A DNA stretch of 35,052 bases from Actinoallomurus sp. (GTDB lineage Bacteria; Actinomycetota; Actinomycetes; Streptosporangiales; Streptosporangiaceae), in assembly GCA_025964685.1 (NCBI GenBank), contig JAOPYG010000161.1, forward strand, positions 1 to 35,052, read 5' to 3'. This document shows positions 1-35,052 of this stretch, one piece after another. The position numbers and the translations under genes are program-made. The notes under the pieces are model-generated. The model was not told the DNA's origin, did no database searches, and was given only the letters and a program-made list of their open reading frames with translations. Every line of letters starts with the position of its first letter. Position 1 is the stretch's first letter.

Positions 1-2892
<2,892 letters not shown>

Positions 2893-2893
<1 letters not shown>

Positions 2894-3114
2894 CAGGCCC
2901 CCTGGGCGGACGCGACCGCGGCGGCCACGAGGGCGCCCACGGTCAGGAGTGCGGCGACGGCGCAGATCAGGAGCGCGCGCGGGCTCGGCGCCTTGGCGCG
3001 CAGGACCGTGTCGTTGGGATCGACGGGGACATGGCCGTGCGATCCGGCGTCGGCCGCGTGGTCGGCCTCGTGACCGGAGACATCGTCGGGTACGTCGCTG
3101 GAGACGTCGTTCAC
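2893..3114 (-). CDS. Small single-pass membrane protein between carA and carB
   Basis: A 73-residue protein of unknown function embedded in the pyr operon. The GTG start at 3114 overlaps the carA stop (GTGA), and its TGA overlaps the carB ATG, so it is almost certainly co-translated with both. The N-terminal ~45 residues are hydrophilic, acidic and His-rich ([14 protein letters not shown]). One hydrophobic segment of about 25 residues ([22 protein letters not shown]) lies near the C-terminus with only a short tail after it, so it looks tail-anchored or single-pass. Streptomycetes, as I recall, carry a larger membrane protein at a different place in this operon, between pyrC and carA. Whether the two are related cannot be judged from sequence alone. 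The coupled start and stop make it a real gene; the function is unknown. Confidence 0.8.
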
Positions 3115-4217
3115 TTGGTCATCAGCTCGCAGAAGGTCTCGAAGAGGCCGGTGGCGTCGTGCGGGCCGGGGGCGGCCTCGGGGTGGTACTGGACGCTGAA
3201 CGCGGGACGGTCGAGCAGCCGCAGCCCCTCCACCACCCCGTCATTGAGGTCCACGTGGCTGACCTCGGCGCGGCCGTACGGCGTGTCGAACGGCCCGTCG
3301 AGGGCCGCCTCCACGGCGAAGCCGTGGTTGTGGCTGGTGATGTGCACCCGGCTGGTGACGCGGTCCTGTACGGGCTGGTTGACCCCGCGGTGGCCGAACC
3401 GCAGCTTGTAGGTGCCCAGGCCGAGGGCACGGCCCAGCATCTGGTTGCCCAGGCAGATGCCGAAGACCGGGGTGCCGGTCTCCAGGACGCCCGCCATCGA
3501 GGCGACCGCGTAGTCGCACGCGGCAGGGTCGCCGGGCCCGTTGCTGTAGAAGACGCCGTCCGGTTCGAGGGCGAGGATCTCCTCGGCGGTGACCGTCGCG
3601 GGCAGCACGTGCACCTCGCAGCCGCGTTCGGCCATGCGGCGCGGCGTCATCGTCTTGATGCCGAGGTCCACCGCCGCGACCCGGTGGCGGACCTCGCCGT
3701 CGGGGCGCACGACGTACGGCTCGGCGGTCGAGACCTGGCGAGCCAGGTCGGCACCGATCATGTCGGGGCTGGCCAGGACACGGTCGAGCAGCACGGCGGG
3801 CTCGGTCTCCCGGGTGCTGATGCCGGCGCGCATGGCGCCGCGCTCGCGCAGGTGGCGGGTGAGCGCCCGGGTGCCCTGGACGGCGATGCCGACGACGCCG
3901 TACGCGCGCAGCTCGTCCTCAAGCGACCGGAGCGCCCGCCAGCTCGAGGTGACGCGCGAGGGCTCGCGCAGGACGTAGCCGGCGACCTGGACGCGGCCGG
4001 ACTCGGCGTCCTCGTCGTTGACGCCGGTGTTGCCGATGTGCGGCGCGGTCATGGCGACGATCTGCCGGTGGTACGACGGGTCGGTCAGGGTCTCCTGGTA
4101 GCCGGTCATGCCGGTGTTGAAGACCATCTCACCGAAGGCCTCGCCCTCGGCGCCGTACGCGGTGCCGTGGAACGTGCGGCCGTCCTCCAGGACCAGCAGC
4201 GCGGGCTGGGGGGTCAT
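3111..4217 (-). CDS. carA: Carbamoyl-phosphate synthase small (glutaminase) subunit
   Basis: Glutamine amidotransferase subunit that hydrolyses Gln and passes ammonia to CarB. It has 368 residues, the usual family length. The N-terminal CPSase_sm domain begins [20 protein letters not shown] and contains [10 protein letters not shown]. The C-terminal class I GATase has the nucleophile Cys255 in FGICLGNQM, the SHNHGFAV segment near residue 295, and the His345/Glu347 pair in QYHPEA. The ATG at 4217 overlaps the pyrC stop (ATGA), which fixes the start despite a much longer open frame upstream. Its stop overlaps the GTG of the small membrane protein, keeping the whole operon translationally coupled. 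Confidence 0.97.
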
Positions 4218-5493
4218 ACGACCTTTCCTTCCAGTACGGTCGGGCGGCCGCGCAGGAACGTCGCCTGCACGCGCCCGGGCAGCTCGATGCCGGCGAACGG
4301 CGTGTTGCGGCTCTTGGACACCGAGGCGGCCGGGTCGACGACCGCGCGCGCGGCGGGGTCGTAGAGGGTCAGGTTGGCCGGCGCGCCCGGCGCGGGCAGG
4401 TGTCCCTGGCCGCCGACATGGCCGATGCGCGCGGGCCGTACGGACATGCGGTCGGCCAGCCCGGCCCAGTCGAGCAGCCCGGTGTCGACCATGGCCGCCT
4501 GCGCGACGGACAGGGCGGTCTCCAGCCCGATCATCCCCATCGCGGCCGGCGCCCACTCGGTCTCCTTCGCCTCGACCGGGTGCGGGGCGTGGTCGGTGGC
4601 GACGCAGTCGATGGTGCCGTCGGCGAGGGCCTCGCGCAGCGCCTCGACGTCGGCCTTCGTGCGCAGCGGGGGGTTGACCTTGAAGATCGGGTCGTAGGTC
4701 TCGGCGAGCTCGTCGGTGAGGAACAGGTGGTGCGGGGTGACCTCGGCGGTGACCTGCCAGCCCTTGCTCTTGGCCCACCGGATGAGCTCGACGGACCCGG
4801 CCGTGGAGACGTGGCAGACGTGCAGCCGGGAGCCGACGTGCGCGGCGAGCAGGCAGTCGCGGGAGATGATCGCCTCCTCGGCCACGGCGGGCCAGCCGGC
4901 CAGGCCGAGCCGCCCCGACACCTCGCCTTCGTTCATCTGGGCGTGCTCGGTCAGGCGCGGCTCCTGGGCGTGCTGGGCGACGACGCCGTCGAAGGCCTTG
5001 ACGTACTCCAGCGCGCGGCGCATCAGGACCGCGTCGTCCACGCAGTGGCCGTCGTCGGAGAACACCCGTACGTGCGCGGCGGAGTCGGCCATCGCGCCGA
5101 GTTCGGCGAGCTTGCGGCCCTCGATGCCGCGGGTGACCGCGCCGACCGGGTGCACGTCGCAGTAGCCGGCCTCGCGGCCCAGGCGCCAGACCTGCTCGAC
5201 CACGCCGGCGGTGTCGGCCACCGGCTCGGTGTTGGCCATGGCGTGCACGGCGGTGAACCCGCCCGCCGCGGCGGCGCGCGTACCGGACTCGACGGTCTCG
5301 GCGTCCTCGCGGCCGGGCTCGCGCAGATGGGTGTGCAGGTCGACCAGGCCGGGCAGCGCGATCAGGCCGTCGGCCTCGATGGTCTCCGCGCCCTTCGCGT
5401 CGAGGTTCACGCCGATCTCGTCGATGACGCCGCCGTCGATGCGGATGTCCTTCGGCTCGCCGCCGAGGACGCGGGCGCCCTTGATCAGGTAGG

Positions 5494-5497
<4 letters not shown>
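4214..5497 (-). CDS. pyrC: Dihydroorotase
   Basis: Third step of UMP synthesis: cyclises N-carbamoyl-aspartate to dihydroorotate in the cytoplasm. It has 427 residues, typical of the class I amidohydrolase-fold enzymes. The metal-binding HTH motif lies in [14 protein letters not shown] (about residues 55-70). Further metal ligands are in HVCHVSTAG and [11 protein letters not shown], and the catalytic Asp is in [10 protein letters not shown]. The ATG at 5497 overlaps the pyrB stop (ATGA), so the in-frame extension upstream is not used. It ends in an ATGA overlap with carA. Confidence 0.97.
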
Positions 5498-7065
<1,568 letters not shown>

Positions 7066-7077
7066 ATCGGCCGTTTC

Positions 7078-7083
7078 ACGGTA
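7078..7083 (-). promoter_or_regulatory. Probable -10 box of the pyr operon
   Basis: TACCGT on the minus strand (7083-7078). Initiation about seven bases downstream (near 7071) would give a leader of roughly 48 nt that begins just before the anti-SD CCTTT and contains only the PyrR hairpin and the SD. No good -35 match is visible. Confidence 0.4.
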
Positions 7084-7261
7084 GCAGCCCGTGGCGGCCG
7101 AACCTCCACCCGGTACCACTAAGTTTTCGCAGGTGACGCCACCCGGGCCGCGACGCCCGCTTCGCGGGAAAGGCCTTGCGGGCAAGGGTTTTCGCGGCCT
7201 CGACCCCCGCCAGGCGACCACGATGGCCGATGACGGATTCGACCGGTTTTTTCCAATCGGC

Positions 7262-7302
7262 TTGACCTGGAGCCCTACCCGTTTTACCGTCACTGTCCGT
7301 AA
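7262..7302 (+). promoter_or_regulatory. bldD promoter with overlapping BldD box
   Basis: TTGACC (7262-7267), a 17-bp spacer and TACCGT (7285-7290) form a sigma-70-type promoter. TCACTGTCCGTAA (7290-7302) fits the BldD operator pattern TNAC-N5-GTNA and covers the end of the -10 and the expected start site. BldD represses its own promoter in Streptomyces coelicolor, so autorepression is the natural reading. The remaining leader to the ATG is about 160 nt and holds a GGGGG-CACACA-CCCCC hairpin near 7390. I see no gene in 7066-7459. Confidence 0.65.
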
Positions 7303-7459
7303 CCATCCCAGGAGATGGACCCCTCGGACGGCCGGCCCCCCGGGCAGGCCGAAAGTGCGCCCCTGGACGCACGCGTTTCCGTGGAGGCGGGGGCACACAC
7401 CCCCTGGTCCCCCTCCCAGGACTTGTCGACGACGAGAAAGTGAGCCTGGGGGCCGCAAT

Positions 7460-7954
7460 ATGCCGTCTGAATACGCAAAGGCTCTCGGCGCGAGACTTCG
7501 CGCCATCCGTACCCAGCAGGGCCTGTCCCTGCACGGTGTGGAGGAGAAATCCCGTGGCCGCTGGAAGGCCGTCGTCGTGGGTTCGTACGAGCGGGGCGAC
7601 CGCGCCGTCACCGTTCAGAAGCTGTCCGAGCTCGCCGAGTTCTATGGCGTGCCGGTGTCGGAATTGCTCCCTGGTGGAGCCGCGCCGAGTCCGCTCGGCC
7701 CGACACCGAAGCTCGTCATCGATCTGGAGCGACTCCAGCAGCTTCCGAAGGACAAGGCCGGTCCACTCGCCCGATACGCCGCGACGATCCAGAGCCAGCG
7801 GGGCGACTACAACGGAAAGGTCCTGTCCATCCGGCAGGAAGATCTGCGTTCTCTGGCGGTGATCTATGACAAGTCACCGACCGAACTGACCGAGGAGCTC
7901 ATCGGCTGGGGCGTTCTCGACCCTGAGGCACGCCGCGCCGTCGAGGCTTTCTGA
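7460..7954 (+). CDS. bldD: Developmental master regulator BldD
   Basis: Global repressor of sporulation genes during vegetative growth in filamentous actinomycetes; dimerised by tetrameric cyclic di-GMP. It has 164 residues. The N-terminal XRE-type helix-turn-helix (residues ~8-70, LGARLRAIRTQQGLSLHGVEEKS) is followed by a C-terminal domain carrying the c-di-GMP signature RGD-X8-RQED at residues 114-128, at the spacing known from S. coelicolor BldD. The ATG at 7460 gives MPSEYAKALG, matching the family start. The gene is divergent from pyrR, as in streptomycetes. Downstream the neighbourhood differs: I do not see the nusB/efp genes I would expect near bldD. A strong hairpin terminator follows the stop. 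Confidence 0.97.
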   Translation: MPSEYAKALGARLRAIRTQQGLSLHGVEEKSRGRWKAVVVGSYERGDRAVTVQKLSELAEFYGVPVSELLPGGAAPSPLGPTPKLVIDLERLQQLPKDKAGPLARYAATIQSQRGDYNGKVLSIRQEDLRSLAVIYDKSPTELTEELIGWGVLDPEARRAVEAF

Positions 7955-7963
7955 CCTGCTTCA

Positions 7964-8009
7964 CCGAAGTGGTGCGGTGATCTTTGTTCCGACCACCGCA
8001 CCACCTCGG
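7964..8009 (+). terminator. bldD terminator hairpin
   Basis: GTGGTGCGGTG (7969-7979) pairs perfectly with CACCGCACCAC (7994-8004). Beyond one mismatch, CCGA (7964-7967) pairs with TCGG (8006-8009). It starts 10 nt after the bldD stop; the loop is T-rich but there is no T tract after the stem. Confidence 0.75.
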
Positions 8010-8012
8010 CGG

Positions 8013-8153
8013 ACCGGGCCGGGCTGCCGCACGCCCTGACACCCGGCCCTCGGTGGACCTACGGGTCCCGCCGTTTCGGGGGGAACGACGGCGGGACCCG
8101 CGGCCGGACCGGCCGCTCCGGTGAGTAGGCCGGTCCGCCCGGACACACCGGGC
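8013..8153. repeat. Cluster of consecutive inverted repeats in a gene-free stretch
   Basis: Four more stems follow the bldD terminator. They are 8013-8023 with 8042-8054 (one bulge), the 13-bp perfect stem CGGGTCCCGCCGT/ACGGCGGGACCCG (8062-8074 with 8088-8100), GCGGCCGG-A-CCGGCCGC (8100-8116), and GCCCGG/CCGGGC (8137-8142 with 8148-8153). The gene-free stretch runs from 7955 to 8450. The part from 8154 to about 8430 shows no convincing coding or RNA signal. Confidence 0.6.
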
Positions 8154-8431
8154 ATCCCGCAATGCCCTACGCGCGCCCGGGTGCCCACAACCGCCGGCCA
8201 GCCGGCGCGCCCGACCGGCACGGCGAGTTTGTGGGAGCTTTGGAGGTCTCAGATCGCCGAGCCCGACCAGCGAACCGGGCAGCGGCCTGGACAGAGACGG
8301 AGTCTCCGCCCCCACCACGGGACCGCCAGCCCCAACCGGCCTCGGTGTTCTCATGGCCTCCCGGGCCCGCGCCTCCTTCGGCCTCAGCTCGTTCAAGCAC
8401 CTCCCCGCACACCAGGACCGCGATGACGTCA

Positions 8432-8449
8432 GCCCCGCGAGGCCGGGGC
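8432..8449 (-). terminator. Possible terminator hairpin overlapping the downstream edge of the HEPN gene
   Basis: GCCCCG (8432-8437) pairs with CGGGGC (8444-8449) across a 6-nt loop, directly after the stop of the minus-strand HEPN gene at 8451. There is no T tract, so this is only a plausible factor-assisted or weak terminator. Confidence 0.35.
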
Positions 8450-8450
8450 C

Positions 8451-8900
8451 TCAGCCGGCGACCGGGAGCATCGGCTGGCTGTCGATGCCCAGGGTGGTCT
8501 CCACGAGTGCGACGAAGACCTCCGCGTCGTGGAGCAGATCGTTGGCCTCGTGCACGGTCACCGCGCGTGGGAGACCGGCTTCGGCGGCCGCGCGTTTGCC
8601 CGCGCCCGCGGCGAAGAAGGCCGCCCATTCCCTCAAGGCCGGCTCGACCTCCGGAAGCAGCACCCACACGCTGCGGGGCCTGCCCCGGTGCTTGGCCGCC
8701 GGATCGCCGCGCGCCGCGAGCATCGCGGCCGCCGCGCGTAGTGCGGCCAGGTGCGCTGCGACGTAACGCGTCGCCGGCACGGCGGCCTCCGCCGCCTCGG
8801 CCAGGCCGTGTCGGGCCGTGTGCAACAGGGTGATCGCCGGCGGTGCCGGCCTGCGCCGTGGAACGGGGCGCAGAGGGACGGCCGTGGACCTTGCGGACAT
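8451..8900 (-). CDS. HEPN-domain protein, SAV_6107-like
   Basis: A 149-residue, mostly helical protein resembling the actinobacterial SAV_6107 HEPN family; HEPN domains are often RNases or RNA-binding parts of stress and conflict systems. After a basic, Pro-rich N-terminus (PLRPVPRRRPAPP) come the helices LLHTARHGLAEAAEAAVPATRYVAAHLAALRA, then PRSVWVLLPEV and ALREWAAFFA, then VTVHEANDLLHDAEVFVALVETTLG. A clear catalytic RX4-6H motif is not obvious, so nuclease activity is not claimed. The start is set by AAGGAGG (8913-8907) six bases before the ATG at 8900; the frame is open further upstream but looks non-coding there. A perfect LexA box lies about 160 bp upstream, suggesting SOS induction. 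As I recall, the family sits near dinB and mraZ in streptomycetes. Confidence 0.75.
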   Translation of the reverse strand: MSARSTAVPLRPVPRRRPAPPAITLLHTARHGLAEAAEAAVPATRYVAAHLAALRAAAAMLAARGDPAAKHRGRPRSVWVLLPEVEPALREWAAFFAAGAGKRAAAEAGLPRAVTVHEANDLLHDAEVFVALVETTLGIDSQPMLPVAG

Positions 8901-9061
8901 GGCGTGCCTCCTTCCGCTCGACGGGTCCCGGGAGCAACCCGGGGACGGCGCGGGCGAAACGCTTCCCCTCGTCCCGCCCGGCCGCCGCATCCCGCATGGC
9001 ATGCGCTGCCCAGCGAGACGAACCCCTCCGGTGCGGACCCGCGAGAACCCGCACCCGAGAC

Positions 9062-9077
9062 TCGAACACAGGTTCGA
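9062..9077. promoter_or_regulatory. LexA (SOS) box
   Basis: TCGAACACAGGTTCGA is a perfect match to the actinobacterial LexA operator TCGAAC-N4-GTTCGA. It lies a few bases downstream of the predicted start site of the minus-strand promoter that faces the HEPN gene. A degenerate second copy (9110-9125, one half-site intact) overlaps the -35. Confidence 0.75.
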
Positions 9078-9087
9078 GCGTGACTCC

Positions 9088-9116
9088 AGTAAACCGGCAC
9101 CACAAGCATTCGTCAA
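9088..9116 (-). promoter_or_regulatory. Predicted promoter of the HEPN gene
   Basis: On the minus strand, TTGACG (9116-9111), a 17-bp spacer and TTTACT (9093-9088). This would start transcription near 9081, directly before the LexA box, with a 5' leader of about 180 nt. The stretch 8901-9218 contains no other convincing gene. Confidence 0.5.
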
Positions 9117-9218
9117 CATGTTCGAATGACGGCGCGTCGTCCCAGGTCAGAGCCGTCGAACAGCGAGGGCGCGGCGGACCTTCGGCCGCGACGAGACCGC
9201 TCTCCGCCGCCGAACCCC

Positions 9219-9224
9219 TAGGGT
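9219..9224 (+). promoter_or_regulatory. -10 box for a leaderless ybaK-type mRNA
   Basis: TAGGGT ends 7 nt before the ATG at 9232, and no SD is present. The transcript most likely begins at or next to the start codon. Confidence 0.55.
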
Positions 9225-9231
9225 GCTGGCC

Positions 9232-9696
9232 ATGCATCCCAACACCGTGCGCGTCGCCGCGTGCCTGCGCGAGCTGGGCGCGGCCGGCGAGGTACGCGAG
9301 CTGCCCGAAGCCGCGCCCACCGCCGTCGCGGCCGCCGAACAGCTCGGCTGCGAGGTCGGAGCGATCGCGAACAGCCTGATCTTCGCCGCCGACGGCGAGC
9401 CCCTGCTCGTTCTCACCAGTGGCGCGCACCGCGTCGACACCGCCAAGGTCGCCGAGCAGCTCGGCGTCGCGAAGGTCAAGCGCGCCGACCCCGACTTCGT
9501 ACGCTCCGCCACGGGCCAGCCGATCGGGGGCGTCGCACCGGTCGGCCACCCGGCACCGGTTCGTACGCTCGTGGACAAGTGGCTCGCCGGGCACGAGGTC
9601 GTCTGGGCGGCCGGGGGCCACCCGCACACGATCTTCCCGACCTCGTACGACGAGCTCGTCCGGATCACCGGCGGCACGCCCACCGACGTCGAGTGA
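9232..9696 (+). CDS. YbaK/EbsC-family aminoacyl-tRNA deacylase
   Basis: A 154-residue stand-alone editing-domain protein. Relatives hydrolyse mischarged tRNAs such as Cys-tRNA(Pro) or Ala-tRNA(Pro); the exact substrate cannot be read from sequence. Seen: the N-terminal segment with CEVGAIANSLIFAADGEPLLVLTSGAHRVD, then the family signature ATGQPIGGVAPVGH (about residues 100-113) and the C-terminal AGGHPHTIFPTSYDEL. The ATG at 9232 is preferred over a GTG at 9223 because a TAGGGT box ends 7 nt upstream of it. It converges on the epoxide hydrolase gene, with only 7 nt between the two stops. Confidence 0.9.
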   Translation: MHPNTVRVAACLRELGAAGEVRELPEAAPTAVAAAEQLGCEVGAIANSLIFAADGEPLLVLTSGAHRVDTAKVAEQLGVAKVKRADPDFVRSATGQPIGGVAPVGHPAPVRTLVDKWLAGHEVVWAAGGHPHTIFPTSYDELVRITGGTPTDVE

Positions 9697-9703
9697 CCGC
9701 GGT

Positions 9704-10822
9704 TCAGTCGCGGTAGGGCCGGAACGCCGTACGGGCCTCGGCGGCAAAGACCTGCGGTGACTCCAAAGCGAGGAAATGCCCGCCTTCGTCCACCCTCGCG
9801 ATCCGGGTCAGACGCGGGTACGCCTGCCGCAGCCAGGACTCGGGCGGCACCGGGATCTCCGGCTCCTTCGTGAGGAGGATCGACGCCGGGACGGAGACCA
9901 CGCCGTCGGGGCCGAGCGGCGCGGAGTCGACCGTGTACAGGCGCAGGGAGCTGCCGATCGTACGGGTGGCCCAGTAGATCATCACGTTGGTGAGCAGATC
10001 GTCCGCGGACAGCTTGCCGCGCGTAGCCGGATCGCTCCAGGTCAGGAACTTCTCCAGGATCCACGCCGCGAGCCCGACCGGCGAGTCGATCAGCCCGTAC
10101 GTGAGGATCTGCGGGCGCGTCGCGTGCACGTGGGCGTACGCGCCGCGCTCGCGTTCCCATCGGCCTGCCGCGGCGAGGTAGTCCGTGTCGGCGATGTCGT
10201 GGGGCTTGAGCCAGTTCGCGGTCTGGATGGCCCGTACGGTGCCGGGGTGGCGAATGCCGAGGCGGTTGACCACGCCGCCGCCGATGTCGTCGCCGTGCGC
10301 GACGTACTGGCCGTAGCCGAGCCGGTCGACCATCAGCCGGTCGAAGAGGCCCGCGATCATGGCCCGGTCCAGGTGCCGATCCGGGCACTGGTCGGAGAAC
10401 CCGTACCCGGGCATGGCCGGGATGACGACGTCGAAGGCATCGCCCGGATCTCCGCCGTACGCCGCGGGGTCGGTCAGGGGACCGAGCACGCCGAGGTACT
10501 CCACGAACGAGCTGGGCCAGCCGTTGCTGAGCAGGAGAGGCAGCGGATTCGGGCCCTTGCCGCGCACGTGGATGAAGTGGATCCCGATGTCGTCGATGGT
10601 CGTCCGGTAGTGCGGAACCTCGTTCAGCCGGCGCTCCTGCGCCCGCCAGTCGTACTCGTCGCGCCAGTGGTCGACGAGGTCCTCGATGTCCACGATCATC
10701 TTGACGCTCTCGCCGCCGTCGAGGATCGGTGGCGCGGGTATGCGTGTCCGCTCCAGGCGGCCGGCGAGGTCGCCGAGGACCTCCTCGGCGATCGCGATGC
10801 GGAAGGGCTCGATGGGGGACAT
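9704..10822 (-). CDS. Epoxide hydrolase (alpha/beta hydrolase with EHN N-terminal domain)
   Basis: Probable epoxide ring-opening hydrolase, cytoplasmic, 372 residues. The N-terminal EHN-type segment (FRIAIAEEVLGDLAGRLERTRIP ... DWRAQERRLNEVPHYRTTIDDIGIHFIHVRG) is typical of microsomal-type bacterial epoxide hydrolases. The nucleophile elbow is HGDDIGG with Asp179 as predicted nucleophile, and the catalytic His is in DEGGHFLALESP near the C-terminus. The oxyanion-hole motif reads NGWPSS where the family usually has HGWP, a visible deviation. The ATG at 10822 (RBS GAGG about 7 nt upstream) is preferred over the adjacent in-frame GTG at 10825. It is divergent from the CGNR gene, with GTTACGG-like repeats between them. 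Substrate unknown. Confidence 0.88.
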   Translation of the reverse strand: MSPIEPFRIAIAEEVLGDLAGRLERTRIPAPPILDGGESVKMIVDIEDLVDHWRDEYDWRAQERRLNEVPHYRTTIDDIGIHFIHVRGKGPNPLPLLLSNGWPSSFVEYLGVLGPLTDPAAYGGDPGDAFDVVIPAMPGYGFSDQCPDRHLDRAMIAGLFDRLMVDRLGYGQYVAHGDDIGGGVVNRLGIRHPGTVRAIQTANWLKPHDIADTDYLAAAGRWERERGAYAHVHATRPQILTYGLIDSPVGLAAWILEKFLTWSDPATRGKLSADDLLTNVMIYWATRTIGSSLRLYTVDSAPLGPDGVVSVPASILLTKEPEIPVPPESWLRQAYPRLTRIARVDEGGHFLALESPQVFAAEARTAFRPYRD

Positions 10823-10835
10823 CACACTTCCTCTC

Positions 10836-10897
10836 GTTACGGTCTAAAACGCTACGTCTATCACAGGTTACGGGTTAACTCATTACGGGTGTAATGT
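10836..10897. promoter_or_regulatory. Divergent control region with repeated (G/A)TTACGG elements and an inverted repeat
   Basis: Three copies of (G/A)TTACGG lie at 10836-10842, 10867-10873 and 10882-10888. The last is part of the perfect inverted repeat CATTAC-GGGT-GTAATG (10881-10896). This overlaps TAATGT (10892-10897), a -10 box that ends 7 nt before the ATG of the CGNR gene. Confidence 0.5.
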
Positions 10898-10904
10898 TGG
10901 ACCC

Positions 10905-11432
10905 ATGGGAGCCAGACCGTCCGCACCCGGTTCGCTCGCGCTGGTGGAGGCGTTCCTGCGGACCCGGAACGAGATCTCGAACGCGGCCGACCTGAATCGC
11001 TGGTGTGCGGCGCACCGGCTGCCCGGCGGGATGAGCCCCCGCACCTTCGACCGGGTGCTCCGGCTGCGCGAGGCGCTGCGCTCGCTGATGCTCGCGAACA
11101 ACGCCGGCGATCCCGATCACGCGGCCGTGGACACGCTCAACGCCGAGATCGCGACATGCGGTCTGCGACCGGAGATCGCCCGGGACGGTTCGCGCGTACG
11201 CTGGCCGGCCACGGGAACCTCGCCCGGCGACCGACTGCTGGCACCGCTGCTCAGCGCCGTGATCGCCGCGATGACCGACGGCACCTGGCCACGGATGAAG
11301 GCCTGCGCCGCCGACGACTGCCGCTACGCGTTCTACGACCACACCCGCAACCGCTCGGGACGCTGGTGCGACGTGTCCGGCTGCGGCGCCAACGCCCGCA
11401 TGCGCGCCTACCGCCGGCGCCAGACCACCTAG
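10905..11432 (+). CDS. ABATE/CGNR zinc-finger protein, putative stress-response regulator
   Basis: A 175-residue protein with the two-part layout of the ABATE-CGNR family: an N-terminal helical domain (LALVEAFLRTRNEI ... LNRWCAAHRLP ... LREALRSLML) and a C-terminal treble-clef zinc finger. The predicted ligands are Cys134 and Cys139 (CAADDC) and Cys155 and Cys160 (CDVSGC), each pair separated by four residues. The family name motif CGNR is altered here to CGANAR. These proteins are thought to be DNA-binding regulators, but few have been tested. It probably starts leaderless from TAATGT 7 nt upstream. Divergent transcription makes the epoxide hydrolase gene its most likely target; that is inference. 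Confidence 0.82.
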   Translation: MGARPSAPGSLALVEAFLRTRNEISNAADLNRWCAAHRLPGGMSPRTFDRVLRLREALRSLMLANNAGDPDHAAVDTLNAEIATCGLRPEIARDGSRVRWPATGTSPGDRLLAPLLSAVIAAMTDGTWPRMKACAADDCRYAFYDHTRNRSGRWCDVSGCGANARMRAYRRRQTT

Positions 11433-11467
11433 CCGTGAGCGGCGGTGTTTGGCGAATTAGCGGCGGC

Positions 11468-11486
11468 ACCCCATCTGACGTGGGGT
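11468..11486 (+). terminator. Possible terminator after the CGNR gene
   Basis: ACCCCA (11468-11473) pairs with TGGGGT (11481-11486) across 7 nt, 35 nt after the CGNR stop. No T tract follows. Confidence 0.4.
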
Positions 11487-11572
11487 AGGGCCGTAACTCA
11501 GCCGTGCAGACAGTGGCGACGCAGGGTGGTACAACGGTCTCCTGAGGCTCTAGCGCACTCTCCGGAGCGTCC

Positions 11573-12631
11573 ATGGCTGGACAGGAAGATCTGCGTGCCG
11601 CCGCCGCGCGCGACAAGGACTTCGTCGGCGTGGACATCGGCGCGATGGCGCGGCTCATCCATCAGATGAGCGGTGCCTCCGACGCCATCTCCGCCTGGTT
11701 GCGCACCAACGGGGCGCTGCCGCCCGGCGTTCCGCGCACCGGTCTGCGCCAGGCGGCGGCGGTGCACACCTGGGCCGGTGGACAGTCCGGCATGCTCGCC
11801 CGGCGCCGCAATTACGCGATCACCCACCTCAGCCAGGGCGGCCACCCGATGCCGCATGTCAGCGCGGGCGGTCTCGGCCGCTCCCCACACCGCACGACGA
11901 CGGCGGCGGGAGCCGGCCGGCACGTCGGCAACTTCCCCGACGTGCATGCCGCGATGAAGGCCGGAGCCGCCGACGCGTCGGCCGTCCGTACGGCGGGCGA
12001 GGCCGGGCGGCCCGTGCCGGCGAAGGTCTGGCAGCGGCTGGCCGCCAACGCCGACGACCCGGACTACGCGCACGGCCTGTACGACCGGCTCGGCCCGGCC
12101 GGCACGGCGAGGCTGATCAAGGCCGCCACGGCGGACGACGACCACCTCAAGGCGGTCCGGACCTCGCTCGGCGTGGCCGGTCACCACATGACGATGAACG
12201 AGAGATGGCTGCGGGACATGCTCGACGCGGCCCGCCGCGACGGGGTGCGCGACGACGCGGTGCGCCTCCTGACCCACGCGGGCCTCGCCCACCGCACCAA
12301 GGTCGCGCTGGGTCATCTCGGCCTGACCGAGATGACGCACACACAGGCACCGCCACCGGAGCCACCGCGCCACCTCGTCCCGGCGCCGCGCCCACCCCAT
12401 GAGGCGCTGATCACGCCGGCGGCCGACGATCCGCACGCCGCCGTCGAGCTGTACTCCCGGCATCCGGAGACCGTCCACCGCGCGCTGACCGGCTGGCCGC
12501 ACGACGAGACGCTGGGCCGCCTGATCGACCACGCCACCAGCGCCGACGGCGCCGACCCCGGCGCCGTACGCGCCAACGCCGAACGCCTGGCCGGGTTCCG
12601 CGCCGCACAGTCTCCCGGAACCCCCGCGTGA
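11573..12631 (+). CDS. WXG-motif protein with long helical C-terminal region, function unknown
   Basis: A 352-residue protein I do not recognise by name. Residues ~18-88 look like a WXG100-type helical hairpin: VDIGAMARLIHQMSGASDAISAWL, then TWAGGQSGMLARRRNYA with the WXG turn at Trp67-Ala-Gly69. Residues ~120-255 are Ala-rich helices (MKAGAADASAVRTAGEAG, then VWQRLAANADDPDYAHGLYDRLGPAGTARLI). A Pro-rich linker (APPPEPPRHLVPAPRPP) leads to a short C-terminal helical segment. There is no signal peptide. SD GGAG at 11564-11567, 5 nt before the ATG. It is followed at 37 nt by a second WXG-type gene, so a secreted or type VII-secretion-associated partner pair is plausible. Confidence 0.7.
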   Translation: MAGQEDLRAAAARDKDFVGVDIGAMARLIHQMSGASDAISAWLRTNGALPPGVPRTGLRQAAAVHTWAGGQSGMLARRRNYAITHLSQGGHPMPHVSAGGLGRSPHRTTTAAGAGRHVGNFPDVHAAMKAGAADASAVRTAGEAGRPVPAKVWQRLAANADDPDYAHGLYDRLGPAGTARLIKAATADDDHLKAVRTSLGVAGHHMTMNERWLRDMLDAARRDGVRDDAVRLLTHAGLAHRTKVALGHLGLTEMTHTQAPPPEPPRHLVPAPRPPHEALITPAADDPHAAVELYSRHPETVHRALTGWPHDETLGRLIDHATSADGADPGAVRANAERLAGFRAAQSPGTPA

Positions 12632-12668
12632 ACCGGCCCGGGTCGAGCAACGCCAAGGCCGCACGCCG

Positions 12669-12986
12669 ATGAGCGCCTATCCTCCGTCGCCGGGCACACT
12701 GCGCTCGCCGTCCGACCCGCCGCCGCCCGGAGACACCCAGCGGCCGAACCCCGCGTACGCCGAGCTCTACCACGCCTACCAGCGGGCCTTCGACAGCGCG
12801 CCTACGCTGGAGAAGGCGCTCGACCCGCCCGTACGCTCGGCCGGCGAGGCGTGGGTGGGCCCCGCCGCCCGCTCCTGGCAAAGTGATCTCGAGACGCAAC
12901 GCGGCCGGCTGAAGCAGGCGGCGGCACAGATTCTGTGGGACATTTACGGCGCACTGTCGAAGGTTCCGCCGTACATCCCCAAGTGA
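12669..12986 (+). CDS. Small WXG100-like protein
   Basis: A 105-residue protein. The first ~28 residues are Pro/Ser-rich and disordered. The rest can form two helices (YAELYHAYQRAFDSAPTLEKAL and ARSWQSDLETQRGRLKQAAAQILWDIYGAL) around AGEAWVGPAARSW, with a WXG turn at Trp62-Val-Gly64. This is the layout of WXG100/ESAT-6-like type VII secretion substrates, though sequence similarity to named members is not evident. AAGG lies about 10 nt before the ATG. It is followed after 5 nt by a GNAT gene, so co-transcription is likely. No ESX ATPase (EccC) is in the window. Confidence 0.65.
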   Translation: MSAYPPSPGTLRSPSDPPPPGDTQRPNPAYAELYHAYQRAFDSAPTLEKALDPPVRSAGEAWVGPAARSWQSDLETQRGRLKQAAAQILWDIYGALSKVPPYIPK

Positions 12987-12991
12987 GGCAC

Positions 12992-13579
12992 GTGAGACCG
13001 GCATTCAGGGGCCGCCGCGAGGCGTCACCGCAGATCCGCGAGATCGACCGTCGCGGTTTCCTGCGGCGCCTCGACACGCTGCTGGCCACGTACGAAGCGG
13101 CGATGCTGCCGCCGCCGGGCCAGCTGCCGGGCCGGCACATGATCATGGAGCGCCACGCCGGCCACCCGGAGTTCCGTGCGTTCGTGGCCGAACGTTCACG
13201 CGCGGTAGTGGGCTTCGGCTATGGCTTCCGCGGCGAGTCGGGCCAGTGGTGGCACGACGTCGTACGCGGCCAGCTGGCCGAGACCGGCGGCATCGAGCAC
13301 GCCAGGCACTGGCTGGACGACGCCTGGGAGGTCGCCGAGCTGCACGTGCACCCGGCCGCCCAGGGTCGTGGCATGGGCCGCGCCCTGATCACCTCGCTGT
13401 GCGCCGACCGGCCCGAGCGCACGGTCGTGCTGTCGACGCTGGACGCCGAGACGCCGGCGCGCAACCTCTACCGCTCGCTCGGTCTGGTGGACCTGCTGAC
13501 GGCGTTCCGCTTTCCGGGCGGCGGGCCGCTCTACGCGGTCATGGGCGCCGTGCTGCCGCTGACCTCCAAGCGGGAGTAG
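12992..13579 (+). CDS. GNAT-family N-acetyltransferase
   Basis: A 195-residue acetyltransferase; the acceptor is unknown. The acetyl-CoA-binding motif A is [23 protein letters not shown] (Q-G-R-G-M-G), followed by [20 protein letters not shown], the usual motif B. The N-terminal ~65 residues are less conserved. The GTG start at 12992, 5 nt after the preceding stop and with GAGG just upstream, suggests coupling to the WXG-like gene; the frame is open further upstream but overlaps that gene. The 3' end overlaps the convergent metF gene by 49 nt on the opposite strand. Confidence 0.85.
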
Positions 13580-14442
13580 ACCTCGCTCGTCGCGGTCGAC
13601 TTGTTGAACGTGATGAAGTGGATGCCGGGCACGCCCTCGGCGAGCAGTCGGCGGCACAGGTCGGACGCCTGGTCGATGCCGAGCCGGCGCACCGCCTCGG
13701 GGTCGTCGCCGACCGCCGCGAACTGCGCCGCCAGCTCCGGCGGGAACGGCGCCCCGGAGAGCTGTTCGGAGCGCTCGATCGTGCTGAGCTGCGTCACCGG
13801 CATGATGCCCGGGATGATCGGCACGTCGCAGCCGAGCGCGGCGACGCGGTCGCGCAGCCGCAGGTAGTCCTCGGCGCGGAAGAACATCTGCGTGATCGCG
13901 TAGTCCGCCCCGGCCTGGCACTTGCGCACGAAGTGATGCGTGTCACTTTCGACGTCGGCCGAACGCGGGTGTTTGTACGGGAATGCCGCCACCCCGACGC
14001 TGAAGTCACCGGAGGACTTGATCAGCCGGACGACGTCCTCGGCGTACTCGACGCCCGCGGGGTGCCGCACCCACTCCCCCATCGGGTCGCCGGGCGGGTC
14101 GCCCCGCAGCGCCAGCAGGTCGCGTACGCCCACCGCCGCGAACCTGCCGATGAGCTGACGCAACTCGGCGATCGAGTGGTCGACGGCGGTGAAGTGCGCG
14201 ACCGGCGTCAGGGTCGTGTCGGTGGCGATCCGCTCGACGATGTCGACCGTGCGATCACGGGTGCCTCCGCCCGCGCCGTACGTCACGGACACGAAGGTCG
14301 GCCGCAGCACCTCCAGCCTGCGGATCGCCTGCCAGAGGTTGCGCGCCCCCTGCTCGGTCTTGGGCGGGAAGAACTCGAAGGAGAACGTCGTCTCCCCGGC
14401 GGCGAGGACTTCCCGGATGGTTCGGCGGCGCGCGGTCGTCAT
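13531..14442 (-). CDS. metF: Methylenetetrahydrofolate reductase
   Basis: Reduces 5,10-methylene-THF to 5-methyl-THF for methionine synthesis. It has 303 residues in a TIM-barrel flavoprotein fold. Seen: [20 protein letters not shown] with the catalytic-region Glu, [40 protein letters not shown] and [10 protein letters not shown]. All these motifs are in order and uninterrupted. The ATG at 14442 is 6 nt after a minus-strand TACCCT box with no SD, so the mRNA is probably leaderless. The promoter region is shared with the divergent prenyl synthase. The last 49 nt lie antisense to the GNAT gene. Confidence 0.95.
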
Positions 14443-14448
14443 GCCCAC

Positions 14449-14483
14449 AGGGTAACGGGACCAGACGCACGGGCCACTAGTCT
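14449..14483. promoter_or_regulatory. Face-to-face -10 boxes of metF and the prenyl diphosphate synthase
   Basis: TACCCT on the minus strand (14454-14449) ends 6 nt before the metF ATG. TAGTCT on the plus strand (14478-14483) ends 6 nt before the GTG at 14490. Only 47 nt separate the two start codons, so the two promoters must overlap and polymerases probably compete. Confidence 0.55.
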
Positions 14484-14489
14484 CGATCT

Positions 14490-15551
14490 GTGGCCGTGAG
14501 TGGAGTGCGCAAACAGATCGATGAGGCGCTGTACGCCTTCGTGGACCGCCAGCGACCGTTGCTCGACGGGGTCTCGGACGATCTGTCACCACTGCTCGCC
14601 GCCCTCGACGCGCTGCTCTCCGGCGGCAAGCGCCTACGCCCCTTGTTCTGCTACTGGGGCTGGCGCGGCACGGGTGGCGAGGACCTGCCGGAGTTCTTCA
14701 ACGCCGCGGCCTCGCTGGAGCTGCTGCAGGCCGGCGCACTGATCCACGACGACGTGATGGACGGCAGCGACACCCGGCGTGGGCAGCCCGCCGCGCACCG
14801 GCGGTTCGAGGCGCTGCACGCCGAGTCCGGGTGGCGCGGCTCCGCGGAGGGCTTCGGCGCGGGCGCCGCGATCCTGCTCGGTGACGTGTGCCTGACCTGG
14901 TGTGACGAGATGTATCAGGGCAGTGGCCTGCCCGACCACGCGCTGCTGAACGGACGGCCCGTCTTCGACCAGATGCGCACCGAGGTGATGTGCGGCCAGT
15001 ACCTCGACCTCCTGGGCCAGGCGCGCGGATCGCGACCGGACGGCCACGCGATGGTGGAGGCCGCGCTGCGGATCGTGCGCTACAAGAGCGCCAAGTACAC
15101 GATCGAGCGGCCGTTGCAGCTCGGTGCCGCGCTGGCCGGGTCGGAGTCCGTGGAGGCGCTTTCGGCGTACGGGCTGCCGCTGGGCATCGCGTTCCAGCTG
15201 CGCGACGACGTTCTCGGCGTGTTCGGGGATCCGGCCGCGACCGGCAAGCCCGCGGGCGATGACCTGCGTGAGGGCAAGCGCACCGTGCTGATCGCGCTGG
15301 CCCTGGAGCGGGCGTCGGCGGCGCAGGCCGAGGCGGTGGAGAACCTCCTCGGCGACCCCGGGCTCAATACCGCCGGGGTGGAGCTGCTGCGCTCGGTGAT
15401 CGTGGAGACCGGTGGGCTGGACGCCTGCGAGGAGATGATCAGCCGGTACGCCGCGGACGCCTCCGCGGCGCTGGCGGCCGCCGACCTCACCGCCGAGGCG
15501 CGCGAGGCCCTTTCGGAACTCACCGTGGCCGCGACCGCACGCACCGTCTGA
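14490..15551 (+). CDS. (E)-polyprenyl diphosphate synthase (IdsA-type)
   Basis: Chain-elongating trans-prenyltransferase making a C15-C25-type isoprenyl diphosphate. It has 353 residues, all-alpha. The first Asp-rich motif DDVMD is at residues 87-91 ([15 protein letters not shown]). The second, DDVLGVFGD, is at 239-247. The substrate motif [13 protein letters not shown] is near 44-56. Small residues (Gly, Ala) a few positions before the first motif favour a longer product such as GGPP, but chain length cannot be fixed by eye. The GTG at 14490 follows TAGTCT by 6 nt with no SD, so the mRNA is likely leaderless. Next to metF, this mirrors the mycobacterial metF-like/idsA2 pair. Confidence 0.93.
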
Positions 15552-15557
15552 CGGACA

Positions 15558-15574
15558 ACGATCGATGCGATCGT
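15558..15574. repeat. 17-bp palindrome after the prenyl synthase gene
   Basis: ACGATCG-ATG-CGATCGT, seven base pairs around a 3-nt centre, 7 nt after the stop of the prenyl synthase gene. It could be an operator for the following small gene or a short terminator; nothing decides between them. Confidence 0.4.
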
Positions 15575-15615
15575 GATGGGCGTTCTCGGGACACGACGAT
15601 CTTGCCTGGTTAAGA

Positions 15616-15843
15616 ATGAGGCATGACCGACCAAAGTTCCGAATGAGCATGAATGTCAGCATGAGAGTGGACACCGGAGGACACAAACACGTCACCGAGC
15701 GTGAGCCGGTGCGCGTGCGCGTCAGCCCCCGCCCCGTCGCACGGCCGCCTCGCAGGCGCCGCAACCGTCAACTGATCATCGTGCTGACCCTGGTGATCAT
15801 GGCCGGCTTCCTGCTCGGCCTGGGTCTGCCGATCCATCAATGA
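15616..15843 (+). CDS. Small basic membrane protein, function unknown
   Basis: A 75-residue protein with a hydrophilic, strongly basic N-terminal part (ending PRPVARPPRRRRNRQ) and a single C-terminal membrane span (LIIVLTLVIMAGFLLGLGL). The Arg cluster before the span predicts a cytoplasmic N-terminus. Third codon positions are almost all G/C in the second half, which supports coding. The start is uncertain: in-frame ATGs lie at 15616, 15643, 15649 and 15661, and none has a good SD. I do not recognise the family. Confidence 0.55.
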   Translation: MRHDRPKFRMSMNVSMRVDTGGHKHVTEREPVRVRVSPRPVARPPRRRRNRQLIIVLTLVIMAGFLLGLGLPIHQ

Positions 15844-15867
15844 ACCGCTTGGAGCGACCGCGCGCCG

Positions 15868-16041
15868 CTACCAGTGCGGCGGGCGCTCCTCCAGCAGCCG
15901 GGCGTCTCCGTCCGGCTCGCGCCATTCGCCCCATCCGGTGTCTGAGTCGTCACGCGTCTGATCGGGCAGCACGTCCAGCTCGTCGTCGTCGGACAGCTCG
16001 ACGGGGCGCTCGTCGTCAGGATTGCCGATCATGAATGCCAT
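15868..16041 (-). CDS. Small acidic conserved-type protein
   Basis: A 57-residue acidic protein: ATG at 16041 (alternative ATG 16032), TAG at 15868. It reads MAFMIGNPDDERPVELSDDD..., continues LPDQTRDDSDTGWGEW, and ends LLEERPPHW. The pattern DQT-DD-D-GWG ... L-ERPPHW is one I associate with short actinobacterial proteins of unknown function; that link is from memory. Codon third positions are strongly G/C, and the minus-strand orientation matches thiE, which ends 45 nt upstream. No SD of note. Possibly the last gene of the thiE transcript. Confidence 0.65.
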   Translation of the reverse strand: MAFMIGNPDDERPVELSDDDELDVLPDQTRDDSDTGWGEWREPDGDARLLEERPPHW

Positions 16042-16086
16042 TGTCTCTCATCGGCGAGCGTCGCCCGGGTGAACCCGGGGTGAACT

Positions 16087-16752
16087 TCACTCGCGGGGGA
16101 GCCGGCGCGCCAGCGCGGCGGCGGCCGCGCGCGGGTCGTCCGCCTCGGTGATGGCGCGCACGACGACGATGCGCGTCGCCCCGGCGGCCAGCACCTGGTC
16201 GAGGTTGGCGGCGTCGATGCCGCCGATCGCGAACCACGGCCGGGTGAACCCGCGGCCGGCGGTGTACTCCAGCAGGCCGAGACCCGGCGCCGGCCGACCG
16301 GGCTTGGTCGGAGTCGGCCAGGTCGGCCCCGTGCAGAGGTAGTCGACTCCGGGCTCGGCCGCCGCGGCGGCGGCCTGCTCCGGCGAATGCGTCGACCGGC
16401 CGATGAGCATGTCCTCACCGACGACCGCGCGCGCCCGGCGTACGGGCAGGTCGTCCTGCCCGAGGTGGAGCACGTCGGCACGCACGGCGTGCGCGATGTC
16501 CGCGCGGTCGTTCACCGCGAGGAGCGCGCCGTGCCGCTCGCACGCGGCACGGAACACCTCAAGGTGCTCGAGCTCCCGGCGCGCCTCCAGGCCCTTCTGG
16601 CGAAGCTGGACGATGTCCACCCCGCCGGCCAGCGCCGCGTCGAGGAAGTCCTCCAGATCACCCTGGGCCTCGCGGGCGTCGGTACAGAGGTAGAGGCGAG
16701 CGCGGTGCAGCCGGGCACACAGGGTCACCGCCCGGTCAGTGGGAAGGCGCAC
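16087..16752 (-). CDS. thiE: Thiamine-phosphate synthase
   Basis: Joins HMP-pyrophosphate and thiazole-phosphate to thiamine phosphate. About 221 residues, TIM barrel. Family motifs in order: [74 protein letters not shown] and PWFAIGGID. The start is uncertain: GTG 16752 (or the adjacent TTG 16755) follows GGGAGGG by 8-11 nt, while a GTG at 16794 abuts the upstream stop but lacks an SD. It completes the thiamine set with thiO, thiS and thiG transcribed in the opposite direction, yet shows no riboswitch of its own. Confidence 0.93.
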
Positions 16753-16795
16753 CAAGCCGCCACCCTCCCGTCCTGCCGGGCGGAACCGCCGCACA

Positions 16796-17173
16796 TCAAA
16801 GCGCGAGCGCCTGCGCGCGTCTGTTGATCTCCTTGACGCGGTGCTCGGTCAGCGCCTGCACCGGCGTGCCCGGCAGGGAGTCATCGGCGGTGAACAGCCA
16901 CCGCAGCGTTTCGACGCGGCGGAACCCGGCGTCCGCCAGAACGGTCAGCGTGCCGGGAAGGCCCTTGAGGGGCTGCCCGTCGTGGATGAACGCGGCGGGC
17001 ACGCTGAACCCGCTCTCGCGCTGCACCCCGAGCAGTTTGTGGTCACGGAGGAGTTGCTTGACCCTCTTGAGATCGATGCCGAGGCGCTCGGCCGTCTCAG
17101 GGATGGTGAGCCACTCGCCCACCAGTGCGTCGGTCTGTCGGTCGATCTCGATTTCGGCAACGGTGTGCGTCAC
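16796..17173 (-). CDS. Rv2175c-like winged-helix DNA-binding protein
   Basis: A 125-residue regulator resembling Mycobacterium tuberculosis Rv2175c, a DNA-binding protein phosphorylated by the kinase PknL. Seen: an N-terminal HTH ([32 protein letters not shown]) and the family C-terminal domain ([38 protein letters not shown] ... [24 protein letters not shown]). GTG at 17173 is the only reasonable start; no in-frame ATG/GTG lies just upstream. Thr residues at positions 2, 4 and 14 are candidate phosphosites by analogy with the N-terminal Thr of Rv2175c. A PASTA kinase gene sits 3.6 kb away in the same cluster. Confidence 0.85.
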
Positions 17174-17243
17174 GCAAGCCTGCTTACCATCTTGGGCACC
17201 ATCTGAAACCTCAATTGTGGTCTCAACTGCGCAGAGTAAGGTA

Positions 17244-18413
17244 TCAGGCCCGTACGGTCGCCTTGACCGCCACGGCCGGGTCCGCGAGCAGCCCGGTGTC
17301 GACCACGGCACCGGCCGCGATGGCACGCCGCCCCTGAAGCAGGTCGCGCGGCCGGTCGACGGCCAGGATCGCGACGAGCCGGTCGCCGGACAGCCAGCAC
17401 ACGGTCCAGCCGCCCGCAGCGGGGTCGCCGCGCCAGAGCGTCGTGTCGGCGGCCGGGTGGTGGCCGGCGTACTGCACCATCCGGCCGAACTGCTCCGACC
17501 AGAAGTACGGCACCGGGTCGTATTCGCGCTCACCGCCGAGCAGGTTCGTGGCGGCGACGTCGGGCGCGTTCAGCGCGGTGTCCCAGTGCTCGACCCGCAG
17601 CCGCCGGCCGAACCTCGGCGACCACCACGCCGCGCAGTCGCCCACCGCGAAGACGCCCGTACGTGCCGTCCGCAGCCGCTCGTCGACGACGGCGCCGTTC
17701 TCCAGCACGACGCCCGAGCCCTCCAGCCACGAGGTCTCCGGCCGTACGCCGATGCCGGTCAGGACGACGTCGGCCTCGATGGAGCCGCCGCCCGCCAGGT
17801 CCAGCCCGCCGTGACCGACGGAGGCGACCTTGACGCCGTGGCGCAGCTCGACTCCCGCCTCGGCGTACCAGCCGGCGGTCCTGGACCCGACCTCGGCGCC
17901 GATGGCGCCCGCCAGCGGTGCGTCCGCGGCTTCGACGACCGTCACGCGGCATCCCGCCGCGGCCGCCGCCGTCGCGACCTCCGCGCCGATCCAGCCGGCG
18001 CCCACGATGACGAGACGGGCACCCGGCCGCAGCGCGGCACGGAGCGCGCGGGCGTCCTCGATGGTGCGCAGCACGTGCTGGGGGCCGTCACCGGGCAGCC
18101 GGATCGGGGTCGCGCCGGTCGCGATCACCAGTCCGTCGAAGCCGAGCGGCCCGGCCGTGGTCTCCAGGTCCTCGCCGAGGCCGGTCGCGCGGCGACCGAG
18201 CGACGGCTCGCAGCCGAGCGCGGCGAAGTCGGCGGCGACGGTCGTGTCCTCGGTCTCACCCCGGAGCACGGCCTTCGACAGCGGAGGACGGTCGTACGGC
18301 GCGTGCGGCTCGGCCGCCACCAGCGCGAGGCTTCCGGTGTGGCCCTGGGCGCGCAGCGCCTCGACGGTCCGCAGCCCGGCCAGGCCTCCGCCCACGACGA
18401 CCACCCGCTCCAT
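17244..18413 (-). CDS. FAD/NAD(P)-dependent oxidoreductase, ferredoxin-reductase type
   Basis: A 389-residue flavoprotein of the pyridine-nucleotide-disulphide/ferredoxin reductase fold. The FAD-binding GGGLAGLRTVEAL is at the N-terminus, PYDRPPLSK near residue 40, the second dinucleotide site is VIVGAGWIGAEVA, and the FAD-contact motif GVFAVGDCAAWW is near residue 265. There are no CxxC redox cysteines, so it is not a disulphide reductase. Partners (ferredoxin, P450 or thiamine enzyme) are unknown. The ATG at 18413 lies 7 nt after a minus-strand TAGGGT (18426-18421) with no SD, so the mRNA is probably leaderless. It is divergent from the TPP riboswitch and thiOSG. Confidence 0.9.
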   Translation of the reverse strand: MERVVVVGGGLAGLRTVEALRAQGHTGSLALVAAEPHAPYDRPPLSKAVLRGETEDTTVAADFAALGCEPSLGRRATGLGEDLETTAGPLGFDGLVIATGATPIRLPGDGPQHVLRTIEDARALRAALRPGARLVIVGAGWIGAEVATAAAAAGCRVTVVEAADAPLAGAIGAEVGSRTAGWYAEAGVELRHGVKVASVGHGGLDLAGGGSIEADVVLTGIGVRPETSWLEGSGVVLENGAVVDERLRTARTGVFAVGDCAAWWSPRFGRRLRVEHWDTALNAPDVAATNLLGGEREYDPVPYFWSEQFGRMVQYAGHHPAADTTLWRGDPAAGGWTVCWLSGDRLVAILAVDRPRDLLQGRRAIAAGAVVDTGLLADPAVAVKATVRA

Positions 18414-18420
18414 GGTCGCG

Positions 18421-18449
18421 ACCCTAGGCGACGCGTGAGGACGTAGGCT
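18421..18449. promoter_or_regulatory. Divergent -10 boxes between the FAD oxidoreductase and the thiamine riboswitch
   Basis: Minus strand TAGGGT (18426-18421) for the oxidoreductase. Plus strand TAGGCT (18444-18449) would start the riboswitch transcript near 18456. Confidence 0.5.
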
Positions 18450-18460
18450 AGGAGGGTCGA

Positions 18461-18550
18461 GCGCGGGAGTCCGGCGAACCGGGCTGAGAGGGCGGCAGAC
18501 GGGCCGCCGACCGCTGAACCTGATCCGGATCATGCCGGCGAAGGGAGCGC
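18461..18550 (+). promoter_or_regulatory. TPP riboswitch (THI element)
   Basis: It contains the hallmark aptamer strings GGGCTGAGAGGG (18481-18492) and CTGAACCTGATCCGGATCAT (18513-18532), followed by GCCGGCGAAGGGAG. The outer stem pairs GCGC at 18461-18464 with GCGC at 18547-18550. The SD for thiO (AGGGAG) is built into the 3' end of the aptamer, so TPP binding should block translation directly, the usual actinobacterial mode. Confidence 0.95.
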
Positions 18551-18554
18551 CAGA

Positions 18555-19684
18555 GTGGGTGCCGTGATCATCGTCGGCGGCGGCGTCATCGGCCTGGCGA
18601 CGGCGTGGCGCTCGCTCGAACGCGGCCTTCGCGTCACCGTCGCCGATCCCGGGCCCGCGAGCAAGGCCTCCCATGTCGCCGCCGGAATGCTCACCCCGGT
18701 CAGCGAGCTCTCCTACGGCGAAGAGGCGCTGCTGCGCCTCGGTCTCGCCTCACGGGAGCGGTACCCCTCGTTCGTCGCGGAGCTGGAAGAGGTCTCGGGC
18801 CGGCACACGGGCTTTCGCGACGACGGCACGCTTCAGGTCGCGCTCGACTCCGACGACCTCGCCGTCCTCGACGAGTTGCGCCGGTTCCAGGAGTCGCTCG
18901 GGATCCCCGCCCAGGCCCTCACCGGCCGCGAATGCCGCCGCCTGGAGCCGATGCTGGCGCCGTCCGTACGCGGGGGGCTCCTCGCGCCCGCGGACGGCTC
19001 CATCGACCCGCGGCGGCTGACGGCGGCGCTGCTGGCCGCCGTCGAGCGGCTCGGCGGCACGCTCGTGCGCGAACGCGCCACCGAGGTGCTCACCGAGGAC
19101 GGGCGCGCCACCGGCGTACGCCTGGAGGGCGGCGAAGCCCTGCACGCCGACCAGGTCGTCCTCGCCGCGGGCCCGTGGAGCCAGGACATCAAGGGCGTGC
19201 CCATGGGCGTGCTGCCGCCCGTACGGCCGGTCAAGGGCCAGGTCGTACGGCTGCGCGGCGACATGCCGTTCCTGGGCCGGAGCGTCCGGGGCCTCGTGCG
19301 CGGTTCGTCGGTGTACCTGGTGCCGAGGGCCGACGGCGAGGTCGTCGTGGGCGCCACGCAGGAGGAGATGGGGTTCGACACGCGGGTCACCGCCGGCGGC
19401 GTGTGGGAACTGCTCCGCGACGCCCGCGAGCTGCTGCCAGGCGTCACCGAGCTGGAGTTCATCGAGGTCAGCGCTGGTCTGCGGCCCGGCTCGCCGGACA
19501 ACGCTCCGGTGCTCGGCCCCAGCGCGCTGCCGGGTCTCCTGCTGGCCACGGGGCATTTTCGCAGCGGCGTCCTGCTCACCCCGGTGACCGCCGACGTCAT
19601 GGCCGAGCTGCTGGTGACCGGCGAGCCGCCCGAGGTCGCCCGGCCGTTCTCACCCGCACGGTTCGAAAGAGAGACGAGCAGAGG

Positions 19685-19688
<4 letters not shown>
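18555..19688 (+). CDS. thiO: Glycine oxidase ThiO
   Basis: FAD-dependent oxidation of glycine to dehydroglycine (imino-acetate) for the thiazole ring, replacing ThiH in aerobes. It has 377 residues, DAO fold. The N-terminal IIVGGGVIGLATAW is the FAD site, PASKASHVAAGMLTP follows, and the C-terminal FIEVSAGLRPGSPDNAPVLG and LLATGHFRSGVLLTP are typical of ThiO. The GTG at 18555 uses the SD inside the riboswitch. Its stop overlaps the thiS start (ATGA). Confidence 0.95.
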
Positions 19689-20667
<979 letters not shown>

Positions 20668-20669
20668 TC

Positions 20670-20689
20670 TCGATCCGGTCAAGGATCGA
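20670..20689 (+). terminator. Short hairpin after thiG
   Basis: TCGATCC (20670-20676) pairs with GGATCGA (20683-20689) across 6 nt, beginning 3 nt after the thiG stop, and is followed by a pyrimidine stretch (CTTTCC). A weak terminator candidate. Confidence 0.4.
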
Positions 20690-20733
20690 TGCTTTCCGCC
20701 GGACCGACGGCAAGTACCCCTTTCGAACACGAA

Positions 20734-20739
20734 TACACT
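20734..20739 (+). promoter_or_regulatory. -10 box for a leaderless kinase mRNA
   Basis: TACACT ends 7 nt before the ATG at 20747; no SD is present. Confidence 0.5.
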
Positions 20740-20746
20740 CACACCG

Positions 20747-22699
20747 ATGGATACGACGGTTGCGGACCCACTCGTCGGGCAGGTGCTCGACGGGCGCTAC
20801 CGCGTCCAGGCGCGGATCGCCCAAGGCGGCATGGCCACGGTGTACGTCGGCCACGACACCAAGCTTGAGCGCACAGTGGCACTCAAGGTCATGCACGCGA
20901 ACCTCGTCGGCGACGAGGAGTTCGTCCGGCGTTTCATCGCCGAGGCCAAGCACGCGGCGGCGCTGTCGCACCCGAGCGTGGTCGCCGTCTATGACCAGGG
21001 CACCAGCAAGGGCTACGTGTTCCTCGCGATGGAGTACGTCCCCGGCCGCACCCTGCGCGCCCTGCTGACCGAACGCGGCCGGCTCGGCCCGCGCCAGGCG
21101 CTGGAGATCATGCAGCCGGTGCTCGCCGCGCTGGGTGCCGCGCACCGCGCCGGCCTGGTCCACCGCGACGTGAAGCCGGAAAACGTCCTGCTCAACTCCG
21201 ACGGCCGCATCAAGGTGGCCGACTTCGGCCTCGCCCGCGCCGAGTCGGCGAGCAAGCAGACCAAGACCGGCATGCTGATCGGCACCGTGGGCTACCTCGC
21301 TCCCGAGCAGGTCATCTCGGGCGACGCCGACGCCCGCACCGACGTGTACGCCGCCGGCATCATGCTGTTCGAGCTGCTGACCGGCCGCCAGCCGCACCAG
21401 GGCGGCTCGCCGCTGTCCGTCGCGTACAAGCACGTCAACGAGATCGTGCCGCTGCCGTCGAGCGTGATCCCGGGGATGCCGCCCCAGCTCGACGCGCTCG
21501 TGGCCAGCGCCACCAACCGCGACCCGTCGCGGCGCCCATCCGACGCCGTCCACTTTCACTCCGCGGCCGGCGATGTCTACCGCACGCTGCCGCGCGACAT
21601 CGACGAGATGCTCGCGAACGTCGAGGCGGCCCCGCCGCCCGCCGCCGGCCCCGTCACGCCGGACGGCTCGACGCAGGCGCTTGCCGCTCCGTCGGGCACG
21701 CAGATGCTCGGCCCGCACACGATGACGATCCCCCGGCAGGAGCACCAGGACCACGAGCTGCCGCCGCCGGGATTCAAGCAGCGCCTGCTGCGCCCACCAG
21801 GCCTGTACGGCCTGATCGCGGGTGCCGTCGTCGCCGTGCTCCTGCTCGGCGGCCTGGTGTGGACCGTGACGGTCGGCAACACCGAACGCGTGCCCAAGCT
21901 CGTCGGCCTGTCCGAGGAGGACGCGCGGGTCCAGGCCGCCAAGATCGGGCTGAAGGTCAAGCGTGGCGCGTCCCGCTACGACGCCAGCATCCCCAAGGAC
22001 AAGGTCGTCGACGTCCAGCCGAAGATCGGCACGGAGGTCAAGAAGGGCGCCCTGCTCACGCTGGTGTTCTCCAAGGGCAAGAAGCCGATCGACGTGCCCG
22101 ACGTGCACAACCTCCCGCTCGACCAGGCCAAGCAGCGCCTGCGGAGCAACGGCCTGCAGTCCGGTGACGAGGTGCAGCAGGACAGCACGACCGTCGCCCG
22201 CGGCTACGTCATCAGGACCAAGCCGGCGGCCGGCGAGGCGCAGAACCCCGATGACCCGATCACGATCGTCGTGAGCGCCGGCATCAAGATGCCGGATCTG
22301 ACCAACATGCGCCGCGACCAGGCGCAGGCGGCACTGACCAAGCTGGGCCTCAACGTGCAGTGGCAGGAACAGGACCCCGCTCCGGGCCAGCCCGAGAACA
22401 CCGTGATCGGGCAGAACCCTCCCCCGAACCAGCCGGTCAGCCGTGGCACCCCGGTCCAGGTGACCGTCACCAAGGGCCAGTGCCAGTGGTGGAACCCCTT
22501 CTGCAAGGACAACGACGGCGGCCAGGGCCCGGTGCCACAGGTCATCGGCCAGCCGATGGACCAGGCTCGGCAGATCCTGCGGCAGAACGGCTTCCAGGTC
22601 AACGTGAGCAAGGGCCACGGCCACGACATCGTCACCGGCCAGAACCCCCCGCCCAACACGCCACAGCCGCACGGCGCGACGATCACCATCTGGCACTAG
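20747..22699 (+). CDS. Transmembrane Ser/Thr protein kinase with PASTA repeats (PknB/PknL type)
   Basis: A 650-residue receptor kinase. The cytoplasmic Hanks-type kinase domain (~14-285) has the Gly-loop IAQGGMATVY, Lys47 (VALKV), Glu66, the catalytic loop HRDVKPEN (Asp141), DFG at 159-161, the activation loop TKTGMLIGTVGYLAPEQ with Thr candidates, and the DVYAAGI helix. A Pro-rich juxtamembrane linker precedes one membrane span (~352-375). The outside part has about four PASTA repeats (from VPKLVGLS, DVPDVHNLP, KMPDLTNMR and VPQVIGQP), which bind peptidoglycan or lipid II in known members. The linker before the last repeat holds CQWWNPFC, two Cys that could form a disulphide. Gene order near metF/idsA/Rv2175c suggests a PknL relative, although mycobacterial PknL lacks PASTA domains. 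Confidence 0.95.
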   Translation: MDTTVADPLVGQVLDGRYRVQARIAQGGMATVYVGHDTKLERTVALKVMHANLVGDEEFVRRFIAEAKHAAALSHPSVVAVYDQGTSKGYVFLAMEYVPGRTLRALLTERGRLGPRQALEIMQPVLAALGAAHRAGLVHRDVKPENVLLNSDGRIKVADFGLARAESASKQTKTGMLIGTVGYLAPEQVISGDADARTDVYAAGIMLFELLTGRQPHQGGSPLSVAYKHVNEIVPLPSSVIPGMPPQLDALVASATNRDPSRRPSDAVHFHSAAGDVYRTLPRDIDEMLANVEAAPPPAAGPVTPDGSTQALAAPSGTQMLGPHTMTIPRQEHQDHELPPPGFKQRLLRPPGLYGLIAGAVVAVLLLGGLVWTVTVGNTERVPKLVGLSEEDARVQAAKIGLKVKRGASRYDASIPKDKVVDVQPKIGTEVKKGALLTLVFSKGKKPIDVPDVHNLPLDQAKQRLRSNGLQSGDEVQQDSTTVARGYVIRTKPAAGEAQNPDDPITIVVSAGIKMPDLTNMRRDQAQAALTKLGLNVQWQEQDPAPGQPENTVIGQNPPPNQPVSRGTPVQVTVTKGQCQWWNPFCKDNDGGQGPVPQVIGQPMDQARQILRQNGFQVNVSKGHGHDIVTGQNPPPNTPQPHGATITIWH

Positions 22700-22791
22700 C
22701 CGAGGCTTTCGGTCCGGCGTGAGGAAGCTCCCTCGCGATGACCACAGGTCGGCGCGGGGAGCGGGCGGGCACGCACTAGGCTGGCGCGGCT

Positions 22792-23655
22792 ATGGGTGTT
22801 GAGCTGAGGAGCCCTATCGGGGCACACGTACCGGTGGCCGGCGGACTCGCCACCGGCGGGCTGCGCTACGCCGCGCAGATCGGCGCGGAGGCGATCCAGG
22901 TCTTCGTCAGCAATCCGCGCGGGTGGGCGCTCGCGGCGGGCAAGCAGGTCGAGGACGAGCGGCTGCGGGCGCACAGCGAGCAGTCCGGCATGCCGGTGTT
23001 CGTGCACTCCCCCTATCTCATCAACATAGGGTCGCCGAACCCGCAGACCGTCGCCAGCTCGGTGGCCTCGATCCGGCACTCGCTCGCGCGCGGCGCCGCG
23101 ATCGGTGCCCGCGGTGTGGTCGTGCACACCGGCTCGGCCGTCTCCCAGCCCCGCGAGGACGCCGTACGGCAGCTCCGCGAGCACCTGCTGCCGCTGCTCG
23201 ACGAGATCCCGCCGGACGGTCCCGACCTGCTCTTCGAGCCGATGGCCGGTCAGGGCGCCATGCTGTGCGCGACGGTGCAGGACCTCGGGCCGTACCTCGA
23301 CACACTGGACCGCCATCCCCGCGCCGGGGTGTGCCTGGACACCTGCCACGCCTTCGCTGCGGGCCACGACCTGGCCGCGCCCGGCGGGATGGCGGCGACC
23401 CTCGACGCGCTCGCCGCGACCATCGGCGCCGACCGGCTCAAGCTGATCCACGCCAACGACTCCAAAGACGTCTGCGGCGCGAACAAGGACCGGCACGAGA
23501 ACATCGGTGCCGGTCGCATCGGCGCCGAGCCGTTCGCGGAGCTGTTCCGGCACCCGGTGAGCCGCGGCGTGCCGCTGGTGATCGAGACCCCGGGCCGAAG
23601 CGCCGATCCGCACCGCGCGGACGTGGAGACCCTCAAAGCGCTGCGCGGCGTCTGA
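22792..23655 (+). CDS. nfo: Endonuclease IV (AP endonuclease)
   Basis: Zinc-dependent AP endonuclease of base-excision repair, 287 residues, TIM barrel. Motifs in order: SPIGAHVPVAGGL, FVSNPRGW, FVHSPYLINIGSPN, VVVHTGS, LLFEPMAGQG, VCLDTCHAFAAGHD, LIHANDSK, DRHENIGAGRIG and LVIETPG. These carry the His/Glu/Asp ligands of the trinuclear zinc site. TAGGCT (22777-22782) ends 9 nt before the ATG, giving at most a 2-3 nt leader. It stands alone, with no operon partner. Confidence 0.95.
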   Translation: MGVELRSPIGAHVPVAGGLATGGLRYAAQIGAEAIQVFVSNPRGWALAAGKQVEDERLRAHSEQSGMPVFVHSPYLINIGSPNPQTVASSVASIRHSLARGAAIGARGVVVHTGSAVSQPREDAVRQLREHLLPLLDEIPPDGPDLLFEPMAGQGAMLCATVQDLGPYLDTLDRHPRAGVCLDTCHAFAAGHDLAAPGGMAATLDALAATIGADRLKLIHANDSKDVCGANKDRHENIGAGRIGAEPFAELFRHPVSRGVPLVIETPGRSADPHRADVETLKALRGV

Positions 23656-23730
23656 TTCCTGCGCCACGAGCCGGAGCCGACCCCGGCCCTCTCCGCATCC
23701 GGTTCGCCGCCGTCAGGCGCGGCCGGACAA

Positions 23731-23830
23731 GAAAAAGGCCTGGGTGCCGCTGAACAACCCCCCGACCGTTCAGCAGCACCCAGGCGCGCGCCGCCTGGCC
23801 TCCACCCCCCCGAGTCGGAGCCTGGCGGCC
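23731..23830 (+). ncRNA. 6C-RNA-like small RNA (two hairpins with C-run loops)
   Basis: Hairpin 1: 18-nt arms at 23738-23755 and 23768-23785 (one mismatch), with six C in the loop (23758-23763). Hairpin 2: 23790-23803 with 23817-23829 (one T-T mismatch, one bulge), with seven C in the loop (23805-23811). Two adjacent hairpins with at least six loop cytosines define the actinobacterial 6C RNA. The C-rich strand is plus and so is annotated as the RNA. The strand is not settled: the opposite strand has a TAGGGT box (23859-23854) and a T5 run (23736-23732) right after hairpin 1, which would make a ~115-nt minus-strand RNA with G-rich loops. The rest of 23656-23981 shows no gene. Confidence 0.65.
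23732..23785 (-). terminator. Intrinsic terminator on the minus strand
   Basis: Read on the minus strand, the 18-bp stem (23785-23768 with 23755-23738, one mismatch) is followed at once by CCTTTTTC. This is a good terminator for minus-strand transcripts from the symporter operon or from a local start at about 23847. It shares its stem with hairpin 1 of the 6C-like element. Confidence 0.65.
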
Positions 23831-23981
23831 GTCCCGAGAACGTTGCTGTTGAAACCCTAGGGGGCCCGCGACCTGCGCCGAAACCCATAAAGCCCTTGCC
23901 TCGGTAAACGGTTCGTAGTCGGCGGTATACGTTGAGTAATCAGAGCGTGAGCGGTAGCTGCGGCGCGACGAACGGCGCCGT

Positions 23982-25673
23982 TCAGGCCGGCCGCTCCGAC
24001 GTCGCCTCTTCGGGCACGTGCATGCGGGCCATCGCCCGGCTGGTGTGGGCGGGCACGCTCGAGCGGGTCAGCAGCGAGACCGCGATCATCACGCCGAAGC
24101 CCAGCGGCACGGTGACGAGGGCGGGCTGTTCGATGAGCATGCCGAGCCAGCCGGTGCGCTGGCCGCTGAGGATGCGGACGAGACCGGCCGCGGTGGCCGG
24201 TCCGCCGCCCGCGAGGACGCCGGCCACGGCGCCTGCGGGCGTCAGCCGCCACCACCACACCCCGAGCACCAGCAGCGGGCACAGCGACGACGCCGCGACG
24301 CTGAACGCCAGGGTGATCAGCGCCGTCGACTGGGGCGCGCATGTGAGCGCCGCCAGGACGAGCGGCACCGCCATCGTGACCAGGGCGGCCAACCGGAAGC
24401 GGGTCGTTCCACCTCCGAACCCCTGTGACAGGGTGCCGGAGACCGCGACGACGACGCCACACGACGTGGACGCGAACGCCGCGAACGCACCGGTCGCGAC
24501 GAGGATGGTCAGCAGGTCGCCCGCGAGGCCGGGCAGGATCCGATGCGGCAGCATCAGGAGGGTCGCGTCGGTCTCGCCCGTCATGAGCAGCTCGGGCGTG
24601 TAGAGCCGGCCCAGCGCGCCGAACAGCGCCGGGAACAGGCAGAACGTGGCCAGCATCAGCACCACGAGGCTCGCCGTACGGCGCGCGGTGCGCCCGCACG
24701 CGTTGGAGTAGAACCGCACGATGAGGTGTGGCAGGCCCATCGTGCCGAGCAGCACGGCGAGCAGCACGGAGTAGGTCGCGGCGAGCGGATGGTTGCGGCC
24801 GCCCGCGAACGGCGTCGCCCACCGGTCACCGCGCAGGAGCGCCAGGCGGGAGGTGTGCGGTACGGCCGCGCCGGCCGGGAACCGCAGTCGCGCCCCGGAG
24901 CGTACGCGATGCGTCCCCGCCGCCAGCAGGACGCGCTCGCCGTGGTGCCGGCGGCCGTCGAGGACGCCGCGTACGGCGACGACGGCGGGCGTGGTCAGCT
25001 GGATCCCGGCGCTCGCCCCGGCGGTGACGGTCGTCGGCCGGTGGAAGTAGGGGGTGCGTGCGACGTCGGCGTCGTTCTGCAGCCGCCAGATGGCCAGGAA
25101 GATCAGGCCTGGGACCACCACGGCGATGAGCTTCAGCCAGAACTGGACGGCCTGCACGCCGGTGATGCTGCGCATGCCGCCGGAGAGCACCAGGGCGGCC
25201 ACCGCCAGCACGACCACCACCCCGCCCGACCACACCGGCAACCCGCTGATCACCGACAGGGTCACGCCCGCGCCCTGGAACTGTGGCAGCAGGTAGAACC
25301 AGCCGATGATGACGACGCAGCCGCTGACGGCGTGCCGCACCGTACGCGAGCCGAGCCGCCACGCCGCGAAGTCCGAGAGGGTGTAGGCGCCCGACCGGCG
25401 CAGCGGGGCGGTGACGAGCGTCAGCAGGACCACGTGGCCGGCGGCCGCGCCGATCGGCAGCCACAGCATGTCGGCTCCGTACGCGAGGACGAGACCGGCC
25501 ATGCCCAGGAAGGCCGCGGCGGAGATGTACTCACCGCTGATCGCTGAGGCGTTCCACCAGGGCGAGACCTCACGCGAGGCGGCGTACAGGTCGGAGGCCC
25601 GCGCCGGCCGGGTGCGCACCGACACGCCCACCAGGGACGCGGCGAGCAGCGCGAGCGCCAGCACGGCGATCAT
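23982..25673 (-). CDS. Sodium/solute symporter, cation-acetate (ActP/MctC) type
   Basis: A 563-residue integral membrane transporter of the SSS family with about 13 predicted spans. Seen: an N-terminal span (MIAVLALALLAASLVGVSV), the family segment SGEYISAAAFLGMAGLVLAYGADMLW, SGAYTLSDFAAWRLGSR, ALVLSGGMRSITGVQAVQFWLKL, and MGLPHLIVRFYSN (the usual MGTAGLPHILMRFFT-like site). ActP-type members take up acetate or other short monocarboxylates with Na+ or H+; the exact substrate is inferred. The ATG at 25673 has SD GAGGAG. The upstream small membrane protein and LytTR/LytS pair form one minus-strand operon with it. Confidence 0.9.
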   Translation of the reverse strand: MIAVLALALLAASLVGVSVRTRPARASDLYAASREVSPWWNASAISGEYISAAAFLGMAGLVLAYGADMLWLPIGAAAGHVVLLTLVTAPLRRSGAYTLSDFAAWRLGSRTVRHAVSGCVVIIGWFYLLPQFQGAGVTLSVISGLPVWSGGVVVVLAVAALVLSGGMRSITGVQAVQFWLKLIAVVVPGLIFLAIWRLQNDADVARTPYFHRPTTVTAGASAGIQLTTPAVVAVRGVLDGRRHHGERVLLAAGTHRVRSGARLRFPAGAAVPHTSRLALLRGDRWATPFAGGRNHPLAATYSVLLAVLLGTMGLPHLIVRFYSNACGRTARRTASLVVLMLATFCLFPALFGALGRLYTPELLMTGETDATLLMLPHRILPGLAGDLLTILVATGAFAAFASTSCGVVVAVSGTLSQGFGGGTTRFRLAALVTMAVPLVLAALTCAPQSTALITLAFSVAASSLCPLLVLGVWWWRLTPAGAVAGVLAGGGPATAAGLVRILSGQRTGWLGMLIEQPALVTVPLGFGVMIAVSLLTRSSVPAHTSRAMARMHVPEEATSERPA

Positions 25674-25710
25674 GGAGACTCCTCATGTGCCGCCGGCGTC
25701 CGCGTCCTGG

Positions 25711-26061
25711 TCACTCGTGCCGCGCCGGCTCGGTGAAGGCCCGCTCGGCGCGCTCGGCGAGGCGTACGTACCGGCGGGCGGCCGCGACCCAGATGGGCTG
25801 GACACCGCCGCAGAGGATCAGCCAGGGCAGCCGCACGCCCAGCAGCCGAACGTGGGACAGACCAGGGGCGCAGGCGAACAGCAGCGGCAGGCCGGCGAGA
25901 AGCAGGAAGACGATGGCGCTGGTGGTGAGGGCCAGGCGGGCCTGGCTGCGGATCAGGGATCTGACCTGCGTCGCACCGGGGTCGGAGTGCTCGTCGGGAG
26001 GTTTTCGGCGGGGGGTGCGCTCGTGGGCGCCGGGGACGGTTACGGTGACGCGCTCGGTCAT
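25711..26061 (-). CDS. Small two-span membrane protein (DUF485/YjcH-like partner of the symporter)
   Basis: A 116-residue protein: a hydrophilic N-terminus (~45 residues), two membrane spans (ALTTSAIVFLLLAGLPLLFA and LLGVRLPWLILCGGVQPIWVAAA) and a basic, charged C-terminus (RRYVRLAERAERAF). Small two-span proteins of the DUF485 type are usually encoded directly upstream of ActP symporters (YjcH-ActP in E. coli). Layout and position fit; sequence similarity is only general. The ATG at 26061 overlaps the stop of the response regulator (ATGA), and 37 nt separate it from the symporter. Confidence 0.78.
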   Translation of the reverse strand: MTERVTVTVPGAHERTPRRKPPDEHSDPGATQVRSLIRSQARLALTTSAIVFLLLAGLPLLFACAPGLSHVRLLGVRLPWLILCGGVQPIWVAAARRYVRLAERAERAFTEPARHE

Positions 26062-26816
26062 CTCGGGGCGCGGGCCTCCTGTCGGAATCGGCGGACGAGC
26101 AGGTCGCGGACCTCGCGCGTATGTCGGCGGCTCACCAGCAGGGCCCGCTCGCCGACCAGGAGGACCGCTCGCCCGTCGTCGAAGCGCAGCTCGCTGATGT
26201 GCGCGGCGGCGACGAGGGTGCTGCGGTGGATGCGGATGAAGCCGACCGGCCCCCACCGCTCGGCGAGGGCCGCCAGCGGCACGCGGACGAGGTAGCTGCC
26301 GTCGAAGGTGTGCAGCCGGACGTAGTCGCCGTGCGCCTCGGCGTGGGTCACGGCGGCGAGCGGGATCCGCCGGGTGCGACCGCCCAGCTCGACGGGGATC
26401 ATCTCGTCGGCCTCGGGCTCGTCGGCGGTGGCGTCGCGGTGAACGGTCTGCTCGACGCGGCGAATGGCCTCGTTGAGACGGCCGGGATCGACCGGCTTGA
26501 GAAGGTAGTCGACCGCGCCGAGCTCGAAGGCGGTCACCGCGAACTCCTCGTACGCGGTGACGAAGACGACCGCGGGTGGATCGGCGAAGCCGGTGACGAG
26601 GCGGGTGAAGTCGAGCCCGTCCAGGCCCGGCATGCGGATGTCGAGGAACACCGCGTCGAGCCGGTCGCCATCGGTGATCATCCGGCCGAGGTCGCGCAGC
26701 GCCTCCGCGGCGTCCGCGGCCGGCCGGACCGTCTGCACGCCCGGGTGCCGGCGGAGGAGATAGGTGAGCTCCTCCAGGGCCGGGGCCTCGTCGTCGGCGG
26801 CGAGCACGCGCAACAT
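26058..26816 (-). CDS. LytTR-family response regulator
   Basis: A 252-residue two-component regulator. The REC domain (1-~125) has the acidic pocket ADDE near residue 7, phospho-acceptor Asp59 (VFLDIRMPGLDG), Thr in VFVTAYEEFAV and Lys in YLLKPVD. The C-terminal LytTR DNA-binding domain (~145-245) contains THAEAHGDYVRLHTFDGSYLVR, FIRIHRSTLVA and LLVSRRHTREVRDLL. Likely target: the downstream membrane protein and symporter genes, and perhaps its own promoter. The ATG at 26816 has GGAGG upstream, 12 nt away and partly able to pair with CTCC next to the start. Confidence 0.93.
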   Translation of the reverse strand: MLRVLAADDEAPALEELTYLLRRHPGVQTVRPAADAAEALRDLGRMITDGDRLDAVFLDIRMPGLDGLDFTRLVTGFADPPAVVFVTAYEEFAVTAFELGAVDYLLKPVDPGRLNEAIRRVEQTVHRDATADEPEADEMIPVELGGRTRRIPLAAVTHAEAHGDYVRLHTFDGSYLVRVPLAALAERWGPVGFIRIHRSTLVAAAHISELRFDDGRAVLLVGERALLVSRRHTREVRDLLVRRFRQEARAPR

Positions 26817-26842
26817 GGCAGGAGACTGCCTCCTTTACTCTT

Positions 26843-26864
26843 TGCATGCAACAGATTTCATGCA
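26843..26864. promoter_or_regulatory. Inverted repeat in an AT-rich gap between sensor kinase and response regulator
   Basis: TGCATG (26843-26848) and CATGCA (26859-26864) flank a 10-nt AT-rich spacer in a 62-nt gap. It is an operator-like or hairpin element just ahead of the response-regulator gene. Confidence 0.4.
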
Positions 26865-26878
26865 GTGACACTCGACTC

Positions 26879-28078
26879 TTACCCCGGAGATAGACCGGTG
26901 TGGCATTTGGGCACCCGGAGGCTTACCTTCATGCCGGCTCCTACCGCGGTCTCGATGACCAGGCCGTACTCCTCGCCGTAGACCTGGCGTAGCCGGTCGT
27001 CGACGTTCAGCAGGCCGATGCCGCGGGCCGGCCCGCTCCCGTCGCCCGTTTCGAGCAGCGACCGCAGCTTGTCGGGGTCCATGCCGACACCGTCGTCCTC
27101 GAGGCTGATCGCCGCCTCGGCGCCCGCGTCACGGGCCACGATCCGGACGTGGAACCGCTGCATGCCGCACTCCATGCCGTGCCGGATGGCGTTCTCCACC
27201 AGTGGCTGGAGTGACAGGAAGGGCACGGCGACCGGCAGCACCTCCGGCGCGATCTCCACGCTGAACCTGAGGCGCTCGTCCCCGAAGCGCGCACGCTCCA
27301 GCAACAAGTAGCGGTCGATCGAACGCAGCTCCTCGGCCAGCGTGGTGAAGTCACGCGGATTGCGGAAGGAGTAGCGGGCGAAGTCGGCGAAGTCGAGCAC
27401 CAGCTCGCGGGCACGCTCGGGATCGGTACGCACGAACGAGGCGATCGTGGTGAGCGAGTTGTAGACGAAGTGCGGGGAGATCTGGGCGCGCAGCGCGCGC
27501 ATCTCGGCCTCCATCAGCCGCGCCTTGGAGGAGTCGAGCTCGGCCAGCTCCAGCTGACCGGACATCCAGCGGGCCACCTCACCGAGGATGCGCAGCCGCT
27601 GGAAGCGAGCCTTCTCGGTGTACGCGGCCAGCGCACCCGCGACCCGGCCGTCGATGGTGAGCGGCGCGATCATCGCGACGCGCACCTGACACCCCGGGTC
27701 GCCACAGGGGTCCAGCTCGCGGACGATCACCCGGGGACGCCCGGCGGTGAGGACGGGTTCGGCGAGCCGGAGCGTGGAGTCGGAGTGGGCGATGCCGCCC
27801 TCCCAGACGAGCAGTCGCTCGGTGTCGGTGACCGCGACGACCGGGACGCCGAGGAGGTGACGCAGGTGCCGTACGGCCTTGCGGGCGGAGTCCTCGGTGA
27901 GGCCGGCCCGGAGCGAGGTGGAGGCGACGGAGACGGTGTGCAGCGCGGAGAACGTCGCCTCGTCGGCCAGTGCTCCCCTGCCGGTGTGCTGCCGCATGGC
28001 GCACAGGGACCAGCCGGCGGCACCCACCGTCACGGCGGACGCCGCGGCGAGGAGCGCGTCGGCGGAAGTCACGAGCAT
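26879..28078 (-). CDS. LytS-type sensor histidine kinase
   Basis: A 399-residue kinase. A short N-terminal hydrophobic segment (LLAAASAVTVGAAGWSLCAM) is the only likely span. A GAF-like sensory region (~45-160) follows, containing CGDPGC (Cys125, Cys130), a possible redox or metal site. The His-kinase domain has His203 in ALRAQISPHFVYNSL, FADFARYSFR, PLVENAIRHGME (N box) and EDDGVGMD with GIGLLNVDDRL (G boxes). The reduced membrane part, instead of five spans, is unusual for LytS. The ATG at 28078 lies 8 nt after a TACCGT box (28092-28087), so a near-leaderless mRNA. Cognate to the LytTR regulator downstream. Confidence 0.9.
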   Translation of the reverse strand: MLVTSADALLAAASAVTVGAAGWSLCAMRQHTGRGALADEATFSALHTVSVASTSLRAGLTEDSARKAVRHLRHLLGVPVVAVTDTERLLVWEGGIAHSDSTLRLAEPVLTAGRPRVIVRELDPCGDPGCQVRVAMIAPLTIDGRVAGALAAYTEKARFQRLRILGEVARWMSGQLELAELDSSKARLMEAEMRALRAQISPHFVYNSLTTIASFVRTDPERARELVLDFADFARYSFRNPRDFTTLAEELRSIDRYLLLERARFGDERLRFSVEIAPEVLPVAVPFLSLQPLVENAIRHGMECGMQRFHVRIVARDAGAEAAISLEDDGVGMDPDKLRSLLETGDGSGPARGIGLLNVDDRLRQVYGEEYGLVIETAVGAGMKVSLRVPKCHTGLSPG

Positions 28079-28280
28079 GGCAACAGACGGTAATGCCTCA
28101 GTGACGTACCGCGCGGGATTTATGCCCTCTGCGCATGGAGCGTTTCGGTCCGGCACCCTCCCACCGCGCGTGCAGCGGCTCCCGTGGGGTCGGCGGTGGC
28201 TCGCCGCTCCGACTTCGTGGCCTGCGCAGCGGCCCTGCGTACGCGGCGCGTGCCGCCCCGGTGGGCTCCGGTGTCCCGGT

Positions 28281-28859
28281 CTACTCCTGGTAGGAGTAGC
28301 GCTGTTCGAGCCAGGGGTCGGCGACGTTGTGATAGCCGCGTTCTTCCCAGAAGCCGCGCCGGTCGGCGACGAGATACTCGATGGCGCGGACCCACTTGAC
28401 GCTCTTCCAGGCGTACAGATGCGGCACCACCATGCGCACGGGAGCGCCGTGGTCGGCGGTGAGGCGTTCGCCGTCGCGGTGGGTGGCCAGGAGGGTCGTG
28501 TCGGCGAGGAAGTCCGACATCCGCAGGTTGGCGCTGTAGCCGTACTCCGCCCACACCATGACGTGGGTGGCCTCGCCGGCCGGGGGCACGAGCCCGGCCA
28601 GCGTCGTCGCGAGGATGCCCTCCCAGCGGACACCCGGGATGGTGAACTTCGTGACGCAGTGGAAGTCGGCGATCACCTGGTCGCGCGAGATCGCGTCCAC
28701 CTCGGCCCAGGTCCACCGGCACTCCTGCCCGGAGGCGGTCGCGCCGTGCACCCGAAGATCCCAGCGTTCGGGGCGGAACTTCGGCACCGGGCCGTAGTGG
28801 AGGACCGGCCAGGTGCGCGGGACGTGCTGCCCAGGCGGGAGATGCTCCTCAGGAGCCAT
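28281..28859 (-). CDS. Sulphite-oxidase-family molybdopterin oxidoreductase
   Basis: A 192-residue protein consisting of just the Mo-cofactor-binding SUOX fold. Cys68 in DFHCVTKFTIPGVRWEG is the predicted Mo ligand; YSANLRMSDFL, HGAPVRMVVPHLYAWKSVKWVRAIEYL and FWEERGYHN are typical of the small sulphite-oxidase-like group. There is no twin-arginine signal at the start (MAPEEHLPPGQ), so it is probably cytoplasmic. The substrate is unknown; no haem partner gene is adjacent. ATG 28859 with GGAG 8 nt upstream. It is divergent from the aro leader and separated from the sensor kinase by a 200-nt gap without clear genes. Confidence 0.9.
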   Translation of the reverse strand: MAPEEHLPPGQHVPRTWPVLHYGPVPKFRPERWDLRVHGATASGQECRWTWAEVDAISRDQVIADFHCVTKFTIPGVRWEGILATTLAGLVPPAGEATHVMVWAEYGYSANLRMSDFLADTTLLATHRDGERLTADHGAPVRMVVPHLYAWKSVKWVRAIEYLVADRRGFWEERGYHNVADPWLEQRYSYQE

Positions 28860-28970
28860 CCCGTGTCTCCTGGCTGATCCACCCGCGATTCGTCATCGCC
28901 GGCCATCCTCCCACTCCCCACCATGATGCGGATGCGGGCCCCGTCCGCACGCGCACTGCCGGAGATGAGC

Positions 28971-28976
28971 TAGTCT
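28971..28976 (+). promoter_or_regulatory. -10 box of the DAHP synthase leader transcript
   Basis: TAGTCT ends 7 nt before the GTG of the leader peptide at 28984, so the leader ORF should be translated from the first codon of a leaderless mRNA. No clear -35. Confidence 0.6.
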
Positions 28977-28983
28977 GTGCGAC

Positions 28984-29055
28984 GTGAGCAACGTCTTCTC
29001 CTTTACCTATGGCGAGCCCGGGACACGGGCGGCTGCCAGGAAGACGCTGCACTAA
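28984..29055 (+). CDS. Putative aromatic leader peptide (attenuator)
   Basis: A 23-codon ORF, GTG to TAA, reading MSNVFSFTYGEPG... and ending KTLH. Codons 5, 7 and 9 are Phe (TTC), Phe (TTT) and Tyr (TAT). TTT and TAT are rare in this GC-rich genome, which favours ribosome stalling when aromatic tRNAs are uncharged. It lies between a -10 box and a strong intrinsic terminator, directly ahead of a DAHP synthase gene, the layout of classical ribosome-mediated attenuators. It is unlikely to be a functional protein. Confidence 0.65.
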   Translation: MSNVFSFTYGEPGTRAAARKTLH

Positions 29056-29065
29056 AGGCAACCGC
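29016..29065 (+). promoter_or_regulatory. Alternative pairings in the DAHP synthase leader
   Basis: GCCCGGG (29016-29022) can pair with CCCGGGC (29077-29083) inside the terminator 5' arm, a possible antiterminator, or locally as GCCCG/CGGGC (29016-29020 with 29026-29030). A second stem pairs GCGGCTGCC (29029-29037) with GGCAACCGC (29057-29065) with one mismatch and places the leader stop codon in its loop. Confidence 0.5.
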
Positions 29066-29067
29066 TT

Positions 29068-29110
29068 GACGAATGCCCCGGGCCATCAGGCCCGGGGCAT
29101 TCGTCGTTTT
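29068..29110 (+). terminator. Strong intrinsic terminator ahead of the DAHP synthase gene
   Basis: A perfect 17-bp stem, GACGAATGCCCCGGGCC (29068-29084) with GGCCCGGGGCATTCGTC (29089-29105), 4-nt loop, followed by GTTTT. It sits between the leader ORF and the gene it would attenuate. Confidence 0.85.
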
Positions 29111-29125
29111 CAGACAAGGATCAGC

Positions 29126-30148
29126 ATGGTCGTCGTCATGGCCGCCGAGGCCTCAGAAGCAGATGTGCAAGCCGTCGTCACGCTCGTCGAGACGGCGGGC
29201 GGTGAGGCGTTCGTCAGCCGGGGCGTGAACCGCACGATCGTCGGCCTCGTCGGCGACGTGGAGCAGTTCGGCGCGCTGAACCTGCGCGGGATGGCCGGCG
29301 TCCGCGACGTCGTGCGGATCTCGGTCCCGTACAAGCTGGTCAGCCGCGAGAACCACCCGGATCGCTCGGTCGTACGCGTCGGCGGCGTGCCGATCGGCCC
29401 CGAGACGATGACGCTCATCGCCGGGCCGTGCGCGGTGGAGACGCCGGAGCAGACGCTGGAGGCCGCTCAGATGGCCCAGGCTGCCGGTGCGACGTTGCTG
29501 CGCGGCGGGGCGTTCAAGCCGCGCACCTCCCCGTACGCGTTCCAGGGCCTGGGCGAGAAGGGGCTGCGGATTCTCGCCGACGTACGGTCGGAGACCGGAA
29601 TGCCGATCGTCACGGAGGTCGTGGACGCCCACGACGTCGAGCTGGTGTCCTCGTACGCGGACATGCTGCAGGTCGGCACGCGCAACATGCAGAACTTCGC
29701 GCTGCTGCAGGCCGTCGGCGGCGCCGGCAAGCCGGTCATGCTGAAGCGCGGCTTCAACGCGACGATCGAGGAGTGGCTGATGGCGGCGGAGTACATCGCC
29801 CAGCGCGGCAACCTCGACATCGTGCTGTGCGAGCGCGGCATCCGGACCTTCGAGAAGGCCACGCGGAACACCCTGGACATCTCGGCCGTCCCGGTCGCCC
29901 AGGGGCTGTCGCACCTGCCGGTCATCATCGACCCGTCACACTCGGGCGGCCACCGCGAACTCGTCCTGCCCTTGACCCGCGCGGCCATCGCGGTCGGCGC
30001 CGACGGCGTGATCATCGACGTCCACCCGCATCCGGAACAGGCCCTGTGCGACGGCCCGCAGGCCCTGGTCAACGGCGACCTGAGGGAACTCGCCAAGACC
30101 GTACGCGAGCTGCCCCCACTGGTGAACCGCACCCTGACCCGCGCCTGA
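29126..30148 (+). CDS. aroF: 3-deoxy-7-phosphoheptulonate (DAHP) synthase, type I-beta
   Basis: First enzyme of the shikimate pathway: PEP + erythrose-4-phosphate to DAHP. It has 340 residues. An N-terminal ferredoxin-like (ACT-like) regulatory domain (~1-75, MVVVMAAEASEADVQAVVTLVE ... VVRISVPYKLVSRE) precedes the TIM barrel. The barrel has TLIAGPCAVET, LRGGAFKPRTSPYAFQGLG, QVGTRNMQNF, LKRGFNATIEEW, CERGIRTFE, PVIIDPSHSGGH and DVHPHPEQALCDGPQAL, carrying the metal ligands Cys, His, Glu and Asp. The N-terminal domain is the Tyr/Phe-sensing element in the Thermotoga enzyme. The ATG at 29126 follows AAGGA by 5 nt. Many actinomycetes use a type II enzyme instead. The leader suggests control by aromatic amino acids at the RNA level as well. 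Confidence 0.95.
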   Translation: MVVVMAAEASEADVQAVVTLVETAGGEAFVSRGVNRTIVGLVGDVEQFGALNLRGMAGVRDVVRISVPYKLVSRENHPDRSVVRVGGVPIGPETMTLIAGPCAVETPEQTLEAAQMAQAAGATLLRGGAFKPRTSPYAFQGLGEKGLRILADVRSETGMPIVTEVVDAHDVELVSSYADMLQVGTRNMQNFALLQAVGGAGKPVMLKRGFNATIEEWLMAAEYIAQRGNLDIVLCERGIRTFEKATRNTLDISAVPVAQGLSHLPVIIDPSHSGGHRELVLPLTRAAIAVGADGVIIDVHPHPEQALCDGPQALVNGDLRELAKTVRELPPLVNRTLTRA

Positions 30149-30158
30149 GTCATCCACA

Positions 30159-30235
30159 CCCCGCCCGCCCGTCTTCCATGCAGCGGAACTCGCGCTGGAC
30201 AATGGAAGTTGGGTCGGCCCCCAGGGCGGGCGGGG
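30159..30235 (+). terminator. Three-tier nested hairpin after the DAHP synthase gene
   Basis: Outer stem CCCCGCCCGCCC (30159-30170) with GGGCGGGCGGGG (30224-30235), 12 bp perfect. Middle stem CTTCCAT (30173-30179) with ATGGAAG (30202-30208). Inner stem CAGCG (30181-30185) with CGCTG (30193-30197). There is no T tract; it may be a terminator or a structured 3' element. Confidence 0.6.
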
Positions 30236-30291
30236 CGTGAACGAGCGGGCGCGGCGTGAACGGGCGGGCGCGGGCGCGTGGAACGGCGGGC
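30235..30291 (+). repeat. Tandem 19-bp repeat, G-rich
   Basis: Two head-to-tail 19-bp copies (30235-30253 and 30254-30272, one mismatch; unit GCGTGAACGRGCGGGCGCG) and a partial third copy (30276-30291). With the preceding 30224-30235 arm, the plus strand has at least seven GGG runs, enough for a G-quadruplex. Confidence 0.6.
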
Positions 30292-30350
30292 CCCGGACCG
30301 GCCGGGTTGTCGATCGGCGGGCGGTTTGAACCGGTCGGGCGCGGACCGGC

Positions 30351-30411
30351 TAGGCTGCCCGGCATGGCGTACTTCACCGCTCAGCTCGGACCGCCCCGGC
30401 TCTGACCGGGG
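30351..30411 (+). promoter_or_regulatory. Promoter and leader hairpin ahead of the EamA gene
   Basis: TAGGCT (30351-30356) ends 7 nt before an ATG at 30364. The hairpin CCCCGG (30394-30399) with CCGGGG (30406-30411) brackets the TGA of the resulting mini-ORF. Two CGCCCGGCG copies follow near 30430-30450. Apart from this, the structured 3' element and the tandem repeats, I see nothing in 30149-30526. Confidence 0.45.
30364..30405 (+). CDS. Possible 13-residue leader peptide upstream of the EamA gene
   Basis: ATG to TGA reading MAYFTAQLGPPRL. It has leaderless placement (7 nt after TAGGCT) and a hairpin over its stop codon. It contains one Tyr and one Phe codon and a Pro-Pro-Arg stretch that could slow ribosomes. 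It is about 120 nt upstream of the exporter start. Real translation is unproven. Confidence 0.35.
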   Translation: MAYFTAQLGPPRL

Positions 30412-30526
30412 TCGCCCTCACACGCCCGGCGGTTACGCCCGGCGTTCTTCGATGCCGTCCTGACGTGGCGGCGGCGCGCCCCGGATCCGGTGTTCCCTTC
30501 CGGTTCTAGATCTCGGAGCGTTCCCC

Positions 30527-31438
30527 TTGACCAGTACGTCCATCACTTCCACCACGCCCGTGCGCCGGTTCGGTGGGTCGGTCGACATCGTTCTCGCCGC
30601 CGCCCTCTGGGGCACCACCGGCACCGTCCGCAGTTTCGTCCACGCGAGTCCGGTCGCGGTCGGGGCGGCCCGGCTCCTGATCGGCGGCGCCCTCCTCTTC
30701 GTGCTCGCGGTCCGCTCCGGCGGCCTGCGTCCCCTGCTCGCCGGAGGCCGCCGTACCCGGCTGGTCCTCCTCCTCGGCGCGGTCCTCGCCGCGGTCTACC
30801 AGGTGGCGTTCTTCAGCGCGGTCGCCCGTACGGGCGTGGCCACCGGCACGGTCGTCACGATCGGCAGCGGTCCGGTGTTCGCGGGGCTGCTCGCGGGGCT
30901 GCTGCGGATGGGCGCGCCGACCCGCCGCTGGCTGTTGTCCACGGTCGGCGCGGTGGCCGGTTGCGCCGCGCTGACCGCCGGCGGCCGGTCCGCGGGCGTC
31001 GAACCGGCCGGTATCGCGCTGGCTCTGCTGTCGGGCTTCGGCTACGCGGCGTACGCCACCGTGGCGTCGGCGCTGATCACCCGCGGCGAGGACGACCGGG
31101 CGGTCGTCGGTGTCCTGTTCGGCGGCGCCGGCCTCATGCTGTTCCCGGTCCTGCTGGCGTACGGGTCTGGCTGGCTGCTCACCGCCGAGGGCGCCCCGGC
31201 CGCGCTCTACCTCGGCCTCATCACCACCGGCGTGGGCTATGTCCTGTACGGCCGGGGCCTGCGTACGACGCCGGTCGCCACCGCGACGACGCTCACGCTG
31301 TCCGAGCCGGCGGTGGCCGCGGTCCTCGGCCTGTTCGTCCTGGGCGAGCACCTGGGCCCGATCGCCCTCGGCGGCCTGGGCCTGCTCGTCGTCAGCCTGC
31401 TCATTCTGGCCGTGCCCGCGCGCAGGCGACAGGTCTGA
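30527..31438 (+). CDS. EamA/DMT-family transporter (probable exporter)
   Basis: A 303-residue membrane protein with ten predicted spans in two EamA repeats (~20-150 and ~155-298). Repeat 1 starts VDIVLAAALWGTTGTVRSFV; repeat 2 begins EPAGIALALLSGFGYAAYATVASAL and ends EPAVAAVLGLFVLGEHLGPIALGGLGLLVVSLLIL, the usual DMT signature. Relatives export amino acids or metabolites; the substrate is unknown, but aromatic compounds are a fair guess from the neighbour (YddG-like role). Start TTG at 30527 with GGAG 8 nt upstream; the first residues (MTSTSITSTTP) are hydrophilic. It ends ahead of a shared terminator hairpin. Confidence 0.88.
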   Translation: MTSTSITSTTPVRRFGGSVDIVLAAALWGTTGTVRSFVHASPVAVGAARLLIGGALLFVLAVRSGGLRPLLAGGRRTRLVLLLGAVLAAVYQVAFFSAVARTGVATGTVVTIGSGPVFAGLLAGLLRMGAPTRRWLLSTVGAVAGCAALTAGGRSAGVEPAGIALALLSGFGYAAYATVASALITRGEDDRAVVGVLFGGAGLMLFPVLLAYGSGWLLTAEGAPAALYLGLITTGVGYVLYGRGLRTTPVATATTLTLSEPAVAAVLGLFVLGEHLGPIALGGLGLLVVSLLILAVPARRRQV

Positions 31439-31442
31439 CGAA

Positions 31443-31476
31443 CGGATGGGGGCTGTCGCACAACGGCCCCCATCCG
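31443..31476. terminator. Hairpin between convergent EamA and thiI genes
   Basis: CGGATGGGGGC (31443-31453) pairs perfectly with GCCCCCATCCG (31466-31476), 12-nt loop, 4 nt after the EamA stop. Without a T tract on either side; could act in both directions. Confidence 0.7.
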
Positions 31477-31490
31477 CGATACTCCGCCAG

Positions 31491-31626
31491 ATGATCGCGC
31501 AACCGCAGGCCGACACGATCGTGATCGCGGCGCTGTGGGTGCGGGTCGAGCATCGTCAACTGGAGGCAACGCCCATCGGACGCGCCGCGCCTCGCCCGTC
31601 TGGAGGAGACGCTGCGCGCCCGGTGA
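31491..31626 (+). pseudogene. Possible frameshifted remnant of a small gene
   Basis: ATG at 31491 opens MIAQPQADTIVIAALWVRVEHRQLEA with coding-like G/C third positions. The similar signal then continues in another frame as DAPRLARLEETLRAR up to TGA at 31624-31626, 1 nt before the thiI stop on the other strand. Either a small gene with a frameshift or chance; I do not recognise the product. Confidence 0.25.
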
Positions 31627-31627
31627 G

Positions 31628-32902
31628 TCAGGCGCTCGGTTCGCCGTACGAGGGGCGGTGTTCCTGCAAGGTCGTGGCCAGCTGCTCGGCCATCTCCCCG
31701 GCGTCGAGGCGCTTCTCGATCTGACGCAGGTCCTCGATCTTGGCGCGGGTCTCGGCGCGCCGGGGGGTGAGGACCGTGCAGCAGTCCTCGTCCGGCAGTT
31801 CGGAGATGGCCAGCGTGTGGATGCCGCGGGCCTCGGCCATTATCTCGGTCTTGTCCATGCCGATGAGCGGGCGCAGGATCGGGAGTTCGACCGCGTCGTC
31901 GAGGGCGGTGATGTTCTGCATCGTCTGGCTGCTCACCTGGCCGAGGGAGTCGCCGGTGATCAGCGCCGCGCCGCCGAGGTTGTGCGCGACGACCTCGCCG
32001 GTCTTCAGCATCAGGCGCCGCTGCGCGACGATCTGGAGCCGGTCGGCGCCGGAGGACTTGATCTGCTGCTGCGCCTTGCCGAAAGGCACGACGAACATCC
32101 GGGAGACGCCCTGGAACTTGTCCAGCTCACGGACCAGCGCGTACGCCTTGTAGATCGATTCGGGGCCGGTGAAGGGCATGCCGGAGAAGTGCAGGAAGTC
32201 CACGCGCAGGCCGCGGCGCATCATGCGGTAGGCGGCGACGGGCGAGTCGATGCCGCCGGACATGAGGACGAGCGCGCGCCCGCTCATGCCGACCGGCAGG
32301 CCGCCCGCGCCCGGGGTGCCGTCGGTGAAGACGAACACCTCGCGCTGGTCGACCTCGATGAAGACCACGATGTCCGGGCGCTTGAGGTTGACCGGCAGGT
32401 CGTAGCGCTCCTGCACCTTGCGGCCGACGAGGATGTTGAGGTCCGAGGAGGTCATCGGGAAGCGCTTGTCGCGGCGGCGGGCACGGATCGCGAACGCGCC
32501 CTTGCGTGCCAGTGCCGGGTGCTGGGCGACGAGGTCGAGGGCGGCCTGGACGGTGGCGTCCGGGTCCTTGGCCACCCGCCAGGCGCGGTGCACCCAGACG
32601 ATGCCCATGACGTCGGTGATCCGGCGGGCGACCGCGTCGACGTCAGCGAGCTCGCCGCTCTCGGTACGGACGACGACGACGCCCTCACGCTGCCAGTCCT
32701 GGATCTTGATGCCGAGCCCCTTGACCGCGGCCCGGATGTTGTTCTGCAGGCGCCGCTCGAACAGCTCGCGGTTGCGGCCCTTGAGGACGATCTCGCCCAG
32801 CTTGAGCAGCACGCACGGCTCGCCGGTCACCGCCGGGCGCGTGGCGTTGCTCGGGTCCGCACTCTCGCCGGCCCGCTCGGGCGCCGCGTCGAGCATCGGC
32901 AT
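31628..32902 (-). CDS. thiI: tRNA 4-thiouridine synthase ThiI (no rhodanese domain)
   Basis: Adenylates and thiolates uridine 8 of tRNA; in some bacteria also feeds sulphur to thiazole synthesis. It has 424 residues. An N-terminal ferredoxin-like region (VLLKLGEIVLKGRNRELFERRL) and THUMP domain (~60-190) precede the PP-loop ATPase domain with SGGIDSPVAAY (SGGIDS at 215-220) and EDCCTVLTPRR (Cys374-Cys375, the catalytic-disulphide region). The C-terminal rhodanese domain of E. coli ThiI (482 residues) is absent. So a separate sulphur donor must deliver the persulphide, and a thiazole role is unlikely. ATG 32902 with GGAGG 8 nt upstream. Confidence 0.93.
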   Translation of the reverse strand: MPMLDAAPERAGESADPSNATRPAVTGEPCVLLKLGEIVLKGRNRELFERRLQNNIRAAVKGLGIKIQDWQREGVVVVRTESGELADVDAVARRITDVMGIVWVHRAWRVAKDPDATVQAALDLVAQHPALARKGAFAIRARRRDKRFPMTSSDLNILVGRKVQERYDLPVNLKRPDIVVFIEVDQREVFVFTDGTPGAGGLPVGMSGRALVLMSGGIDSPVAAYRMMRRGLRVDFLHFSGMPFTGPESIYKAYALVRELDKFQGVSRMFVVPFGKAQQQIKSSGADRLQIVAQRRLMLKTGEVVAHNLGGAALITGDSLGQVSSQTMQNITALDDAVELPILRPLIGMDKTEIMAEARGIHTLAISELPDEDCCTVLTPRRAETRAKIEDLRQIEKRLDAGEMAEQLATTLQEHRPSYGEPSA

Positions 32903-32965
32903 GGGTGGTCCTCCTGCAGGGAAAATCGGGAAGGGGATGAACGCCTAGTGTCGCGCAAGAGGTGC

Positions 32966-32990
32966 AACACCGCGACTCATCCGCGGTGTT
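32966..32990 (-). terminator. Terminator hairpin between the methyltransferase and thiI genes
   Basis: AACACCGCG (32966-32974) pairs perfectly with CGCGGTGTT (32982-32990), 7-nt loop, 11 nt downstream of the methyltransferase stop on the minus strand. No T tract. Confidence 0.6.
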
Positions 32991-33001
32991 CCCCAGGGCC
33001 G

Positions 33002-33709
33002 TCAGCGTTTCACGCAGGTGTACGCCCCGTAGATCGGTCCGCGGAAGGCGACCTGGACGATCTCGAAGCCGGCGGCGTCGAGCATCGGCTCCAGCAGCCA
33101 CCGGAACGTGCTGAACTCCGTGCGCAGATGCTCGGCGAAGTCCTCCCGCGTGTAGCCCAGCGCGGGGTCGGTGGCCGCTCCATCGAGCCAGCGGCCGATG
33201 ACCTCGTCGGCCTCGCGGGGGTGGAAGTCGAAGATCAGGTCGCGCAGGCGCAGCACGCCCCCTGGCCTCAGGACCCCCGCCACGCGCTCCAGCGCCAGCG
33301 CTTTCCAAAAGTCGGGGAGCTGGTGCAGCGCGTTCCGGGTGCACACGGCGTCCGCCGGCGGCCCGGCATGCTCGTAGGTCAGGAACCCCGCGCGTACGCA
33401 CTCGACGTTCGACAGTCCGGCCTGCGCGGCTCGGTCGCGAATGACGTGCTGCATCGCGGGCGAGACGTCGACCGCCACCACGCGGCGGAACTCCGGCGCC
33501 GCGGCGAGTGCGAGCCGTCCCGTACCGGCACCGAGGTCGACGAGCGTGCCGTCCACTCCCTGCTCGGCCAGCGCGGCGATGTCCTCGTCGACGTCGCTCC
33601 TGGTCCCTGCCTCGTATCCGGCTTTGCGGTCATACCCGGCGACGAAGGCGGGATCGAGATGCTCCGGACCCGCGTACGCCAGCTCGTCGGGAATCCAGGA
33701 CGCGTCCAT
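33002..33709 (-). CDS. Class I SAM-dependent methyltransferase
   Basis: A 235-residue methyltransferase with acceptor unknown. Motif I LVDLGAGTGRLALAA (SAM binding), acidic residue in VVAVDVSPAMQ, CTRNALHQLPDFWKALALERVAGVLRPGGVLRLRDL (motifs post-I to III) and a C-terminal GFEIVQVAFRGPIYGAYTCVKR. MDASWIPDELAY at 33709 is the preferred start: CAGGAT, a -10-like box, ends 6 nt upstream. An in-frame GTG at 33757 would add 16 residues with no better ribosome site. It stands alone between a terminator and the TetR gene, in the same direction as tetR with a 55-nt gap. Confidence 0.85.
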   Translation of the reverse strand: MDASWIPDELAYAGPEHLDPAFVAGYDRKAGYEAGTRSDVDEDIAALAEQGVDGTLVDLGAGTGRLALAAAPEFRRVVAVDVSPAMQHVIRDRAAQAGLSNVECVRAGFLTYEHAGPPADAVCTRNALHQLPDFWKALALERVAGVLRPGGVLRLRDLIFDFHPREADEVIGRWLDGAATDPALGYTREDFAEHLRTEFSTFRWLLEPMLDAAGFEIVQVAFRGPIYGAYTCVKR

Positions 33710-33764
33710 GCCGCGATCCTGACATCCGGCGCTGAAGCCTCGCACGTGGTTTTCCACCGCCCCG

Positions 33765-34430
33765 TCAGGCGTCGATCAGGCCGGCGACCAGGTCGATGAC
33801 GGCACCGGCCACGCCGGCCGGGATCGCGCGTCCGCTCTCGAAGGCCCGCAGGACGGTCTGGGCGAGCAGATCGGCATGCCGTTCGAGGGTGTCCGGCGCC
33901 GCCCCGTCCGCCTCCGCCCGCAGGAACCCCTCGAACGTCGCCTGGAACGCATAGGCGATCGCCTCGGCGTCCAGATCGTCGCGGAGCAGCCCGTGCCCGG
34001 CGAGCAGCCCGACGTACGCCACGGACAGCAGCCGGTGCCGCTCGTCGCGGGCGGTGTCGCGTGAGGCCAGTTTGCCCAGCAGGCCAGCGTGGTCCAAGAC
34101 GAACCCGCGCAGGAGCGGCCGGCGCATGATGACCAGGAAGTACGCACGCGCGAAGCGGTGAGGCAGGCACTCCTCCGGATCACGCCGCAGTGTCCGGACG
34201 AGCTCGCCGATCGCCTCCAGCACCTCCCGCTCGAAGACCGCGGCGAAGAGGTCCTCCCGCGTCTTCCAGTGCAGGTAGACGGTGCCCTTGCCGATGTTCG
34301 CGCCCGTCGCCACGTCGTCGATGGTCACGCGCCGGTAGCCATGACGCAGCAGCAGGTCCGCCGCGACGTCGAGGATCCGGGTCGCGCGTTCCTCTCGCTG
34401 GCGGGGGTCTCTCAGCCGGTCGGCGGTCAT
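33765..34430 (-). CDS. TetR-family transcriptional repressor
   Basis: A 221-residue regulator. The N-terminal HTH domain (~12-60) is RILDVAADLLLRHGYRRVTIDDVATGANIGKGTVYLHWKTREDLF; the rest is a helical ligand-binding and dimerisation domain typical of TetR. Start ATG 34430: a minus-strand TACAGT (34442-34437) ends 6 nt upstream, giving a leaderless mRNA; the longer open frame to 34463 would run through the operator. A near-perfect 23-bp palindrome lies between this gene and the divergent FAD monooxygenase, so it very probably represses both. Ligand unknown, plausibly the monooxygenase substrate. Confidence 0.93.
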   Translation of the reverse strand: MTADRLRDPRQREERATRILDVAADLLLRHGYRRVTIDDVATGANIGKGTVYLHWKTREDLFAAVFEREVLEAIGELVRTLRRDPEECLPHRFARAYFLVIMRRPLLRGFVLDHAGLLGKLASRDTARDERHRLLSVAYVGLLAGHGLLRDDLDAEAIAYAFQATFEGFLRAEADGAAPDTLERHADLLAQTVLRAFESGRAIPAGVAGAVIDLVAGLIDA

Positions 34431-34448
34431 GCGCCCACTGTACGCCAG

Positions 34449-34478
34449 TTGACTAAATTTCAAAATTAGTCATAGAGT
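34449..34478. promoter_or_regulatory. TetR operator inside the monooxygenase promoter
   Basis: Half-sites TGACTAAATTT (34450-34460) and AAAATTAGTCA (34462-34472) around one central base, with a single mismatched pair. The plus-strand promoter TTGACT (34449-34454), 18-bp spacer, TAGAGT (34473-34478) encloses it, so a bound repressor would block polymerase. It also lies just upstream of the tetR -10. The AT-rich island stands out from its GC-rich surroundings. Confidence 0.8.
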
Positions 34479-34506
34479 CACGGCATCCACGAGGACGGAG
34501 AGCGTC

Positions 34507-35052
34507 TTGAACGACCGCACCGTACTGATCTCAGGAGCCGGCATCGCCGGCTCCACGCTGGCGTACTGGCTGGCCCGGCACGGGTTCCGGCCAACCGTGG
34601 TCGAACACGCGCGGCGGATGCGGTCCAGCGGAAGCCCGGTGGACGTGAGGGGCCCCGCCGTGGAGGTGGCCGAGCGGATGGGCGTCCTGCCGCGCCTGCG
34701 CGCCGCAGGGACGGGTGTGACGGGCATGCGCTTCGTCAACGCCGCTGGCCGGCGCGTGGGCGGGGTCGGTATGCGGGTCGTCCAAGGAGCGGCCGGGGAG
34801 GTCGAGGTGCCGCGCGGCGACCTCGCCTCGATCCTGTACGAGGCGAGCCGGGACCACGCCGAGTTCGTGTTCGACGATTCGATCGCCACCCTCGAACAGG
34901 ATGAGCAGGGGGTGGACGTCACCTTCGGCCACGCCCGCCCCCGCCGGTTCGACCTGGTGGTCGGGGCGGACGGGCTTCACTCGGCCGTACGGCTCCTCGC
35001 GTTCGGGCCCGAGTCCGGTTTCGTCCGTCACCTGGGACTCTTCGTCGCGACT
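34507..35052 (+). CDS. FAD-dependent monooxygenase (partial, cut by window end)
   Basis: The first 182 residues of a PF01494-type flavin monooxygenase, open to the window edge. FAD-binding VLISGAGIAGSTLAYWLARHG at the N-terminus, VEVPRGDLASILYEAS near residue 100 and the DG motif LVVGADGLHSAVR near 155-167 are present; no catalytic C-terminal part is visible. TTG at 34507 is the first in-frame start with GGAG about 7 nt upstream. Regulated from the TetR operator immediately upstream. Relatives hydroxylate aromatics or inactivate antibiotics such as tetracyclines or rifamycins; the substrate here cannot be told. Confidence 0.88.
   Translation, partial: MNDRTVLISGAGIAGSTLAYWLARHGFRPTVVEHARRMRSSGSPVDVRGPAVEVAERMGVLPRLRAAGTGVTGMRFVNAAGRRVGGVGMRVVQGAAGEVEVPRGDLASILYEASRDHAEFVFDDSIATLEQDEQGVDVTFGHARPRRFDLVVGADGLHSAVRLLAFGPESGFVRHLGLFVAT

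Follow-up and report, generated by a model that had tools for sequence, protein, structure and literature searches.

A putative ribosome-mediated attenuator with aromatic control codons upstream of a type I-beta DAHP synthase gene in Actinoallomurus, and related leaders in other actinomycetes

Described attenuators of aromatic amino acid genes

Neshat et al. (2014) is said to be the primary paper on the aroR-aroF attenuator of C. glutamicum. In this system, which corrects the statement in a preliminary description of the present locus that no DAHP synthase attenuator is known in actinobacteria, a Phe-Tyr-Phe leader peptide (aroR) precedes aroF, and the accessible parts of the sources describe aroF transcription as going up under phenylalanine limitation, with no effect of tyrosine availability (PMC11802643, PMC4046766, PMC11525245). 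The uORFC-13-1 motif of Acholeplasma is a predicted Phe-containing upstream ORF located before a terminator and aroF, characterized in the available portion of its source by at least one Phe codon, a ribosome-binding site and 24 representatives (PMC8632094). Attenuators of the trp type are reported in Actinobacteria by a source accessible in part, which in the same portion gives no conserved RNA structures ahead of the phenylalanine and tyrosine operons of the actinobacteria analysed, including Thermobifida fusca (PMC1262725). For S. lividans, the accessible part of another source describes eight leaders (among them trpL, leuL, thrL and alaL), several of them leaderless, with none for chorismate mutase or DAHP synthase (PMC8079986). 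In the literature searched, as far as its accessible text extends, DAHP synthase leader-peptide attenuation appears only for C. glutamicum and Acholeplasma, E. coli aroF being mentioned as a hypothesis, and we found no description of a multi-aromatic DAHP synthase leader family or of a chorismate mutase version in the best-ranked open-licence literature.

We analysed a 35,052-nt stretch of DNA from Actinoallomurus sp. (contig JAOPYG010000161.1, hereafter "the window") which, like C. glutamicum aroR-aroF, has an aromatic leader before a DAHP synthase gene and, like the Acholeplasma motif, has a Phe-bearing ORF, a terminator and a DAHP synthase gene in this order; Acholeplasma belongs to a different phylum from the window's host. 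Comparing the leaders by description, the window differs from C. glutamicum in that its enzyme is of type I-beta with a ferredoxin-like domain, and most relatives of the window, unlike C. glutamicum aroR, also have Trp codons. We take C. glutamicum aroF to belong to the aroFGH type. The tyrosine insensitivity of that system, as its partly accessible sources describe it, fits the position of the Tyr codon in the window (codon 9). Leader codons and competing hairpins are common to the window and the trp-type attenuators, but the latter use Trp, Leu, Thr, Ala, Ile or Met codons in actinobacteria and precede other genes. In E. coli ilvGMEDA and thrABC, too, one leader combines control codons of more than one amino acid, there branched-chain or Thr/Ile ones, whereas those of the window's family are aromatic. 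The kind of regulation proposed here is known; new are a broad actinomycete family, its multi-aromatic codon make-up and a Phe/Tyr version before chorismate mutase.

The leader, terminator and DAHP synthase gene in the window

The locus comprises the following features (positions in the window, with the basis of each assignment in brackets).

28971..28976, + strand: candidate -10 box TAGTCT of a leaderless promoter (sequence)
28984..29055, + strand: leader ORF VSNVFSFTYGEPGTRAAARKTLH, GTG start, 23 codons plus TAA at 29053-29055 (sequence)
28988..29050, + strand: protector (1:2) hairpin, made by the leader itself (RNAfold)
28996..29004, + strand: Phe codon 5, TTC (28996-28998), and Phe codon 7, TTT (29002-29004), predicted control codons (folding model)
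29008..29010, + strand: Tyr codon 9, TAT, here probably a weak control codon or a spectator (folding model)
29016..29022, + strand: antiterminator arm (region 2), GCCCGGG, predicted to pair with 29077-29083 in the stalled state (folding)
29068..29110, + strand: intrinsic terminator with a perfect 17-bp stem (29068-29084/29089-29105), loop ATCA and TTTT at 29107-29110 (sequence)
29116..29120, + strand: Shine-Dalgarno sequence AAGGA of the DAHP synthase gene (sequence)
29126..30148, + strand: type I-beta DAHP synthase (3-deoxy-7-phosphoheptulonate synthase), ATG at 29126 (NCBIfam, Pfam)

The -10 box, the GTG start, the 23-codon ORF with Phe5, Phe7 and Tyr9, the 17-bp terminator, the Shine-Dalgarno sequence and the ATG were all found where the preliminary description had placed them. 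It had also called two of the three control codons rare, which holds for the eight window genes taken as real, since TTT represents 2 of their 85 Phe codons and TAT 6 of their 51 Tyr codons. The alternative pairing that it saw invading the terminator is present as well: GCCCGGG at 29016-29022 can pair with 29077-29083 when the region is folded, and this helix covaries across the 56 sequences described below. In the RNAfold structure of the window leader, the protector hairpin ties up 29016-29020, paired with 29026-29030, and with it the greater part of the antiterminator arm. Taken alone, the antiterminator of the window is moderate, shuffled leaders equalling its number of paired bases in 23% of 60 trials, and it is the conservation across relatives that supports it.

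We scanned both strands of the window for short ORFs (12-40 codons) that contain a 9-residue stretch with three or more aromatic residues and end no more than 40 nt from a mismatch-free stem, 12 bp or longer, with three or more T among the 8 nt behind it. This locus was the only place recovered. The unique match, together with the conservation in relatives, rules out a chance assembly of parts. A terminator belonging to the upstream gene (28281-28859) was likewise rejected, this gene being transcribed in the opposite direction. In a whole-genome search, a covariance model of the family scored 116.9 bits at the window element; the second-best match (31.4 bits) was the window terminator on the opposite strand, and the best match elsewhere reached 28.6 bits. 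This search yielded 16 matches at E up to 10, 2 of them being the window element, and no other attenuator of the family was recognised among the three further places that were read (L100, L101 and L104). At L101, an ORF with Phe, Tyr and Phe is followed by a hairpin, with no co-directed gene, the next open frame lying on the opposite strand.

The DAHP synthase has 340 residues with an N-terminal ferredoxin-like regulatory domain, matches NCBIfam PRK08673 (471 bits, cut-off 335) and TIGR01361 (388 bits), and carries the Pfam domains DAHP_synth_1 and DAHP_snth_FXD; among named genomes, Actinoallomurus iriomotensis has the protein nearest to it (94% identical). The gene appears to stand alone behind the leader, since the upstream gene (Oxidored_molyb domain) is divergent and the next identified + strand gene, an EamA transporter at 30527, lies about 380 nt downstream. 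The genome also encodes a type II DAHP synthase on a separate contig and, at L031:1249-2268, a shortened DAHP-synthase-like domain fused to a C-terminal chorismate mutase domain; weak DAHP synthase matches scoring like this fusion occur in many relatives in the 80-genome enzyme search described below.

We regard it as very probable (about 0.88), from the sequence comparisons reported here, that transcription of the DAHP synthase gene is attenuated by the translating ribosome in the classical manner, through a leaderless leader ORF. We infer that the leader is translated, that transcription terminates at the hairpin in vivo and that the switch responds to starvation. RNA polymerase would start at the GTG (28984) or within a base or two of it, giving a leaderless transcript that is then translated. 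With ample charged tRNA-Phe, the ribosome would reach the TAA at 29055, the leader hairpin or the ribosome would sequester the arm at 29016-29022, the 17-bp terminator would form, and transcription would stop near 29110. With scarce charged tRNA-Phe, a ribosome stalled at Phe5 or Phe7 would open the leader hairpin and leave this arm free to capture the terminator's 5' half (29077-29083) while its 3' half is still to be transcribed, allowing read-through into the DAHP synthase gene.

Conservation and covariation of the element among relatives

To the 80 genomes of the enzyme search, the window's included, belonged 66 upstream regions of type I-beta matches that we read (the 65 places at or below E = 6e-149, plus a gene that is split into two parts), two of which are cut by contig ends (L037 with 28 nt and L062 with 82 nt upstream). 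The element was present in 56 of the 64 complete regions, window included. This alignment of type I-beta upstream regions is the check that the preliminary description had named, and it bears out the conservation of the leader, of its aromatic codons and of the terminator. No leader was found in the other eight complete regions (L035, L043, L048, L058, L060, L064, L065 and L066), three of which (L048, L058 and L065) are extra copies, the element standing before the better match of the same genome. The leader is kept in all 8 genomes of the window's genus examined (L001-L008, window included) and, elsewhere, is kept in type; the T run is short in many relatives. Leader ORFs were defined as the most aromatic short upstream ORF, with 14 starts placed by eye or by peptide similarity, so that part of their aromatic richness stems from the way they were chosen. 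The first 12 codons include Phe, Trp and Tyr together in 45 of the 56 DAHP synthase leaders (for example MRTAFWFWYGDGP and MQRNFWRFYGYRP), those without Trp in this stretch being the window's genus (8 genomes, window included), L011, L013 and L028.

Three further marks are independent of how the leader ORFs were chosen. A TANNNT motif lies 6-8 nt before the leader start in 56/56 cases (window included), against 78 of 2,800 random positions. A Shine-Dalgarno sequence precedes the leader start in 0/56 cases, and an SD-like sequence precedes the DAHP synthase gene in 54/56. Finally, in the leaders of 30 genomes TTT accounts for 32 of 58 Phe codons and TAT for 29 of 37 Tyr codons, with 0/180 and 0/131, respectively, in the 30 DAHP synthase genes that follow.

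In a second collection of 80 named loci, 27 had a same-strand covariance-model match of at least 45 bits, among them loci from Actinomadura, Spirillospora, Herbidospora, Microbispora, Planotetraspora, Sphaerisporangium, Nonomuraea, Streptomonospora and Nocardiopsis. Two Nocardioides loci had weaker forms without Trp (L131, 29.7 bits; L134, 15.4 bits), and no match to the model appeared at E up to 1 in the loci from Actinophytocola, Amycolatopsis, Kutzneria and Lentzea or in Actinomadura macrotermitis (L128). Type II DAHP synthase genes were considered as a second carrier, and none of 8 such loci had an ORF with 3 aromatic residues in 9.

Two loci stand apart. In L177, whose record is labelled as a proteobacterial bin, a type I-beta DAHP synthase is preceded by a strong hairpin and by an ORF that includes FYFGYYYWFF, about 215 nt ahead of the DAHP synthase match; this arrangement possibly arose independently. 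The leader peptide of L130 (named Glycomyces fuscus) is identical to that of Nocardiopsis sp. FR4 (L123), and the L130 assembly may be misnamed.

The peptides themselves bear on the improbable reading that the leader is an arrest peptide which, as TnaC, senses a small molecule and not tRNA charge. Within clades, the peptide's downstream half is conserved (RTVARQ-LR, for example), as such a peptide would lead one to expect, but in the folds obtained the corresponding 3' part of the leader is base-paired to its 5' part and includes the antiterminator arm, which can explain its conservation at the RNA level. Moreover, Phe, Trp and Tyr change place and number among relatives, even inside the window's genus (VFSFTYG, VSFFTYG and VFVFTYG), as is expected if the codons count and not the shape of the peptide.

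We then computed covariation on the 56-row alignment. In the terminator helix, 95.0% of cells are paired, 9 of 14 pairs show double changes, and the covariation score was matched by 0 of 500 shuffles. The antiterminator helix, formed by the leader and the 5' arm of the terminator, has 81.3% of cells paired and double changes in 6 of 10 pairs; its score was likewise matched by 0/500 shuffles, weaker measures being met more often (doubly changed pairs, 8/500; further pair types, 96/500). Shifting the partner by 1-3 columns made both helices drop sharply. A three-way change links the two helices at columns 72, 169 and 181, which read G-C-G in 33 rows and A-T-A in 12, a leader G going with a C-G pair in the terminator and a leader A with a T-A pair. 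In L057, L059 and L061, the terminator core is different and the leader arm is altered to match. The reading of the preliminary description as a ribosome-mediated attenuator is thereby supported, with leader, aromatic codons and terminator conserved and both helices covarying.

A plain 5' terminator yielding a short RNA or a fixed low level of transcription, with the ORF incidental, would account for the terminator being the most strongly conserved part and for the matches to the terminator part alone that are common class-wide. We hold this to be slightly less probable again than an arrest peptide, as the enrichment of rare codons, the fixed spacing between promoter and start and the covarying second helix lack an evident reason without translation. 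Least probable by a wide margin is a T-box or other tRNA- or ligand-binding leader working without translation: tyrosine genes of other species are under T-box control according to the accessible part of one source (PMC1262725), but no Rfam family, T-box families included, was found at gathering score in the window or in 8 loci with the element.

For the attenuator reading, we modelled stalled ribosomes by masking the leader over a footprint, defined as the nucleotides covered beyond the first base of the A-site codon. With a mask of +12, a stall is predicted to free the antiterminator at 106 of 108 Phe codons, 60 of 60 Trp codons and 58 of 84 Tyr codons, and the order of Phe and Trp above Tyr holds in the model across footprints from +9 to +17. 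In the window, a modelled stall at Phe5 or Phe7 leaves the antiterminator arm free at every footprint tried, whereas with a stall at Tyr9 the antiterminator is predicted at +9 and +11 and lost at +12, +13, +15 and +17. The proposal of the preliminary description that the aromatic codons act as sensors thus stands in the model for Phe5 and Phe7 at all footprints tried, but not for Tyr9 at footprints of at least 12 nt, with which this codon would lie too near the antiterminator arm to act well. Phe5 and Phe7 are therefore likely to be the well-placed sensors in the window, on the folding model, with Tyr9 borderline.

Other folding measures were more uneven. Leaders pair more bases of the terminator arm than the mean of their own shuffles in 53/56 cases. 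When no ribosome is present, the terminator arm is still paired to the leader in 38/56 folds, meaning that the default state without a ribosome is not uniformly terminating in the model; the protector hairpin does form in the window fold. The match of a leader arm to its own terminator arm exceeds the average obtained with arms from other species in 41/56, the window not being among these, in a ranking by duplex energy that is weakly discriminating. Compared with synonymous shuffles, leader stability has z = -2.16 in the window, a mean of -0.88 (n = 56) and z below -1 in 26/56. RNAalifold gave no consensus for the leader half over the 56 rows or a 46-row core, the alignment being too gappy, and a leader-half hairpin appeared within four subclades.

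Related leaders before other genes

A class-wide covariance-model search gave matches at E ≤ 1e-4 in 172 of 394 genomes, many of them to the terminator part alone, so that this number is not a count of attenuators. We read 62 fetched loci for the downstream gene, leaving out 30 loci returned by the class-wide search itself. The first 40 comprised 11 type I-beta DAHP synthases, 1 aroFGH-type DAHP synthase, 17 chorismate mutases, 9 threonyl-tRNA synthetases with a Thr leader and 2 loci without such a leader (L201 and L204); 22 further loci picked from the same matches all preceded chorismate mutase, giving a mutase set of 39.

The mutase set, with a Phe/Tyr leader and a terminator before chorismate mutase, consists of L185-L191, L205-L212, L197, L200 and L253-L274. 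A representative mutase passed Pfam CM_2, which was also found just downstream of the leader in G223 and G391; the mutase was called by eye from sequence in L197, L257, L267 and L274, and is in another frame in L260. All mutase loci are from one genus (g61), probably Streptomyces, except L197, L200 and L274. Phe and Tyr occur in 39/39 of these leaders and Trp among the first 12 codons in 3/39, in rows that come from three families in the sample and are thus not independent. TANNNT is found in 3/39 of them, and CATACT lies 5-10 nt before the start in 33/39 instead. The antiterminator forms in the model in 39/39, a figure with no shuffled control.

Two other kinds of leader were seen among these loci. 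At L221:121-186, the leader MQRYYWFTWPARSGPVGVNLR precedes, from position 262, an aroFGH-type DAHP synthase gene, the same control idea in the other DAHP synthase family. In L203 and L213-L220, a leader with Thr codons (MQRAAMTTTPESVPAR, for example) and a terminator precede the gene of threonyl-tRNA synthetase, an enzyme identified at one locus by TIGR00418 and at the others by eye. This kind of leader is known as thrL in S. lividans, as the accessible part of its source describes (PMC8079986).

The presence of Trp in 45/56 leaders of DAHP synthase versus 3/39 of chorismate mutase agrees with the metabolic branch. Type I-beta DAHP synthase feeds all three aromatic amino acids, and chorismate mutase feeds phenylalanine and tyrosine only. 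Most relatives of the window have Trp codons amid the Phe codons, so that in them the switch would respond when either amino acid is short. We think it probable, though with less assurance than for the window element itself, that these leaders form an actinomycete attenuator family that reads the charge of several aromatic tRNAs, with a codon make-up that follows the pathway branch, that lineages retune it by codon exchange, and that the window's genus has lost Trp.

The element offers a testable account of how many actinomycetes, known for antibiotics, may set the inflow of the shikimate pathway. The codons of the DAHP synthase and chorismate mutase leaders predict differing responses to tryptophan starvation. 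If the Phe/Trp/Tyr leaders work as predicted, they would be natural sensors of several aromatic tRNAs at once, would control DAHP synthase transcription without a repressor protein, and would provide defined targets to raise the supply of aromatic precursors.
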